From Gammaproteobacteria bacterium (lineage in GTDB: Bacteria > Pseudomonadota > Gammaproteobacteria > Steroidobacterales > Steroidobacteraceae): a stretch of DNA of 64,000 nucleotides. Position 1 is the first letter of the stretch; each line of letters begins with the position of its first letter. Below are positions 1 to 64,000 of this stretch, in pieces. The notes beneath the pieces were generated by a model. The model did not search any database and was not told where the DNA came from. It saw only the letters and a program-made list of their open reading frames with translations. The stretch covers positions 19,131 to 83,130 of the forward strand of contig JANYLM010000104.1 of assembly GCA_025357835.1 (NCBI GenBank). Direction: 5' to 3'. Position numbers and translations under genes: made by a program.

Positions 1-32
1 ATCTATCGCGCCTACCGGGCTGAACCGATACC

Positions 33-758
33 GTGCAGCTTTTTCGATCGCTGCTTTTCACCACCTACATGATGGCATCGGCCTGCCTGTTCGGGGCGGC
101 AATGGCCTTGAGTTTTTGGCTGCCGTATCGCGCGCAATTCGCGATTGCGCGCAGCTGGGCGCGGATCTTATTATGGGTACTCGACCGCTTGTGCGGTCTG
201 AAGTACGTCGTAGAAGGCCGCGAGCGCATTCCGGCGGGCAATCACATCGTGATGAGCAATCACACTTCGGCGTGGGAAACCGTGGCGCAATTTCTGATTT
301 TCCCGCCGCAGGTCTGGGTGCTGAAACGAGAATTGCTGTGGATCCCCTTTGTGGGCTGGGGACTGAAACGGCTCAGGCCGATCGCGATCAACCGCGGCGA
401 GGGGCACCGGGCGGTGAACCAGGTGATCGAACAGGGCAAGGCGCGGCTGAGGGACGGCCTCTGGGTCATTATCTTCCCCGAAGGCACGCGAGTAGTTGCC
501 GGCGAAACCCGCAAATTCGGAGTAAGCGGCGCGATGCTTTCGATCGCCTCCGGCAAGAGCGTGGTGCCACTGTCGCACAATGCCGGCTCGTTCTGGCCCA
601 GACGCGGGTTTATGAAAAGGCCCGGCACGATACGCGTGGTCATCGGCGAACCCATCGAACCCGCGGACAAGGAACCTCGGCAACTAAACGAGGAAGTGAA
701 GCAATCCATCGAAGCGGGCCTTGCTCGCATTGCGGCGGCAGCCGGCGATACTCGCTAA
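33..758 (+). CDS. plsC: 1-acyl-sn-glycerol-3-phosphate acyltransferase (PlsC-like)
   Basis: Transfers an acyl chain to lysophosphatidic acid to give phosphatidic acid at the inner membrane. The 241-residue protein has an N-terminal hydrophobic stretch (about residues 5-30). It has the acyltransferase block NHTSAWE (76-82), an HX4E version of the usual HX4D motif that I associate with a proteobacterial subfamily. The second block FPEGTR (148-153) binds the glycerol phosphate. The start is a GTG. In Pseudomonas-like genomes plsC lies directly beyond gyrB; here about 10.7 kb of accessory genes separates them, which suggests insertions. Family call is secure; acyl specificity is unknown. Confidence 0.9.
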   Translation: MQLFRSLLFTTYMMASACLFGAAMALSFWLPYRAQFAIARSWARILLWVLDRLCGLKYVVEGRERIPAGNHIVMSNHTSAWETVAQFLIFPPQVWVLKRELLWIPFVGWGLKRLRPIAINRGEGHRAVNQVIEQGKARLRDGLWVIIFPEGTRVVAGETRKFGVSGAMLSIASGKSVVPLSHNAGSFWPRRGFMKRPGTIRVVIGEPIEPADKEPRQLNEEVKQSIEAGLARIAAAAGDTR

Positions 759-1096
759 GCCCCGCGCAATCTTTGCGCAGTGATGCGAATCATTCCTCCC
801 GCAACGGTGGCACGACGCGCAGTCAGTCCGAGAGAACTTAAGCGTTCCACCACCCACTGGGGCGAGAGCCGCAGTTTGGAGTAGTTACTCACGCGTAGCC
901 GCCACGAGTCGCCTTCACGCTGGTGCAACTGATCATGGACCGTCACGGTGGTGTCTGCATATTCCAGAAAGCAGGTCAGTATTCTCTCTTGGTCACTGCG
1001 AACCATGATGAAGCGTGCATCGCCTTGTAAGGGCGCAGCGTAAATTGCGGCTGGCGCGGACCCTACGCATCGTATACTTTTAAGATTCATGCTCAC
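755..1096 (-). pseudogene. Probable C-terminal remnant of a SAM-dependent methyltransferase
   Basis: A 113-residue minus-strand ORF whose C-terminal two thirds (LTCFLEYADTTVTVHD, then KLRLSPQWV) resembles the last part of small class I SAM-dependent methyltransferases. No GxGxG SAM-binding motif is present. Upstream there is no room for one, because its 5' end runs into the start of the convergently overlapping antiporter gene. I read it as a truncated relic or a mis-started ORF rather than a working enzyme. The methyltransferase link rests on remembered family patterns, not on a search. Confidence 0.45.
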
Positions 1097-2075
1097 AATT
1101 GTTCTGTTCCTTGGGTCGGCCGCCGCGATTTATTTTGCGTGTGAATTCTTCGTCAACGGCATTGAGTGGCTGGGCCGCAAGCTGGGGGTAGGAGAGACCG
1201 CTACCGGCACCATCCTGGCGGCTTTCGGCACCGCACTGCCGGAAACCGCGGTGACCTTCGTAGCCGTGGTTTTTGGACGCGATTCCGCGCAGAAGGACAT
1301 CGGCGTCGGCGCGGCCTTGGGCGGACCGTTGGTTCTCGCCACCATTTCCTACGCAGTCGTCGGCTTCGCCATGCTGTGGAACCGCCGGCGCCTCGGTCGC
1401 GCGACACAGGTCATCGAATGCGACCCGAACAAGCTGTGGCGCGATCAGGCCTGGTTCCTGTCCATTTTCGTGGCCAAGATTGCGCTCGGCCTGCTCGTGT
1501 TCGGTTACAAGCCTTGGCTGGGAGCATTATTTTTGCTCGCTTACGCGGTGTATTTGGCACGCGAACTGCGCGGTGCGCAGGTCTTGAACGAAGACGAACT
1601 CGTGCCCCTGAAGCTGCATCCCAGCGGCGACCCGGGCCTGGTATGGCCGCTGCTGCAAACCACTCTCGCCCTGCTCGCCATCGCGGTTGCGTCCAGAGTA
1701 TTCGTCGGTCAGCTCGAGGCCATAGGAATCTGGACCGGCCTGTCGCCGCAACTGGTGGCGCTGCTATTGAGCCCGGTGGCCACTGAATTGCCCGAGACCA
1801 TGAATGCGATCATCTGGGTGCGTCAGGGCAAGGAGCGCCTGGCACTTGCTAATATTTCGGGCGCGATGATGATACAGGCCACCGTCCCGACCGCTCTCGG
1901 CTTGTTCTTTACACCCTGGATGTTTTCGCGCGAGCTGATCGTCTCGGGAGTCATCACTATAGCGGCGGTTGCGGTGCTGCTGGGGCTGCTCTCCAAAAAT
2001 ACGGTTAATGCCCGATCGCTGATGCCGCTCGCCGGGCTGTACGCGATCTTTGTCGCCATCATCGCCATGATGTGA
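1089..2075 (+). CDS. CaCA-family sodium/calcium-type cation exchanger
   Basis: Predicted inner-membrane antiporter of the calcium:cation antiporter superfamily. The 328 residues contain about ten hydrophobic helices and two inverted alpha-repeats, each with a signature: GTALPE near residue 40 in the first half and ATELPE near residue 237 in the second. These acidic/Pro motifs form the ion-binding centre in the family. The hydrophilic loop between the halves (about residues 110-185) is longer than in the smallest homologues. The gene stands alone, converging on the kelch lipoprotein gene with only 19 bases between stops. The ion transported (Ca, Na, K) cannot be told from sequence. Confidence 0.85.
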   Translation: MLTIVLFLGSAAAIYFACEFFVNGIEWLGRKLGVGETATGTILAAFGTALPETAVTFVAVVFGRDSAQKDIGVGAALGGPLVLATISYAVVGFAMLWNRRRLGRATQVIECDPNKLWRDQAWFLSIFVAKIALGLLVFGYKPWLGALFLLAYAVYLARELRGAQVLNEDELVPLKLHPSGDPGLVWPLLQTTLALLAIAVASRVFVGQLEAIGIWTGLSPQLVALLLSPVATELPETMNAIIWVRQGKERLALANISGAMMIQATVPTALGLFFTPWMFSRELIVSGVITIAAVAVLLGLLSKNTVNARSLMPLAGLYAIFVAIIAMM

Positions 2076-2094
2076 AATCACTCGACAGAGTAGG

Positions 2095-3924
2095 TCAATT
2101 CACCGTGGTGCTTACTGGTGTCGAAGTGATTCCGTTGGCGACAACGGCGAGCAAACTTGCGCCGGTTTCCGCGGCCGCCGGAACGTCGAAGGATGTGGAA
2201 ACGATCGTGGTGCCGGTCGCGACGCCCATGCTGCTGTGGTCGTGTGTTCGCGCGTAGATGATATGACCCGACGCCGTATTGGTGATACGCACCAGCGGAT
2301 AGTTGGTGGCGGCGTTGAGTTCGTCACCGAAAGCGGCGGCCTGCGACAAACCGTTCAACTTCATCCCTGCAATGACGTAAGTGGAGCCCCGCGTTACTGT
2401 CGCCGGTGCATTGGTAATCGTGGGGGCCCAGGCCGGATTGGCGCTGCCGTTGCCGCTGTAAATACTCGTGAGCCCCCCGGTTACAAGCGCCTGACCATTG
2501 GGCAGTGGCAGAACAAAGTATTGGGTAGTGCCGCCATTAATTGGCAAAGCCCCCGTAACCGACATCTTGGCGCCGTCGTATTCATAGAATTTGCCGGAGT
2601 CCGCGGCAATCAGCACATGACCGGAGGGAAGCAAGGCGGCGCTAGCATCAGCAACGTCGTCGCCGGCGCCAAAATCCGGTCCCGCCCTGAAGCTGCCCGA
2701 GGCCGCGGGCGTCGGTCCGGGGGTGTAGATAACGGTGTGGGCAGCCATTCCGTTGGCTGCCGCACCTGTGGCGAAGACCGTGCCATCGGGCAGCAGAATT
2801 GCAGGCCCTACTTCCCCCGGTGGAATGTAAGTGCCCGCCGGACCCGGACCGTAGCTCACACCGCCAACAACCTGAATCGGCGCTGGACCGTAACTTAGAC
2901 CGCCAGGCGCGCTAGAAGGCGATGTCAGTCCATCCGGCGTATTTCCATCGCTGTACCATAACGCGGCGAGTGAGTCGTAATGTTCGGCATGGCGCGGATC
3001 GCCGACATCGATGCTGAAGAGTTCACCGTCCGGCAAGAGGGTCCAGCCCTCTTCGGCGAAATCGTCCGCCTTGCCCGGGGCGGGGAGTGATGTCCAGGAC
3101 AAGTTGACTGGGTCGAGGCGCCACATAGTGCGGCCCAGCTTAGTGCCAAAAACGAAGCTGCCATCTGGCAGGACTGCTGAAGGCGAATCACCAATATAGT
3201 TGACCCCGGGCGGTGCGCCGATCATCGTCCAGCTGTCGGCGACGGGGTCATACACGGCCGACATGTTGGTCAGACCGCTGGGCGCGAAGGGCAGGCTGTA
3301 ATTATTCTGGTTATATTCGCCGCCGACGAACAGCACCCGACCGTCGGCCAGCACGGCCTGCGCGCCATCGGCAGGCGCGTAACCAGCCGGTGAGCTCGAA
3401 AGTCGGCGCCAGGTGCCGTTGATGTAGTTGCCCTGCGAGTCCGGCGTCAGATTGTAAAATACGCCGGCATCGCTGATTGACTGCATCATGACGCTGCCAT
3501 TGGTCAGTAACAGACTCAAATATCCGGGTTCGGGCGGTTGGTTCGCGAGAGCGGTGAACGGCACGGTCGTGCAGATGACGGCTACATTGGTCACATTCGC
3601 GTTACCCACCGTGCCGGAGCCATTAGTAACCACACAATTCTGCGAAGGTACAGAGGGCTGCGTTGCCACGACTACTGAATAAGCAGCGCCACTCCCGAGA
3701 CTAGCGGGAAAGATGAACGGACCCGGCGCGAACACTGCGAGGCCGGGGCCGCCGTCATTCTGCAATGCCAAGCCTGCGCCGCTAAGTCCTGAGACCATGC
3801 CGCTGACAGTGTAGGTGGTCAACGGCGTGGATGCACCGCCACCACCACATGCGACAAGAAGCGCAACTTGAATCGATGTGACCACTACTTTCGCGAAATA
3901 TTGAGGCTCTATGTTCTTGGTCAC
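2095..3924 (-). CDS. Kelch/galactose-oxidase-like beta-propeller lipoprotein
   Basis: A secreted or outer-membrane lipoprotein of unknown role. The ORF track starts at 4008, but that extension runs through an attC-like repeat. A GTG at 3924 gives a clean type II signal peptide (KNIEPQYFAK, then VVVTSIQVALLVAC with lipobox LVAC); an ATG at 3954 is an alternative. After a GGGG spacer comes an Ig-like module (YTVSGMVSGLSGAGLALQNDGG) of a kind often repeated in proteobacterial surface proteins. Kelch-type repeats follow, with recurring LPDG and DGRVLFVGGEYN motifs, and then an IPT-like C-terminal domain. It is the leftmost gene of the attC-like array. Confidence 0.75.
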   Translation of the reverse strand: MTKNIEPQYFAKVVVTSIQVALLVACGGGGASTPLTTYTVSGMVSGLSGAGLALQNDGGPGLAVFAPGPFIFPASLGSGAAYSVVVATQPSVPSQNCVVTNGSGTVGNANVTNVAVICTTVPFTALANQPPEPGYLSLLLTNGSVMMQSISDAGVFYNLTPDSQGNYINGTWRRLSSSPAGYAPADGAQAVLADGRVLFVGGEYNQNNYSLPFAPSGLTNMSAVYDPVADSWTMIGAPPGVNYIGDSPSAVLPDGSFVFGTKLGRTMWRLDPVNLSWTSLPAPGKADDFAEEGWTLLPDGELFSIDVGDPRHAEHYDSLAALWYSDGNTPDGLTSPSSAPGGLSYGPAPIQVVGGVSYGPGPAGTYIPPGEVGPAILLPDGTVFATGAAANGMAAHTVIYTPGPTPAASGSFRAGPDFGAGDDVADASAALLPSGHVLIAADSGKFYEYDGAKMSVTGALPINGGTTQYFVLPLPNGQALVTGGLTSIYSGNGSANPAWAPTITNAPATVTRGSTYVIAGMKLNGLSQAAAFGDELNAATNYPLVRITNTASGHIIYARTHDHSSMGVATGTTIVSTSFDVPAAAETGASLLAVVANGITSTPVSTTVN

Positions 3925-3950
3925 GTTTGCATTCCCGCGGGGTCGGTTGG

Positions 3951-4069
3951 ACATAACGTAGTGAAGCATCGGTTTGGCGCGCGTGCCCCACGAAGCTGCT
4001 TGATCCACATCATCGATTCCCTCCGACTAACGAAGACTACCCGCCGTGCGCTCAAACCGTCGGTCAGAC
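3951..4069 (-). repeat. attC-like recombination site (degenerate)
   Basis: On the minus strand it runs from GTCTGAC to GTTATGT, close to the attC end boxes RYYYAAC and GTTRRRY with one mismatch each. The arms pair imperfectly (GACGGTTTGAGCGCAC against its partner), with an offset near the outer box. Its interior shares ATCGATGAT and CTTCGT words with the site at 5299-5427. The 165 bases between this site and the lipocalin gene stop at 4235 hold no convincing gene. Confidence 0.5.
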
Positions 4070-4234
4070 CGCGTGCAACACCGCGAGTCGAGTCGACAGA
4101 GGGAGCTCCACAGGAACGAAGCGCTCACCTCGAATGCCGATAGCGGTTGCGAAATACGTCGACTCGGCGTCGCTGAATTGGGTCTACGACATACGCCAGC
4201 GCACTCAGTCCAACTATCCCAATGCACGGATGTT

Positions 4235-4798
4235 TTATTTCAGACGCGACCAGACCAGCGTCCTAGTGACGGGCGTACCATCTCCCTGAGTTGTTGTGAA
4301 TTTTATCGTTAGAGCGTCACCGTCGACAGCAATGTGCCTGGTGATGTTCTTTCCGACATCGCCCGGGAACAGTGCGCTTTCAAGGTGATGCGTCACGATG
4401 CCTTGCGCTTCATCCACGGTGTAAGTTCCGAAATAGGCGTCGTAACCCAGCACCGTCTGTGACGTATCGTTCGTTCCTTTTATTGTGATCGCCTTGCGGC
4501 AGTCGTCCGCTAGCATGTCCACTGATCGGCCAGGCCTCGACAGTTGTGCCGCGACGTGTCCGTAAGGGTCGTATATTAGAATTCCTTTTGGCGTTGCCGA
4601 CAGACCCGGATCGACGATAACCTTCCCGTCGGTAGTGGTTGTCACTCTGGACTTAAGGCTCCATCCGCCGATCAGCAGAGCCGAAATGCTACGCCCCGGA
4701 AGGAGAGATGAGTTATCCGATGCATGGGTCGATTGTCCCAGCATCGTGTAGGCAATCGCGATGACAGTCAATGCAGCTAAACTCGGTTGTCGCGTCAC
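4235..4798 (-). CDS. Secreted lipocalin-like domain protein
   Basis: A 187-residue protein with a signal peptide (hydrophobic LAALTVIAIAYTMLG, predicted cleavage near THA-SDN). The mature part resembles the lipocalin-like family found in bacteria: an early GGWSLKS strand, then GILIYDPYGHVAAQL, a family-typical block, and a final strand LTRTLVWSRLK-like edge. Such proteins may bind small hydrophobic ligands, but no ligand is known here. It lies between two attC-like sites in the same orientation as its neighbours, which fits a mobile gene cassette. Base composition looks less GC-rich than that of the origin genes. Confidence 0.7.
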   Translation of the reverse strand: MTRQPSLAALTVIAIAYTMLGQSTHASDNSSLLPGRSISALLIGGWSLKSRVTTTTDGKVIVDPGLSATPKGILIYDPYGHVAAQLSRPGRSVDMLADDCRKAITIKGTNDTSQTVLGYDAYFGTYTVDEAQGIVTHHLESALFPGDVGKNITRHIAVDGDALTIKFTTTQGDGTPVTRTLVWSRLK

Positions 4799-4841
4799 GC
4801 CGTGTACCCCTTAGTTTTTACGAGAATAATCCTGACTCACA

Positions 4842-4897
4842 AGTCAACTTGCACCCGTATTTCAAAACGGGTGATTCCCCAAAAAGCTTGGTTAGAC
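4842..4897 (-). repeat. Short attC-like site
   Basis: On the minus strand a 56-base element from GTCTAAC to GTTGACT, with an internal perfect stem CACCCG/CGGGTG. The TAA stop of the DUF4304 gene lies inside the first box, as is common for integron cassettes. The 3' box has one mismatch to GTTRRRY. The internal stem could instead act as a terminator. Confidence 0.45.
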
Positions 4898-5293
4898 ACG
4901 CTGAGACCAATAGTCATGTGCGACCGGCAGTTTCGCAAGAACCTCGTTCGCGACGTCACCGTATCTGCCATTCTCGAATCGAAACCAACTGTCAGTGCCA
5001 GATCCTTCGCCAGGCTTTATGCGAAACCGATCATTGGGATGAATGTCCCAAGCTCTGACCTTAGATGCCGGAATGTGTTTACCGAAGTGCGTTGTTGTCC
5101 CGCCGATACCGCACCGAGATATCTCAATCAGGAAGCCGCCCCCGTTTACGTCGAATTGGAACGTCAGCAATTCGACGTGCGTGACGTGCACCCGCCTAAA
5201 GTGCGGATAAGAGCCCGTGAAGCCGCTTTCGCGGAGCACTGGCACGACGGAAGCCTTTAACGCTACGTCCATGGATTCACGCGGTGACAGCAT
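4892..5293 (-). CDS. DUF4304-like domain protein
   Basis: A 133-residue soluble protein without signal peptide. The pattern of a leading helix (LKASVVPVLRESGFTGS), a short strand with FRR, then LLTFQFDVNGGGFLIEIS resembles the DUF4304 family, whose function is unknown. It starts six bases from one attC-like site and its stop codon lies inside another, so it has the layout of a complete integron cassette. No promoter of its own is visible. The family assignment is by eye and only moderate. Confidence 0.6.
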   Translation of the reverse strand: MLSPRESMDVALKASVVPVLRESGFTGSYPHFRRVHVTHVELLTFQFDVNGGGFLIEISRCGIGGTTTHFGKHIPASKVRAWDIHPNDRFRIKPGEGSGTDSWFRFENGRYGDVANEVLAKLPVAHDYWSQRV

Positions 5294-5298
5294 TGTGT

Positions 5299-5427
5299 GT
5301 TTAACGATTAGGTGGAGCGGCGCGGGGCTGCGCCAACGACCAACGATGCCGATTTAATTCAATCATCGATCCCCTCCTTGGCTCAACGAAGACGTGGCCA
5401 CGCGATCGCTCGAACCGCTAGTTAGGC
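5299..5427 (-). repeat. attC-like recombination site
   Basis: A 129-base imperfect inverted repeat bounded on the minus strand by GCCTAAC and GTTAAAC, both exact matches to the attC box consensus. The two arms align (GGTTCGAGCGATCGCG against GGTGGAGCGGCGCG) with small bulges, as expected for the extrahelical bases that set attC strand choice. Between it and the stop of the next gene lie 49 bases with a near-match box, GGCTAAC. Confidence 0.65.
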
Positions 5428-5476
5428 TTCACGAAACGCAATCAGCTTCGTATTTCGCCACAGGTTGTTAGCCGAT

Positions 5477-5947
5477 TCAGTATCCCCTGACTACTATAGA
5501 CAAAACCATACCGCCCAGTTCCATATCTTCGGTGTAATCGATATCCACACTATCACCCCGATTTTCGGTGCCATACGACATCGACAGCGATATGACGTGC
5601 AGCTGTGTTCGTGGGGAAAATCGCGTTCTTGAGGAGAGGCAAGAGATCACCTCCTTGGCGTTATTTCCTGCGAATTCGGTGGCACCATGCCCCATGAGGC
5701 AGGCGCACACTTTTTTGGCCGATTCGTAACCATTGTGCTCACAACGTTTGGCCGCCAAGGCCGGATCGCCCTCGCCGTTGAAGTTGCTACCCCAACTGGT
5801 GTGGAACTTTAGGCCTCGTTCTTCATTTGGTTTGACTGACTCAACAAATTCGAGCAGCGGCCCGCATAAACCGTTGCTGGCCTGCGCAGTTTCGTGCCCA
5901 GACAAATATAGCGCGCCGAGAACCACAGGAAAAGCGAGGCGTAGCAT
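5477..5947 (-). CDS. Small secreted protein, unknown function
   Basis: The ORF track starts at 6091, but its first 48 residues (SNQRLERSRGATS and onward) are merely the translation of an attC-like repeat. The ATG at 5947, six bases from the end of that repeat, gives a clear signal peptide (MLRLAFPVVLGALYL, cleavage near AQA-SNG). The mature part of about 130 residues has at least five cysteines, among them NGLCGPLL, KRCEHNG and VCACLMGHG, suggesting disulfides in the periplasm. I do not recognise the family. Position and orientation are those of a gene cassette. Confidence 0.6.
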   Translation of the reverse strand: MLRLAFPVVLGALYLSGHETAQASNGLCGPLLEFVESVKPNEERGLKFHTSWGSNFNGEGDPALAAKRCEHNGYESAKKVCACLMGHGATEFAGNNAKEVISCLSSRTRFSPRTQLHVISLSMSYGTENRGDSVDIDYTEDMELGGMVLSIVVRGY

Positions 5948-5952
5948 TTGCG

Positions 5953-6080
5953 GCCTAACGATCAGGCTGAACGACGCGCGGCGGCGTTGCCGATGAACGA
6001 AGGCACTTGATCCCCATCCTCGACCTCGCTGGACCCTTACCGAAGTTGCACCGCGTGATCGTTCCAGCCGTTGATTAGAC
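5953..6080 (-). repeat. attC-like recombination site
   Basis: A 128-base element with strong arm pairing. On the minus strand the start GTCTAATCAACGGCTGGAAC pairs with the end GTTCAGCCTGATCGTTAGGC, leaving one extra G in one arm. The outer boxes are GTCTAAT (one mismatch) and GTTAGGC (exact). The stop codon of the upstream gene falls inside the first box. This is the best-formed of the series. Confidence 0.7.
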
Positions 6081-6362
6081 GCCGGACGCATTTACGCGAC
6101 GTCGCCGCCTTTGATACGCCATGATAATTCCCCAAACGGCGAGGGCTGGGAAAGCCAACACCCATAGGAAGCAAAAACAATTGGCAAGCCACGCTAATAT
6201 CCCGTCCGGCGCTATACCAAGAAACTGAGGCAGTTCCGAGACGCACCCTTTACTACCAGTTGTGCGGTCCACGACAAGCAGTAGACGGTTGTGCGAATTG
6301 AGCCATACCGAAAGTACTCCAGCGCTTAACAGAACTACGAAGATCGACTGGGGCGATTTCAT
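6075..6362 (-). CDS. Small membrane protein, unknown function
   Basis: A 95-residue protein with one hydrophobic segment near the start (IFVVLLSAGVLSVWL) and a longer one after the middle (ILAWLANCFCFLWVLAFPALAVWGIIMAY), ending in a basic cytoplasmic tail QRRRRR. This predicts two or three membrane spans. I do not recognise the family. Its ATG is five bases after a GTTAGGC box and its stop lies in the next box, so it occupies exactly one attC-to-attC unit. Confidence 0.6.
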   Translation of the reverse strand: MKSPQSIFVVLLSAGVLSVWLNSHNRLLLVVDRTTGSKGCVSELPQFLGIAPDGILAWLANCFCFLWVLAFPALAVWGIIMAYQRRRRRVNASGV

Positions 6363-6366
6363 AGGC

Positions 6367-6484
6367 GCCTAACAATTAATTAAGCGACGGATGTGGGGCA
6401 TAACTCCCAGACCGGATGCAACACATTTTGTTGCGGCGTGTGGTGCGCGATTGCCCGATCCGCCGCTCCGTGTGGCTGTTTACG
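6367..6484 (-). repeat. attC-like site at the edge of the array
   Basis: On the minus strand it ends with an exact GTTAGGC box. The outer 5' box is degraded. The inner arms pair well (GAGCGGCGGATCGGGC with its partner), and the centre has a perfect GCAACA/TGTTGC hairpin. The TAA of the dehydratase gene sits at its 5' edge, as in the other units. Confidence 0.55.
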
Positions 6485-7469
6485 CTACGGGTGGAGTAAG
6501 TCCGCCGAGCACTTGCAGGTAGCGCGCACGCTCGATATTGCCACCGCTCAGTACCACGGCAACATTCTTGTTCGCCATCCGCTGGCGCTCTTGCAATAAG
6601 GCCGCCAGCGGAGCCGCCCCCGCGCCCTCTGTCACCTGGTGTGCGTCGTCGAAATACACCCTTATCGCCTCGGCGATTTCGTCCTCACTGACCTCCACGA
6701 TGCGAGCAGCCCCACGACATATGGTTGCGATTGCCTCGGCATTGGGTTCTCGCGTCGCCAAGCCATCGGCAAAGGTTCGTGCCGACGGCGCGTTGGTGGC
6801 GCGACCGGCGGCGAAGGACAGCGCTGTGGCCGGAGCCTTGGCTGCGCCCACGCCGATGATTTCCGTCCTCAGGCCCAACAGGTCTCGCACGGTAAGCAAT
6901 CCGGAGATACCGGACCCCATTCCCACACCGACATACACGGCGTCCAAGTCGCCAACCGCCCGGAACAGTTCGAGGGCGTATGTGGCGACCCCGGTGACTA
7001 GGTCCTTGTGGAATGAGGGGACAAAGTGCAAACCCTCCGCTGCCGCCACTCGAAAGGCCTCGTGCTTTGCTTCGTCGAAGTCCTTGCCGAACTCGACCAC
7101 CCGGGCGCCGAAGGCGGCGATTGCGGAATTCTGGTCGAGGGAGTTGTTGTGGGGCACATAGATTGTCGCCGGAATCCCGCTGCGCGCAGCGGCGAAGGCA
7201 ATGGACTGACCATGATTGCCGCGCGTCGCCGAAATGACTCCGGGGATTTTTGGATCGGCACGCTGCAGGCGATCCAAGTACACCAGCCCCCCGCGGACTT
7301 TGAATGCGCCGGTGGGGGTGTGATTCTCGTGTTTCACCCACACCGTGCAGCCGGCACGTTTTTTAAGCTTCGGCCAGGCGTATTGCGGCGTCGGCGGCAC
7401 CACTCGATGCACCAGCGTCGCGGCCTGCTCCAATTCTGTCATCCCAAATGCGGTTTCGTACGAATTCAC
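6480..7469 (-). CDS. PLP-dependent threonine/serine dehydratase
   Basis: Predicted to deaminate threonine (or serine) to the 2-oxo acid and ammonia. The 329-residue protein is a fold type II PLP enzyme. The cofactor lysine lies in TGAFKVRGG (Lys57) and the phosphate loop is the glycine-rich VGVGMGSGISG (about 181-191). It lacks the C-terminal regulatory ACT-like domain of biosynthetic IlvA, so a catabolic or amino-acid-balancing role is likelier. It follows a MocR regulator and a LysE-type exporter on the same strand. Related family members act on hydroxy-amino acids, so the exact substrate is open. Confidence 0.8.
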   Translation of the reverse strand: MNSYETAFGMTELEQAATLVHRVVPPTPQYAWPKLKKRAGCTVWVKHENHTPTGAFKVRGGLVYLDRLQRADPKIPGVISATRGNHGQSIAFAAARSGIPATIYVPHNNSLDQNSAIAAFGARVVEFGKDFDEAKHEAFRVAAAEGLHFVPSFHKDLVTGVATYALELFRAVGDLDAVYVGVGMGSGISGLLTVRDLLGLRTEIIGVGAAKAPATALSFAAGRATNAPSARTFADGLATREPNAEAIATICRGAARIVEVSEDEIAEAIRVYFDDAHQVTEGAGAAPLAALLQERQRMANKNVAVVLSGGNIERARYLQVLGGLTPPVA

Positions 7470-7561
7470 GGCGTGGCCTTCGATGAGACGCCTGGTAGGC
7501 GCGAAAACTGGTCATGCCCAATTGATGGGCTTAGCAGGGGGTTTTGGTCGTGGACATTTCG

Positions 7562-8962
7562 CTAGGCTGCGGCTCGACAGCGCGATTCGAGGAATCGCCA
7601 CAGAATCGGCTCATCGCCATACGCCGCGTTGATTCTTAGATACCCGTGGCCCTGGCCGCTGATCGAGAACATCGTGCCCTTGGCCAGCAGAATGCCGATC
7701 GCCCGCGCATCGACGCAAAGCCGCTCCGGGTCAACGCCCGTTGGCAGCCGGCACCAAAGGAAAATACCGTCCGTCGCCGACTGCTCGATGATTAAACCCG
7801 CACGGCGCAGCGCGGCTATCGACGTCGCGCGTGCGGGCCCGAGCCGATCGCGCAGCCGCTCGGTGTGTTTGCGATATTTGCCGCTGGCGAGCAGCTCACG
7901 GAGGACGAATTCATCCAGTGCCGATCCCGAAAGAACCGCGAGAATCTTCGAGTCGACTAACTGAGGAACCAGCGCCTCCGGAGCCGCGATAAACCCGATG
8001 CGCATACCGGGCCCCAGAACTTTCGTAAAGCTGCCGACATACAGCACTCGCTTCAGCTCATCGATTTGCGCGAGTGACACGACGGGTCGCGGCGCGAGGT
8101 CGGTATACACATGATCCTCTACCACGACGAAATTATACTTTTCGGCCAGGGTCAGAATGCCGTGGCAGTTCGCCGCGGTGGCGCTGGTTCCAGTCGGATT
8201 GTGGAGTACGGTTTGGGTGACGAACATGCGCGGCCGATGCAGGCGAGCGGCCGATTCGAGTGCGTCTAAGTCCGTGCCCTCCGCTATGCGCGGAATCGGG
8301 ATCAGGTGCGCACTGTGCGCTCGAAGCTGCGCATGCAGAACGAAGTAGCCCGGATCATCGACCAGTACGCTGTCGTTGGGCTTCAACAAGGTTCGGGCAA
8401 TCAAATCGAAGGCATGCGATGCGCCGAAGGTGACGACAATGCAGCGGGCCGCAATGGGAACGCCTGCCATTCGAATCCGCTCTGCAAGCAATTCCCGTAG
8501 ACCGGGGTCACCCTGTACCGGGGCCGACTCGAGCAATACGCCGGATCTCGCGACCTTCGACAATATGGATGACGGCACCGCGTCGGTCAGCCAACTACCC
8601 GGCAGGAAGCCGGATCCGGCAGGGACCGCGAAGTGATGTTGCTCCAGAGTCTGGCGGGCGAAGCCGAGGATGGGGTCCAAGCTCGCCAGCGGTCCCAGCT
8701 CGATCCGCGGCGCCGCGGCGCGGTTTCGAGCCGGCGCCACAAAGTAGCCGGCGCCGGCCCTGGCATCGATCAGCCCCTTGGCGCTGAGCCTCTCGAAAGC
8801 CGACGTGACCGTATAAACACTGACCCCGACGCGATGCGCCAGCTGGCGCACCGAGGGCAGTCGTGAGCCTTCGGGAAGCCGTCCGGACTCAATGAGTTCG
8901 CTAACTCGCTCGACCAGCTGGTCGGCGAGTGGTATGGGCGATTTGCGCACGACACTAAACAC
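7562..8962 (-). CDS. MocR-type (GntR/aminotransferase) transcriptional regulator
   Basis: A 466-residue regulator with an N-terminal winged helix of the GntR family (about residues 10-80, SRLPSVRQLAHRVGVSVYTV). It is fused to a fold type I aminotransferase-like domain that binds PLP (lysine in GSFTKVLGPGMR). Such proteins usually sense an amino acid or PLP itself and control neighbouring genes. Translation starts at a GTG immediately after the TGA of the LysE gene, so the two are coupled. A 13-base word found 38 bases upstream is repeated in front of the LysE gene and may be its operator. Confidence 0.88.
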   Translation of the reverse strand: MFSVVRKSPIPLADQLVERVSELIESGRLPEGSRLPSVRQLAHRVGVSVYTVTSAFERLSAKGLIDARAGAGYFVAPARNRAAAPRIELGPLASLDPILGFARQTLEQHHFAVPAGSGFLPGSWLTDAVPSSILSKVARSGVLLESAPVQGDPGLRELLAERIRMAGVPIAARCIVVTFGASHAFDLIARTLLKPNDSVLVDDPGYFVLHAQLRAHSAHLIPIPRIAEGTDLDALESAARLHRPRMFVTQTVLHNPTGTSATAANCHGILTLAEKYNFVVVEDHVYTDLAPRPVVSLAQIDELKRVLYVGSFTKVLGPGMRIGFIAAPEALVPQLVDSKILAVLSGSALDEFVLRELLASGKYRKHTERLRDRLGPARATSIAALRRAGLIIEQSATDGIFLWCRLPTGVDPERLCVDARAIGILLAKGTMFSISGQGHGYLRINAAYGDEPILWRFLESRCRAAA

Positions 8963-8963
8963 A

Positions 8964-9554
8964 TCAACCTCGCAAACTCAGTACGGCCGTGAGGACCAGA
9001 AGTGTACTCATAGTCAGATTGAATACTCTTCTATAGGTCGGCCGCAACAGCAGGTGTCTAACTCCGCTGCCGAACAGAGCCCAGACACTGACGCAGGGAA
9101 GGTTTACGACAAGAAACAGTCCACCCACCACCAAAAAGAGAAGTGGGAACGGCGTGTGCCGCGGTAGAAACACGGCTGCGGTTGTAATTGCCATGACCCA
9201 GGCCTTGGGATTGATCGCCTGAAAGAGCATGGCCAGCCAAATCGTGAAAGGCCGGCGCGTCTCGGTCTCTGCCACAGTACTTGCATTCAGCAGCTGCCAC
9301 GCAAGGTACAGGAGGTAGGCGGCCCCGCCCCAGGCCAGCACGGTATGTAGTATGGGAAACTCTTGAAAGACGATGCCGAGCCCAAGCGCGGTGAGCACCA
9401 TTTGCAGCGCCGCACCGAGGCCGATGCCGAAGATATGCGGCAGAGTCGCTCGATATCCAAAGGATGCCCCGGAGGCCGTCACCATGACATTGTTCGGACC
9501 CGGCGTAATCGACATCACGGCGTAGTACGTTGCTAGTGCGGGCAGGTCGATCAC
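8964..9554 (-). CDS. LysE/RhtB-family amino acid exporter
   Basis: A 196-residue inner-membrane protein with about six hydrophobic helices and the family start signature SITPGPNNVMV (about residues 15-25). Members export amino acids such as lysine, threonine or homoserine. It is the first gene of an apparent operon with the MocR regulator and the dehydratase, which suggests a system that lowers the intracellular level of one amino acid by export and deamination. Substrate not determinable from the sequence. Confidence 0.85.
   Translation of the reverse strand: MIDLPALATYYAVMSITPGPNNVMVTASGASFGYRATLPHIFGIGLGAALQMVLTALGLGIVFQEFPILHTVLAWGGAAYLLYLAWQLLNASTVAETETRRPFTIWLAMLFQAINPKAWVMAITTAAVFLPRHTPFPLLFLVVGGLFLVVNLPCVSVWALFGSGVRHLLLRPTYRRVFNLTMSTLLVLTAVLSLRG
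9001..9013. promoter_or_regulatory. 13-bp repeat AGTGTACTCATAG, copy 1
   Basis: Lies within the 3' end of the LysE gene, 38 bases upstream of the MocR GTG start. It is identical to the copy at 9581-9593. The placement before two starts in one operon suggests a regulator-binding word. Confidence 0.35.
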
Positions 9555-9580
9555 GAACTTTCCTCGGTATGAATCGAGTC

Positions 9581-9593
9581 AGTGTACTCATAG
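9581..9593. promoter_or_regulatory. 13-bp repeat AGTGTACTCATAG, copy 2
   Basis: Located 26 bases upstream of the LysE gene start in the intergenic region after the nitrile hydratase activator gene. Same orientation and sequence as copy 1. Confidence 0.35.
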
Positions 9594-9663
9594 CCCGGGA
9601 TGTTGAACCGAGGCACCCGAGCGCGCAGGCGGCAAACTGTGTTGGTTGCCTGACCGGAACAGT

Positions 9664-10059
9664 TTAACTATGGATTGTCTCTGGCAAGGTCACCGGCTTA
9701 CCGTGCGGCGTATGCCGGTAGGCGTCCGCCCACGCGACCTTGCGGGTGAGCAATGATTGTGGATCGCTCAGTCCCTTGGTCGACACCAAGCGTTCGAGGG
9801 CTGTGAGCCAATGGTGGTAGTACTTCGATTCGTCGTCGGGCTCTGTCGCGTTCGCCGCCTGTTTGATTTCACCCGCAAGAGTCGCAGCCCACTCCTTCCA
9901 TGTAAAATATCCCTGTTCAGACAGCTTCACCGCGAGGGCAAATGCCTGTGCCTGCCATGGCTCGGCAAAAATCGGCTCGCCGCCTTCGCGAGGAAGGGTA
10001 AGCAGGTCATCCAAGCGTTCGGTCTTAAGACCCGGTCTAGACAGGGTCAAGATAGTCAT
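9664..10059 (-). CDS. Nitrile hydratase accessory protein (activator, P14K-like)
   Basis: Helps load the metal and oxidise the active-site cysteines of nitrile hydratase. The start at 10059 ([10 protein letters not shown]) is preferred to the track start at 10125, because it gives 131 residues, the usual family length, and a 23-base overlap with the beta-subunit gene. The block FAEPWQAQAFALAVKLSEQG followed by FTWKEWAATLAGEI and YYHHWLTALERLV is typical of these activators, which share a fold with the beta-subunit N-terminus. Last gene of the alpha-beta-activator operon. Confidence 0.85.
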   Translation of the reverse strand: MTILTLSRPGLKTERLDDLLTLPREGGEPIFAEPWQAQAFALAVKLSEQGYFTWKEWAATLAGEIKQAANATEPDDESKYYHHWLTALERLVSTKGLSDPQSLLTRKVAWADAYRHTPHGKPVTLPETIHS

Positions 10060-10696
10060 CCCACAGATCGAGGTAAACCGAATCTCGGGGCTCGGCCTGC
10101 TCGCCCCACAATTCGCGAGCGGCAAAGCGCACCGAGTACAGGTGCTGCGGCTTTTCCCCTAGAAACTGGCAATTGGTATCCGGAAACACGAATACTCCGT
10201 GATCGCGAATTATGGTGCCGGTCCTGCCGCGCGCATACCGAGGAAGGCGCGTGTGCGTGGCGGGATGGATCTCGCGGGTGCGCACGGCCTGGCCCTCCCG
10301 ATGTCGCGGCGCAATCTTGAACTCACGGTTGGTAGGCGAGCCCTTCGAGACCATGGCGGCGACTTTATCCACCGTCAACGGTGGAGTGAGCTTAGGTTGC
10401 CCGAGAGCCGGATGACCCGTGGCCATTTCGTCCGCGGCTACGAGTCCCCGCTCAACCATCAACTTAGCGAAAGCGATGTATTGCCGCGCATAGTAGCTAG
10501 CCTGCAAATGTTCGGTGGGTGGTACTCGTTCGACAGCGTAGCGGCTTGCGTCGATATTCCATTTTCCCCAAGCTCCGGCGCCGCGGCGCATCGCAAACAG
10601 ACGACTCTCCCAGATCGCATGGAAGACGGGCTCGTTCTTTTCCGCAACCACGGGTCCCATCCCGTGCATTCCACCCATATCGTGAATTCCATTCAT
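10037..10696 (-). CDS. nthB: Nitrile hydratase beta subunit
   Basis: Non-catalytic partner of the alpha subunit in hydration of nitriles to amides. The 219-residue protein begins [14 protein letters not shown], the standard opening of beta subunits. It has [14 protein letters not shown] in the helical N-domain and a C-terminal SH3-like barrel with [15 protein letters not shown]. Its ATG overlaps the alpha-subunit TGA. No Sec or Tat signal is visible here, in contrast to the alpha subunit, so if the enzyme is exported this chain would have to be carried along as a complex. Confidence 0.9.
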
Positions 10697-11424
10697 GCTC
10701 GATCTCCCTGCCGCGACGGCAGGTCACGGGCTACGCCCACCATGGCATCCCGGGTTACCAGCAGAGCAAGCTCCTGCTCGTTCAAGTGCGCCGTGTCAGG
10801 CGGGCGTTCCGGAAGTACGAGGTAGCGAATTTCCGCCGTGCTGTCCCAAACGCGTACTTCAACATGCTCTGGAAGCACGACTCCAAACTCGCGCAGCACT
10901 CCACGCGGATCGATTACGGTGCGCGAGCGATACGGAGGGGATTTGTACCACACCGGGGGCAGTCCAAGGACCGGCCAGGGGTAGCATGAACACAGTGTGC
11001 AAACGACGATGTTATGCACGGAGGGCGTGTTTTCTACGACCACCATGTGCTCGCCCTGCATGCCGGAGTAGCCCAGTTCGGCGATGGCATGATCCGCGTT
11101 GCTCAGAAGTCTTTGCTTGTACGAAGTGTCATTCCATGCGCGCGCCACGACGCGTGCGCCATTGCGCGGGCCGATCTTGTGTTCATACGTGTCGACCAGC
11201 GCATCGAGAGCGGACTTGTCTACCAGTCCTTTTTCCACCAACAAGGACTCCAGCGCCATGACCCGTAACGCCACATCCGATGGGACGTCTTGGTGATCAT
11301 GATCGTGAGCGTGCGCATGCTCACCGTTCTGGCCCGCTTCGCCGGCTTTGGAGGCGCCTGCGGCTATAGGCGCACCCGCCACGGTTATTGCACCGGCCAG
11401 GAAATCCCGTCGAGTGGTTTCCAT
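10693..11424 (-). CDS. nthA: Nitrile hydratase alpha subunit, cobalt type, with Tat-like leader
   Basis: Carries the metal centre of nitrile hydratase. The claw motif is VCTLCSC (141-147); Thr in the second claw position marks the cobalt type, while iron enzymes have Ser. The 243-residue protein opens with [19 protein letters not shown], a good twin-arginine signal (RRDFL, hydrophobic core, AxA-like end). A His/Asp-rich linker ([12 protein letters not shown], 35-46) follows, and the conserved domain starts near residue 50. His-rich N-termini occur in the family; a Tat leader is unusual because known enzymes are cytoplasmic. First gene of its operon. No amidase gene is nearby. Confidence 0.88.
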
Positions 11425-11454
11425 TGCCCGCTCCTTTGCGCCGCGATGCCTTCG

Positions 11455-14103
<2,649 letters not shown>

Positions 14104-14143
14104 TCAATCCTTGAGAAGCTTGGTTCCACCAGCAACCTAGGTG

Positions 14144-14159
14144 TGTTCCACGTGGAACC
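14144..14159. promoter_or_regulatory. parS-like centromere site
   Basis: TGTTCCACGTGGAACC, with a perfect 14-base palindrome GTTCCACGTGGAAC. This equals the ParB-binding sequence I know from Pseudomonas. It lies just beyond the recF stop, and parA/parB are in this window about 22 kb away. Confidence 0.85.
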
Positions 14160-14160
14160 A

Positions 14161-15225
14161 TTACAACGCTTCCACCCGCCCCGCGTTCACGCTGAATGTT
14201 CGCCCAGGGGTGCCAAAGGCCGGGAACTCTCCATGCAGGGTAGTGACAATCAGCTGTACCGACTGAGTGGACACCTCCCGAATGAGCCCCGCAAGGCGAT
14301 CATCGTCCAGTTCGGCGGCGGGATCATCCAACAGCAAACAGGGCTGCACAGGGGCGGTCTCAGGAAACAGCTTCACCTGCGAGATCAACAACGCGGCCGC
14401 TAACAGCTTTTGTTGTCCCCGCGATATTCGATCTTTAACTCGGAGCCCACCAAGCCGGATACTAAGATCCGCCCGATGCGGCCCGACCTGAGTCGCGCCG
14501 CTCTCCTGGTCGTGGGCCCAACTGTTCTGAAGCCCTTCGGCAAAGCTTCGATCTCGCGGCCATCCCGGGCCATAGCTAAGCTCTAGCTCTAAGCCAAGTA
14601 AATTGCGCCCTATGACCTCCGCATGGCGGGTCAGCAATGTCACGTATCGCGATCTAGCATTCGACACTAGGCTCCCATACTCCAGCAGGTCGCGGTCCCA
14701 GGCGGAGACCACGGTGCGAGGCAGTCTGGATTTGAGAGCAGCGTTACGCTGCTTGAGCGCCTGGTTGTATCGCTGCCAATGGCCAATAAATGAATGTTCC
14801 ACATGGAACACACCCCAGTCCAAGAATCGCCTGCGCCGGCTCGGCCCCTCTTCAATCAGGCGATGAACCTCGGGATCTATAATCTGAACCGGCAACAGCA
14901 GCGCCAGCTCAGCCAGTGAGGAGGTCTTTGCGCCGGCAACCTTCGCACGCACGCCGGCGGTGGTCCCTTCCACCCCTACCGGAATTCGACGGTCGGGCGA
15001 CTCAATCTCACCGAACACTACAAACTGTTCGGCGCCGTGCCGGATCAAATGCTCAAGCCGCCGGGTACGAAAAGATCGCCCACGACCCAGCACGTACAAT
15101 GCCTCCAGCAAGCTCGTCTTGCCGGAGGCATTGGTCCCACTGATCAACGTAAATCGGGAATCGAGCTCAAGACCGGCCGACTGCAAGCAGCGGAAATCCG
15201 TTACTTGCACGCGGCGCAGGGGCAC
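14161..15225 (-). CDS. recF: DNA replication/repair protein RecF
   Basis: SMC-like ATPase that helps load RecA at gaps. The 354-residue protein shows Walker A (SGTNASGKTSLLE, from about residue 29), an ABC-type signature region (KDRISRGQQKLLAAALLIS) and Walker B (PCLLLDDPAAELDDDR). Start is GTG, three bases after the dnaN TGA, which implies translational coupling. A second parS-like palindrome is embedded in its coding sequence. Confidence 0.95.
   Translation of the reverse strand: MPLRRVQVTDFRCLQSAGLELDSRFTLISGTNASGKTSLLEALYVLGRGRSFRTRRLEHLIRHGAEQFVVFGEIESPDRRIPVGVEGTTAGVRAKVAGAKTSSLAELALLLPVQIIDPEVHRLIEEGPSRRRRFLDWGVFHVEHSFIGHWQRYNQALKQRNAALKSRLPRTVVSAWDRDLLEYGSLVSNARSRYVTLLTRHAEVIGRNLLGLELELSYGPGWPRDRSFAEGLQNSWAHDQESGATQVGPHRADLSIRLGGLRVKDRISRGQQKLLAAALLISQVKLFPETAPVQPCLLLDDPAAELDDDRLAGLIREVSTQSVQLIVTTLHGEFPAFGTPGRTFSVNAGRVEAL
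14795..14810. promoter_or_regulatory. parS-like site inside recF
   Basis: TGTTCCACATGGAACA: same arms as the first site with one central base changed. It sits in the recF coding region, about 650 bases from the other copy. Confidence 0.65.
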
Positions 15226-15228
15226 GGC

Positions 15229-16326
15229 TCACAGTCTCATCGGCATCACGACATAGCGAGCCGTGGCATTGCCCGGCGAGCGAATCAGGCAGCTGCTATT
15301 GCTGTCGGTGAGGCCAAGTTCAACTTCTTGGCCATCGATGGCCGCCAAGGCATCAAGCAAATAATTGACATTGAACCCCACCTCGAGATCGATGCCGTCG
15401 TAGCTAACCTCGATCTCCTCCTCTGCTTCCTCTTGCTCGGGGTTATGAGCCTGAACCGTGATTACGTTCTTCTTCACTGTGACTCGAATGCCGCGGTATT
15501 TTTCATTGGAAAGGATCGCCGTTCGCTGCAGAGCCTGCCGCAAAATATCTCGATCGGCACGGATCGTGGTGGCTGGCAACGCCGGGATAACCCGTGAATA
15601 TTCCGGAAATCGGCCGTCAATGAGCTTCGAAGTGAAGCGAACGTCGCCGACCTGGGCACGAACGTGATTTGTTCCAATAGCCAACTCCGCAACTCCCTCA
15701 GCAGTGAGCACCCGCTGCAGCTCCAGCACGCCCTTGCGAGGCACGATAACCTGTTGCGAGGTCTTCGCCTTCGCCGCCAACGCAGTTTCGCACAGCGCCA
15801 GTCGGTGTCCGTCGGTGGCAACCGCCCGCAGCACCATGCCGTCGATCTCGAGCAGCATACCGTTCAGGTAGTAGCGAACGTCTTGCTGCGCCATGGAAAA
15901 ATGCGTCTTTTCCAGCAAACGCTGCAATTCCTTACGGGGTACCTGCACGGTCTGCTGCGCATTGATGTCGTCGATCACCGGAAATTCCGCGGCGGGCAGC
16001 GTTGACAAACTGAACCGGCTACGCCCGGCTTTGATGACCACCTTTTCCCCTTCGAGGCTCAGGGATACCGACAGCTTTTCCGGCAATGCCCGCAAAATGT
16101 CCAAGAATTTGCGGCCGGGGACGGTGATATCTCCCGCGTCCTGAACGGCTACTTCGGTGGAAGCCACCAGCTCCACCTCCAGATCAGTGGCGGTAATCGA
16201 CAATTGCCCCTGGCGAACACCCAGCAGCACATTGGCCAGTACCGGCATGGTCTGGCGCCTCTCCACGACGCCGATCACCGCCTGCAGTGGAGCCAACAAT
16301 TTCTCACGCTCAGCCGTCAATTTCAT
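15229..16326 (-). CDS. dnaN: DNA polymerase III beta subunit (sliding clamp)
   Basis: Ring-shaped processivity clamp. The ATG at 16326 (MKLTAEREKLLAPLQAVIGVVERR) is preferred over the GTG at 16332, as it matches the family N-terminus. The three clamp domains cover 365 residues and the protein ends YVVMPMRL, the normal clamp C-terminus. It lies between recF and the probable origin. Confidence 0.96.
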   Translation of the reverse strand: MKLTAEREKLLAPLQAVIGVVERRQTMPVLANVLLGVRQGQLSITATDLEVELVASTEVAVQDAGDITVPGRKFLDILRALPEKLSVSLSLEGEKVVIKAGRSRFSLSTLPAAEFPVIDDINAQQTVQVPRKELQRLLEKTHFSMAQQDVRYYLNGMLLEIDGMVLRAVATDGHRLALCETALAAKAKTSQQVIVPRKGVLELQRVLTAEGVAELAIGTNHVRAQVGDVRFTSKLIDGRFPEYSRVIPALPATTIRADRDILRQALQRTAILSNEKYRGIRVTVKKNVITVQAHNPEQEEAEEEIEVSYDGIDLEVGFNVNYLLDALAAIDGQEVELGLTDSNSSCLIRSPGNATARYVVMPMRL

Positions 16327-16546
16327 GGGCACACCCGTCTTACCAATCTTAGATTTAGATTCTTAAAAGAGATTATTACTATGATTATGAGGCAGCCCAT
16401 TTTTCGGTATAACTCCAAAAACGCTATAAATTTCAATATCTTACAAACACTGAAACTCTATCCGACTCCTGTCCGGTGAGGGCTTGTAAGCTGTCGATGA
16501 CTTGTGGGTATCTTTATCCACAACGTCGTCCACAGGTTTTGAGCCC
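16327..16546. other. oriC: Probable chromosomal origin (oriC) between dnaA and dnaN
   Basis: A 220-base gap holding a perfect DnaA box TTATCCACA (16514-16522), followed by a near-match in GTCGTCCACAGG. Toward dnaN there is a markedly AT-rich tract (about 16345-16460, with TTAGATTTAGATTC and AGAGATTATTACTATGATTATG) that could be the unwinding element. By contrast, the dnaA-rpmH gap has no DnaA box that I can see. Experimental oriC positions vary among gammaproteobacteria, so the placement is inferred. Confidence 0.65.
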
Positions 16547-17905
16547 CTATCCCGCCAGGGTTCTCAACAGGTTCATATAATCCTCGCCGATTCGCCGTTC
16601 AGTCTCACGTAACTCCTTGACTCGCCTGCAGGCATGCAACACCGTCGTATGATCTCGGCCGCCGAACGCGTCTCCGATCTCCGGCAGGCTGTGATTGGTC
16701 AACGCCTTTGCCAATGCCATCGCGACTTGGCGCGGCCGGGCAATGGAACGGCTGCGACGTTTCGACAACAAATCGGCAATTCTAATTTTGTAGTATTCCG
16801 CCACCGTCTTTTGGATATTTTCCACGGTCACCAGTTTTTCTTGCAGCGCCAATAGGTCGCGCAACGCTTCCTTGACCAAGTCCAGAGTGATAGGCCGCCC
16901 GGTAAAGTTCGATGTCGCCACCACTCTGCGCAAGGCGCCTTCGAGTTCGCGAACATTCGAGCGAATGCGCTTGGCAATGAAAAAGGCCACTTCCTCCGGC
17001 AAATCGACGTGCGAAATCGCTGCCTTGCTCATCAAGATTGCAACACAAGTTTCAAGCTCCGGAGGCTCGATGGCCACCGTCAAACCCCAGCCGAATCTCG
17101 ACTTCAAACGCTCCTCAAGCCCGTCGACCTCTTTGGGGTAGCGATCGCAGGTCAAGATCACTTGCTGCTGGCTTTCCAACAGGGCATTGAAGGTATGAAA
17201 GAACTCCTCTTGGGAGCGTTCCTTACCGGCAAAAAACTGGATATCGTCAATCATTAACGCGTCCAAGGAACGGTACGCCGTCTTGAAATCGTTGATGGTG
17301 TTGTGCTGCAGTGCCTTCACCATGTCGCTGACGAATCGCTCGCTATGCACGTAGGCCAGCCGTGCTTCCGAGTTGTTTTCTTTGATCTTGTTGGCCACCG
17401 CATGCATGAGGTGGGTCTTGCCGAGGCCGACGCCGCCATAAATAAACAGCGGGTTATAGGCCCTCCCAGGATTCCCCGCGACCTGAATCGCGGCTGCCTT
17501 GGCGAGCTGATTACTTTTTCCCTCGACGAATCCTTCGAAGGTGAAACTGGCGTTAATCGGTGCGCCAAGCACCGAGGGCACAGGCCTGCGAGCCTTCGCC
17601 GGAGCGCCGTTGACCGCGGATTGGCCGCCATTGACCGCTACCACCGGGGTCGAGACGCCGGCCCGAGTCCCCACATCGAGCACCAGCTCGGGAGCCGGGT
17701 CCTCGGCGAAGGCCCGAATGAGCTCGCGGATCCTGGGCAGGGAGTTCTGGCCCAGCCACTCAATAACATAGCGATTAGGCGCCAGGAGCCTCAGTTCCCC
17801 GTCCCGTTCGATGGCCTGAAGGGGTCGCACCCAGGTATTGAACTGCTGCTCCGGGAGTTCGCTCTCGAGCACTCGCAGACAGCGGTTCCATAGCGACTCC
17901 GACAA
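16547..17905 (-). CDS. dnaA: Chromosomal replication initiator DnaA
   Basis: Binds DnaA boxes and opens the origin. I chose the TTG at 17905, because it gives [13 protein letters not shown], the normal DnaA beginning, and has GAGGAG seven bases upstream; the track start at 17932 adds nine unlikely residues. Domain I is followed by a short linker. The AAA+ domain has Walker A ([13 protein letters not shown]) and Walker B (MIDDIQFF). The C-terminal DNA-binding domain has the signature [13 protein letters not shown]. Divergent from rpmH. Confidence 0.95.
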
Positions 17906-17988
17906 GAGCGCTCTCCTCAAGGTTTGGGGCAATGGGGCAAAGTAAACGAAAGGGCAGCGAGTCTAGCTCCAACTTGATGGGGCGTCTA

Positions 17989-18017
17989 TTGACACATCCA
18001 TGCTCGCTCAGTACCCT
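17989..18017 (+). promoter_or_regulatory. Predicted sigma-70 promoter of rpmH-rnpA
   Basis: TTGACA (17989-17994), 17-base spacer, TACCCT (18012-18017), about 64 bases before the rpmH ATG. The -35 is perfect; the -10 keeps the TA...T pattern. Confidence 0.5.
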
Positions 18018-18080
18018 TGCGGCCTTTCGTAAGTCTCCCAATTCATTGATTTGGCCCGTGGTTTTTGCTCGAGTCGCGCT

Positions 18081-18215
18081 ATGAAACGTACTTTCAATCC
18101 CAGTAATTTACATCGTGCCCGCACCCACGGCTTTCGCGCGCGCATGGCCACGAAGAGCGGTCGCCGATTGCTCGCGCGCCGTCGCGCCAAAGGCCGCAAG
18201 CGCCTCTGTCCCTGA
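18081..18215 (+). CDS. rpmH: 50S ribosomal protein L34
   Basis: A 44-residue very basic protein, too short for the ORF track: [20 protein letters not shown] and so on to KRLCP. The KRTFNPS start, the [14 protein letters not shown] core and the [10 protein letters not shown] tail are diagnostic of L34. It lies directly between dnaA and rnpA, the standard bacterial arrangement. The ending LCP differs slightly from the common LTVS/LSA tails. Confidence 0.97.
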
Positions 18216-18283
18216 GACAGATTAAGGGCTGTCTAACGATCCCCGCGTTAACCAAGAGGCTGACGTTCGAGCCGAGCAAGCGA

Positions 18284-18601
18284 TTGCACCAGCCGGCCGA
18301 ATTTCGCGAAGTGAAGCGGCGCGGCAAGAAATTCGCCGATGCTTACTTTAGTTTGTTGGTCCTGGCCAATCATGAAACCTATCCTCGATTGGGTTTGAGT
18401 ATTGCAACCCGTACCTTCGGCACGGCCGTCGCGCGCAATCGCATTAAACGCCTTGCACGAGAGTCCTTTCGTTTGAACCAACACTCACTGCCGCCGGTCG
18501 ATGTTACCGTCTCCGCACGAGACGCGGCACGTCAAGCTTCGCCGGGTGATTTGCGCACGAGTTTGGACAAACATTGGAAGTCGATTACCCAACGATGCTG
18601 A
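18284..18601 (+). CDS. rnpA: Ribonuclease P protein component
   Basis: Protein subunit of RNase P for tRNA 5' processing. The core [21 protein letters not shown] is the RNR signature. The start is uncertain: the frame is open upstream ([19 protein letters not shown]) but offers no ATG or GTG. The TTG at 18284 trims the usual N-terminal RL, so the CTG at 18260 may be the true start. The stop overlaps the yidD ATG. Confidence 0.92.
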
Positions 18602-18834
18602 GCCTGCGCGAAATGCTTTTGCGGATCATCCGCGGCTACCAATTGCTGTTGAGCCCCATGCTGGGGCCCCGCTGCCGCTTCTATCCCAGCTGCTCCTGCT
18701 ACGCGCATACCGCGATCGAACGATACGGAGCCTGGCAGGGTGCGTGGCTCGGCCTACGCCGCCTTCTACGCTGTCATCCCTTCAACAAGGGCGGCTACGA
18801 CCCTGTGCCGGACAAGAGAATGATCAATGCCTAA
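18595..18834 (+). CDS. yidD: Membrane protein insertion efficiency factor YidD
   Basis: A 79-residue membrane-associated protein that aids YidC-dependent insertion. The start at 18595 ([21 protein letters not shown]) is chosen over the track start because it overlaps the rnpA stop and matches the family. Diagnostic are the [22 protein letters not shown] cysteine block and the ending [10 protein letters not shown]. The stop overlaps the yidC start by eight bases. Confidence 0.93.
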
Positions 18835-20548
18835 CATTCGCATGCTGCTTTGGGTGGCGCTCGCCGCCATCCTGTACTTGAACTATGAAACCTGGATGCA
18901 CGACTATCCAGCCTCGCCCGCACCCGGTACTCTGGCGACGTCCGCAACGGGTACGGCCAGCACTTTCGCTGACTCAGTGCCGCAGGCCGCGGGCACGGCG
19001 GCGCTTCCTGCAACACCTCTCGTAACGTCCACGGCCGCGGCGCCCACGGATGCTTTCGCGGCACCGCCGGCAAGCGCACCACCGGCGCAAGACGCCCCTG
19101 CCGCTCAGCCGCCGCTGCATATCAGCACCGACGTACTCGACGTGGCGATCAATTTGAAAGGCGGCGAGCTCGATCAAGCCGATCTGCTGCAATATCCGCT
19201 GCGCAAAGATGCGCCGAATATTCCCGTAAGACTCTTGAGCCGCGATCCGCCCGCTTCTTTGTACCTGTTGCGGACCGGCCTCACCGGCGGCGCCGGTGAA
19301 GCGGCCCCGACGCATCTGGCTACATGGACTGCGGCCGAGACATCCTTCGCGCTTGCCGCGGGCGCCAAGGAATTGCGAGTGCCTTTGACTTGGACCGACG
19401 GTGCGGGTCTGACAGTCACCAAAACCTTCGTGTTTACGCGCGGCCAGTATTCCATCGATCTTATTTACGATGTGCAGAACACCGGCACTGCGCCGCGCAA
19501 GCTGGCGTCGTACTCGCAATTCCTGCGTCACTGGGAACATCCTTCGCGCTCCTACTTCGACGTGGAGACCTACTCCTTCAAGGGACCAGCCGTCTATGAC
19601 GGCGCTAAATCGCACGACCTGAATGTGGAGAACGAGACCGACGCCAAGTTCTCAGAAACCATTACCAACGGCTGGCTGGCCTCGCTGCAGCATCAATTCG
19701 TGTCGGCCATCGTGCCGACGGCCGATCAGCCCTATAAGTACCAGCTACAGGTTCACGATAAGGAATACCTGCTGAGCGCCACCGGCCCTTTCACCGAGGT
19801 TGCCGCCGGCGCCAAAGCCCAATTCCACGAAAAACTCTTCATCGGTCCCAAGCTGCAGTCGCAACTGGCGGCCACCGGCCCGCGACTGGAACGCACTGTC
19901 GACTTCGGAATTCTGACCGTGCTCGCGCAGCCACTGTTTGCGGGGCTCAATTGGGTGCATGGACTCATTGGTAACTGGGGCTGGTCCATCATCATCGTCA
20001 CGGCGCTGATCAAATTGTTGTTCTATCCCTTGAGCCAGGCCAGCGGTCGCTCCATGGCGAAAATGCGCACAGTTGGACCGCGCATGAAACAGATCCAGGA
20101 AACTTTCAAGGACGATCGCGAGAAGCTGGGTCGTGCCATGATGGATCTGTACAAGAAGGAAAAGATAAATCCGCTGGCGGGATGCCTGCCCATGCTAGTG
20201 CAGATTCCCTTCTTTATCTCGTTCTACCGGGTGCTGCTCGAAAGCGTGGAAATGCGTCAGGCGCCGTTCCTGCTTTGGGTCAATGATCTTTCCTCCCGCG
20301 ATCCGTTCTTCGTGCTGCCCTTGTTGATGGGCGCCGCGATGTTTGCGCAGTTCAAGCTGAATCCCGCGCCGCCCGATCCCATGCAGGCGAAAATCATGCA
20401 ATTCATGCCGCTGGTCATGACCGGCATGATGGCGTGGTTCCCCTGCGGCTTGGTGCTTTACTGGCTGACCAATACTCTGCTGACCATCGCTCAGCAGTGG
20501 CGCGTCAACCAAGTGGTGGAAGCCGAGGCCGCCAAGCAGCGATCCTAA
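18827..20548 (+). CDS. yidC: Membrane protein insertase YidC
   Basis: Inserts and folds inner-membrane proteins with or without SecYEG; the F0 c subunit encoded in this window is a classic client. The 573 residues give an N-terminal anchor ([18 protein letters not shown]), a low-complexity Ala/Pro/Thr linker to about residue 95, a large periplasmic beta-domain, and the conserved five-helix core from about residue 365 ([25 protein letters not shown]). [19 protein letters not shown] is a family hallmark. The long periplasmic domain is the Gram-negative form. Confidence 0.96.
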
Positions 20549-20555
20549 AGCGGCC

Positions 20556-21914
20556 GTGAGTTCGCCGGACACCATCGTCGCCATCGCCAGTGCTCCGGGG
20601 CGCGGCGCGGTGGGGGTTATTCGAGTTTCGGGTTCCCGGGTGCCTCAGATCGCAGCCGGTATTCTCGGCACGCTGCCGGCCCCGCGCCAGGCGAGTCTCT
20701 CAAGTTTTCTCGACGCCCAAGGCGGTAGCGTGGACCGGGGCATTGCCCTGTATTTTCCGGCGCCCGCCTCGTACACCGGTGAGCATGTCTTGGAACTCCA
20801 GGGCCACGGCGGCGCCCTGGTTCTCGATATGGTTTTGCAACGCCTGCTCGAACTCGGCTGCCGCATCGCGCGGCCCGGGGAGTTCAGCGAACGCGCCTTT
20901 CTGAACGGCAAAATCGATGTCGCTCAGGCCGAAGCGATTGCCGACCTAATCGACGCCGGCACCGCCGCCGCCGCCCGCGCAGCGGTGCGCTCCCTGCAGG
21001 GCGAGTTCTCCGCTCGGGTCGATGATTTGAAGACGCGGATCACCGGCTTGCGCGCCTATGTCGAGGCCGCCATCGATTTTCCCGACGAGGAAATCGATTT
21101 TCTCTCAGACAAGGCACTGCGCGAGCGCCTCGCCGCAGTGTTCGCGGGCTTCGAGTCCATCACCGCGGCCGCGCGCCAAGGCGCATTGCTGCGTGAAGGC
21201 TTGAATGTAGTGATTGCCGGCCGGCCCAACGCCGGAAAATCCAGTTTATTGAATCGGCTCGCGGGAGACGAGGTCGCCATCGTCACGGATGTGCCGGGCA
21301 CCACCCGGGATGTGCTGCGCCAGCACATGCATCTCGACGGGCTACCATTGAACCTGGTCGACACGGCCGGCCTGCGTCCCACGGTCGATGTGGTCGAGGC
21401 CGAAGGCATCCGGCGCGCCAGAAATGAAATCGCCCGCGCCGATCGCGTGCTGTACATCATGGATGCCGGGGTCGTCGCCCACGACGATTCGGAGCGTTGG
21501 GCGGCAGAACTTGCAGGCTTCCCGGCCGAGGTTCCCGTCACTTTGGTGTTCAACAAAATCGATTTAACCGGCATGCCGGCGCGGCTCGACGAAGCCTCCG
21601 TCCCACCTCGAATATCATTAAGCGCTCGAACCGGTGCGGGCATCGACTTACTGCGTACTCACCTGCAGACAAGCGCCGGATACCTCAAGTCCGAGTCCGG
21701 CGCGCTTGCCGCCCGGCGCCGGCATCTCGATGCCCTGGGTCGAGCGAGGCAACATGTACAAGATGCCGCGAATAACCTGAGCGGCACTCGAGCTTTCGAA
21801 TTATTCGCCGAGGACCTGCGCTTCGCACAGCAGGCCTTAGGAGAGATCACCGGTGAATTCACCAGCGAGGATCTATTGGGCGAGATATTCGGCAGTTTTT
21901 GTATCGGCAAATAA
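20556..21914 (+). CDS. mnmE: tRNA modification GTPase MnmE
   Basis: With MnmG, installs the 5-carboxymethylaminomethyl group on wobble U34 of several tRNAs. The 452-residue protein starts DTIVAIASAPGRGAVGVIRVSG (folate-binding N-domain). The embedded G domain shows GRPNAGKSSLLNRL (P-loop), DVPGTTRD, DTAGLR and NKID. It ends in the required CIGK tail with its catalytic cysteine. It lies seven bases after yidC. Partner mnmG is 5.6 kb away, the intervening space being filled by accessory genes. Confidence 0.96.
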   Translation: MSSPDTIVAIASAPGRGAVGVIRVSGSRVPQIAAGILGTLPAPRQASLSSFLDAQGGSVDRGIALYFPAPASYTGEHVLELQGHGGALVLDMVLQRLLELGCRIARPGEFSERAFLNGKIDVAQAEAIADLIDAGTAAAARAAVRSLQGEFSARVDDLKTRITGLRAYVEAAIDFPDEEIDFLSDKALRERLAAVFAGFESITAAARQGALLREGLNVVIAGRPNAGKSSLLNRLAGDEVAIVTDVPGTTRDVLRQHMHLDGLPLNLVDTAGLRPTVDVVEAEGIRRARNEIARADRVLYIMDAGVVAHDDSERWAAELAGFPAEVPVTLVFNKIDLTGMPARLDEASVPPRISLSARTGAGIDLLRTHLQTSAGYLKSESGALAARRRHLDALGRARQHVQDAANNLSGTRAFELFAEDLRFAQQALGEITGEFTSEDLLGEIFGSFCIGK

Positions 21915-21965
21915 TCGAGTCCGACCGAGCGAACTCACATCGCCGCCGCGCCACGCGCGGCCGCT

Positions 21966-22181
21966 TCAGGCGCCCTGTTGGCTGCGCTTCAAATCACCCA
22001 GGTCGGAATCGGTCAATCGCGCGAGACGCGCGCTGACGCCGAGCACTGTGAGTACGGCGACGGTGACGACCGTGGTGATTATCGGGAAATGCCAAAACAG
22101 CCACACCATGGTGGCCGCGGATAGTGCCAAAATTGCCAATAGCGCCGCTATATTTGCGCGCAGGTGTGTAGACGCGGTCAT
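21966..22181 (-). CDS. Small two-span membrane protein, unknown
   Basis: About 71 residues from the ATG at 22181 (MTASTHLRANIAALLAILAL); the track start at 22214 is less natural. Two hydrophobic segments (IAALLAILALSAATMVWLFW and ITTVVTVAVLTVLGVSA) are followed by a charged tail. No recognisable family and no close operon partner; it may be a genuine small gene, but coding evidence is modest. Confidence 0.45.
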   Translation of the reverse strand: MTASTHLRANIAALLAILALSAATMVWLFWHFPIITTVVTVAVLTVLGVSARLARLTDSDLGDLKRSQQGA

Positions 22182-22310
22182 GCCAGCTTCCCCCGGACCG
22201 ATGCAATACTCCATATCCTTTATACAGGTTGCGCTGCTAAACGACCATATAGTAAAGACCCCGATCGCTAGTTAGGCAATCCACCGACAGCACAGATTTC
22301 CTGCGGACAC

Positions 22311-23489
22311 CTACCCCAGCATGGTCTCGCGCCGCCAGTGCCGCGCGGTCAACACCATCAACACCAACGCTACGCTAAGCGTAGCGGCGGCCGACACCCA
22401 CACATCGAGTGCCGCTATGGGCTCGTCCTTCAGCACGCTGGTCATCAGTAAGTGCTGGCTCAGCGACGGAATGAACATCAATGAACTCTGCGTCTTCAGT
22501 GAGTAAATGCTGGCGAAAGCGATGGGCAAGGTCGGTACCAACAAGACCGTCGTGAGGTAGGTCTGAGCCTCGCGATAACTGCGGGTGAAAGAGGCGACGA
22601 AAGTCATGAGAGCGGCGCCCAGTGGCACGAAGGGCAGACAGATCCCAAAAAAAATGAGCGCCGTGCCCGCCCCTAAGTTCGCACTCATGCCCAGTCGTTC
22701 CAGCGGCACGAAGCGAAACACGCAAACAAAAGCCGTGAGACTGAGGCCCAAGGAAATGCACATATAGGCACAGGTGGCCAGAATCTTGCCGCCCACCAGG
22801 CTGGAGCGCGCCACCGGCAGACTAAGCAGGGCTTCCAAGGAACCTCGCTCCCGCTCCCCCGCCGTCGAATCGATGGCCAGGTACAGTCCGCCCATCAATA
22901 CCGCGAACAATACGAAATAAGTCATGAACCCCAACACCACGACGGCCCGACCGGTTGGAGTGGCTACATCGACCTCATTAACCGCCACCGGTACCGCGAG
23001 CAGCGGATTCACGCCCCTGATTTGCAAGCGCAGTTGCGCGATGCCGCTGGCGTAGGCCCCCAGAATGGTTCTCGCGCGATCAGCGTTCTTGCGAGTCTGC
23101 GAATCCGCGCTATCCGCTACCAGTAGCACGGGCGCCGGTTCGGCCGCGGTGAATCGCGGGCCGTATTCCTCGGGAATGATCAGTACCACTTGCGCGCCGC
23201 CGCCGCGGACGGCGGCCCGGGCCTCGTTCTCCGACAGTGTCGCCGGAGTCAGCTTGACGCCCTGTGCTGCCAAATAACGCGCAAGCCCGGGCGCGTGCTC
23301 GCCGCCCGAGATCGTGAGCCGCAGCGGCTCATCCGACTCGACCACACTTTGATTCAGCATGCGCGACACCATGAGGCCGAACAGCAAGGGCCCGAACAGG
23401 GGTCCGAACAGCAGTGCCGACACCAGGGTGCGTCGATCGCGCAGGTTTTCCAGAAATTCCTTGCCGAATACGGTGAACAATGCGTGCAT
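22311..23489 (-). CDS. ABC-2 type transporter permease (NatB-like)
   Basis: Membrane part of an ABC exporter. The 392 residues have an N-terminal span after KEFLENLRDRRTL, a large extracytoplasmic domain (about 45-180), then five to six helices in the C-terminal half, including GERERGSLEALLSLPVARSSLVGGKI, a typical ABC-2 motif. This split layout matches NatB (sodium exporter) and related permeases. It begins one base after the stop of its ATPase gene. Substrate unknown. Confidence 0.85.
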   Translation of the reverse strand: MHALFTVFGKEFLENLRDRRTLVSALLFGPLFGPLLFGLMVSRMLNQSVVESDEPLRLTISGGEHAPGLARYLAAQGVKLTPATLSENEARAAVRGGGAQVVLIIPEEYGPRFTAAEPAPVLLVADSADSQTRKNADRARTILGAYASGIAQLRLQIRGVNPLLAVPVAVNEVDVATPTGRAVVVLGFMTYFVLFAVLMGGLYLAIDSTAGERERGSLEALLSLPVARSSLVGGKILATCAYMCISLGLSLTAFVCVFRFVPLERLGMSANLGAGTALIFFGICLPFVPLGAALMTFVASFTRSYREAQTYLTTVLLVPTLPIAFASIYSLKTQSSLMFIPSLSQHLLMTSVLKDEPIAALDVWVSAAATLSVALVLMVLTARHWRRETMLG

Positions 23490-24221
23490 TCAGCTTACCC
23501 CCGCGGTATCGCCCAGCACTTGCAAGAAGGCTTCTTCCAATGAAGCCGCACCGCTGCGATCCCGAATCGACTGCACCGTCGCGTCCGCCAGCACCCTGCC
23601 GTGGCCTATGATCACCACTCGATCGCACAGCGCCGCCACCTCCTGCATGACATGCGAGGAGAACAATACACAACGGCCCTGGGCCTTCAATGCCAGCAGC
23701 ATTTCACGCAAATTGCGAATCGCCATCACGTCCAGCCCATTGGTGGGTTCATCGAGCACGATATTGCCGGGGTCGTGAATTAATGCGCGCGCCAGTGCCG
23801 TCTTGATGCGCTGACCCTGCGACAGGCCCTTGGCGCGCCGTTCCATAAAGCTTTCCATGCCGAGGGCGCGCGCCAGCTCGCCGCTGCGCGCCTTCAATCG
23901 GCCTGCGTCGACTCCCTGCAGCGACCCGAAATAGTGAATGTTCTCGCGCGCCGTCAGATTGCCGTAGAGACCCGTCGCATGCGGCAGCACTCCCAAGTGC
24001 GCGCGAGCTTTGGAGGTCTCGCCGCGAATATCGATACCGTCAATGCACCCCTGACCGCCGTCCGGCGTCAGCACCCCGTAGAGCATCCGTAGGCAGGTCG
24101 ATTTGCCGGCGCCGTTGGCCCCCAAGATCCCGGTGATTTCACCGTCGCGCGCCACGAAGGAGATGTCGCGGACGGCCTCGATGACGCCGAATCGCTTGCA
24201 CAAATTCTTGGCCTCGATCAT
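23490..24221 (-). CDS. ABC transporter ATP-binding protein (NatA-like)
   Basis: Cytoplasmic ATPase for the adjacent permease. The 243 residues contain Walker A (LGANGAGKSTCLRML), Q-loop region, signature LSQGQRIKTALARAL and Walker B (IVLDEPTNGLD) with the H-switch in SSHVM. The start ATG overlaps the hydrolase stop (ATGA), so hydrolase, ATPase and permease form a tightly coupled three-gene operon. Confidence 0.9.
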   Translation of the reverse strand: MIEAKNLCKRFGVIEAVRDISFVARDGEITGILGANGAGKSTCLRMLYGVLTPDGGQGCIDGIDIRGETSKARAHLGVLPHATGLYGNLTARENIHYFGSLQGVDAGRLKARSGELARALGMESFMERRAKGLSQGQRIKTALARALIHDPGNIVLDEPTNGLDVMAIRNLREMLLALKAQGRCVLFSSHVMQEVAALCDRVVIIGHGRVLADATVQSIRDRSGAASLEEAFLQVLGDTAGVS

Positions 24222-25720
24222 GGCGCGGGGCCCGTCATGCTGTAGAAGAAGGGGGTCGGACTGTGCCGCTCGAGGCAGCTCGCATCCAGCTGGTCCGGAG
24301 CCGCTGCGTCCAGAAACTCCGCCATCAATTTCGGTACACAGCCGGTGGCAACCTGGCCATGTCCTTCACCGCCCAATACCAGGTGCCGGTGGTGCGAAAG
24401 TCCGCGTGCCGCGCGCTCCGCATCGGCGGGCGGCGTCACCGGGTCCGCCTCGCCGGACAGCAGCAAGGTGGGGATGTCGCTGCGTAAGGGGTCATGCAAA
24501 TCGGCATCCACAGGCCCTCGCGGCCAAAGCTTGCAGATCTCCACTAACGCGTCCATCTGCTCGGTACCCTGGTAGGTTCGAGAAATTGCCGCCCGGTCGA
24601 TGTTGGCGGCGGCGAAAAACGGCACGTCCTCACTACAGACCACGCTGTTCTGCATGCCGCTGGCAAGCTGAGCGCCGACTTGGCGAGCCGTCATGATGGT
24701 CTGCGCAGCCAGCGGAGCGAGAGCGCCTCGGCTGGCTCGATGTATAAGTGCTGGCAACAGGGAGGCGGAGTTGGCGCCATAGGAAAGGAACCTCAGACTG
24801 GCGGTCAGCATGCTGCGATTGAATTCGATCTTGAGCGGCAGCGCATTGTTCGGATCATCCACAGTCAGCATCGACTTCTGCGGTCCGAATTGGCGGCGCA
24901 GGCCATCGAGGTCCTGCCGCAATTCGGGGTAGGCCGCGGCGCAGTCCGGCGATTCCGCACAACGCTTCACAATGAGATCCAAGGCCCTCTCGCCGTCCAA
25001 TGGGGTATCGGGGCCGATGGCCTGTTCCGGGAAAGTCACTCCATCCAAGATCACCGCGCGAATCGACTTTGGGTAGCGTCGCATGTAGAGCTGCGCCACG
25101 CGCGTGCCGTATGAAACTCCGTAGAGATCGATTGCCGGAAACTTGAGTGCCTGGCGCACGGCCTCCAGGTCGGCAACCGCCGCACTGCTGGTGTAGAAGC
25201 GCACCCGGTCCCCGTACTTGTGCAGGCATGCCAGAGTCGCCTGCCGCAGCGCCGGCATGGGGTCGTCCGGCGCCTGCCAGTCATCCGAATAATCGCAGGT
25301 CAGCGGCGCCGATTCGCCCGTGCCGCGTTGATCGACCAGCACGATATCGTGGTTGCGATTCAGTCGCGCAAACGCCCCGGCATAGCTCGTATACATCGCT
25401 GCGGCGCCCTGGCCCGGTCCGCCGGCCAGGAGAAATAGAGGCGGTGCCGCGGCGCGCCGATTAAGCGCGGGCACTACCGCAATGCTCAAATTGATGGTCG
25501 AGCCCCGCGGCTGCGTGCGGTCCTCCGGTACCTTCAGCACACCGCAGCGGGCTTGAACCGAGGCGAGCCGCAGCGGATGCTCGAGGCGACACTCATGCAA
25601 GGGCAGTTGAGCGGCAGGTGCCGCCGCGGCCGGCCGCAGCCACAGACAACCCACGGCCAATGAGGCGCACAAACTGCCCCCCAAAGCACTCAATACGAGA
25701 GCTCTCCATCCACGCCGCAT
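24218..25720 (-). CDS. Secreted alpha/beta-hydrolase of the TAP/proline iminopeptidase type
   Basis: Predicted exported serine peptidase or esterase. The 500-residue protein has a signal sequence (LVLSALGGSLCASLAVGC, either lipoprotein-like or cut near AAAA). It has the oxyanion region LLAGGPGQGA (98-107), the nucleophile elbow YGVSYGT (Ser203), and the Asp (EADPVTP, 426) and His (GEGHGQV, 454) of the triad in a TAP-like C-terminal domain. Homologues remove N-terminal residues from short peptides. Coupling to an ABC exporter is unusual for this family. Confidence 0.82.
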   Translation of the reverse strand: MRRGWRALVLSALGGSLCASLAVGCLWLRPAAAAPAAQLPLHECRLEHPLRLASVQARCGVLKVPEDRTQPRGSTINLSIAVVPALNRRAAAPPLFLLAGGPGQGAAAMYTSYAGAFARLNRNHDIVLVDQRGTGESAPLTCDYSDDWQAPDDPMPALRQATLACLHKYGDRVRFYTSSAAVADLEAVRQALKFPAIDLYGVSYGTRVAQLYMRRYPKSIRAVILDGVTFPEQAIGPDTPLDGERALDLIVKRCAESPDCAAAYPELRQDLDGLRRQFGPQKSMLTVDDPNNALPLKIEFNRSMLTASLRFLSYGANSASLLPALIHRASRGALAPLAAQTIMTARQVGAQLASGMQNSVVCSEDVPFFAAANIDRAAISRTYQGTEQMDALVEICKLWPRGPVDADLHDPLRSDIPTLLLSGEADPVTPPADAERAARGLSHHRHLVLGGEGHGQVATGCVPKLMAEFLDAAAPDQLDASCLERHSPTPFFYSMTGPAP

Positions 25721-25822
25721 GCGAATCTCCGATTTCTGCCGATTGTAGGGGATTCGCTATCTACCCCCGCCCGCGAATTGGTAGATTTGCGGCCCAGTTC
25801 GTCTTTACCTGAAGGCCATGCC

Positions 25823-27346
25823 ATGACCGTGATTCGCGAAGCCGACGTGATTGCCAGCGTCGCCGATGCCTTGCAATACATTTCCTACTATCACACGCCG
25901 GATTTCATTCGCGCCATGGGGCGCGCCTACGACATGGAACAAAGCCCGTCCGCCCGCGACGCGATCGCGCAGATACTCACCAATTCGCGTATGTGCGCCG
26001 AAGGCCATCGCCCCATATGCCAGGACACCGGCATCGTGGTGGTGTTCGTGAAAGTGGGCATGGGAGTGCGCTGGGATGCGACCCTCGATCTCGAGGCCAT
26101 GATCAACGAGGGCGTGCGGCGGGCCTACCTTAACCCCGAGAACAAGCTGCGCGCCTCCATCGTGTTCGACCCAGCGTTCAAGCGTTCCAATACGCGCGAT
26201 AACACACCGGCGGTGATCCACACCGAATTCGTGCTGGGAGCCGAGGTCGAGATTACCGTTGCCGCGAAGGGCGGCGGGTCCGAAAACAAATCCCTATTCG
26301 CCATGCTGAATCCTTCGGACTCGGTCGCCGACTGGGTGCTGGAGATGGTGCCTGAAATGGGCGCCGGCTGGTGCCCGCCCGGCATGTTGGGAGTGGGCAT
26401 CGGCGGCAGCGCCGAGAAAGCCATGCTGTTGGCGAAGAAGTCCCTGATGGAGCCTATCGACATCGGCGATTTGATCGCGCGCGGGCCGAAAACCAAATTG
26501 GAAGAACTGCGGCTGGAAATATTCCAGCGGGTCAATGCTCTGGGCATCGGTGCGCAAGGCCTGGGCGGGTTGACCACCGTACTCGACGTGAAGGTACTGG
26601 ACTACCCGACCCATGCGGCCTGCTTGCCGGTGGCGGTGATTCCCAACTGCGCCGCCACCCGCCATATTCATTTCACTCTCGACGGCTCGGGCCCCGCCGT
26701 GCTCGAACCGCCGAATCTGGATCTGTGGCCGAAGGTAAAGTGGACCGCCGACGCCAGTGCGCGACGCGTGTCACTGGATGGCCTGACAAAGGCAGATATT
26801 GCAAGCTGGAACCCAGGTGAGCGCTTGCTGCTGTCAGGAAAACTCTTGACCGGCCGCGATGCCGCTCACAAGCGCATCGGTGCCCTGCTCGATGCCGGCA
26901 AGCCCCTGCCCGACGGCCTGGATTTTCACGGCCGCGTGATTTACTACGTCGGACCGGTCGACCCGGTGGGCGTGGAAGTAGTGGGCCCCGCGGGCCCCAC
27001 CACCGCCAATCGCATGGATCGGTTTACCGACACCATGCTGGGCACGGGCGGCCTGCTCGCCATGGTCGGGAAGGCCGAGCGCGGGCCGGACACCGTTGCG
27101 TCCATCGCCAAACACCGCTCCGCCTACTTGATCGCGGTGGGCGGCGCCGCCTTCCTGGTCTCGAACGCCATTCGCAGCAGCCGTATCGTGGCCTTCCCCG
27201 AACTCGGCATGGAGGCGGTGTATGAATTTGAAGTGCGCGATATGCCGGTGACGGTGGCGGTGAGCTGCGACGGAGTTTCCGTGCACGAGACCGGGCCCAA
27301 GGCCTGGGCAGGCAAATTTGCCGGCATTCCGGTAGCGGTGGAGTAG
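25823..27346 (+). CDS. Class I (iron-sulfur) fumarate hydratase
   Basis: Interconverts fumarate and malate in the TCA cycle using a labile 4Fe-4S cluster. The ATG at 25823 (MTVIREADVIASVADALQYIS) is preferred to the upstream track start. The 507-residue protein contains the likely cluster cysteines in ICQDTG, GWCPPGML and PNCAATRH. The C-terminal beta domain has YYVGPVDPVG and MVGKAERG. Aerobic isozymes of the FumA/FumB type match this length. It stands alone between the divergent hydrolase gene and mnmG. Confidence 0.92.
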   Translation: MTVIREADVIASVADALQYISYYHTPDFIRAMGRAYDMEQSPSARDAIAQILTNSRMCAEGHRPICQDTGIVVVFVKVGMGVRWDATLDLEAMINEGVRRAYLNPENKLRASIVFDPAFKRSNTRDNTPAVIHTEFVLGAEVEITVAAKGGGSENKSLFAMLNPSDSVADWVLEMVPEMGAGWCPPGMLGVGIGGSAEKAMLLAKKSLMEPIDIGDLIARGPKTKLEELRLEIFQRVNALGIGAQGLGGLTTVLDVKVLDYPTHAACLPVAVIPNCAATRHIHFTLDGSGPAVLEPPNLDLWPKVKWTADASARRVSLDGLTKADIASWNPGERLLLSGKLLTGRDAAHKRIGALLDAGKPLPDGLDFHGRVIYYVGPVDPVGVEVVGPAGPTTANRMDRFTDTMLGTGGLLAMVGKAERGPDTVASIAKHRSAYLIAVGGAAFLVSNAIRSSRIVAFPELGMEAVYEFEVRDMPVTVAVSCDGVSVHETGPKAWAGKFAGIPVAVE

Positions 27347-27371
27347 CTGCGGTGCAGTGGACCCAATGGCT

Positions 27372-27386
27372 GGTCAATATTTGACC
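27372..27386. promoter_or_regulatory. Short perfect inverted repeat before mnmG
   Basis: GGTCAA-TAT-TTGACC in the 133-base fumarase-mnmG gap. No T-run follows, so a terminator is unlikely. It could be a regulator site for mnmG. Nothing else stands out in this gap. Confidence 0.3.
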
Positions 27387-27479
27387 GAGGCGGATTCGCC
27401 GACCGTCGTTGATTCCCTGGCGGTTTTACAGGCTGCCGTTTAGAGTACGCAGCCCAATGAAGAATCCAGTGGATTCAGC

Positions 27480-29447
27480 ATGATGCGTTTCGGTACGGAA
27501 TTCGGCGTGATTGTGATCGGCGGTGGCCATGCGGGCACCGAAGCCGCGCTGGCGGCTGCACGCATGGGCCAGCGCACTTTGCTGCTGACGAATAACATCG
27601 AGACGCTGGGGCAGATGAGCTGCAACCCGGCGATCGGCGGCATCGGCAAGGGTCACTTGGTCAAGGAGATCGATGCGCTGGGCGGTGCCATGGCGCTCGC
27701 CACCGACGAGGCCGGCCTGCAGTTTCGTACTCTGAACGCCAGCAAGGGGCCGGCGGTGCGCGCCACCCGTGCGCAAGCCGATCGGCAACTTTACAAGCGC
27801 GCCATTCGTCGCATGCTCGAGACCCAGCCCAATCTGACGCTCTTCCAGCAAGAAGCGGCCGATCTCAAAGTTGAAGGTGAGCGCGTGGTGGGTGTTGTCA
27901 CGCAAAGCGGCATCGAATTTCGCGCGCGCGCCATGGTGCTGACTGTCGGCACATTCTTGGGTGGCAGGATTCACGTGGGCTTGGAGAGTCATCCCGGCGG
28001 CCGCGCGGGTGATCCGCCGTCGCTGCATCTAGCGGCACGCCTGCGCGAACTGAATTTGCGCGTCGGCCGGCTGAAGACCGGCACGCCGCCGCGCATCGAC
28101 GGCCGCAGCATCGATTTCTCTATATTGCGCGAACAGCACAGTGACCAGCCGCGGCCGGTTTTTTCCTACCTCGGCACACGCGACTTACATCCGCGGCAGC
28201 TGCCCTGTCATATCACGGCCACCAACGAGCGTACCCACGACATCATTCGCGGCGCCACCGCGCGCTCGCCGCTGTTCACCGGTTTGATTGAGGGCGTCGG
28301 CCCCCGCTACTGCCCTTCGGTGGAAGACAAGGTAGTGCGATTCGCGGACAAGCATTCGCATCAGATCTTCGTCGAGCCCGAGGGGCTGGACACTCACGAG
28401 ATCTACCCCAACGGCATATCCACGAGTCTGCCGTTCGACGTGCAGTACGAATTCGTGCGCACCATTGCGGGGTTCGAGCGCGCGCACATCACACGCCCGG
28501 GCTATGCCATCGAATACGATTTCTTCGACCCGCGCGATCTTAAGTTCAGCTTGGAGAGCAAGCATCTTCGCGGCCTGTTTTTCGCCGGCCAAATCAACGG
28601 CACCACGGGCTATGAAGAGGCGGCGGCCCAAGGTCTGCTCGCCGGCGCCAACGCCGCGCTGCTGGCCGATGGACGCGACGCATGGTGGCCGAAACGCAGC
28701 GAAGCCTACATCGGAGTGCTGGTGGACGATCTGACTACTCGCGGCGCTCCCGAACCCTACCGAATGTTCACCAGCCGTGCCGAGTACCGCCTGAGCTTGC
28801 GCGAAGACAATGCGGATCTGCGCCTCACCGAACAGGGCCGCAAGCTTGGGCTGGTCGATGACGCTCGCTGGGCGTTTTTTCAGCGTAAGCGCACCGCCGT
28901 CGCCGACGAAGTATGGCGGCTGGCTGCGGCGGTGGTACACCCCGCCGACGTCGACGCTGATTTGCTCGCCAAGCTGGGTGCGCCCCTGGCGCGTGAAGCC
29001 CATGCTTTGGATTTATTGCGCCGCCCGGAGCTGGCTTACGATGATTTGAACCTCGTTGCGCCTTGGGCTGGGGCCGCTGCGTGCAGTGCAGCCACCGATG
29101 CCGATGGTGGTGTGAGCGCCGGTACCGACGTGTCCATCGAAGGTACCTGGCGCGCTGATGAGCGCTTGGCCGAGCAAGTGAAGCTTCAAGTCGACGTGCA
29201 AGCGAAGTACTCGGGGTATCTCAAGCGTCAGAACGAGGAAATCGAGCGTCAGCAGCGCAACGAGGAATTGCGCCTGCCGACCAATATCGATTATGGCGAT
29301 GTGAGCGGATTGTCGAACGAAGCCCGGCAGCGCCTGCGCGACGTGCGCCCCGAAACCCTGGGTCAAGCCGCGCGGATTCCCGGCCTGACGCCGGCCGCGG
29401 TGTCGCTGCTGCTGGTGCATCTCAAGAAGCGCGACCGCGCCGCTTGA
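27480..29447 (+). CDS. mnmG: tRNA U34 carboxymethylaminomethyl synthase MnmG
   Basis: FAD-dependent partner of MnmE. The 655 residues start with an FAD-binding [17 protein letters not shown]. They contain the family blocks [24 protein letters not shown] and [17 protein letters not shown], and end in the helical domain with [15 protein letters not shown]. The gene is adjacent to an oligopeptide-binding protein gene with an overlapping stop/start; in many genomes rsmG follows directly, here it is 6 kb downstream. Confidence 0.96.
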
Positions 29448-31111
29448 AATCCGGTGCTGGGTTGCGGGTGCTGCGCGCTCATCCGATAGGGGTACTGCTG
29501 GGGGCAGTGTTGCTTGCCGCGGCGATGGCGGCGCTCTGTGCCGCAAGGCTCGCGCGGCACGGCGGCATTGCATCGCAACCGCAAGCTGTGATCCTGCGCC
29601 GCGGCAACGGCCCCGAGCCCGAGAGTCTCGACCCACACGGTGCGCGTTCCGAAGCGGCGCTCACTATATTGCGCGACGTTTATGAGGGTCTGACGGAAAT
29701 AGCCCCTGACGGTAGGCCGGTGTTGGCTGCCGCCGATCGCTGCGACATTTCCGCGGATGGGCTCAGCTATCGATTCCACTTGCGCGAGCGGGCGCGCTGG
29801 TCGAACGGCGACCCCGTGGTCGCCGCAGACTTCGCGGCTGCCTGGCGTCGCCTGGTGGATCCGCACACGGGCGCGCAGTACGCGCAGCTATTGGCCCCCG
29901 TGCAGGGTGCCGAGGCAATAACTTCCGGGTTGGCTGCTGCCTCCACTTTGAGTGTACACGCCGTAGACCCTGCCACTCTGGAGGTGCAGCTCACACATCC
30001 CACTCCCTATTTCCTTGCCCTATTGGCACACCCGGCGACATTCCCGATCAATCGCCAAGTGCTTGAGCAGCGCCCCAAAGACCTTGCCAAGCCGGGAGTC
30101 ATGGTATCGAACGGCGCCTTCATATTGACGCGATGGGATTTTGGCTCACACTTGGTGGCAGTACGCAATCGTCGTTACTGGAACGATGCCGCCACTCATA
30201 TCGATGGCGTCGAGTACTACTCCATCACCGAACCGGCGACGGAACTGCGCGCCTTCAGGTCCGGCGCCCTGGACATGACGTCCACTATCCCAGGGGCCCA
30301 GTTCGCATGGATCAAGCAGCACCTGGGGCAGGAATTACACATTGCCCCGCAGTTGGGGGTGTACTACCTGGGCCTGAATCTGCGTCGGGCGCCGTTCGCA
30401 AAATCGCCGCAGCTACGCCAGGCCCTGTCGCTGGTGATCGACAGAGATCGTCTGGTGCAGTTGGTGACGGGTACCGGTGAGTCGGCGGCATACACCTTCG
30501 TGCCGATGCAGACCTTCAACTATTCGCCGCCGGTACCGGACTACGCCGGCTGGCCCATGCCGCGGCGGATCGCACGCGCGCGCCAATTGTTGGCCGATGC
30601 GGGGATGTTGCAATCGCCGCCGTCCCTCGAGCTGCGCTACAACAGCAGTGAACTGCACAGCCGCATTGCGCTGGCGGTGGCGAGTATGTGGAAGCAGGCC
30701 TTAGGGATTGACACGACATTGCACGCCGAAGAATTCAAGGTGCTGCTGCAGGACATCGATCGCGGCGATGTGGTTCAGGTGTTTCGGGCGAGCTGGCTGG
30801 CGGACTACAACGACGCCTACGGCTTCCTGCAAGTGCTGCAAAGCGGCTTCGGCATCAACTTGCCGCGCTACTCCAACGCCGCATACGACGATCTCCTGGC
30901 GCGTGCGGCAAACGAAGTCGACGTCGGCCGCCGCCGCACTCTGCTGCAGAACGCGGAGCAGCTCATGATCGCCGACCAACCTGTCATACCGCTCTATTTC
31001 TACGTCGCGAAACATCTCGTCAGTGCGCGGCTCAAGGGTTGGCAGGACAACGCGATGAGCGTCGTTTACAGCAAGCATCTTGCCAAAGAACGTGTTCAAA
31101 TCGCGCCGTGA
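29444..31111 (+). CDS. Peptide/oligopeptide ABC transporter substrate-binding protein
   Basis: Periplasmic solute-binding protein of the OppA/DppA family (SBP_bac_5). The 555-residue product starts at a TTG overlapping the mnmG stop and has an N-terminal hydrophobic segment ([20 protein letters not shown]). The mature protein has the family blocks [36 protein letters not shown] and VDRDRL-like [13 protein letters not shown]. No permease or ATPase genes lie beside it, so it must use a transporter encoded elsewhere or serve another role. Specificity is unknown. Confidence 0.88.
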
Positions 31112-31158
31112 CTGGACTGTTGCGCCAACACCCATGACGCCCGATTCCCGAGGTATCT

Positions 31159-31638
31159 ATGGCGAGTTTCTACGATTTCTCAGTGCAGGGCCTCGATGGC
31201 GGCACGAATATTCTCGCGCCGTTGCGGGGCAAAGTGAGCTTGGCGGTGAACGTCGCCAGCAAGTGCGGCTACACGCCCCAGTATGCGGGATTGGAAGAAC
31301 TCTACCAGGAGCTCAAGGAGCAGAATTTCACCGTCGTAGGATTCCCCAGCAATCAATTCGGAGCACAGGAGCCGGGTAGCGCGGCTGAGATTCAAAGCTT
31401 TTGCTCCCTTACTTATGGCGTGACCTTCCCTTTGGCGGCGAAAATCGATGTCAACGGCGCCCATCGGCATGCCCTCTATGCCTGGTTGACCGCCAAGGAG
31501 AACGGCTTTCCCGGAGACATCGGCTGGAATTTCGAGAAATTCCTGATCGATAGCGACGGGCGGGTCGTATGCCGTTATCCTTCGGCAACCAAGCCCACCG
31601 ACCCCACCTTTTTGCAGGATTTGGCTGACGTGCTGTAG
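31159..31638 (+). CDS. Glutathione peroxidase family protein
   Basis: Reduces peroxides with a thiol donor. The 159-residue protein has the catalytic cysteine in NVASKCGYTPQY (Cys36), a Cys form rather than selenocysteine. The conserved Gln lies in FPSNQFGAQEPG (Gln70) and the Trp/Asn in GWNFEKFL. A further cysteine in SFCSLTYGVTF could be the resolving residue, suggesting thioredoxin dependence as in most bacterial members. It is a single gene without signal peptide. Confidence 0.92.
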   Translation: MASFYDFSVQGLDGGTNILAPLRGKVSLAVNVASKCGYTPQYAGLEELYQELKEQNFTVVGFPSNQFGAQEPGSAAEIQSFCSLTYGVTFPLAAKIDVNGAHRHALYAWLTAKENGFPGDIGWNFEKFLIDSDGRVVCRYPSATKPTDPTFLQDLADVL

Positions 31639-31746
31639 AGCACGCGGCACCGAAAACAGCGCTGCCGGCCACAAGCTGAGTGGCATTTTGTCCGTCCACT
31701 CTTTAACATCAGCGCACTGTTTGAATCCCGCGGCCCGGAGAATTAG

Positions 31747-32379
31747 ATGCTTTCTCGATTGAATGGTCTGGTATTGCTGGCGAGCACGGCGTTGAGTTTG
31801 AGTTGGTCAATTGGCGCGCATGCGGCGGGCAATCCAGCGGACGGCGAGAAGAAGTTTTACACCTGCTACGGCTGCCATGGCATCGAAAACTATCGCAATG
31901 CCTATCCGGACTACAGCGTTCCCAAACTCCGCCACCAGCATGCTGCGTATATTGTCGCGGCGCTGCAAGCGTACCGCGGCGGCGAACGGCCGCATGCCAC
32001 CATGCACGCGCAGGCTGCCTCCTTATCCGATCAAGATATAGAAGATATCGCTGCCTATCTGCAGGGTCCCGAGCCGGTGAAGCCTAGCGCCGCCGTGACC
32101 GGCAAGACTCCGAAACAAGTGGCGGCCTGTATTGCATGTCACGGCGAGAATGGACTGGGCGTCGAGGCGCCGCTGAACCCCAAGCCGCCTGTGCTTGCCG
32201 CTCAGCACGTCGATTACCTAGAGCAGGCCCTGGTTGCCTATCGCAATGGCCGCCGCAAGAACGTGGTGATGGGCGGCATGGCGCAGATGCTCACCAGCGA
32301 CGAAGACGTCAAAATCGCCGCCGCGTATTTTGCCGGCCAAGCCTCTCCCCTGGCCACGGCGAAGACCGACAGCAAGTAA
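31747..32379 (+). CDS. Periplasmic diheme cytochrome c (c4-like)
   Basis: Electron carrier with two heme c groups. A Sec signal peptide (LVLLASTALSLSWSIGAHA) precedes two similar domains with heme sites CYGCH (40-44) and CIACH (128-132). Candidate Met ligands include the Met in ATMHAQ and those in VVMGGMAQM. The overall length of 210 residues and the tandem arrangement match cytochrome c4. It probably feeds a terminal oxidase. Convergent with the S9 peptidase gene. Confidence 0.88.
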   Translation: MLSRLNGLVLLASTALSLSWSIGAHAAGNPADGEKKFYTCYGCHGIENYRNAYPDYSVPKLRHQHAAYIVAALQAYRGGERPHATMHAQAASLSDQDIEDIAAYLQGPEPVKPSAAVTGKTPKQVAACIACHGENGLGVEAPLNPKPPVLAAQHVDYLEQALVAYRNGRRKNVVMGGMAQMLTSDEDVKIAAAYFAGQASPLATAKTDSK

Positions 32380-32390
32380 CCGCCGGGGCC

Positions 32391-34334
32391 TTATTTGCGC
32401 AAGCTCATCAGGAATTGCGCAAAGGTGCTGAAATAGGCGTCGCGGCTCTGCTTTTTCCTAAAACCGTGGCCTTCATCGCCGGCTTGTAAATACCAGACGT
32501 CGACGCCCTTGTTGCGCAATCGATAGGCCATCTGCTCCGCCTGGCTCAAGGGTACCTGCGGATCGTTCTTGCCGTGAACTATGAGCAAAGGCCGAGAAAT
32601 GCGCTCGGCGTTCGTCAACGGAGAAATGCGCCGCAGAAATGCCCGCATGTCGGGATCGCGTTCGTCGCCGTATTCGGCACGGCACTGGTTCTGACGATAG
32701 GGCGTGGTATCGGCCAGATAGCTGGGAAAGTCGACGATGCCGGACAAGTCGACGCCGCCACGCAGACGCTCGCTGAAATTGACCAGAGTCGCCAGGGTCA
32801 AGTAGCCGCCGTAGGAGCCGCCGGATACCACTATGTGCTTAGCGTCGTACGCGCTTTGTAAACTCAGCCACACCAGCAGTGCACCCACATCCTTGACCGC
32901 GTCCTCGCGCAACATGCCGTTGTCGAGCGCCAAGTAGTTCTTACCGTAGCCGGACGAGCCGCGCACATTGGGGGCGACCACCGCGAACCCGAGTTCATTG
33001 ACCACGTACTGCAGCCACGGGTCGAAGCCCGGGCGGAACTGCGCTTCAGGGCCGTCATGCAAGGTGATCAGCACCGGGTGCGGGCCCGGAGTCGACGGTT
33101 CATAGACATACACCGGCACTTGACGCTCGCGTCCATCCGTTCGGTCGAATGTCGGATACTGAGTGAGTCGCGGTGTCACGAACTTGGCCAGATCGACCGC
33201 ACCCGCTTCACTGTGCGTCCAAGCCTCGACAGTGTTCTTGGCGATGTCGAGCACATAGGCATCGCGCGGCCGATTGGGCGCCGCGAAGCCGAAGGCGAGG
33301 CGATTGCCCTCGGCGTCGAAGTTCAAGGAATTGATGACGCCGGCCGATGGGAACCGTGGCGGAACCAAGTCCTGATGGGTGCGTAAATCCAGTACGCTGA
33401 GCTTGCCGACTCCGGCCTCATTGCTCACATAGGCCAGGTAATGACCGTCGCGCGATATCGCCATTTCCTCGATGTCCCAGGAAAGATGGGCGGAGATAGT
33501 GCTCTTCTCGCCGGTAAAGAGATTGACGTAGCGCAGCTGCGCAAACTCGCCGTCGCGGTCCGAAATCAAGTACACGCCCTGACCGTCGCGGGAAAATTTC
33601 GCGCCGGCAATCCCAAACTTTCCCGGCGCCGGTTCCACCTCGCGCTTCTGTCCCGAGCTCAAATCCACCACATAGAGATAGGCTTCGGAGACCGAGAGGT
33701 ACTTCAATACCAGTAGTTTGCGGTCATCCGGCGACCAATCGAGCGGATACCAGGCCGCACCGTCGCCGGTGACGGCGAGCCGTGGCAGCGAGCCAGTTTC
33801 AGGCTCGACGATGTCGATGTCATAGCTCACCCCGTCTCGAGCGGTGCTGAAGAACGCGACTTCGCGCCCGGCGTTCGACCACACGGGCCCGCCGTTCACG
33901 GCCTTGCCGTCGGTCAGCAGCTTCGATGCGGGCTCGCCCAGGCGCTGATAATAGAGTTGGGTCTTCTCATTGCCGCCCTCGTCCCTGAGATACACATAGG
34001 CGTTGCGACCGGGGTCGGGCGAAAATGCGGCGTGAGTGATGGGTTCTCGCAAAAAGGTGATCTGGCGACGCTCGCCCCCCGGCCGTTCCACGAGGTGCAG
34101 CTGATCGATATCGCCGAAACGGGTGCTGATCAGTAACTGACCCTTGGGCGAGAAGCCGAGCGGAGTTGCCTGGCGCGCATTCAGATAGGCCTCCAGATTC
34201 TCGCTAAAGCCCGCTGCGGATTCGGGGACATTGTCGAAGATTAGATTGCCTCGCTCCACCCGCGGCAGCGCCGCGGCCGCGGTGTCGAACAGGAACGGCG
34301 CCGCCAACAGCAGCAGTAAATAAATTCGAGGCAT
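32391..34334 (-). CDS. S9 family prolyl oligopeptidase-like peptidase
   Basis: A secreted serine peptidase. After a signal peptide (IYLLLLLAAPFLFDTAAA) comes a seven-bladed beta-propeller region (about 60-380, with WSPDDRKLLV and SRDGQGVYLISD repeats) and a C-terminal alpha/beta-hydrolase domain. The triad appears as Ser507 in SGGSYGGY, Asp591 in GKNDPQVP and His623 in DEGHGF. The family cleaves short peptides, often from the amino end, including dipeptidyl and acylaminoacyl types. Confidence 0.88.
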   Translation of the reverse strand: MPRIYLLLLLAAPFLFDTAAAALPRVERGNLIFDNVPESAAGFSENLEAYLNARQATPLGFSPKGQLLISTRFGDIDQLHLVERPGGERRQITFLREPITHAAFSPDPGRNAYVYLRDEGGNEKTQLYYQRLGEPASKLLTDGKAVNGGPVWSNAGREVAFFSTARDGVSYDIDIVEPETGSLPRLAVTGDGAAWYPLDWSPDDRKLLVLKYLSVSEAYLYVVDLSSGQKREVEPAPGKFGIAGAKFSRDGQGVYLISDRDGEFAQLRYVNLFTGEKSTISAHLSWDIEEMAISRDGHYLAYVSNEAGVGKLSVLDLRTHQDLVPPRFPSAGVINSLNFDAEGNRLAFGFAAPNRPRDAYVLDIAKNTVEAWTHSEAGAVDLAKFVTPRLTQYPTFDRTDGRERQVPVYVYEPSTPGPHPVLITLHDGPEAQFRPGFDPWLQYVVNELGFAVVAPNVRGSSGYGKNYLALDNGMLREDAVKDVGALLVWLSLQSAYDAKHIVVSGGSYGGYLTLATLVNFSERLRGGVDLSGIVDFPSYLADTTPYRQNQCRAEYGDERDPDMRAFLRRISPLTNAERISRPLLIVHGKNDPQVPLSQAEQMAYRLRNKGVDVWYLQAGDEGHGFRKKQSRDAYFSTFAQFLMSLRK

Positions 34335-34363
34335 ATTTCCTAGTTTCTCACACGACGAGGATA

Positions 34364-34744
34364 ATGGGAGGGATGGCAGCCTATGAACATCTGGTGAAAT
34401 CCTACAACGTCAGCGACCAACTAGACGACATCGCGAGCGCGGATCCGCCGGCTTATCTGCGCCGCTGCTTCGCCGAAGCCTACGCCGCCTCCTCGATGTC
34501 GTGGCGTCGAGTGCAGCAACTCGCCGTCTGCGGCATGGTCCTCGATGGCATCGTCAACGGCCGCGCGTACGAGTTCTTCGAGCATGAGCTGATCGCCGAC
34601 TGGCGGATTCACTATGCCGGAAGTTGTGCCAAATTGAAGGACATTGCAGTGCAGGCACTGCGCCGCGTTCTCGAGCGTGATAAGCCGCAAGACCCGGATG
34701 CCGGCACGGAGCTCGAACAGCTTGCGAGTAGCTTGAGCGCTTGA
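34364..34744 (+). CDS. Hypothetical protein, predicted soluble
   Basis: A 126-residue largely helical protein (AYEHLVKSYNVSDQLDDIAS, then FEHELIADWRIHYAGSCAKLKDIAVQALRRVL) with no signal peptide or membrane span. A GAGGA ribosome site lies just before the ATG. The downstream lipoprotein gene follows immediately after its stop, so the two may be translated together. I do not recognise the family. Confidence 0.55.
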   Translation: MGGMAAYEHLVKSYNVSDQLDDIASADPPAYLRRCFAEAYAASSMSWRRVQQLAVCGMVLDGIVNGRAYEFFEHELIADWRIHYAGSCAKLKDIAVQALRRVLERDKPQDPDAGTELEQLASSLSA

Positions 34745-35545
34745 ATGAGTGATTTGCGCCAATGTCAACCGCCACTAGGGTCCGCGCGCGCCGCGCGCCC
34801 GCGCGCCCGCCGGACAGCCTTCTCTGCGGCGCTGCTCGTGGTATTGGCCGGCTGCCACACTCCCCTAGTCCGGGTAACACCGCTCGGTCCCGCGCCGCCG
34901 CCGCCGGATACGCAGGGGCTGGACGATGGCCTTTACGATTGGCACGGGCTAGTCATTGCGCCGTTCGGCAGCGGGCTCAAGGATGTTCACCTAACGCTTC
35001 ACGAAGTGCTGCTGTTTCAGGACGATTCACATCGCGGCGCCGCGGCAGATGATGCGGAATGCTATTCCGCCGATGCACCCGCGCCGCGTTTGCTCGGGCG
35101 CACGCCGGACGAGCATCTGCTGTGCTTCAAGCAAGATCATTTGTCGCGCATCCAAGCTAGCGTGCGCCTATCGACCGATGCAGTGTCCGAAGTATTCGCC
35201 ACAGCGTGCGCCGCCTGGTTGAAGCATGCAGCGCGGGCAACAACGCTCGCCGCGGCATCGAATACCGCAGCGCCGAGTGCAGCACAGTCCAGCGTTGCAA
35301 CACCGAGCGCTGACACGCCGGGCGCCAAAAACCAGAGTGGCGTGGGGCCCGGCACCGGCACATCGGGCGCAGACGCTCAGAGCGCTGACACCTGCAAGGG
35401 CCAAGACGGTGCGATCCGGTTCAGTGGTCGCCTTGGCGAGGAACCCGGCCGGGTGGAAACGCCCCAGGCGCAACCTCCGCAAACCGAAACGCCGCAACCT
35501 GGAACAGTTTTGTCGATTACCCTCGACAGCGTTGCCACTCCTTGA
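34745..35545 (+). CDS. Hypothetical lipoprotein with low-complexity C-terminal half
   Basis: A 266-residue predicted lipoprotein: an Arg-rich start, hydrophobic AFSAALLVVLAGC with lipobox LAGC, then a Pro-rich spacer. A compact region (about 60-160) contains LVIAPFGSGLKDVHLTLHEVLLF and may be folded. From about residue 165 it becomes Ala/Thr/Ser/Pro/Gly-rich, ending with repeated PQT/ETPQ motifs, which suggests a disordered or wall-spanning tail. Its stop overlaps the rsmG start. No family recognised. Confidence 0.55.
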   Translation: MSDLRQCQPPLGSARAARPRARRTAFSAALLVVLAGCHTPLVRVTPLGPAPPPPDTQGLDDGLYDWHGLVIAPFGSGLKDVHLTLHEVLLFQDDSHRGAAADDAECYSADAPAPRLLGRTPDEHLLCFKQDHLSRIQASVRLSTDAVSEVFATACAAWLKHAARATTLAAASNTAAPSAAQSSVATPSADTPGAKNQSGVGPGTGTSGADAQSADTCKGQDGAIRFSGRLGEEPGRVETPQAQPPQTETPQPGTVLSITLDSVATP

Positions 35546-36210
35546 GTAACCCGCCCGTGACCCGAGAGGCCGATTACGAACTACTCGTCGCTGGTGCGCG
35601 CGACCTCGCGATTACCTTGGATGCGCATGCCGCGGAGGCGTTGCTGCGGCTCGTGGACGAACTCGAGCTCGGTAATGCCCAATTCAATCTGACGGCCATC
35701 CGCGACCGCCCGGGGATGCTGCGCAAGCATGTCCTCGACAGCCTGAGTTTGCAGCCCTACTTGCACGGCATCCGCGTCGCCGACATCGGCACCGGCGCGG
35801 GTTATCCGGGCCTGCCGCTGGCGATCGTCAACCCGCAGCGTCGATTCACCTTGGTCGAAGCCACCGGCAAGAAGGCGCGATTCGTCGAACAAACGGTACT
35901 TAGCTTAGGGCTCGGCAATGTTCAAGTCGAGCACGCCCGCGCCGAAAACTATAGGCCGTTCGAGCTTTTCGATACAGTGGTGGCGCGGGCTCTGTCGTCG
36001 CTGGCGGATTTTGCGGCGTATGCCGGGCATTTATGTGCCCCGGACGGGCGGCTGCTCGCCATGAAGGGAAAGCGGCCGGACCAGGAAATCGCCGGCCTGC
36101 CCAAGTCGTTTCGGGTACGGGCGGTGCATCGGCTCAAGGTGCCGGGACTGGACGACGAGCGGCATCTTGTGGAACTCTCACCGGCCAGGCCCAAATCGAG
36201 TAAGCAATGA
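35542..36210 (+). CDS. rsmG: 16S rRNA (guanine-527-N7) methyltransferase RsmG
   Basis: Methylates G527 of 16S rRNA. The 222 residues include NLTAIRD-type N-domain residues (QFNLTAIRDRPGMLRKHVLDSLSL), the SAM motif VADIGTGAGYPGLPLAI (about 82-98) and VVARALSSLADF. The stop overlaps the parA start by four bases, the normal rsmG-parA-parB arrangement near many gammaproteobacterial origins. Confidence 0.95.
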   Translation: MSNPPVTREADYELLVAGARDLAITLDAHAAEALLRLVDELELGNAQFNLTAIRDRPGMLRKHVLDSLSLQPYLHGIRVADIGTGAGYPGLPLAIVNPQRRFTLVEATGKKARFVEQTVLSLGLGNVQVEHARAENYRPFELFDTVVARALSSLADFAAYAGHLCAPDGRLLAMKGKRPDQEIAGLPKSFRVRAVHRLKVPGLDDERHLVELSPARPKSSKQ

Positions 36211-36992
36211 AGCGGGTCATCGCAGTCGCAAATCAGAAAGGCGGGGTGGGCAAGACCACCACCGCCGTCAATCTAGCCGCCTCGCTGACGGCCACCAAGC
36301 GGCGTGTGCTGCTGATCGATCTCGATCCCCAGGGGAATGCCACTATGGGATGCGGAATCGACAAGTATTCCCAATCCCGCACCAGTTGCGATGTGCTGTT
36401 GGGTGATTGCACTGCGATGGAGGCGCTGGTGCCGGTGGCGTACGGCGGTTTCATGCTGATGCCGTCCAATCAAGATCTCACGGCGGCCGAGGTTCGCCTG
36501 CTGACCATGATCGCGGGACGCGAGTTCAAGCTGCGCAACGCGCTCAAGCTCATTCGCGAAGACTTCGACGTGATATTGATCGACTGTCCGCCGGCATTGA
36601 ATATGCTCACCTTGAACGCGCTGGTGGCCGCGGATTCGGTCATGGTCCCCATGCAATGCGAATACTACGCGCTGGAGGGCCTGAGCAGCCTGGTGCAGAC
36701 CATCGAGCAGATTCGCAGCAGCATCAATCCCGATCTGGAAATCGAAGGCTTGCTGCGCACCATGTTCGACCCGCGTAACAATCTCGCGAATGAGGTGTCC
36801 GCGCAGCTCATCGAGCACTTCGGCGACAAGGTGTTTCGCACCATCATTCCACGCAATGTGCGGTTGGCGGAGGCTCCGAGTTTCGGCAAGCCCGCGCTTT
36901 TTCACGACAAGGAGTCGCGCGGCGCTCTTGCCTATCTGGCTCTCGCTGGTGAGATGATTCGCCGCGACGATACGCAGCCCGCGACCGTATAA
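36207..36992 (+). CDS. parA: Chromosome partitioning ATPase ParA (Soj)
   Basis: Walker-type ATPase driving segregation of ParB-parS complexes. The 261-residue protein has the deviant Walker A KGGVGKTTTAVNLAASL (from about residue 11), the A' motif DLDPQGNATMG, and DCPPALNMLTLNAL. It lacks an N-terminal helix-turn-helix, so it is the chromosomal type. The gap to parB (79 bases) contains a cluster of inverted repeats. Confidence 0.95.
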   Translation: MKRVIAVANQKGGVGKTTTAVNLAASLTATKRRVLLIDLDPQGNATMGCGIDKYSQSRTSCDVLLGDCTAMEALVPVAYGGFMLMPSNQDLTAAEVRLLTMIAGREFKLRNALKLIREDFDVILIDCPPALNMLTLNALVAADSVMVPMQCEYYALEGLSSLVQTIEQIRSSINPDLEIEGLLRTMFDPRNNLANEVSAQLIEHFGDKVFRTIIPRNVRLAEAPSFGKPALFHDKESRGALAYLALAGEMIRRDDTQPATV

Positions 36993-37002
36993 TCGGTTTG
37001 GT

Positions 37003-37053
37003 TAGTGGAATCGTTCCACTAATGGAATGGTTCCGTCAGCGGAATCAAATTCG
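37003..37053. promoter_or_regulatory. Cluster of GGAA-TTCC inverted repeats between parA and parB
   Basis: Contains a perfect palindrome TAGTGGAA-TCG-TTCCACTA (37003-37021), then GGAA-TGG-TTCC (37024-37034) and a looser GGAATCAAATTC (37041-37052). The centres of the first two lie 17 bases apart. The arms GTGGAA/TTCCAC are parS half-sites in reversed order. Likely a protein-binding region controlling parB. Confidence 0.45.
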
Positions 37054-37071
37054 GTCACTGGGATTTAAAGC

Positions 37072-37974
37072 ATGTCCGGCAAAAAGCCGTCTCTAGGTCG
37101 CGGCCTCGCTGAGCTCTCGCCCCTGCTCGCGAAGCGCGCGGCTGCGCCAGTCCACGAGCCAGCGGTGCTTGCCGGCGACCGGCTGGCAAGTTTGCCGCTC
37201 GATCTGCTGCAGCGGGGCAAGTACCAGCCGCGCGTCGACATGCGCCTCGAAACCCTGAGCGAACTCGCGGATTCGATCAAATCACAGGGTCTGGTACAGC
37301 CCATCCTGGTGCGGCCCGTGGGAGCCCGCAATCCCGGCGAATCGCAACGCTATGAAATCATTGCAGGCGAGCGACGCTGGCGGGCGGCGCAAATGGCGGG
37401 CCTGACCGACATTCCCGCGGTTATTCGCGATGTGCCCGATGAGGCCGCTGTTTCCATGGCGCTCATAGAGAATATTCAGCGCGAGGACCTCAACCCTCTG
37501 GAAGAGGCGGGTGCGCTGCTGCGCCTGATAGAAGAATTCGGCCTGACCCATCAGGCGGCCGCCGAGGCCGTCGGGCGCTCGCGTGCTGCGGTGAGCAATC
37601 TGCTGCGCCTCATGGAATTAGCCGACGAGGTCAAGGAATTGCTGGAACAGCGCCGCATTGAGATGGGCCATGCGCGCGCGCTGCTCGGCTTAACCTCGCG
37701 CCGCCAACAGGTCGAAGTGGCGGTCCTGGTGGCCAAAAAGGCCCTTTCGGTGCGCGAAACAGAAGCCCTGGTGCGTCGCATCATCAATCCGCAGGCCGGC
37801 AATTCACAGGAGTCTAAGCCTGTGGATCCGGATATTCACCGCCTGGAGCGCGAATTGGCCGATAAATTGGGTGCCAAGGTGGCGTTCCAGCACACCGCCT
37901 CGGGAAAGGGAAAGCTGGTCGTGAGCTACAACAGCTTGGACGAGCTCGAGGGTATCCTCGGCCACATTCAGTAA
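37072..37974 (+). CDS. parB: Chromosome partitioning protein ParB (CTPase, parS-binding)
   Basis: Binds parS and spreads as a CTP-gated clamp. The 300-residue protein begins KKPSLGRGLAELSPLL (ParA-interacting N-terminus). It contains the ParB/Srx CTP-binding blocks (GLVQPILVRPVG, then GERRWRAAQMAGL and ENIQREDLNPLEEA). A helix-turn-helix follows (LTHQAAAEAVGRSRAAVSNLLRL), then a short C-terminal dimer domain. Two matching parS-like sites occur near recF in this window. Confidence 0.95.
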   Translation: MSGKKPSLGRGLAELSPLLAKRAAAPVHEPAVLAGDRLASLPLDLLQRGKYQPRVDMRLETLSELADSIKSQGLVQPILVRPVGARNPGESQRYEIIAGERRWRAAQMAGLTDIPAVIRDVPDEAAVSMALIENIQREDLNPLEEAGALLRLIEEFGLTHQAAAEAVGRSRAAVSNLLRLMELADEVKELLEQRRIEMGHARALLGLTSRRQQVEVAVLVAKKALSVRETEALVRRIINPQAGNSQESKPVDPDIHRLERELADKLGAKVAFQHTASGKGKLVVSYNSLDELEGILGHIQ

Positions 37975-38008
37975 CACAACCGCCGGGAAAAAATACAGGC
38001 CTGTCGCC

Positions 38009-38037
38009 TTGATGGAGCGGGGCCGCCTCTCTATAAT
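38009..38037 (+). promoter_or_regulatory. Predicted sigma-70 promoter of the atp operon
   Basis: TTGATG (38009-38014), a 17-base spacer, then a perfect TATAAT (38032-38037). Transcription would begin near 38044, which argues against the TTG at 38050 as the atpI start and for the ATG at 38140. Confidence 0.7.
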
Positions 38038-38139
38038 GCGCCGGCTATTTTGACTGGCGACGGCTCTTATGTGCAAATCGAAGGTAGCGCGCCGTTCGCC
38101 ACGCCGATATGCGTCGGCGCCGATCCGGTTCCCTTCGCG

Positions 38140-38511
38140 ATGAGTGACGTTCTGGTTCGCGGCAATCGGCTGGTCGTTCGCGTCGTGCTCCTGCAAGCAG
38201 GTTGCGCGGTGCTGGTCGCATCTGTGTTTCTTGTGTTGAAAGGCGCATCCGCCGGTTTTGCGGCACTGGTGGGCGGGTTGATCGTGGCTCTTGGCAGCGC
38301 GCTATTCGGTTGGCGTGCATTCAAGCCGGGGGTTGCGGGCGCCGCCACACTGAACGCGGCCATGTACGGCGGAGTCGCCCTGAAGTGGCTGTGGTTCATA
38401 CTGGCGCTGTATGTAGCGCTGGCGCGTCTGAAGCTCGAAGGGGCACCGCTGCTCATCGGGGTGGTAGCCGCGCAATTGGGATACTGGCTCGGATTGATTC
38501 GGCGCAAATGA
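38140..38511 (+). CDS. atpI: ATP synthase protein I (AtpI)
   Basis: Small membrane protein that assists c-ring assembly. The ATG at 38140 gives 123 residues; the track extension to 38050 begins almost at the predicted transcript start. Four hydrophobic helices are visible, including LLQAGCAVLVASVFLVL, AALVGGLIVALGSALFGWRAF and LKWLWFILALYVALARL. Position as first gene before atpB is diagnostic, as sequence conservation is low in this family. Confidence 0.85.
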   Translation: MSDVLVRGNRLVVRVVLLQAGCAVLVASVFLVLKGASAGFAALVGGLIVALGSALFGWRAFKPGVAGAATLNAAMYGGVALKWLWFILALYVALARLKLEGAPLLIGVVAAQLGYWLGLIRRK

Positions 38512-39393
<882 letters not shown>

Positions 39394-39410
39394 ATTCGAT
39401 TCATCACTGA

Positions 39411-39713
<303 letters not shown>

Positions 39714-39724
39714 GCGCAAGCATC

Positions 39725-39743
39725 GGCGTCCTTAAGGGGCGCC
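39725..39743 (+). other. Intercistronic hairpin atpE-atpF
   Basis: GGCGTCC-TTAAG-GGGCGCC: seven pairs counting one G-T. It lies in the 46-base gap before atpF without a T-run, so it is more likely an mRNA-stability or processing element than a terminator. Confidence 0.5.
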
Positions 39744-39759
39744 GGGCAAGGAGTAGGCA

Positions 39760-40239
39760 ATGGACATAGCAGTTACGCTGGTCATCCAAGGTCTCGTCTT
39801 TTTCGGCGTGGCGTGGCTCGTGATGAAATTCATGTGGCCGCACATCATCGCGGCCATAGAGGCCCGGCAGAAGAAAATCGCCGAAGGTTTGGCCGCGGCC
39901 AGCAAGAGCGAAAAGGACCTCGACGAAGCGCAAGCTCGCTCCAAGGAAATCATCCGCGAAGCGCGCGACCGCGCGGCGCAGATCGTTGACCAGGCGAGCA
40001 AGCGTTCGAACGAAATCGTCGACGAAGCCAAGGGCACGGCCGCGGGCGAGGCACAGCGCCTAGTGGCGCAGGCACACGATGAAGTGGCGCGTGAGACGAC
40101 GCGTGCTCGCGAGGGTTTGGCGAAGGAAGTGGGCAAGCTCGCGGTCGAAGGCGCATCGCGTCTGTTGCAGCGTGAAATCGATCCTAAGACTCACGCTGAG
40201 CTGCTGGATAGATTGGCCGCCGAGGTTGCGCGTGGCTGA
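39760..40239 (+). CDS. atpF: ATP synthase F0 subunit b
   Basis: Peripheral stalk of the synthase. The 159 residues comprise one N-terminal membrane helix (LVIQGLVFFGVAWLVMKFMW) followed by a long charged coiled coil with many Ala, Glu, Lys and Arg residues (AARSKEI-like, HDEVARETTRAREGLAKEVGKLAVEGASRLL), the usual b-subunit shape. It overlaps atpH by eight bases. Confidence 0.95.
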   Translation: MDIAVTLVIQGLVFFGVAWLVMKFMWPHIIAAIEARQKKIAEGLAAASKSEKDLDEAQARSKEIIREARDRAAQIVDQASKRSNEIVDEAKGTAAGEAQRLVAQAHDEVARETTRAREGLAKEVGKLAVEGASRLLQREIDPKTHAELLDRLAAEVARG

Positions 40240-40768
40240 ACGAGCTACCATCGCCCGGCCCTATGCGAAAGCCGCGTTCGAAGCCGCGCGCGCGGCGAAC
40301 GCGTTTGCAGAATGGTCTCAAGGTCTTAAGGCTGCAGCCGAGATCGTCGCGGATCCGCGCGTGGGCTCGCTCACCAAGAGTCCGCAGTGGACCGCGCCCG
40401 ATTTAGCCGGCCTCATCACCGAAGTTGCGGGCCCCAAGCTCGATGCGGGCATGCAGAACTTCGTGCGCGTGCTGGCCGAGAATCATCGCTTGTTGCTGCT
40501 GCCGGAAATCGCGGTGCATTACGAGGTTCTGCGTTCCAACGTCGAGAATACCGTCGAGGTGGAGGTGGTCTCCGCCGTGCCGCTCGATGCCGCGCAAGCC
40601 GAGAAGCTCAAGCAGGCTTTGAGCACGCGGCTGAAACGCCAAGTGCGCATGCAAACTTCGGTCGATTCGACGCTGTTGGGAGGCGCGGTGGTGCGCGCCG
40701 GGGATCTGGTCATCGACGGCTCGTTGAAAGGCCGTCTGCAACGACTCGCCACAGAATTGGGAAGCTAA
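40232..40768 (+). CDS. atpH: ATP synthase F1 subunit delta
   Basis: Links the peripheral stalk to the alpha3beta3 head. The track ORF starts far upstream in atpF; the GTG at 40232 gives MAERATIARPYAKAAFEAARAANAF, the conserved family N-terminus, and 178 residues, the usual length. The C-terminal domain contains VDSTLLGGAVVRAGDLVIDGSLKGRLQRL, the hallmark of delta. Overlap with atpF suggests coupled translation. Confidence 0.95.
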   Translation: MAERATIARPYAKAAFEAARAANAFAEWSQGLKAAAEIVADPRVGSLTKSPQWTAPDLAGLITEVAGPKLDAGMQNFVRVLAENHRLLLLPEIAVHYEVLRSNVENTVEVEVVSAVPLDAAQAEKLKQALSTRLKRQVRMQTSVDSTLLGGAVVRAGDLVIDGSLKGRLQRLATELGS

Positions 40769-40780
40769 ACTGATTTAGTC

Positions 40781-40799
40781 GCGGGTCCTATAGGCTCGC
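40781..40799 (+). other. Intercistronic hairpin atpH-atpA
   Basis: GCGGGTC-CTATA-GGCTCGC: seven pairs including two G-T. It lies in the 46-base gap directly before the atpA ribosome site. Confidence 0.4.
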
Positions 40800-40814
40800 A
40801 GCAAGAGGGTTGAT

Positions 40815-42350
40815 ATGTCCATTAAGGCATCGGAAATCAGCGACCTGATCAAGGCGCGAATCGATAAGTTCCAGTCCACTACCGAGGCGCGCAATGTCGG
40901 CACCGTGGTGAGCGTCACCGACGGCATCGTACGCGTCCATGGTCTCGCGGACGCGCGTTACGGCGAAATGTTGGAATTCGACGGCAACACCTTTGGATTG
41001 GCGCTGAACCTCGAGCGGGACTCGGTGGGCGCAGTGGTGCTCGGCGACTACAAGCACATCTCCGAAGGATCGGTGGTCAAGACCACGGGCCGCATACTCG
41101 AAGTGCCGGTGGGCCCGGAACTCCTGGGCCGCGTCGTCGACGCTCTCGGCAATCCCATCGACGGCAAGGGTCCGGTGAATGCCAAGCTGAAGTCGCCGCT
41201 GGAGCGCGTGGCGCCGGGCGTGATTTTCCGCAAGAGCGTGTCGCAGCCGGTGCAGACCGGCCTCAAGGCCATCGACGCCATGGTGCCGATCGGCCGCGGC
41301 CAGCGCGAACTCATCATCGGCGATCGCCAGACCGGCAAGACCGCGGTCGCCATCGACACCATCATCAATCAGAAGGGCACGGGCGTTAAATGCGTCTACG
41401 TCGCCATCGGGCAGAAGCAGAGCTCGATCGCCAACGTGGTGCGCAAGCTCGACGAGCATGGCGCCATGGGCCACACAATTATCGTCGCGGCTTCCGCCTC
41501 GATGCCCGCGGCCATGCAGTACCTCGCACCCTACGGCGGCTGTGCCATGGGCGAGTACTTCATGGATAACGGCGAAGATGCACTGATTGTCTATGACGAT
41601 TTGTCCAAGCAGGCCGTTGCCTATCGCCAGATCTCGCTGTTGCTGCGCCGCCCGCCGGGCCGCGAAGCCTATCCCGGCGATGTGTTCTACCTGCACTCCC
41701 GTCTGCTCGAGCGTTCCGCGCGCGTGAACGAGGAGTACGTCGAGAAATTCACCAACGGCCGAGTCAAAGGCAAGACCGGATCGCTGACGGGTCTGCCCAT
41801 CATCGAAACCCAGGCCGGCGACGTCACCGCCTTCGTGCCGACCAACGTCATTTCCATCACCGACGGCCAGATTTTCCTGGAAACCGACTTGTTCAACGCC
41901 GGCATGCGCCCGGCCATCAACGCCGGCGTTTCCGTATCGCGCGTCGGCGGCGCGGCGCAGACCAACATCATCAAGAAGCTGGGCGGCGGCGTCCGCTTGG
42001 CGCTCGCGCAGTACCGCGAACTCGCGGCCTTCTCGCAATTCGCCTCGGACTTGGACGAAGCGACACGCCGGCAGCTCGAGCGCGGCCAGCGCGTCACCGA
42101 ACTCATGAAGCAGAAGCAGTACGCTCCCATGTCGGTGGCCGAAATGGCGCTGTCGCTGTATGCCGCCAACAACGGCTTCTTCGACAAGGTCGACCGCCGC
42201 AAGGTGGTGGAGACCGAAGCCGCGTTGCAATCATTTGCGCGCTCGAGCCATGCCGATCTGCTGAAGGGCATCAACACTAAGCCGGATCTGTCGAGTGAAG
42301 TCGAAGCAGGACTGAAGAAGTGCTGCGCCGACTTCTTCGCGACGCTGTAA
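40815..42350 (+). CDS. atpA: ATP synthase F1 subunit alpha
   Basis: Regulatory nucleotide-binding subunit of the F1 head. The 511 residues show the N-terminal beta barrel ([17 protein letters not shown]), Walker [14 protein letters not shown] (about 169-181), [42 protein letters not shown], and the arginine finger in the [10 protein letters not shown] region. The ribosome site is AAGAGGG. Neighbours and order are canonical. Confidence 0.97.
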
Positions 42351-42368
42351 GCAGAGTAAGAGAAGGCA

Positions 42369-43232
42369 ATGGCAGGCGCAAAAGAAATCCGCGGCAAGAT
42401 CGTGAGTATCAAGAATACTCAGAAGATCACCAAGGCCATGGAAATGGTGGCGGCGAGCAAGATGCGCAAGGCGCAGGACCGGATGCGCGCGGCGCGCCCC
42501 TATGCGGAAAAGATCCGCAAGATCATCGGCCACTTGCGCCAGGTGAACCTGGATTACAAACATCCCTTCACCTTGGAGCGGCCGGTGCAATCCGTAGGGA
42601 TCGTGGTGATAAGCACCGATCGCGGCTTGTGCGGTTCGTTGAATCTGAACCTGTTCAAGGCGGCCCTAGGCGCCATCCGCGAAGCGCAAGGCAAGAACGT
42701 CAAGGTTTATTTGTGCGTCATCGGTTCCAAGGCACTGCAGTTCTTTCGACGGCTGTCCGGCGTCGAAATCGCCGCGTCGGTCACGCATTTGGGCGACAAG
42801 CCTAAGTCCGCGGATTTGATCGGAACCAGCAAGGTCATGCTCGATTTCTATCGCGACACCAAGGTCGATCAATTACTGCTGGTACACAACGTTTTCGTCA
42901 ATACGATGACGCAAAAGGGCGTCGTCTCGCAGCTGCTGCCGCTGCAGACCATCGACAAGGATGAGCTGCAGGAACGCTGGGATTACATCTACGAGCCGGA
43001 TGCCGCCGAAATTCTCGACGGCATTTTGATGCGATACATCGAGTCCCAGATATTCCAGGGGGCCGTCGAAAATGTCGCCTGCGAAATGGCGGCGCGCATG
43101 GTGGCTATGAAGAGCGCCTCCGACAACGCCGGCAAGCTCATCGACGAGCTGCAACTCATTTACAACAAGGCCCGTCAGGCGGCGATCACGAAAGAACTTT
43201 CGGAAATCGTCGGCGGCGCGGCAGCAGTCTAG
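42369..43232 (+). CDS. atpG: ATP synthase F1 subunit gamma
   Basis: Central rotor shaft. The 287 residues begin with the conserved N-terminal helix [35 protein letters not shown]. They contain the [16 protein letters not shown] Rossmann-like segment and end with the C-terminal helix [44 protein letters not shown], an almost invariant gamma tail. Confidence 0.97.
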
Positions 43233-43255
43233 ATCAGATTAGATTTCGGTATCAT

Positions 43256-43300
43256 CGGCGCGTAGCGCCGCCAAATGTTCGGGGTTGCGCAGCAACCCCG
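43256..43300 (+). other. Two tandem perfect hairpins atpG-atpD
   Basis: CGGCGC-GTA-GCGCCG (43256-43270) is followed after nine bases by CGGGGTTGC-GCA-GCAACCCCG (43280-43300), both with perfect stems and three-base loops. They end 16 bases before the atpD ATG, with GAGAGG as ribosome site after them. No T-run. They could stabilise or set processing of the atpD mRNA. Confidence 0.65.
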
Positions 43301-43304
43301 TTGA

Positions 43305-44735
<1,431 letters not shown>

Positions 44736-44743
44736 GAGCAATC

Positions 44744-45163
44744 ATGGCCAACACCATTCATGTCGATATCGTCAGCGCCGAAGGACAGATCTTCTCGGGC
44801 GAGGCGAGTATGGTGTTCGTGCCGGGCTCGCAAGGCGAACTCGGCATCGCGCCGCGTCACGCACCCTTACTGACGACTCTGAAGGCCGGCGAAGTCCGCG
44901 TGCAGTCGGATGGCGCGGAAGAGCAGTCTTTTTACGTCGGCGGCGGCACTCTGGAAATTCAGCCCAATCGCGTTACCGTGCTGGCCGACACTGCGGCCCG
45001 AGCGCGCGATCTGGACGAAGCCGCAGCCGTTGCCGCAAAGCAGCGCGCCGAGGATGCCGTGCGCGAGCGCACCGACAAGGTAGAGATCGCTGAGGCGCAA
45101 GCTGAACTGCTTCGCGCCGTGGCACAATTGCGAGCTATCGAGCGTCTGCGTAAGAAACGCTAA
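44744..45163 (+). CDS. atpC: ATP synthase F1 subunit epsilon
   Basis: Rotor subunit and intrinsic inhibitor. The 139 residues have the N-terminal beta sandwich (IHVDIVSAEGQIFSGEASMVFVPGSQGELGIAPRHAPLLTTL) and a C-terminal two-helix hairpin rich in Ala, Glu and Arg ending LRAIERLRKKR. Last gene of the operon, nine bases after atpD. Confidence 0.95.
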   Translation: MANTIHVDIVSAEGQIFSGEASMVFVPGSQGELGIAPRHAPLLTTLKAGEVRVQSDGAEEQSFYVGGGTLEIQPNRVTVLADTAARARDLDEAAAVAAKQRAEDAVRERTDKVEIAEAQAELLRAVAQLRAIERLRKKR

Positions 45164-45186
45164 AGACTTCCCCGCACAGGGACAAC

Positions 45187-46602
45187 ATGCAACTTTCGGT
45201 CGTCATTCTGGCAGCGGGCCAGGGCAAGCGGATGAACTCCGACTCAGCGAAAGTACTGCAGCCACTGGCCGGGCGGCCTCTGCTGCAGCATGTGATCGAC
45301 ACCGCGCGCGGGTTGCTTCCGACCACTATCTACGTGGTCTATGGACACGGCGGCGCGCAGGTGCAAGCGGCCCTCGCTCACGAACATATCGAATGGATAC
45401 TGCAAGCTGACCAGCTGGGTACGGGCCATGCCGTGATGCAGGCCATGTGCGTCATTCCCGACGATCATACGGTGCTTGTGCTCTACGGCGATGTGCCGCT
45501 GATCCGGACGCCGTCCTTGGCGAAACTGATTGCAGCGGCCGATGCAGGGGCCTTGAGCCTGCTGTCCATGTGTCCCGACGATGCTACAGGCTACGGGCGC
45601 ATCGTCCGCGACGCCGCCGGGCATGTCATCGCCATCGTCGAGCAAAAGGATGCCGGTCCGGAACAATTGCAAATCCGCGAGGCCAACTCCGGGCTGCTAG
45701 CCGCTCCCGCAGCGCGCCTTCGCGAATGGCTGCTGGGCCTGGGGAGGAATAATTCGCAGCGCGAATACTACCTGACCGATGTGGTCGCAGGCGCCGTGCA
45801 GGCGGGCATTCGCGTCGATGCGGTGCAGACTGCGCATGCCGCAGAAGTCATGGGCGTCAACGACAAGGTGCAGCTAGCGCAAGTGGAAGCCCTGTACCGG
45901 CGCGAAAGAGCAGAGGAGTTGATGCTCGCGGGCGCCACTCTGGCGGACCCTACGCGCATAGACATACGCGGCGATGTTGAGGTGGGCCGCGACGTGTTCA
46001 TCGATATCAATGCGGTCTTCACCGGCCCGGTGCGGTTAGGCAGGGGCGTGAAGATTGGGCCCAACTGCATCATCAGCAATTCGCAGATTGGAGCCGGCAC
46101 CGAGGTGTTCGCGAACAGCATCATCGATCATGCCAGCGTGGCGGAGAACTGCCGGATTGGTCCCTTCGCAAGAGTTCGTCCCGATACGGTTCTGCAGCAC
46201 GATGTGCATATAGGCAATTTCGTCGAGGTGAAGGCCAGCGAAATCGGCGCCTATGCTAAGGCCAATCATTTGAGCTATGTGGGCGATGCCCGGGTGGGCA
46301 GCGGCGTCAACGTCGGCGCCGGCAGCATCACCTGCAACTACGACGGCAAGAACAAGTGGCCGACGGTCATCGAAGACGATGTATTCATCGGCTCGGGCAG
46401 CATGTTGGTGGCCCCGGTGCGAATCGGCGCCGGCGCGACCATCGGCGCGGGTTCAACCATCACTCAGAATGCGCCTGGCGGGGAGCTCACGCTGACGCGC
46501 GCCAAGGAGGTTACGATCGCCGGATGGGAGCGCCCGGGAAAGTTCAGCGACGAAGACAAGGCTGCCGCCATCGACGCCGCGCTAACGCGGCCAAAGCCCT
46601 GA
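45187..46602 (+). CDS. glmU: Bifunctional GlmU (glucosamine-1-P acetyltransferase / UDP-GlcNAc pyrophosphorylase)
   Basis: Makes UDP-GlcNAc for peptidoglycan and LPS. The N-terminal nucleotidyltransferase domain has LAAGQGKRMNSD (about 8-19) and the C-terminal half is a left-handed beta-helix with hexapeptide repeats (VGRDVFIDINAVF and on to GAGATIGAGSTITQN). The acetyltransferase region has YVGDARVGSGVNVGAGSITCNYDGKNK. It lies 23 bases after atpC, a common gammaproteobacterial neighbour, so it may be read through from the atp promoter. Confidence 0.96.
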   Translation: MQLSVVILAAGQGKRMNSDSAKVLQPLAGRPLLQHVIDTARGLLPTTIYVVYGHGGAQVQAALAHEHIEWILQADQLGTGHAVMQAMCVIPDDHTVLVLYGDVPLIRTPSLAKLIAAADAGALSLLSMCPDDATGYGRIVRDAAGHVIAIVEQKDAGPEQLQIREANSGLLAAPAARLREWLLGLGRNNSQREYYLTDVVAGAVQAGIRVDAVQTAHAAEVMGVNDKVQLAQVEALYRRERAEELMLAGATLADPTRIDIRGDVEVGRDVFIDINAVFTGPVRLGRGVKIGPNCIISNSQIGAGTEVFANSIIDHASVAENCRIGPFARVRPDTVLQHDVHIGNFVEVKASEIGAYAKANHLSYVGDARVGSGVNVGAGSITCNYDGKNKWPTVIEDDVFIGSGSMLVAPVRIGAGATIGAGSTITQNAPGGELTLTRAKEVTIAGWERPGKFSDEDKAAAIDAALTRPKP

Positions 46603-46653
46603 TTTACCGTGAATTCGCGGGCCGCGCATAGTTTCACGCAGTGCGCCGCCCCG

Positions 46654-47730
46654 TCAAATTTCAACGGCCTGATTCATGGCCTTCGGGACGCAACTCTGCT
46701 CTAAATTGATCGCTTTTTCGAGCATGGTTCGGAAACTCGCTAACGCCGCATCCATGCGCATTGCCAGCATGCCACCCTCTGGGTCCGCGTGAATAACCCG
46801 CTGTTGCGCGAGTATGATATCTCGGTCTTCCTCAAATCCGGCCAACACACTTTGCCGCAAGTTCTCAGTCACATCCCGATTATCAAGAGCGAATCCGTGG
46901 GATTGCTGAAAGAAATAGTGGGAGGTTGTTGATGTCTCCGGCGTCACCGCCTGGCAGCCAAAAAACTCCGCCGCATCGACGCGCTTACCCTCAGGGGCGC
47001 CCGTGCCGGTGGGGGCACTTCCGGAGTCCATCAACAACACACCGGGCAGTACCACATTGTAGATGTTCCATCTGTCGACATTTCCCGGCCATGTTTTCAA
47101 ATTGCGCAGGAACGGCGCGGGCTCGTCGTCCAGCAACCAGCGTTCGACACGAATGCTGCGATCGAGGCGGGTAATCTTCGGTCGAATGGCTGCGTATTTC
47201 GCTGAGCCGCCCAAGGTGGTCTCATGCACGTAGGATAGATGTGAGAAGTCCAATAAGTTGTCGGTAACCAACAGGTAGTTCGCATCGTAGTGCATATAGC
47301 CCGGCGTGCCGCGCCAATTCACATCCTTCAAATAGTGAGTATCGGGAATCAATGAAGGATCGGCGTGGTCGGGCTCACCCATCCATATCCAGACCCAGTT
47401 AAACCTTTCGACGATGGGGAAGGCCCGAACCTTGGCCGTGGCGGGTATGTAATTTTGCGACGGGATCTCGACACACTTGCCCGTCGCGTCGAAGAGCAGG
47501 CCATGATACATGCAGCGGATGCGGTCACCTTCCCGGCGACCTTTGGATAAGGGCGCTGCCCGATGGCAACAACGATCGGCTAAAGCGATCACCTGGCCGG
47601 ATTGGTCGCGCCAGAAAATCAGGGGCCTTTGCGTAATGGTGCGTGCCAATAAACTCTCAGCCGGAATTTCGTAAGACCAGGCACAGACGTACCAAGTGTT
47701 TTTTAGAAACGATGAATCGATATCGCTCAC
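46654..47730 (-). CDS. Rieske non-heme iron oxygenase (VanA-like)
   Basis: Terminal oxygenase that hydroxylates or O-demethylates a ring compound. The 358-residue chain has a Rieske 2Fe-2S motif CCHR-16 residues-CMYH (Cys54, His56, Cys73, His76) and the mononuclear iron triad region DNLLDFSHLSYVH (157-169, with His164 and His169). Length and motifs match the vanillate O-demethylase/phthalate oxygenase alpha subunit group. No reductase gene is adjacent. It is divergent from an IclR regulator, its likely controller. Substrate unknown. Confidence 0.88.
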   Translation of the reverse strand: MSDIDSSFLKNTWYVCAWSYEIPAESLLARTITQRPLIFWRDQSGQVIALADRCCHRAAPLSKGRREGDRIRCMYHGLLFDATGKCVEIPSQNYIPATAKVRAFPIVERFNWVWIWMGEPDHADPSLIPDTHYLKDVNWRGTPGYMHYDANYLLVTDNLLDFSHLSYVHETTLGGSAKYAAIRPKITRLDRSIRVERWLLDDEPAPFLRNLKTWPGNVDRWNIYNVVLPGVLLMDSGSAPTGTGAPEGKRVDAAEFFGCQAVTPETSTTSHYFFQQSHGFALDNRDVTENLRQSVLAGFEEDRDIILAQQRVIHADPEGGMLAMRMDAALASFRTMLEKAINLEQSCVPKAMNQAVEI

Positions 47731-47807
47731 AACTCATTCCCTCCGGCGAGAACAGGCCTGATTGCCTGCGTTGAAAAAGGTCCTCAGGGGCCTGTTGCTC
47801 ATCCGAA

Positions 47808-47850
47808 CGTAATTACTAGTTAATAAACTCATTCTGCTAATCGTAATTGC
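47808..47850. promoter_or_regulatory. Repeated CGTAATTRC words in the Rieske-IclR divergent region
   Basis: CGTAATTAC (47808-47816, including the palindrome GTAATTAC) and CGTAATTGC (47842-47850) lie 34 bases apart in the 158-base divergent promoter region. Candidate operator for the IclR-type regulator; unproven. Confidence 0.35.
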
Positions 47851-47888
47851 TCGCACGCAAACCAGTCAAGTGCAGTAATCTTCGGCCT

Positions 47889-48671
47889 ATGCCCCGTAGA
47901 CTCAAGCAGCAACAAGGCGTCCAGTCGATTGAAGTGGGACTTCGGCTGCTGCAATGCCTTGCCGAATCGAAGCGAGCCATGATGCTGCGTGATCTTGCGG
48001 CTGCGGCCCGCATGCCTGCGGCCAAGGCGCATCGATACTTGGTCAGCCTGACGCGGATGCGGTTCGTCGAGCAGCAGAAAGACACAGGGATGTATGACTT
48101 AGGTGCGTATACACTCAATCTTGGGCTAAATGCCTTGGGCCGACTGCAGCCGCTCAACGTCGCAGCGCCGTTTCTGCGCGAGTTAAATTCGGAAATCGCC
48201 CAAACCGTTGCGCTGGCGGTGTGGGCCAATGGAGGCGCCACCATCATCAGCTGGATCGGGTCGGATGCGCCGGTTGCCGCCAGTTTGCGAATCGGATCGG
48301 TGATGCCTCTGACGCGCTCTGCGACGGGGCTCGCGTTCCTCGCGTTTCTGCCACAGGAAGTTACCGCAGAGCTGCTGCACAAGGAGCTTGCTGAAAACAC
48401 ACGTGTGGGGCTGGCGCCGAAATCGACCGCTGACGTTGCGCGTGAAATCGAACAAATTCAGCGTAGCGGCTTTGCCAGGACGAGCGCCTTCATCCCCGGC
48501 ATAAGTGGACTCGCTATCCCCGTCTTCGATCACTCGGGATTGATGACATTGGCAATGGTGACGCTCGGTTATGCCGGAAATATCGATTTGACCGATAAGG
48601 GATCGATTGTCGCTAAGGTGCAAAGCAAAGCGCGCGAACTCTCCAAACGATTGGGCTACTCGCTGACGTAG
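47889..48671 (+). CDS. IclR-family transcriptional regulator
   Basis: A ligand-responsive regulator of the type that controls aromatic catabolism. The ATG at 47889 (MPRRLKQQQGVQSIEVGLRLLQCLAES) is favoured over the track start because it gives the normal IclR beginning and 260 residues. The N-terminal winged helix (ALRDLAA-like, MLRDLAAAARMPAAKAHRYLVSLTRMRFVEQ) is followed by a GAF-like effector domain with GNIDLT and SGLAIPVFDHSG blocks. Divergent from the Rieske gene, so probably its regulator. Confidence 0.88.
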   Translation: MPRRLKQQQGVQSIEVGLRLLQCLAESKRAMMLRDLAAAARMPAAKAHRYLVSLTRMRFVEQQKDTGMYDLGAYTLNLGLNALGRLQPLNVAAPFLRELNSEIAQTVALAVWANGGATIISWIGSDAPVAASLRIGSVMPLTRSATGLAFLAFLPQEVTAELLHKELAENTRVGLAPKSTADVAREIEQIQRSGFARTSAFIPGISGLAIPVFDHSGLMTLAMVTLGYAGNIDLTDKGSIVAKVQSKARELSKRLGYSLT

Positions 48672-48746
48672 CCTCATGTTGCTGTAAGGGGCTTACACGC
48701 GACGTGACTCATACTCATCAGTGTCCGGTCCATCCAGCGGCCGCGC

Positions 48747-49877
48747 TCAGTTCAGGCCGAGGAGTCTTGAAACGAGTTGCGTGCGGCTGTTGACCCCGGC
48801 CTTCGCGTACACCGAGCGCAGATGATTTTCGACCGTTCGCAGCGCGATCCCCAGGCCACGGGAAATGTGCCCGTTGCTCTGACCGGCACATATAAGCCGG
48901 GCGACGGCGATCTCGCGGTCGGAAAGTGCGAAGCACTCGCAGGCCTCGTCAAGGGCCTTGCGATCACGGCGTTCGGACGTGACGAGAACGTAGTATGTCC
49001 TCGCATCGACATCACGGAACGCTCTCACCTCGATGTCCAACTGGCAGGGCATGCCGCAGTTCGCCTGCGGTATTTCCAGAGTGAACCGACCAAGGGGTCC
49101 GATCCCAGGTGCCACGCCAATTAACCGCTGACGCAGCTCACCGAACACGTTCGCCGCCTGCGAGTTCCGGCACGCGGCATCTCCGTACAGACCGAGCTGC
49201 GTGAGGCCGCGACGATTCGCGTGCCGCACGAGCAGATCCTCGTCGAGAATGACGAAACCCATGCCGGCGTAACTATCAAAGACGGAGTCCAGCACACTGC
49301 CCGACAGCGTTACCGACTCGCGATATGCAAGGTTCGAAATGACCGATTGAATCACAGGCACCAGTTCCTGCAACCGTTCGACTTCCACAATCGAGAACGG
49401 TTGTGCTTCGTGGGCGCGGTGGAACCCTAGGCACATCATCTCCGATCCGAGGGTCGAGCGTACGGGTACGGCCAGGGCGAGGACATGCCGGATATCGTAC
49501 TCGAATAGAAAATCGCGGTAGTAGGCCTGATCCCGCCAACCCGGGATTCCCGATAAGAGTGTCACAAATGCGTTCTGTCCATCGGCTCCGGAGCGCAGCC
49601 ACTGAAGGCCCGGTTTGAGTACCGGATCCAAGTTGTAGACTCCTTCCGCGTAGACTTCGACACTGCGGGGATGATGCCCGACGTACGATCGTCTTCCGAC
49701 GAGATGTCCGTTGGTGGGCAGATCAAAGAATTGTAGGAACACGCTGCTGGTCGCGTTCAATGTTTCCGCCACCGGCGTCAGCAGGTGCTCGCTCATCTGG
49801 TCGTATGACTTGCATGAGAGCACGCGCGCGAACAATTCGGCGGACGCCGCGCTCCGCGACGCCGAAATCTCGGCCAT
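48747..49877 (-). CDS. LuxR-family transcriptional regulator with N-terminal sensor region
   Basis: About 376 residues from the ATG at 49877 (MAEISASRSAASAELFARVLSCKSYDQ); the track start at 49910 is less likely. The C-terminal LuxR helix-turn-helix reads LSDREIAVARLICAGQSNGHISRGLGIALRTVENHLRSVY. The N-terminal 300 residues carry a possible autoinducer-type or GAF/PAS-like sensing region (DQAYYRDFLFEYDIRHVLAL) of unknown ligand. No LuxI-type synthase is in this window, so it would be a solo regulator, plausibly controlling the SDR/VOC and TonB genes. Confidence 0.8.
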   Translation of the reverse strand: MAEISASRSAASAELFARVLSCKSYDQMSEHLLTPVAETLNATSSVFLQFFDLPTNGHLVGRRSYVGHHPRSVEVYAEGVYNLDPVLKPGLQWLRSGADGQNAFVTLLSGIPGWRDQAYYRDFLFEYDIRHVLALAVPVRSTLGSEMMCLGFHRAHEAQPFSIVEVERLQELVPVIQSVISNLAYRESVTLSGSVLDSVFDSYAGMGFVILDEDLLVRHANRRGLTQLGLYGDAACRNSQAANVFGELRQRLIGVAPGIGPLGRFTLEIPQANCGMPCQLDIEVRAFRDVDARTYYVLVTSERRDRKALDEACECFALSDREIAVARLICAGQSNGHISRGLGIALRTVENHLRSVYAKAGVNSRTQLVSRLLGLN

Positions 49878-50019
49878 GATGTGATGTCTCCCCGAGCCGG
49901 CCAATAACACTTTCTGCGGCCGCCGACCCGAATCCCTTCGCTTTTCTTCTACGGCGACATCGCAGCTTTAGCCAATATGCAACACTTCGGGGGTCTTCGC
50001 AATCCGATCGGATGCAGCC

Positions 50020-50577
50020 TCAGGCTGCGGGGTGCCCCAGCGTGCGGATCGCAGCGGACCCATCCCAACCGACGCTGGACTGATATATATGGGTGAAAAG
50101 CGCTTCTACGGCCGGAGTTACTTCAATGACCTCGATCATGCCGCCGAGCTCGACAGATGTGTCGACGTAGGCGGCGCGGGCGCCGATCGATACCATCGCC
50201 TCGAGACCCAGGACAAAACCCTGCCGCTGATAATGCGCAAGCGCGGCCTCGTAGTTCTCCGGCTGTGCCGCCACCGCCCAGTGATGAAAACCATAACCAC
50301 GTCGGTCGATAATCTCGCGATAGACGCTGGGTTGGGCGTCATTTTGCTGAATCAGCTCAAACATCATGTGACCCGAATTCGCGAGGGCAATCGTCACGTC
50401 CAGCTCACTGGGTAAGCCTCGGTACTTAATCCATTGAAACTCGAAGTGTTCGAACAGGAACCACGGGCCGAGGTTCAGGCGGCTGCCGAAGTTGCTCATG
50501 GCAGTTTGCATATCCTCGACGATGTAAGCGACCTGTATGATCCCATCGAGCGGCTGTCCCCAATTCCATGTCGGCAT
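50020..50577 (-). CDS. VOC (glyoxalase/dioxygenase fold) family protein
   Basis: A 185-residue vicinal oxygen chelate protein. The opening GIIQVAYIVEDMQTAMSNFGSRLNLGPWFLFEHF is the first beta-alpha-beta-beta module. Possible metal ligands lie in YGFHHWAVAA and in GGMIEVIE. Similar proteins are found in catabolic clusters where they act as lactonases, isomerases or dioxygenases. It lies 48 bases after the SDR stop on the same strand, so the two are likely co-transcribed. Confidence 0.78.
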   Translation of the reverse strand: MPTWNWGQPLDGIIQVAYIVEDMQTAMSNFGSRLNLGPWFLFEHFEFQWIKYRGLPSELDVTIALANSGHMMFELIQQNDAQPSVYREIIDRRGYGFHHWAVAAQPENYEAALAHYQRQGFVLGLEAMVSIGARAAYVDTSVELGGMIEVIEVTPAVEALFTHIYQSSVGWDGSAAIRTLGHPAA

Positions 50578-50625
50578 TCGATCCTCTCCTTACTCGATTC
50601 AGCTTGAACAGTTTTTGCGTAACGG

Positions 50626-51411
50626 TCAGTTCGCAAGCGTAAAGCCACCATCGACCACAAGCGCCTGTCCGGTGATGTAGCGTGATTCATCAGAAGCGAG
50701 AAACAGCACGGCATTGGCGATGTCGCGCGGCTCCTGAAAGGAGCCAAGCGGGATATTGGCGAGAAATCCCTGAACAAAGGCGGCCCGACTGAGACCCGCC
50801 TGGGCCGATAAGCGGTCGAATAGCGCGTCGAACATGGGCGTTTGAACTTGACCCGGGTGGATGGAGTTGCAGCGGATCCGGTAGCCGGCCCGAGCGCAGT
50901 AAAGGGCGACGGAGCGAGACAAATGCTCTACGGCTGCTTTGGCAGCACCATAGGCGGTCAGGAACGGAGTGGGTACCAGAGAGGCCACAGATGAGAAATT
51001 GATGATGGAGCCGCCCCCGGATCTCGCCAATAGCGGAATCGAATGTTTGCACGCAAGGAACACGCCGCCGCCGTTGACCTTGAAGACCTGATTCCAGTCC
51101 TCGATCGGCGCGTGCTCGGGATCCTTGGCGGCCGCAGGGTCGCCTTCGATACCTGCGTTGTTGACCAGAACGTGAAGCGAGCCTTCGGTTCGGGCGATAT
51201 CGGCGATAATGCGTTGCCAATCGGACTCCGACGCCACATCTTGGCGGATGAACCTAGAGCGCAAATCCTCAGCGGCCTGGAGGCCGGCATCCTCCTTGAT
51301 ATCTGTCAGTACCAGACGTGCTCCTTCCTCGGCCAGTCGCCTGGCGACGCCATTTCCAAGCCCCTGAGCCGCGCCCGTCACGAGAACTACCTTGCCTTCA
51401 AGACGCGCCAC
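50626..51411 (-). CDS. Short-chain dehydrogenase/reductase
   Basis: A classical SDR of 261 residues. The cofactor loop is TGAAQGLG (12-19), with Asp37 after the second strand (LVLTDI) favouring NAD(H). NNAG occurs at 84-87, the catalytic Ser141 in NFSSVAS, and Tyr154/Lys158 in YGAAK. The C-terminal block YITGQALVVDGGFTLAN is typical. Probably oxidises an alcohol intermediate or a dihydrodiol of the compound handled by this island. Divergent from the TonB receptor gene. Confidence 0.9.
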   Translation of the reverse strand: MARLEGKVVLVTGAAQGLGNGVARRLAEEGARLVLTDIKEDAGLQAAEDLRSRFIRQDVASESDWQRIIADIARTEGSLHVLVNNAGIEGDPAAAKDPEHAPIEDWNQVFKVNGGGVFLACKHSIPLLARSGGGSIINFSSVASLVPTPFLTAYGAAKAAVEHLSRSVALYCARAGYRIRCNSIHPGQVQTPMFDALFDRLSAQAGLSRAAFVQGFLANIPLGSFQEPRDIANAVLFLASDESRYITGQALVVDGGFTLAN

Positions 51412-51485
51412 GATTTCTCCTCAAGATTCGAACATCGTCCTGCGCCGACACTGCAGCAATGACAGCTCCGTAGGGAATAGCGGAG

Positions 51486-51523
51486 ACCACTCAGTGCGGG
51501 GCGAGCGCCGTGAGCTGAGTGGT
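51486..51523. promoter_or_regulatory. Inverted repeat in the SDR-TonB divergent promoter region
   Basis: ACCACTCAG (51486-51494) and CTGAGTGGT (51515-51523) form a perfect nine-base inverted repeat with a 20-base loop, arm centres 29 bases apart. It lies between the two divergent starts in a 195-base gap. Candidate operator for the nearby LuxR- or IclR-type regulator. Confidence 0.4.
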
Positions 51524-51606
51524 TCACGCTATGGCGCCGACACCCTGTTGCGTGTTGTCCTGGAGAAATGCCGGGGGCCGTACGAAAAACGAAAGTGGGG
51601 GTAAAA

Positions 51607-53886
51607 ATGCGAGATAAATGCGGACGCAATGTCGGACGTGAGCCGATTCTTGGAATCTCAAATCACCGCCGCGCAGTGATCGCGGCCATCGCTCTGGTGC
51701 TTTCCGCGGCTGCGCCGGCGCAGACCACACCCGCGGTGGCTGCCAAGCCTGTGCAGTCGGTTTCCGGTGCCGCTTCTGCCGACGCGTCGGGTTCGACTCT
51801 CGAAGAGGTTGTGGTGACCGCGACCCGACGCGAAACGAATCTCCAGAACGTGGGCATCGCGATCTCTGCCTTCTCCGGCCGGGAGCTCATCGATCAGGGC
51901 GTCTACCAGACGACTGATCTGGCGGCCGTGACGCCAGGGCTGCAGTTTTCCGAGCCGGGTGGCTCCCCGGTTGCCGGCCTGCTCGCGATCCGCGGTGTTT
52001 CACAGAACGACTTCGCCGGACACATCGAGCCCGCCAATGCGTTCTATATGGACCAGGTCTATCAGCCATCCAACGCGGCAAGCGTTCAAGAATTCTATGA
52101 CGTCAATCGTGTCGAGGTGCTGAAAGGACCGCAGGGTACTTTGTTCGGCCGCAATGCGACGGGCGGTCTCGTGCACGTGATTACGAACCAACCCACCGAC
52201 CAGGAGGAGGGGTTCGCAAACCTTTCAGGCGGAAGTTTCGGCCAGGTGCGTTTCGAAGCAGCGATGGGCGGTCCAATTGCAGAGGGAGTGTCCGGGCGCG
52301 TCGCAGTGCTGCGCGACAAGAGCGACGGATTTGTTAAAAACGCCATAGGTCCGGCGCTCCTGAGGGACGATACGTACGCCGTGCGGGGTCAATTGCGTAT
52401 CGCCCCGAATGACCGCCTCACGGTGTTGTTGGAGGCGGACACGTACATCATCGAGCCGGTCACGACCGGCGGCGACTACATCACTGCAGCCTACCCGGGG
52501 CCCGATGGACTCGGCCTGCCGAAGCCGGCTGGGAGCCCCACCGGCTTCGGCTACGCCCCTTCGGGCGATCCGTATCGCGGATCGTTCGACTATCCCGGCC
52601 GGTTTGCACGCCGCGTGTCGAGCGGGGCCGCACACGTCACATACGATTTCCTAAACGGTCTGTCGCTGTCTTCCATTACCAGTTATCAGAAACTGCGCAG
52701 CGAATACTCGGCGGACAATGACTTCTCCCCCGTCCCGTTCGCTATCTTCGATCAGAACGCCAGCGCACGGCACCTCACCCAGGAACTGCGTCTGACCGGT
52801 GCCACCCAGCGCAACCATTGGACCGCGGGCCTGTATTTCTTGCGGATCGACGGCGCCTATCTGCAAGCGTTCGACATCCTGCCCATCGCGACCCGCCCCT
52901 TGGAAACGCATTCCGTCGACACGAAGTCCTATTCGGCGTTCGGTCAAGACGAGGTCCAATTGCGCGACAATCTGCGGTTAACCGCCGGCGTCCGTGGCAC
53001 GCGCGACCATAAGGACTACCAGTATCAGGAGAACTGCGTGGGGCCTGCCTGCAGCGCATTATTGGCGCCCGGAACCATCGGCACGGCCGGCTTGCTGACC
53101 GACTCACACGCGGAGACGGGATGGTCGGGCCGCCTGGAGCTCGACTGGCAAGCGACGCGGGACGCGCTGTACTACGCGAGCATCAATCGTGGCTACAAAG
53201 CGTTCAATTACAACGCGGGATTCGTCGGTCATGCGCCGCTGGCGCTGTTTCGCTTCCATGGCGAGAATCTGCTGGCATACGAAATAGGCAGCAAGCTCGA
53301 GTTTCTTGAGCGGCGTGCGCGATTCAACGTCGCCGCGTTCTACTACGACTACTCGGACTATCAGGCATTCGACCAGCGCGGGTTCAATTTTACGCTGTTC
53401 AATACGAGCGCCCATATGTACGGCACGGATGCTGAGCTGACGCTGCGCCCACTGCGGGGGCTGACGCTCAACGCGGGCGCCGCCTTCTTGCACACCGCGG
53501 TGGACGACATACCCATTGCCAACGAACGGCTGACGCGAGAAGCACCTCAGTCACCCAAATTCACCTTCAATGCGTCAGCAACCCAGGCTGTGGCGATTGG
53601 CTCCTCAACCCTGTCGGCGACCTTGGAAGGAAACTATACCGGCGATTTCTATGCGCAGCTAACCAACGCACCAGTCACGCTGATCCCGCACGGATGGCTC
53701 GCGAACGCACATGTCAGCCTCGCAACCTATGGAGAGCGTCTGACCTTCGCGGTGTCCGCCAACAATGTGTTCAATAACGCAAAGCCGGCATACGCCTTCG
53801 ATAATTCCAGCCCACCGCTCGGCGCTACGTACAACACCTATGTGCGACCACGATGGGTCAATGCAGCCGTCAACTACAAATTCTAA
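51607..53886 (+). CDS. TonB-dependent outer-membrane receptor
   Basis: Energy-dependent uptake channel. The ATG at 51607 has a strong G-rich ribosome site (GGGGGTAAAA) and gives 759 residues. The signal peptide (AVIAAIALVLSAAAPAQA-like) is followed by the TonB-box-like LEEVVVTATRRETNLQNV, the plug domain (GVSQNDFAGHIEPAN, VEVLKGPQGTLFGRNATGG) and a 22-strand barrel ending NAAVNYKF. The RNATGG plug motif is typical of sphingomonad-type receptors for aromatics, steroids or sugars. First gene of a pair with the cupin. Confidence 0.92.
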   Translation: MRDKCGRNVGREPILGISNHRRAVIAAIALVLSAAAPAQTTPAVAAKPVQSVSGAASADASGSTLEEVVVTATRRETNLQNVGIAISAFSGRELIDQGVYQTTDLAAVTPGLQFSEPGGSPVAGLLAIRGVSQNDFAGHIEPANAFYMDQVYQPSNAASVQEFYDVNRVEVLKGPQGTLFGRNATGGLVHVITNQPTDQEEGFANLSGGSFGQVRFEAAMGGPIAEGVSGRVAVLRDKSDGFVKNAIGPALLRDDTYAVRGQLRIAPNDRLTVLLEADTYIIEPVTTGGDYITAAYPGPDGLGLPKPAGSPTGFGYAPSGDPYRGSFDYPGRFARRVSSGAAHVTYDFLNGLSLSSITSYQKLRSEYSADNDFSPVPFAIFDQNASARHLTQELRLTGATQRNHWTAGLYFLRIDGAYLQAFDILPIATRPLETHSVDTKSYSAFGQDEVQLRDNLRLTAGVRGTRDHKDYQYQENCVGPACSALLAPGTIGTAGLLTDSHAETGWSGRLELDWQATRDALYYASINRGYKAFNYNAGFVGHAPLALFRFHGENLLAYEIGSKLEFLERRARFNVAAFYYDYSDYQAFDQRGFNFTLFNTSAHMYGTDAELTLRPLRGLTLNAGAAFLHTAVDDIPIANERLTREAPQSPKFTFNASATQAVAIGSSTLSATLEGNYTGDFYAQLTNAPVTLIPHGWLANAHVSLATYGERLTFAVSANNVFNNAKPAYAFDNSSPPLGATYNTYVRPRWVNAAVNYKF

Positions 53887-53909
53887 CGTCGTTAGTGGAG
53901 GACTCCCCA

Positions 53910-54398
53910 ATGCAGGTTACTCAATTCCAGCTCGCGGCCTCAGCGGCGGTCGGCAGCACCCCGACAGTGAAGTCCGCTTTCTTCGACCCCGCTGTCTTGC
54001 CGTGGGCGGACTGGGTAATGCCCGGCACATGGTTCAAGCTCTTGAATGTGAATCCAATGACCGGCGGGTTTTCGATGCTCCTCAAGGTCGAACCGAACAA
54101 TAGCGCGCCTGTTCATGGTCACCTTGGCGCGGTCGAGGGGTTCATCCTCGAGGGCGGGTTTTCGTACGCTCAAGACCATGGCCATACCGGCCACTACGTA
54201 TTTGAAGGCGCGGGTATTCGGCACGAGCCCAACACGCATCCGGGCGGCTTGGTTATGTTTGCCGTCATCCACGGACCGCTTTGCGGCTACAACGCCGAGG
54301 GCACGATTGCAGGCATCGTTGACGCGCGCATGATGTATGAGATGGCGGTAGCGGCCGGCGCGGCGGGGCACATTGAAAAGCCGTCGCACTGGGTCTAG
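53910..54398 (+). CDS. Cupin-domain protein, possible ring-cleaving dioxygenase
   Basis: A 162-residue cupin starting at the ATG at 53910, which has GGAGG upstream (the track start lies in the receptor gene). Cupin motif 1 is HGHLGAVEGFILEGG, with ligands His69, His71 and Glu76. Motif 2 includes GAGIRHEPNTH with candidate His105. The size and the WVMPGTWFKLL opening recall 2,4'-dihydroxyacetophenone dioxygenase-like cupins, but this is tentative. It lies 23 bases after the receptor stop, so it is probably co-transcribed. Confidence 0.7.
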   Translation: MQVTQFQLAASAAVGSTPTVKSAFFDPAVLPWADWVMPGTWFKLLNVNPMTGGFSMLLKVEPNNSAPVHGHLGAVEGFILEGGFSYAQDHGHTGHYVFEGAGIRHEPNTHPGGLVMFAVIHGPLCGYNAEGTIAGIVDARMMYEMAVAAGAAGHIEKPSHWV

Positions 54399-54592
54399 CG
54401 GTCGCCCCAAGCGTACCTGCAGAAGGGCGAGACTCAACTGGCGAGCGCGATATAGCGAGACCTTTATCTTGCTTTATCGATGGACCAGCACGCCATAAAA
54501 ATGCTGTAAAAATCCCTATAGAACCGGTGACACAAGTTCACGCTTGCAGGTCTCCGTGCGAATACCTTCTTTTCAAAATCTTTGCATCGGTA

Positions 54593-54615
54593 GCGCTAAA
54601 GCAGCGCCTCTTTTT
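54593..54615 (+). terminator. Possible Rho-independent terminator
   Basis: GCGCT-AAAGC-AGCGC followed by CTCTTTTT in the 285-base gap between cupin and porin genes. The stem is only five pairs, so this is weak. The rest of the gap shows no gene. Confidence 0.35.
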
Positions 54616-54683
54616 ACACGCCGGTGGCCATCATGGGCGATCTTGTTTCGGCTCGGCGATGGCGTTGAAGAGGAGTGGCTTTT

Positions 54684-56525
54684 GTGAAAATGCAAATGTT
54701 CCTGCGAAATATTCTGCTGTGCGCAGTGACGGTCGGAGCCGTGCTGCCTAAGTCGAGCATTGCGGACGCGCCGGCAGCGATGGTCAAAGTCTCGTCGGGT
54801 GCCATTGTAGGAATCCTGACCAATGCCGCAAAGCGACCGATCGGCGGCGCGACAGTCACGGCAATCAGATCGTATGGCGGTGCCATTCGCGCGACCATAT
54901 CAGGCGGCGATGGCATGTATTCATTCGCGGACCTCGCGCCCGGGGTCTGGTCCCTCAGCGTGCAGGTGGACGGCCTTCCGGAAGTGTCGGCGCCTCCGCT
55001 GCAAGTCATTGCCAGCCGAGCGACTCGCTACGACCTGTTGACGAATGCTCCGGGCGCCCAACCGACGCAGACGCCCGCGCAAGCAATACCCGAGGCGCTG
55101 CAGTCGCCTGACCCGGTTACGGTCAACGATACCGTCACCCCATGGGCCGACGTGGGCTATATCGGTTGGATGAACGGCAACACGCGCGAAAACTCAGCGA
55201 TATTCGACACCAAGTTCTTCACGCCGGAAGTCCGGTTCGACATGAACTATTTGCAATCCTCCAACCTTCCGAAGGACCACACCATCGGCGGGTCCACCGA
55301 GGAATTCCGTTCCGGCGAATTCCAGATCGAGCAAGTCAGCTTTGGCGGTGACTTTCATTGGCACAATGTAAAGGCGCGCTTCCTATCGATGTATGGACTC
55401 TTTGCCGTTACGACGCCGCGCAACGATGCCAGCGGGGCCGTCGGCCAGTGGGATCTGCAAGGCGCCTACAAATACTTTTCTGAAGCCAACGCTGGCTATC
55501 ACTGGGACTACAAGCATGGTCTCAATGTCGACTTGGGTGTTTTCGTTTCTTACATCGGCCTATTCAGCTACTACAATTTTGACAACTGGACCTACCAGCC
55601 CTCGTTCGTATCATCCAATACTCCGTGGTTCTTCAATGGATTGCGAATCCAATTCTGGCCGACCCAGCATCTTAAGATCGAGCCCTGGATCGTCAACGGT
55701 TGGCAGTCCTACGCGAAGTTCAACACTCATCCCGGATTCGGCGGACAGATCCTCTGGATCCCGAACGACTCGCTGAAGCTGGTCTTCAACACTTATTCAC
55801 TCGGACAGGACAATCTGGCGGGCGGAAGCGGGCAGCCCGCCAACGGCGGGAATCCCAATGCCACCATTGGTCTTCCCAACCCCAACGCGCCGTACGTGAA
55901 CTACGCCAAGGTTCAGCGCATTCACGAGGACGACAGCATCCTGGTGAAATACTACGACAGCCACGGGCAAAGCGGCCATGGCATCTCCAGAATGGCGTTC
56001 TCCTACACATTGGATATCGGTTGCGAGTACGGCGGCGGCGTGAGTTGCATCAAGGGACCAAACAAGGAGAGCTTCTTGGGCATGATGTTCTACGATCGCA
56101 CGTGGTTCGATAACAATATCTACGCCGTGACTATCGGTGGCGGCTTCATGAACAATCCGGGTCGCTACCTGGCACTGGTCCCGCCGATCAATGGAGCAAC
56201 CGCCGCCAGCGGCACGCCTTATTTCACTCAGAATCCCGGCCAGAAACTCTATCAATGGGACGCTCAGCTTAATTTTCAGTACATGCCAACGGACTGGATC
56301 ACTTGGTGGACTGAAGCAACGTTCCGACACTCGGATGTCCCCTATTGGACGGGATCGGGCGGAATTACGCCTCCCACGGGCAATACCGGCTCACCCTCGA
56401 GCTTCAACTGCAATAACGGCACCGTGGCAGGCGCCGACAGCTGCGCCGGCGAAGGCGGCATTTGGAACCCGGACCTGCGTACGCGTGAAATAGTCTTCGG
56501 TGCCGGCGTCATGGTCAAATTCTAG
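54684..56525 (+). CDS. Outer-membrane porin (BBP2-like) with N-terminal regulatory-like domain
   Basis: About 613 residues from the GTG at 54684, chosen because GAGGAG lies eight bases before it. A signal peptide (FLRNILLCAVTVGAVL, cut near IADA) is followed by a carboxypeptidase-regulatory-like beta domain (about 35-115: SGAIVGILTNAAKRPIGGATVTAI). A Pro/Gln linker leads to a beta-barrel with aromatic-rich strands (ITWWTEATFRHSD, FVSYIGLFSYYNF) ending VMVKF. The barrel resembles putative BBP2 porins. The domain fusion is unusual. Probably transports the island substrate. Confidence 0.72.
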   Translation: MKMQMFLRNILLCAVTVGAVLPKSSIADAPAAMVKVSSGAIVGILTNAAKRPIGGATVTAIRSYGGAIRATISGGDGMYSFADLAPGVWSLSVQVDGLPEVSAPPLQVIASRATRYDLLTNAPGAQPTQTPAQAIPEALQSPDPVTVNDTVTPWADVGYIGWMNGNTRENSAIFDTKFFTPEVRFDMNYLQSSNLPKDHTIGGSTEEFRSGEFQIEQVSFGGDFHWHNVKARFLSMYGLFAVTTPRNDASGAVGQWDLQGAYKYFSEANAGYHWDYKHGLNVDLGVFVSYIGLFSYYNFDNWTYQPSFVSSNTPWFFNGLRIQFWPTQHLKIEPWIVNGWQSYAKFNTHPGFGGQILWIPNDSLKLVFNTYSLGQDNLAGGSGQPANGGNPNATIGLPNPNAPYVNYAKVQRIHEDDSILVKYYDSHGQSGHGISRMAFSYTLDIGCEYGGGVSCIKGPNKESFLGMMFYDRTWFDNNIYAVTIGGGFMNNPGRYLALVPPINGATAASGTPYFTQNPGQKLYQWDAQLNFQYMPTDWITWWTEATFRHSDVPYWTGSGGITPPTGNTGSPSSFNCNNGTVAGADSCAGEGGIWNPDLRTREIVFGAGVMVKF

Positions 56526-56532
56526 GCGAGCC

Positions 56533-56823
56533 GTGAGCAACAAAGCCACGGCGTGCATCGGTTGCGGCGCTCCTCTGACCATATCGTCGGGCGCTGATGT
56601 CGTTCCAAATCGTTCAAACGCGCCGCCGCCGACGCGCGAGTAGATCAAGCGGCGCGCATTGGCATCCTTTGCGACGCTGGTGCTGGGAGGGGTCTGGGCC
56701 GGCATTTTAGGCCACCTGCCCGGCAGAAACCGGCTTGCTTCGTTTGGGGCGGCACTGCTGGTTATCGGTGAATTGTGCTGGTTGATGGTGACGCTTGTTC
56801 ACGCGATATCGTTTCGGCGGTAG
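56533..56823 (+). pseudogene. Zinc-ribbon/two-span membrane protein gene with in-frame amber stop
   Basis: Reading from the GTG at 56533 gives MSNKATACIGCGAPLTISSG, a CxxC zinc-ribbon-like start. A TAG stop interrupts at 56641. The same frame then continues for 59 codons with two hydrophobic segments (FATLVLGGVWAGILG and FGAALLVIGELCWLMVTLV) to FRR and a TAG at 56821. The continuity suggests one gene of 97 codons split by a single base change, or a sequencing error. Not in the ORF track. Confidence 0.5.
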
Positions 56824-57195
56824 CTCGACGACCGTTTAGTCTCGGTCGCAAACGCCAGTAGCGGAGAATCGGCTAAGGCATTGGGCTAGCCCGCCGCCGA
56901 CGCCTAAAATTTGAAGCGCTGTCCGGACGTGGAGCAGCCAGGCGAGACCGACTGTACTGATCAATGTCGAGGCACGGAGCTTGTTACATGTGACGCAACA
57001 GGTGCTGCGTCGCACGCAACAAAATCCAACTTTCCGTATCCTTTGTGCGTTGCGGCGCCGCTACAGACAACTCTCAATCCGCGCGCTGCGTCGGCACATC
57101 ACATTGGTGACCACGCACCAAGTTTGCTCGTAAGTGCAAATGTAACGCAATCGATTAACGCCGTAAGCGGCTAATCCACCTCACATCATGCCTGC
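56824..57195. other. Intergenic region upstream of glnK
   Basis: No convincing gene (the track ORF 56911-57174 has no domain or ribosome site). It contains TTGGTG-ACCACG-CACCAA and GTGACGCA-ACAGGTGC-TGCGTCGCAC, inverted repeats that could bind an activator for the sigma-54 promoter. They do not match the NtrC consensus (TGCACCA...TGGTGCA) in arm order. Confidence 0.4.
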
Positions 57196-57211
57196 TGGCA
57201 CAGCGCGTGCT
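57196..57211 (+). promoter_or_regulatory. Sigma-54 promoter of glnK-amtB
   Basis: TGGCAC-AGCGC-GTGCT, with GG (57197-57198) and GC (57209-57210) separated by ten bases as the -24/-12 elements require, 72 bases before glnK. The position before glnK-amtB is as expected for NtrC-dependent nitrogen control. Confidence 0.8.
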
Positions 57212-57222
57212 TTATGTCCTAG

Positions 57223-57621
<399 letters not shown>

Positions 57622-57642
57622 ATCTTAAGGGGATTAGCACTG

Positions 57643-58995
57643 ATGAATAACTTGTCTAGATTAGTTCTTTTCGGGCTGTTGGCGATGGGGGCTTCGACAG
57701 CATGGGCCGACACGCCGGCACCGGCGGCGGAAGCTGCTACCCCAGCGCCGGCTCCGACTGAGCCTCAGTTAGTAGGTACCGACAAAATAAATTCGGGCGA
57801 TACGGCATGGATGCTGACGTCGACTGCGTTGGTCTTGATGATGACGATACCGGGTCTCGCGCTCTTTTACGGCGGCATGGTGCGCAAGAAGAACGTACTG
57901 GCGACTCTGATGCAAAGTTTCGCGATTACCTGCGTCGTCACGATATTGTGGTGGCTCGTCGGCTATTCCTGGGCCTTCACGCCAGGGAGCGCATACCTCG
58001 GAGGGTCGAGTCGATTCTTGTTCAACGGCATGGTGTACATGCATGACGCGAATAAGCTGATGGTATCGCACCTCGGACTGACGGTTCCTGAGTCGGTCTA
58101 TGCGATGTTCCAGCTGACATTTGCGATCATCACGCCGGCGTTGATTGCCGGTGCGTTCGCCGATCGCATGAAGCTCTCGGCGATGCTGGTATTCATCTCG
58201 GTATGGTCGCTCGTGGTGTACGCACCTGTTGCACACTGGGTGTGGGAACCGTCAGGCTGGCTCGCCGTCAAGGGCGTCCTCGACTTCGCGGGCGGCACGG
58301 TAGTGCACATCAACGCCGGAATTGCGGGTCTCGCCAGCTGTTTGGTACTCGGCAAGCGCATTGGCTACGGCAAAGAATCCATGCCGCCGCATAATTTGAC
58401 GCTGACCCTGATCGGCGCTTCGCTGTTATGGGTGGGTTGGTTCGGATTCAACGCGGGTTCTGCGGTTGCAGCGGACGGCCGCGCGGGTATGGCCTTTATG
58501 GCGACGCAAATCGCAACGGCGGCCGCCGCGTTAGGTTGGATGTTTGCCGAATGGATCGCAAAGGGCAAACCCAGCGTTTTAGGTATCGCCTCAGGTGCGG
58601 TCGCTGGACTCGTTGCCATTACACCCGCGTCTGGATTCGTAGGGCCAAGAGCTTCGGTTGTCATCGGCGTAGTGGCCGGCGTAGTCTGCTTCCTCGCCGC
58701 TACTGCACTGAAGAGTGCGCTGGGATATGACGACTCGCTGGACGCATTCGGCGTGCACTGTATCGGCGGTATCATCGGCGCTTTGCTGACCGGCGTCTTC
58801 GCAAGCAAGGAAATTGGCGGCGTAGAAGGTTCGGTGATCACGCAGCTCTGGGGCGTGGGTACGACCTTGATCTACGGTTTCGTCATGAGCTTCATCATTC
58901 TGAAAGTCATCGATATGACGATGGGATTGCGCGTGACCGAAGAGCAAGAACGGGAAGGCCTCGATATCTCGCTGCACGGCGAGAAGATCGAATAG
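57643..58995 (+). CDS. amtB: Ammonium transporter AmtB
   Basis: Inner-membrane ammonium channel, regulated by GlnK. The 450-residue protein has a cleavable signal sequence (LVLFGLLAMGASTAWA) and an Ala/Pro-rich linker. Eleven helices follow, with the signature LFYGGMVRKKN and the conserved DFAGGTVVHINAG block containing a pore histidine, plus DAFGVHCIGGIIGALLTG with the second. Typical periplasmic N-terminus. Coupled to glnK by 21 bases. Confidence 0.96.
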   Translation: MNNLSRLVLFGLLAMGASTAWADTPAPAAEAATPAPAPTEPQLVGTDKINSGDTAWMLTSTALVLMMTIPGLALFYGGMVRKKNVLATLMQSFAITCVVTILWWLVGYSWAFTPGSAYLGGSSRFLFNGMVYMHDANKLMVSHLGLTVPESVYAMFQLTFAIITPALIAGAFADRMKLSAMLVFISVWSLVVYAPVAHWVWEPSGWLAVKGVLDFAGGTVVHINAGIAGLASCLVLGKRIGYGKESMPPHNLTLTLIGASLLWVGWFGFNAGSAVAADGRAGMAFMATQIATAAAALGWMFAEWIAKGKPSVLGIASGAVAGLVAITPASGFVGPRASVVIGVVAGVVCFLAATALKSALGYDDSLDAFGVHCIGGIIGALLTGVFASKEIGGVEGSVITQLWGVGTTLIYGFVMSFIILKVIDMTMGLRVTEEQEREGLDISLHGEKIE

Positions 58996-59011
58996 GGACC
59001 TCGAGTGTCTG

Positions 59012-59047
59012 AGCTTCCCGGCGGCGCACGGGCACCCCCGGGAAGCT
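59012..59047 (+). terminator. Inverted repeat after amtB
   Basis: AGCTTCCCGG and CCGGGAAGCT, a perfect ten-base stem around a 16-base loop, 17 bases after the amtB stop. No T-run follows, so it may act as a weak terminator or an mRNA-protecting hairpin. Confidence 0.4.
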
Positions 59048-59140
59048 GCCATCTCACGAACCGGCGAGATTGACGACGAGTGCGGATCGCCACGCGCCAG
59101 GTACGTCCCACAAATAAATTCTTCAGGGATGGATTGTCTA

Positions 59141-60349
59141 ATGAACAAGCAAGTAGCTGCCGTAACTATAGCCGTCCTATTTATGGGATCGGTATGGAGT
59201 GGAGCGACATTCGCGGATGAGCCGGCAAAACCGGCCGAGCCCGCCGCGCCGACGCCGCCAACTCTATTTCCAGCCTTTTCCGGCTCGCTCACTGCCAATT
59301 CGAAACCGACGAGTTTCGATGCAGGCCCTCTCGGCAACGTATTTGTCACCGGCATCGTCAGCGGCTTTGCACAGGCACAAAACAACGTTGCTCCCGGAGA
59401 CCTTACTTCGCAAGGGGACGTGAGCAACGCCCAGATCTTTATAAACAAGCCCACGGGTTTGGTACAATTCTTTGCACAGGCCGGCGCATATTCGGTGCCG
59501 GATATCGGAACACCGTATCTCAAGGCAAGCAACGCAACGGACGCGTTTTACGGCCCATTATCTCAATGGTTCGTGAAACTAGCACCCAACGACAGTTTTT
59601 CGATTGAAGTTGGTAAGCTGCCCACGCTCATTGGAGCCGAGTACACATTTTCATTCGAAAATCTGAACATTGAACGCGGTCTCCTCTGGAACCAGGAAAA
59701 CGCAGTGAATCGTGGTGTTCAAGTAAATTACACCAAGGGGCCGCTCGCTCTATCGGCGTCATGGAACGACGGCATGTACTCGCGCAAGTACACGTGGGCG
59801 TGGCTTTCGGCAACCTATACGTTCGACCCCGCCAACATTCTCGCGGTAATTGCCGGTGGCGCCACGCGGCATACCAGCGTATCGACCTTGGTTACACCGC
59901 TGTATCTGAACAATGAGCAGCTCTACAACGTAATCTATACGCACACCTCGGGGCAATGGACATTCCAGCCGTACTTGCAATATACCTCCGTCCCGACAAT
60001 CCCTGCGATCGGTGCGCTACAAGCGGCGGGGACGTATGGCGCGGCGCTGTTGGTGAACTACGCGGTCGACCCGAAATCTCAACTTACTGGCTTCAGCGCA
60101 CCGATTCGCGTGGAGTACATCAAGTCCACGGGTAGCGCCGCAAATGGCGCACCCAATCTGATTTACGGTCCGGGAAGTAAGGCGTGGTCGATAACGCTGA
60201 CGCCTACTTATCAGTACAACGCGTTTTTCGCGCGTGCTGAACTGTCATACGTTGCGACCCAGGACACGACACCGGGATTGATCTTCGGCCCAAGCGGCAC
60301 CGATAAATCCCAAGCTCGCTTTTTGCTCGAATCCGGCATCATATTCTGA
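59141..60349 (+). CDS. Outer-membrane beta-barrel porin (BBP2-like)
   Basis: About 402 residues from the ATG at 59141 (MNKQVAAVTIAVLFMGSVWSGATFA signal peptide, then a Pro/Ala linker). The mature protein is a barrel of alternating hydrophobic strands: VFVTGIVSGFAQAQN, FSIEVGKLPTLIGAEYTFSFENLNIERGLLWNQENAVNRGVQV, the last being a typical BBP2 block, and a final LESGIIF. Location behind amtB suggests it may pass ammonium or small nitrogen compounds, but that is only inference. Confidence 0.75.
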   Translation: MNKQVAAVTIAVLFMGSVWSGATFADEPAKPAEPAAPTPPTLFPAFSGSLTANSKPTSFDAGPLGNVFVTGIVSGFAQAQNNVAPGDLTSQGDVSNAQIFINKPTGLVQFFAQAGAYSVPDIGTPYLKASNATDAFYGPLSQWFVKLAPNDSFSIEVGKLPTLIGAEYTFSFENLNIERGLLWNQENAVNRGVQVNYTKGPLALSASWNDGMYSRKYTWAWLSATYTFDPANILAVIAGGATRHTSVSTLVTPLYLNNEQLYNVIYTHTSGQWTFQPYLQYTSVPTIPAIGALQAAGTYGAALLVNYAVDPKSQLTGFSAPIRVEYIKSTGSAANGAPNLIYGPGSKAWSITLTPTYQYNAFFARAELSYVATQDTTPGLIFGPSGTDKSQARFLLESGIIF

Positions 60350-60478
60350 AGATACCGTCCCGCGTCTTCACCGACGACCTGATCGGCGCTTATCGAATGA
60401 AGATGAAGCAAGTGAACCGCCTGCGGAACGCGTCGCACTTCAGCACGGCTGACTACCCTCCTCCGAAATCCGCTTTCT

Positions 60479-60498
60479 CACTGTGATGGATCACAGTG
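60479..60498. promoter_or_regulatory. 20-bp palindrome before the response regulator
   Basis: CACTGTGAT-GG-ATCACAGTG, a perfect inverted repeat with TGTGA/TCACA arms separated by four bases, unlike the six of a CRP site. It ends 33 bases before the regulator ATG. Likely an operator for a Crp/Fnr-type or other dimeric regulator. Confidence 0.5.
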
Positions 60499-60531
60499 GA
60501 CGTTCGGGTTGAGCGCAGGGATCATAAGCCG

Positions 60532-61128
60532 ATGCGTAAGAAAATCCTGTGCATAGAAGATGACCTCGAAACCGCATCGCTCATCGCCGAGGAATTCGAG
60601 GAGCGCGGCTATGATATAGCCGTGGCTCACGACGGTCAGTCCGGATTCTCGGCCGTGCTCAAACTGGAGCCCGATATCGTGCTCTGCGATGTCAGCATGC
60701 CGATCATGAGCGGCTTTGAGTTGCTCGATCGCCTCACCGAGCTCACGCCGCGCTTCGCCTCCATGCCCTTCATCTTCCTAACCGCACTGGGGGATAGAGA
60801 CCATCAACTCAAGGGACGCCGCCTTGGCGCGGATGACTACGTCGTCAAGCCGATCGATTTCGAGATCCTCGATACCATCATTGCCGGGCGCCTGGCCAAA
60901 GTGGCACGAACCGAGACCTGGTCGCGGCAAATCGCCCTCGGAGACCGCGAGATCGAGTGCCTGACCTGGGCCGCCCGCGGCAAGACCTCGACCGAAATCG
61001 CGCAGATCGTCGGTACCAGCAAGCGCAATGTCGACTTCCACATCGAAACGGCTTGCCGCAAGCTCAATGTGGCCACGCGCGTCCAAGCGGCAGTCAAGGC
61101 GGTCTCCGGCCGGTTGATAGATCCTTGA
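60532..61128 (+). CDS. Response regulator, receiver plus LuxR-type DNA-binding domain
   Basis: 198 residues from the ATG at 60532. The receiver has acidic EDD (about 8-10), the phospho-acceptor Asp in PDIVLCDVSMP (about 53), and Thr/Lys switch residues in FLTALG and YVVKPID. The C-terminal LuxR-type helix-turn-helix reads GDREIECLTWAARGKTSTEIAQIVGTSKRNVDFHIETACRKL. It is coupled by a TTGA overlap to the kinase gene, so the two are a partner pair. Likely targets include the RND genes that follow. Confidence 0.9.
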   Translation: MRKKILCIEDDLETASLIAEEFEERGYDIAVAHDGQSGFSAVLKLEPDIVLCDVSMPIMSGFELLDRLTELTPRFASMPFIFLTALGDRDHQLKGRRLGADDYVVKPIDFEILDTIIAGRLAKVARTETWSRQIALGDREIECLTWAARGKTSTEIAQIVGTSKRNVDFHIETACRKLNVATRVQAAVKAVSGRLIDP

Positions 61129-62690
61129 GCAGACCGCGCTCTATTCGCATCTTGCTTTCCGCCGCGTCGCTGCTGTTTCTTTTGCTGATGATCGGGCTCG
61201 GGATATTCAGCATGCAGCGTCTCAGCGACGTCAATCGAGTATCGGACGAGATCCGCAATCAATGGCTGCAAGATATCCGCCTGATCGGCGATCTGAACAA
61301 TTACATGTCCGATTACCGCACGGGCGAGGGCACACATCTGCTCTCCAGCACGGCATTGGAGCTGGCCGCGAGTGAAAGGGAGATCGCGCAATTGGATGCG
61401 CGGGTGGTTCGTGCGCAGCGTTCGTACGAGGCGCTGCCGCACGAAAGTTCAGAGCGGCGGCTTTACGATGAATTCGCGCGCGCCTGGGAGCAGTACAAAG
61501 TCATTGCCGGTCAGGTACTTACCTTGTCGCATTCAGGGGCAAAGTCCGACGCCGTCGCCATGTATATGACCACCTCGCGCCGCGCCTTTGATATGGCAAG
61601 CGACACATTGGAGCGCCTGACCAATCAGACCGTCGCGAAGGCGCGCGAGGCCAGTGCGCGCGCCGCCGGTGCCTACTTACAGGACAGCCGCCTCATTGTG
61701 GCCGCGATGATGGTGGCGACCTGCCTGGTGCTCGCAACCATCATCTACATCACGCGATCGGTATCGCGTCCCATGCTTAGGTTGGCCCGGGGTATGCACG
61801 CTCTGGCGGCCCACGACACGGATATCAGCATTCCCGGCATGCGGCGCGACGATGAGATTGGCGAGATGGCGCGGTCGGTCGCAGTATTTCGCGACAATGC
61901 GATCGCTCTGGCCAAAAGTCAAAGCCGGTTGATCGAACAGACCGCTGCGCTCGAGGAAACCCTGGAGAACGAACGCCGCGTGACCGCCGAGCAACGCAAC
62001 TTCGTCACTATGACCTCGCACGAGTTTCGTACTCCGTTGACCGTCATTGACGCTCAGGCGCAGCGGCTGATCAAGCTCAAGGATAGGCTTGCGCCAAGCG
62101 ACTTGCTCGAGCGCGCCATGCGGATTCGCAGTGCCGTGGCGCGCCTGACCGGCATCATGGACAGCCTGCTTGGCGATTCGCGGCTGCTCGATGGGCGAGC
62201 GGTCTACCATCCCAGCGAATTCGATCCAGCTGCGCTGCTGCGCGAAGTGTGTCAATTGCATCGTGAAACTTCGGGCCGCGCGGACATTCGCGAGGATTTC
62301 GGCGAGTTGCCGCCCGTCATGCACGGGGACTCGAAGCTGCTGTTCGCGCTGTTTAGCAATCTGCTGTCGAATGCAATCAAGTATTCCGGGGCGGGTGACC
62401 CGGTCGAAGTCATTGCAAACCGTGAAAATAGCCAAAGCTTGACGGTGCGCGTGCGCGACCACGGTATGGGCATTGCGGAAGGCGATCGTGCTCACTTGTT
62501 CGAGCGCTACTTTCGCGGCGAAAATGCCGTAGGTGTCGCGGGCAGTGGGCTAGGACTTCACTTGGTCGCCATGGTGCTCGAGCTGCATGGGGGCAGGATC
62601 GAGGTCGAGTCCCAGGAGGGTGCCGGCTGCAGCTTTGTCGTGCACCTACCGGCCGCCGCTCCCTATTTGCCGAACGGGGTTTATGCATGA
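61125..62690 (+). CDS. Membrane sensor histidine kinase (HAMP)
   Basis: The track ORF begins inside the regulator gene; the TTG at 61125, overlapping the regulator stop, gives 521 residues starting SRPRSIRILLSAAS. Membrane helices flank a periplasmic four-helix region (about 30-190), followed by HAMP (RPMLRLARGMHALAAHDTDISIPGMRRDDEIGEMA), a HisKA domain with MTSHEFRTPLTVIDA, and an ATPase domain with N box SNAIKYS, VRDHGMGI and GSGLGLHLV. The stop overlaps the start of the efflux adaptor gene, so kinase and pump form one unit. Confidence 0.92.
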   Translation: MSRPRSIRILLSAASLLFLLLMIGLGIFSMQRLSDVNRVSDEIRNQWLQDIRLIGDLNNYMSDYRTGEGTHLLSSTALELAASEREIAQLDARVVRAQRSYEALPHESSERRLYDEFARAWEQYKVIAGQVLTLSHSGAKSDAVAMYMTTSRRAFDMASDTLERLTNQTVAKAREASARAAGAYLQDSRLIVAAMMVATCLVLATIIYITRSVSRPMLRLARGMHALAAHDTDISIPGMRRDDEIGEMARSVAVFRDNAIALAKSQSRLIEQTAALEETLENERRVTAEQRNFVTMTSHEFRTPLTVIDAQAQRLIKLKDRLAPSDLLERAMRIRSAVARLTGIMDSLLGDSRLLDGRAVYHPSEFDPAALLREVCQLHRETSGRADIREDFGELPPVMHGDSKLLFALFSNLLSNAIKYSGAGDPVEVIANRENSQSLTVRVRDHGMGIAEGDRAHLFERYFRGENAVGVAGSGLGLHLVAMVLELHGGRIEVESQEGAGCSFVVHLPAAAPYLPNGVYA

Positions 62691-63931
62691 GCGATATGGC
62701 AAGCGGCGCCGGACGGCCGCCGAGCGGGCAGGAGTCGATCAATCGACGCGCATGGTCGCAACAGCGGCAGCTGCGTGTGGCGGGTATCGGGGTGGCCGCG
62801 GTGATACTGCTGGTCCTGGGGATAGGGCTGGGCGGGCGGTTCTTCGGCAAGCACGAAGCACCGGCCACCGCAGCGCCCTCGCCGCCCGGTACTTTTCGCG
62901 CAACGGCGGGGCAGCTGAAGACCTTGGCCGTCGAAACCGTCGGGATCCATGGGTTCGTCAGCGAGGAATTGACCGAGGGCAAAATCGCGATCAACGGTGA
63001 CCGCGCAACGCCACTGTTCTCGCCGTATTCTGGGCGCGTGACTCGAGTCATTGCGGGCCTGGGCGACACCGTTAAGCAGGGGGCGCCGCTCGCAACGCTT
63101 GAAGCCTCGGAATTCGTGCAGGCACAGAATGACCTGAGTGCGGGGGCTGCACAGCTCAAACTCGCGCGCATCAACGAAACCCGCAAGCACGCCTTGTACG
63201 ACGCCAAGGGCGGCAGCCTGCAGGACTGGCAACAGGCACAAGCAGATCTTACCGCCGCAACCGTAGCTTTGAACGCTGTGCGCAATCGGCTGAGGATTCT
63301 GGGTAAGTCGGATGCGGAAATTTCCGCGCTTGAGACGGCCGGAACGATGAATCCGGTGGCCACGCTCAGCGCGCCCATCGCCGGCGTGGTCGTGGATCGT
63401 CAGGTTGGCCCCGGCCAGTACTTGCAGGCCGGCGCGGGCACACCGGTCTTCACCATCGCCGATCCCTCGAGCGTGTGGTTGCTTGCGAATGTACGCGAGG
63501 CCGATTCCGGGCTAGTGCATCTGGGGCAGGCCGTGGAGGTACGCGTGCTCGCCTATCCAAAGCGGGAGTTCAAGGCGCGGGTGACCTATGTGGCGGCAGT
63601 CCTGGACCCCGTCACTCATCGGCTGCCGGTGCGCGCCGAAATCGACAATCGCGATGGGGCCCTCAAACCGGAGATGTTCGCCAACTTCCGGATTCTCACC
63701 GGCGATGCCACGCAGTCGCCAGCGGTGCCGGAAGCGGCCGTCGTTTACGAGGGCGATGCGGCCCATGTGTGGGTGGTGGCAGGCAACGGCCTGCTGGCCT
63801 ACCGCGCTGTCCGCATTGGCCGTAGCAATGATGGCCTGGTCGAAGTGCTCGACGGTTTGAAGCCGGGCGAGCGCATTGTCACAAAGGGCGGCCTGTTCAT
63901 CGATCAAGTGGCAGTGCCCGCGGCCTCATGA
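62687..63931 (+). CDS. RND efflux periplasmic adaptor (HlyD/CzcB-like)
   Basis: Membrane-fusion protein linking an RND pump to an outer-membrane channel. The 414 residues have an N-terminal anchor (VAGIGVAAVILLVLGIGLG), a lipoyl-like domain (FSPYSGRVTRVIAGLGDTVKQGAPLATLEASEF), an alpha hairpin, and a beta-barrel domain with VWLLANVREADSGLVHLGQAVEV. The C-terminus has GLKPGERIVTKGGLFIDQ. CzcB/CusB-like adaptors of metal pumps fit well, but drug pumps cannot be excluded. Confidence 0.88.
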   Translation: MSDMASGAGRPPSGQESINRRAWSQQRQLRVAGIGVAAVILLVLGIGLGGRFFGKHEAPATAAPSPPGTFRATAGQLKTLAVETVGIHGFVSEELTEGKIAINGDRATPLFSPYSGRVTRVIAGLGDTVKQGAPLATLEASEFVQAQNDLSAGAAQLKLARINETRKHALYDAKGGSLQDWQQAQADLTAATVALNAVRNRLRILGKSDAEISALETAGTMNPVATLSAPIAGVVVDRQVGPGQYLQAGAGTPVFTIADPSSVWLLANVREADSGLVHLGQAVEVRVLAYPKREFKARVTYVAAVLDPVTHRLPVRAEIDNRDGALKPEMFANFRILTGDATQSPAVPEAAVVYEGDAAHVWVVAGNGLLAYRAVRIGRSNDGLVEVLDGLKPGERIVTKGGLFIDQVAVPAAS

Positions 63932-64000
63932 ACGCCGTCGTAACCTTCGCACTGCGTCAGCGCGTGCTGATGGTAGTGATGCTGCTGATGGTGCTGGGCG
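63928..64000 (+). CDS. RND inner-membrane pump, 5' end (partial, cut by window)
   Basis: MNAVVTFALRQRVLMVVMLLMVLG, the first 24 codons. An N-terminal helix after LRQR is the usual beginning of CusA/CzcA-type heavy-metal RND permeases. The ATG overlaps the adaptor stop (ATGA). The remaining ~3 kb lies outside the window. Confidence 0.75.
   Translation, partial: MNAVVTFALRQRVLMVVMLLMVLG

Follow-up and report, generated by a model that had tools for sequence, protein, structure and literature searches.

CALINs consist of at least two clustered attC sites with their cassette genes and no intI nearby, and a broad survey counted 2961 of them against 2760 complete integrons (PMC9024848). In Xanthomonas, the sedentary chromosomal integrons have a broken intI, and more cassette clusters lie at other chromosomal positions; inactivation of intI is widespread in this genus, where CALINs occur apart from the integrase locus in about half of the genomes (PMC12444791). 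Both CALINs and the loss of intI have been amply documented, as in Xanthomonas, and the array described here is another example of this known kind. It lies in a 64-kb window, the whole stretch of DNA that was analysed (G000:C141:19131-83130), within a draft genome of 4.05 Mb (148 contigs, 94% complete). With the Xanthomonas integrons the array shares homogeneous, lineage-typical attC sites; it differs from them in that its lineage is uncultured and in its location, which is not beside ilvD but near oriC, with a threonine dehydratase gene on one side and a gene for a kelch lipoprotein on the other. From CALINs as commonly defined it is distinguished by what appears to be an attI core retained at its start and by its degenerate distal attC sites. 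The complete integrons of two relatives from the same genus, G003 and G010, have the same attC type of ~128 bp, and that of G003 also a similar attI core, but both encode a full-length IntI, whereas the genome studied here does not.

attC sites and cassette genes

The attC calls rest on two covariance models of our own, not on the model of IntegronFinder. R1 was trained on 27 attC sites from relatives and from another contig of the same genome (C144), R2 on 33 genus sites of the ~128-bp type, and the window sequence was excluded from both. These models replaced a home-made box-and-arm scan, which gave both good sites together with many chance ones. With R1 and R2, two strong attC sites and a degenerate one were found within ~2.1 kb (Table 1), and the next-best R1 match in the window reached 16 bits (37999-38112). 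The opposite strand scored far lower (17.8 vs 108.8 bits) and, therefore, the assignment of the elements to the minus strand in the initial annotation is correct.

Table 1. The array and its flanking genes, in positions of the window; scores are those of the models or profiles named.
Feature	Position	Strand	Evidence or remark
Cation (Ca2+/Na+-type) exchanger, host gene, one flank of the empty site	1089-2075	+	function from sequence only
Gene for a kelch lipoprotein at the array boundary, not a cassette	2095-3954	-	chromosomal orthologues
attC4, degenerate	3951-4069	-	R2 34.1 bits, E 3e-7; R1 6.1 bits
Cassette gene 4, Lipocalin_5 protein, 187 aa	4235-4798	-	PF13924, E 6e-21
Isolated R'' box of the lost attC3	4891-4897	-	GTCTAAC, exact RYYYAAC, contains the DUF4304 stop
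Cassette gene 3, DUF4304 protein, 133 aa	4892-5293	-	PF14137, E 1.5e-12
attC2, ~128-bp genus type	5299-5427	-	R'' GCCTAAC, R' GTTAAAC; R1 49.6 bits, E 4e-11; R2 108.8 bits
Cassette gene 2, secreted Cys-containing protein, 156 aa	5477-5947	-	homologues in few family genomes
attC1, ~128-bp genus type	5953-6080	-	R'' GTCTAAT, R' GTTAGGC; R1 63.7 bits, E 5e-15; R2 98.4 bits
Cassette gene 1, predicted membrane protein, 95 aa	6075-6362	-	ORF; stop TAA inside R'' of attC1
Putative attI core CCGTCGCTTAATTAATTGTTAGGC, array boundary beside threonine dehydratase	6367-6390	-	likeness to attI cores of relatives
Spacer from the threonine dehydratase stop to the attI core, ~90 bp	6391-6479		no recognisable intI remnant
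Threonine dehydratase, host gene, other flank of the empty site	6480-7469	-	NF004771, 475.6 bits

The fold of an attC site, in which the R and L boxes pair and an extra base in L'' stays unpaired, was matched by R1 and R2 in attC1 and attC2 only. Among the 33 genus sites the stem pairing is conserved (90.3% of cells paired vs 19-41% when slid), with some two-sided stem changes and with the unpaired L'' base retained, and attC sites of genus relatives share up to 76% and 81% identity with the two good sites of the window. When R1 was run over the whole 4.05-Mb genome, only four high-scoring sites were obtained, two in the array and two on C144, the latter both belonging to the training set of the model.

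Ordinary intergenic repeats or terminators could display boxes of the RYYYAAC/GTTRRRY kind by chance. This reading is already refuted for attC1 and attC2 by their E-values and by the genome-wide restriction of high-scoring sites to this array and to the vicinity of an intI fragment on C144, and as an account of the locus it is scarcely credible; it is probably true of one element, 4842-4897, taken as a whole. Of the five attC-like elements first proposed, three were recovered by the covariance models, attC4 only in a degenerate form that keeps R'' and the loop and has a decayed or replaced 3' arm. The element at 4842-4897 comes down to its R'' box, as neither model found a full attC there and the box has no partner arm (folding z -1.1); this box is the trace of a decayed attC site. 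The element at 6367-6484 ends in the putative attI core. As an attC site it offers a palindromic stem (folding z -2.5) and, in GTTAGGC, a good R', but it lacks R'' and whole-site support from R1 or R2, and was rejected. In a search against Rfam, no match in the window reached the gathering score, and those near the array were chance matches only. Elsewhere in the genome, a weak single attC-like match (G000:C93:59968-60067; 23.4 bits, E 0.07) is possibly a lone site or chance.

The four small genes share one orientation, as had been noticed from the start. Stop codons fall in R'' for two of them (6075 and 4892), and start codons lie shortly past R' for three. A third stop that had been assigned to a first box, at 6480, is instead the regular stop codon of the threonine dehydratase, whose gene ends at about the same place in relatives. 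The array has a GC content of 0.545 and its cassette genes of 0.53-0.545, against 0.598 for the window. The product of cassette gene 1 has no match in Pfam, NCBIfam or PADLOC, and no defence-system profile matched any of the cassette proteins. The genes turn over between genomes: the DUF4304 gene has no homologue in the 149 other genomes of the family, and the best relative of the Lipocalin_5 protein outside its own genome (65%) belongs to another genus (G024). Homologues of cassette gene 2 were found among the 150 family genomes only in G021 (weak), G031 (51%) and G130 (38%); in G031 the gene sits just past an attC array, and in G130, a member of another genus, an attC follows it directly.

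Empty site, array boundaries and putative attI core

In G008 and G015, of the same genus, the exchanger and threonine dehydratase genes are directly convergent, with a gap of a few tens of bases or less. Therefore, the 4.4 kb that separate them in the window represent an insertion. The exchanger has orthologues of 83-87% in G008, G014 and G015. Judging by eye, two contigs of G014, whose ends seemingly share sequence, suggest that other genes, of AraC/DJ-1 and GFA-like type, occupy the locus in that genome. The proposal of an integrase-less cassette array thus holds on the two points on which it could have failed, since attC covariance matches exist and the array is not conserved.

A misjoin of the array to this origin-proximal contig during assembly would also yield such a picture. 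Repetitive attC arrays break draft assemblies, in which integrons can be hidden or split (PMC9024848), and the arrays of several relatives are located at contig ends. Nevertheless, the 83-kb contig continues with host genes beyond both ends of the array, and the attC sites belong to the genus type, which makes an artefact highly improbable.

On the distal side, the array is bounded by the kelch gene. Considered as a fifth cassette, this gene was ruled out because its orthologues in G018, G021 and G024 (74-77%) are chromosomal and have no attC match near them; only ~19 bp, with no attC, lie between it and the exchanger stop. The end of the array, the 3' part of attC4 included, can be aligned with the region upstream of the G021 kelch gene (score 54; best of 500 shuffles 43), so that the array ends distally within the damaged attC4.

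On the opposite side, the array appears, from its sequence, to begin with an attI core. This core matches that of G003, which adjoins a full intI, at 18/20 positions (next best in the 64-kb window 14/20) and that of G038 at 17/20 (next best 13/20), and by eye it agrees at 22/24 positions with the attI-like core that opens an integrase-less array of G008. The aligned attI and attI-like sites have GTC, an AT-rich stretch and GTTAG in common. In contrast, its comparison with the platform core on C144 gave a best match in the window of 12/17, which is background. The window core therefore resembles those of G003 and G008 more than that of C144, so that simple, recent copying of a single platform does not account for the two arrays of this genome. 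The spacer between the core and the threonine dehydratase gene shows similarity to relatives hardly above shuffles (best p 0.03 among seven).

Beyond the threonine dehydratase gene, towards gyrB, the window carries MocR-type, LysE-type and nitrile-hydratase-like genes (7562-11424), and in G008 the dehydratase adjoins gyrB. This flank of the origin seems prone to insertions.

Integrase genes and the probable origin of the array

We took a full-length intI above the TIGR02249 cut-off of 265 as the mark of a complete integron. No such gene was found by this search in the draft genome, from whose assembly an intact intI could be missing; an attI core, by its sequence, does lie beside the array. 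The statement that the window holds no integrase was borne out, with no TIGR02249 match on C141 and no IntI match by tblastn in window positions 1-12000, the spacer included. The best TIGR02249 match of the genome (105.8 bits) is an N-terminal IntI fragment on C144, a 130-aa ORF without the catalytic half, which adjoins a second array of the same attC type. This second integron (L012:14786-17531) comprises the IntI fragment, an attI core and an array heading to the contig end, with attC sites at 15709-15836 and 17403-17531 and a degenerate one near 16672. The search for intI beyond the window, advised in the initial annotation, thus revealed a truncated copy and a further array.

Recombination by IntI takes place at G/TT, between attI and the bottom strand of attC in its folded form. 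At the locus, gene-attC units of uniform orientation follow an attI core, an anatomy that fits the product of such recombination. We consider the locus to be, probably, a degraded chromosomal integron remnant, that is, a CALIN that has kept its attI core, to which an intI would formerly have been adjacent. An integron integrase would have captured the small orphan genes singly as cassettes at an attI near the origin, between the threonine dehydratase and kelch lipoprotein genes, acting through the folded bottom strand of ~128-bp genus-type attC sites. The intI that built the array would since have been lost and the distal attC sites have decayed, so that an attI core and the four cassette genes are what remains.

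The main rival to a remnant formed in place is seeding in trans, in which cassettes entered an attG-type secondary site of the chromosome, before the kelch gene, through an integrase acting from another place in the genome; intI would never have been here, and the likeness to attI would be that of a good secondary site. Integration at attG was reportedly described by Loot et al. in 2024. The second integron on C144, the insertion between intact genes and the lack of any intI remnant at the locus are in line with such seeding, as are the CALINs away from intI in about half of the Xanthomonas genomes (PMC12444791). The missing remnant, a core unlike that of the C144 platform and the draft state of the genome count against the remnant reading. 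However, a match of 18/20 to a true attI core, reaching into the GTCG outside the AT-rich part, exceeds what a secondary site would need, and we regard seeding at an attG-type site as unlikely. Given the strength of the attI match, we favour the in-place remnant, with intI lost and attI kept, over the other readings. The array would now be inactive; as the other integron of the genome has only a truncated intI, it is probably frozen, barring the supply of an integrase in trans. It is tentatively conceivable that the genome held two platforms with different attI cores and the same attC type, both now without integrase, which shared cassettes before being frozen, the origin-proximal one perhaps seeded in trans by the other.

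Probable integron decay in the genus

Complete IntI proteins are present in the genus relatives G003, G004, G010 and G020, those of G003 and G010 being full-length matches to TIGR02249 (387.9 and 444.5 bits). The ~128-bp attC type occurs in 9 of the 23 genus genomes, and in G007, G008, G014, G017 and G018 it is found without an IntI above the cut-off. Therefore, intI seems to have been lost repeatedly in this genus, although integrons may go unseen or be split in draft assemblies (PMC9024848). The locus adds an uncultured gammaproteobacterial genus in which the stages of integron decay can be traced, from an intact intI, through a truncated intI and an attI core with an array without intI, to an empty site at a defined position near the origin. 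The empty site also offers a comparison for how a cassette cluster ends up away from its integrase.

Further clusters were observed in these relatives. G007 and G017, whose genomes have only partial or no IntI matches, contain attC clusters (L235, L236, L237 and L238). On contig C9 of G008 (L232:7061-8291), an attI-like core and attC sites occur with no adjacent intI, and just beyond that array, by eye, there is an ORF for an IS110-type transposase (9227-10297).

Follow-up and report, generated by a model that had tools for sequence, protein, structure and literature searches.

A conserved promoter-like signal at the parA stop codon and a species-specific repeat array in the parA-parB gap of a Steroidobacteraceae bacterium

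The gap between parA and parB of this gammaproteobacterium holds an array of short inverted repeats that is ordinary and species-specific, and a conserved promoter-like signal just upstream of it, the hexamer TATAAT laid over the stop codon of parA, is of greater interest than the array itself. parB probably has its own promoter at the parA-parB junction, with this TATAAT as its signal. The explanation favoured here, which taken as a whole is judged somewhat probable, is a lineage-specific tandem expansion that added two extra copies of about 17 bp to the 5' leader of a parB gene driven by its own promoter, as parB would also be elsewhere in the family. In the genus the -10 hexamer would be built into the Val and stop codons of parA, transcripts would begin near position 37000, and the repeats would occupy the first ~50 nt of a leader of ~72 nt, where a single 13-bp hairpin or a pair of smaller ones may form. 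The consequence, if any, would most likely be post-transcriptional, with the 5' hairpin guarding the parB message and separating the expression of parB from that of parA.

The window, i.e. the whole 64-kb stretch of DNA that was analysed, belongs to a draft assembly of 4.05 Mb, and the named sequences most similar to its ParB come from gammaproteobacterial metagenome assemblies, several of which carry the label Steroidobacteraceae. The gene order around parAB is rsmG, parA, parB, atpI, atpB, where parA and parB were named by NCBIfam-type and profile matches and the other three by reading their translations; gyrB, recF, dnaN and dnaA lie on the minus strand at 11.5-17.9 kb. The features at the parA-parB junction are as follows.

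36207-36992, plus strand: parA, chromosomal ParA ATPase of 261 aa, from its open reading frame and NCBIfam ParA-type matches
36988-36993, plus strand: TATAAT, predicted -10 of a promoter for parB, lying across the final Val codon and the stop codon of parA
37072-37974, plus strand: parB, 300 aa, with matches to TIGR00180 and PF17762

The two genes are separated by 79 bp with the sequence TCGGTTTGGTTAGTGGAATCGTTCCACTAATGGAATGGTTCCGTCAGCGGAATCAAATTCGGTCACTGGGATTTAAAGC. The window ParA starts MKRVIAVANQKGGVGKTT and is devoid of an N-terminal DNA-binding extension, and a plasmid-type parAB operator autoregulated by ParA was rejected on this ground.

parA ends GTA-TAA-T in 17 of the 20 genus members, GTA accounting for 28 of the 764 other Val codons of parA and parB, and one species of the genus has Leu CTA in place of Val and keeps TATAAT. 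The hexamer is thus conserved at the DNA level beyond coding need, which is hard to explain by the encoded protein. It also occurs in relatives that lack the array, upstream of the position where the array would lie. At the level of the family, a -10-like hexamer, defined as agreeing with TATAAT in at least five positions and lying no more than 50 nt from the parB ATG, precedes parB in 35 of 109 distinct loci as against 5.5 by shuffling, and its rate inside parA is 0.023 per scanned window. Among the 26 loci in which both gene starts could be placed, such a hexamer stands before parB in 18 and before parA in none. Many relatives have a 4-nt overlap of parA and parB with no -10 in view. Upstream of TATAAT no -35 hexamer is recognisable, either by scan or in an alignment anchored on the -10, and an extended -10 is absent, CCG preceding TATAAT instead of TGn. 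Given the missing -35 consensus, the parB promoter may be weak, may need another factor, or may not exist; since both elements are missing, the signal is called promoter-like and is not counted among established sigma-70 promoters. Another genus member (L008 in genome G019) also favours a signal beyond the protein: its parA has lost the usual stop codon and is extended, yet TACAAT persists where the hexamer normally lies.

In several other genera a TATNAT hexamer stands 6-8 nt upstream of the parB ATG, the distance at which 19 of the -10-like hexamers of the family are found. A -10 ending so close to the start codon implies a leaderless parB mRNA in these genera, if the hexamer is used as predicted. 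These relatives resemble the leaderless mRNAs of Caulobacter crescentus (PMC4117421) in that the -10 predicts a start at the parB ATG; unlike the Caulobacter case they are a matter of prediction, and in the window species a leader of ~72 nt is expected. Searched for genome-wide in seven genomes, TATNATC-ATG gave 68 matches at parB-like spacing versus 49 at a control spacing, an excess too weak to claim a genome-wide leaderless use of the motif. A literature search, with most subscription journals outside its reach, found neither a direct report of a leaderless parB nor a -10 built into a parA stop codon.

Promoters belonging to parB itself have been reported for Mycobacterium bovis BCG and M. 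smegmatis, where, according to the available part of the source, they lie at the 3' end of parA or in the gap and act besides the operon transcript (PMC2346475). The predicted parB promoter has a similar position; it differs in that it belongs to another phylum and another promoter type and that its activity is inferred. Nor is an inverted-repeat array described for the mycobacterial parB promoters in the part of that source available (PMC2346475). If TATAAT drives parB, the ParB:ParA ratio in the family would be set by a separate promoter, as in mycobacteria.

The array lies in this gap and consists of three units.

37002-37022, plus strand: unit 1, inverted repeat TTAGTGGAATCGTTCCACTAA, with 9-bp arms and a 3-nt centre (TCG)
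37024-37034, plus strand: unit 2, GGAATGGTTCC, GGAA-N3-TTCC, 17 bp past unit 1
37041-37053, plus strand: unit 3, GGAATCAAATTCG, weak, adjoining sequence that can be aligned to the nearest relatives

The first-pass annotation had described an array of GGAA/TTCC inverted repeats between parA and parB, made up of a perfect palindrome, a second GGAA-N3-TTCC and a weaker third. The array is present where it was placed and goes beyond shuffle expectation, the second and third units being found at 37024-37034 and from 37041, respectively; the palindrome has perfect 9-bp arms but is interrupted by its 3-nt centre and so is not strictly perfect. The exact TAGTGGAATCGTTCCACTA occupies 37003-37021, and its arms grow by one base per side to give the full unit 1. 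GGAAT recurs at 37007, 37024 and 37041, a step of 17 bp, and at this lag the units match themselves at 23 of 62 positions. Of 5000 dinucleotide shuffles of the gap, 9 produced an inverted repeat as long as unit 1 and 4 of 5000 a tandem-lag score as high as that of the array, which places the array above chance level for the gap. The 64-kb window contains seven inverted repeats of the size of unit 1, which is accordingly notable for the parA-parB gap and not rare across the window. A dispersed repeat was ruled out, as the 19-mer of unit 1 occurs a single time in the assembly and nothing else matched the gap DNA.

Gaps were compared among genus members, about 100 further members of the family, other families of the order and named gammaproteobacteria, relatives which are not independent samples. 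GGAA-N3-TTCC is absent from every other parA-parB gap compared (119 distinct loci listed). Among the 73 distinct gaps of at least 20 nt there is no other carrier of the unit 1 palindrome or of a half-parS, and three further gaps contain inverted repeats that are unrelated to this palindrome and whose arms measure 7 to 9 bp. In the nearest relatives, G015 and G008, whose ParA proteins are 92-95% identical to that of the window, the gaps measure 43 and 46 bp and are shorter by about 33-36 bp at the array, both flanks of which align; in the alignment to G015 the array is covered by one insertion of 34 bp, i.e. 2 x 17. Gap lengths within the genus span 3 to 79 bp, the window species having the longest. 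Tandem repeats are significant in 5 of the 46 gaps of at least 40 nt, including that of the window, and those in the other four (of 45) are built from unrelated units, which indicates that the parB leader tolerates such insertions. Short tandem repeats unrelated to the array, with lags of 13 bp and 8 bp, are seen in the gaps of L013 (G007) and L100, respectively. From the absence of the array in relatives, the insertion of 2 x 17 bp and the repeats in other gaps, a recent local expansion is the simplest account, and the array is best explained by the gain, in one lineage, of two additional copies of a ~17-bp unit. A conserved regulatory array was ruled out: across 217 family genomes the tandem pattern had a single further match, on contig C81 (L059) of G184, a genome whose parB is on contig C97. 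Conservation of the repeat in the gaps of relatives had been named in the first-pass annotation as a check, and its absence there as one half of what would speak against a regulatory role; the repeat is not conserved.

Three further features can be placed in the putative leader.

37000, plus strand: predicted parB transcription start, 7 nt past the -10, plus or minus 1-2, from the position of the -10
37006-37035, plus strand: predicted RNA hairpin of unit 1 with unit 2, 13 bp including G-U pairs, with a CUAA loop
37060-37063, plus strand: GGGA, likely ribosome-binding site of parB, downstream of the array

The parB transcript would start near G37000 and begin GGUUAGUGGAAUCGUUCCACUAAUGGAAUGGUUCC. 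When RNA of 37000-37040 is folded the energy is -17.1 kcal/mol with a z-score of -4.4 versus shuffles, which drops to about -2.5 with the whole parB leader folded, and alternative local stems are also possible in the array RNA. The array being confined to one species, the pairing of the hairpin is beyond the reach of a covariation test. Rfam gave no match up to E = 5 within 36900-37200, and a known structured RNA family was ruled out for this interval. The sequence CACTGGGATTT around GGGA is common to the window species and G015, and G008 has CACTGAGATTT. 5'-terminal stem-loops of the ompA type stabilise bacterial mRNAs. The predicted stem-loop is like these in lying a few nucleotides from the predicted 5' end and upstream of the ribosome-binding site; unlike them it derives from an array found in a single species, and a role in stability is suggested by analogy. 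A more far-reaching version, in which the parB genes of the family would be transcribed, often without a leader, from a conserved promoter with its -10 in the 3' end of parA, and in which the 5' hairpin array added in the window species would bring ParB under RNA-level control uncoupled from ParA, is considered unlikely.

Several other readings of the array have to be set against a lineage-specific expansion in the leader of a self-promoted parB. Neutral slippage would give the array this same origin and deny it any effect, the array being a non-functional tandem duplication and its palindrome incidental. This has a little under an even chance of being correct: the lack of the array in all relatives compared, the unrelated tandem repeats in other gaps and the wide range of gap lengths in the genus are all in its favour, and it is modestly opposed by the arms of unit 1, which are perfect over 9 bp though the units differ from one another, and by a plus-strand fold that is stronger than those of shuffles. 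The odds of a neutral array and of a 5' hairpin that protects the message are about equal. A terminator or attenuator acting between the two cistrons could make use of the same strong hairpin predicted in the plus-strand RNA, but no T run follows the hairpin and no terminator-like site was detected, which makes this reading very improbable; an intrinsic terminator in particular, i.e. a GC-rich hairpin and then a T run, was rejected for the gap. That the array is itself the parB promoter hardly deserves credence, its location in the gap being countered by the lack of any sigma-70-like pair in 36800-37200 and by the conserved -10, which lies upstream of the array and exists in relatives independently of it. 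A promoter for parB, as suggested in the first-pass annotation, is thus likely by way of the TATAAT over the parA stop codon, and its assignment to the array is unsupported.

The possibility of an operator depends on the relation of the array to parS, for which the following sites are relevant.

14144-14159, plus strand: parS site TGTTCCACGTGGAACC, with one mismatch, at the recF-gyrB junction just past the recF stop codon
14795-14810, plus strand: second parS site TGTTCCACATGGAACA, inside recF
37013-37019, plus strand: exact half-parS heptamer GTTCCAC inside unit 1, a heptamer known from PMC7022226 and PMC10419367

parS is defined as the 16-bp palindrome TGTTYCACGTGRAACA, with its half-sites in the order TGTTCCAC-GTGGAACA. 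The sites at 14144 and 14795, both near dnaA, are the only matches in the assembly with one mismatch or fewer, and a pair with similar spacing, about 610-870 bp, recurs in many relatives. The pattern TGTTCCACGTGGAACA has no match in the parA-parB gap with up to 3 mismatches allowed and the half-sites of the array are everted, i.e. in the opposite order, and a full parS in the gap was ruled out. The likeness of the arms to reversed parS half-sites, which had been pointed out previously, therefore comes down to one exact GTTCCAC in everted order. Having one of the two half-parS sequences (GTTCCAC or GTTTCAC), the array contains a candidate ParB site. ParB of P. aeruginosa and some other ParBs bind this heptamer, and P. 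aeruginosa ParB represses the genes adjoining the intergenic sites parS3 and parS4 (PMC7022226). By comparison, a repressor, possibly ParB by way of the half-parS, could bind the palindrome, which lies just past the predicted parB start at about +3 to +23, and repress the parB promoter. The array shares its exact heptamer with the ParB-bound parS and half-parS sites of P. aeruginosa (PMC10419367, PMC7022226), and is unlike parS of that species in its everted order and in containing no full site. GTTCCAC, moreover, occurs 14 times in the window versus 6.8 by shuffling, with several copies lying within the two parS sites or next to them, and when 25 half-parS sites were mutated in P. aeruginosa, transcription nearby showed no dominant response (PMC10419367). 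With the array not conserved either, an operator is regarded as quite unlikely.

Two minor observations concern the surroundings of parB and its paralogues. Directly past parB, TTGATG and TATAAT separated by 17 nt at 38009-38037 would serve the atp operon well as a promoter of sigma-70 type. A second ParB-like gene, its product ~47-50% identical to the window ParB, is present in several members of the genus (e.g. G003:C28, G010:C18 and G021:C218).
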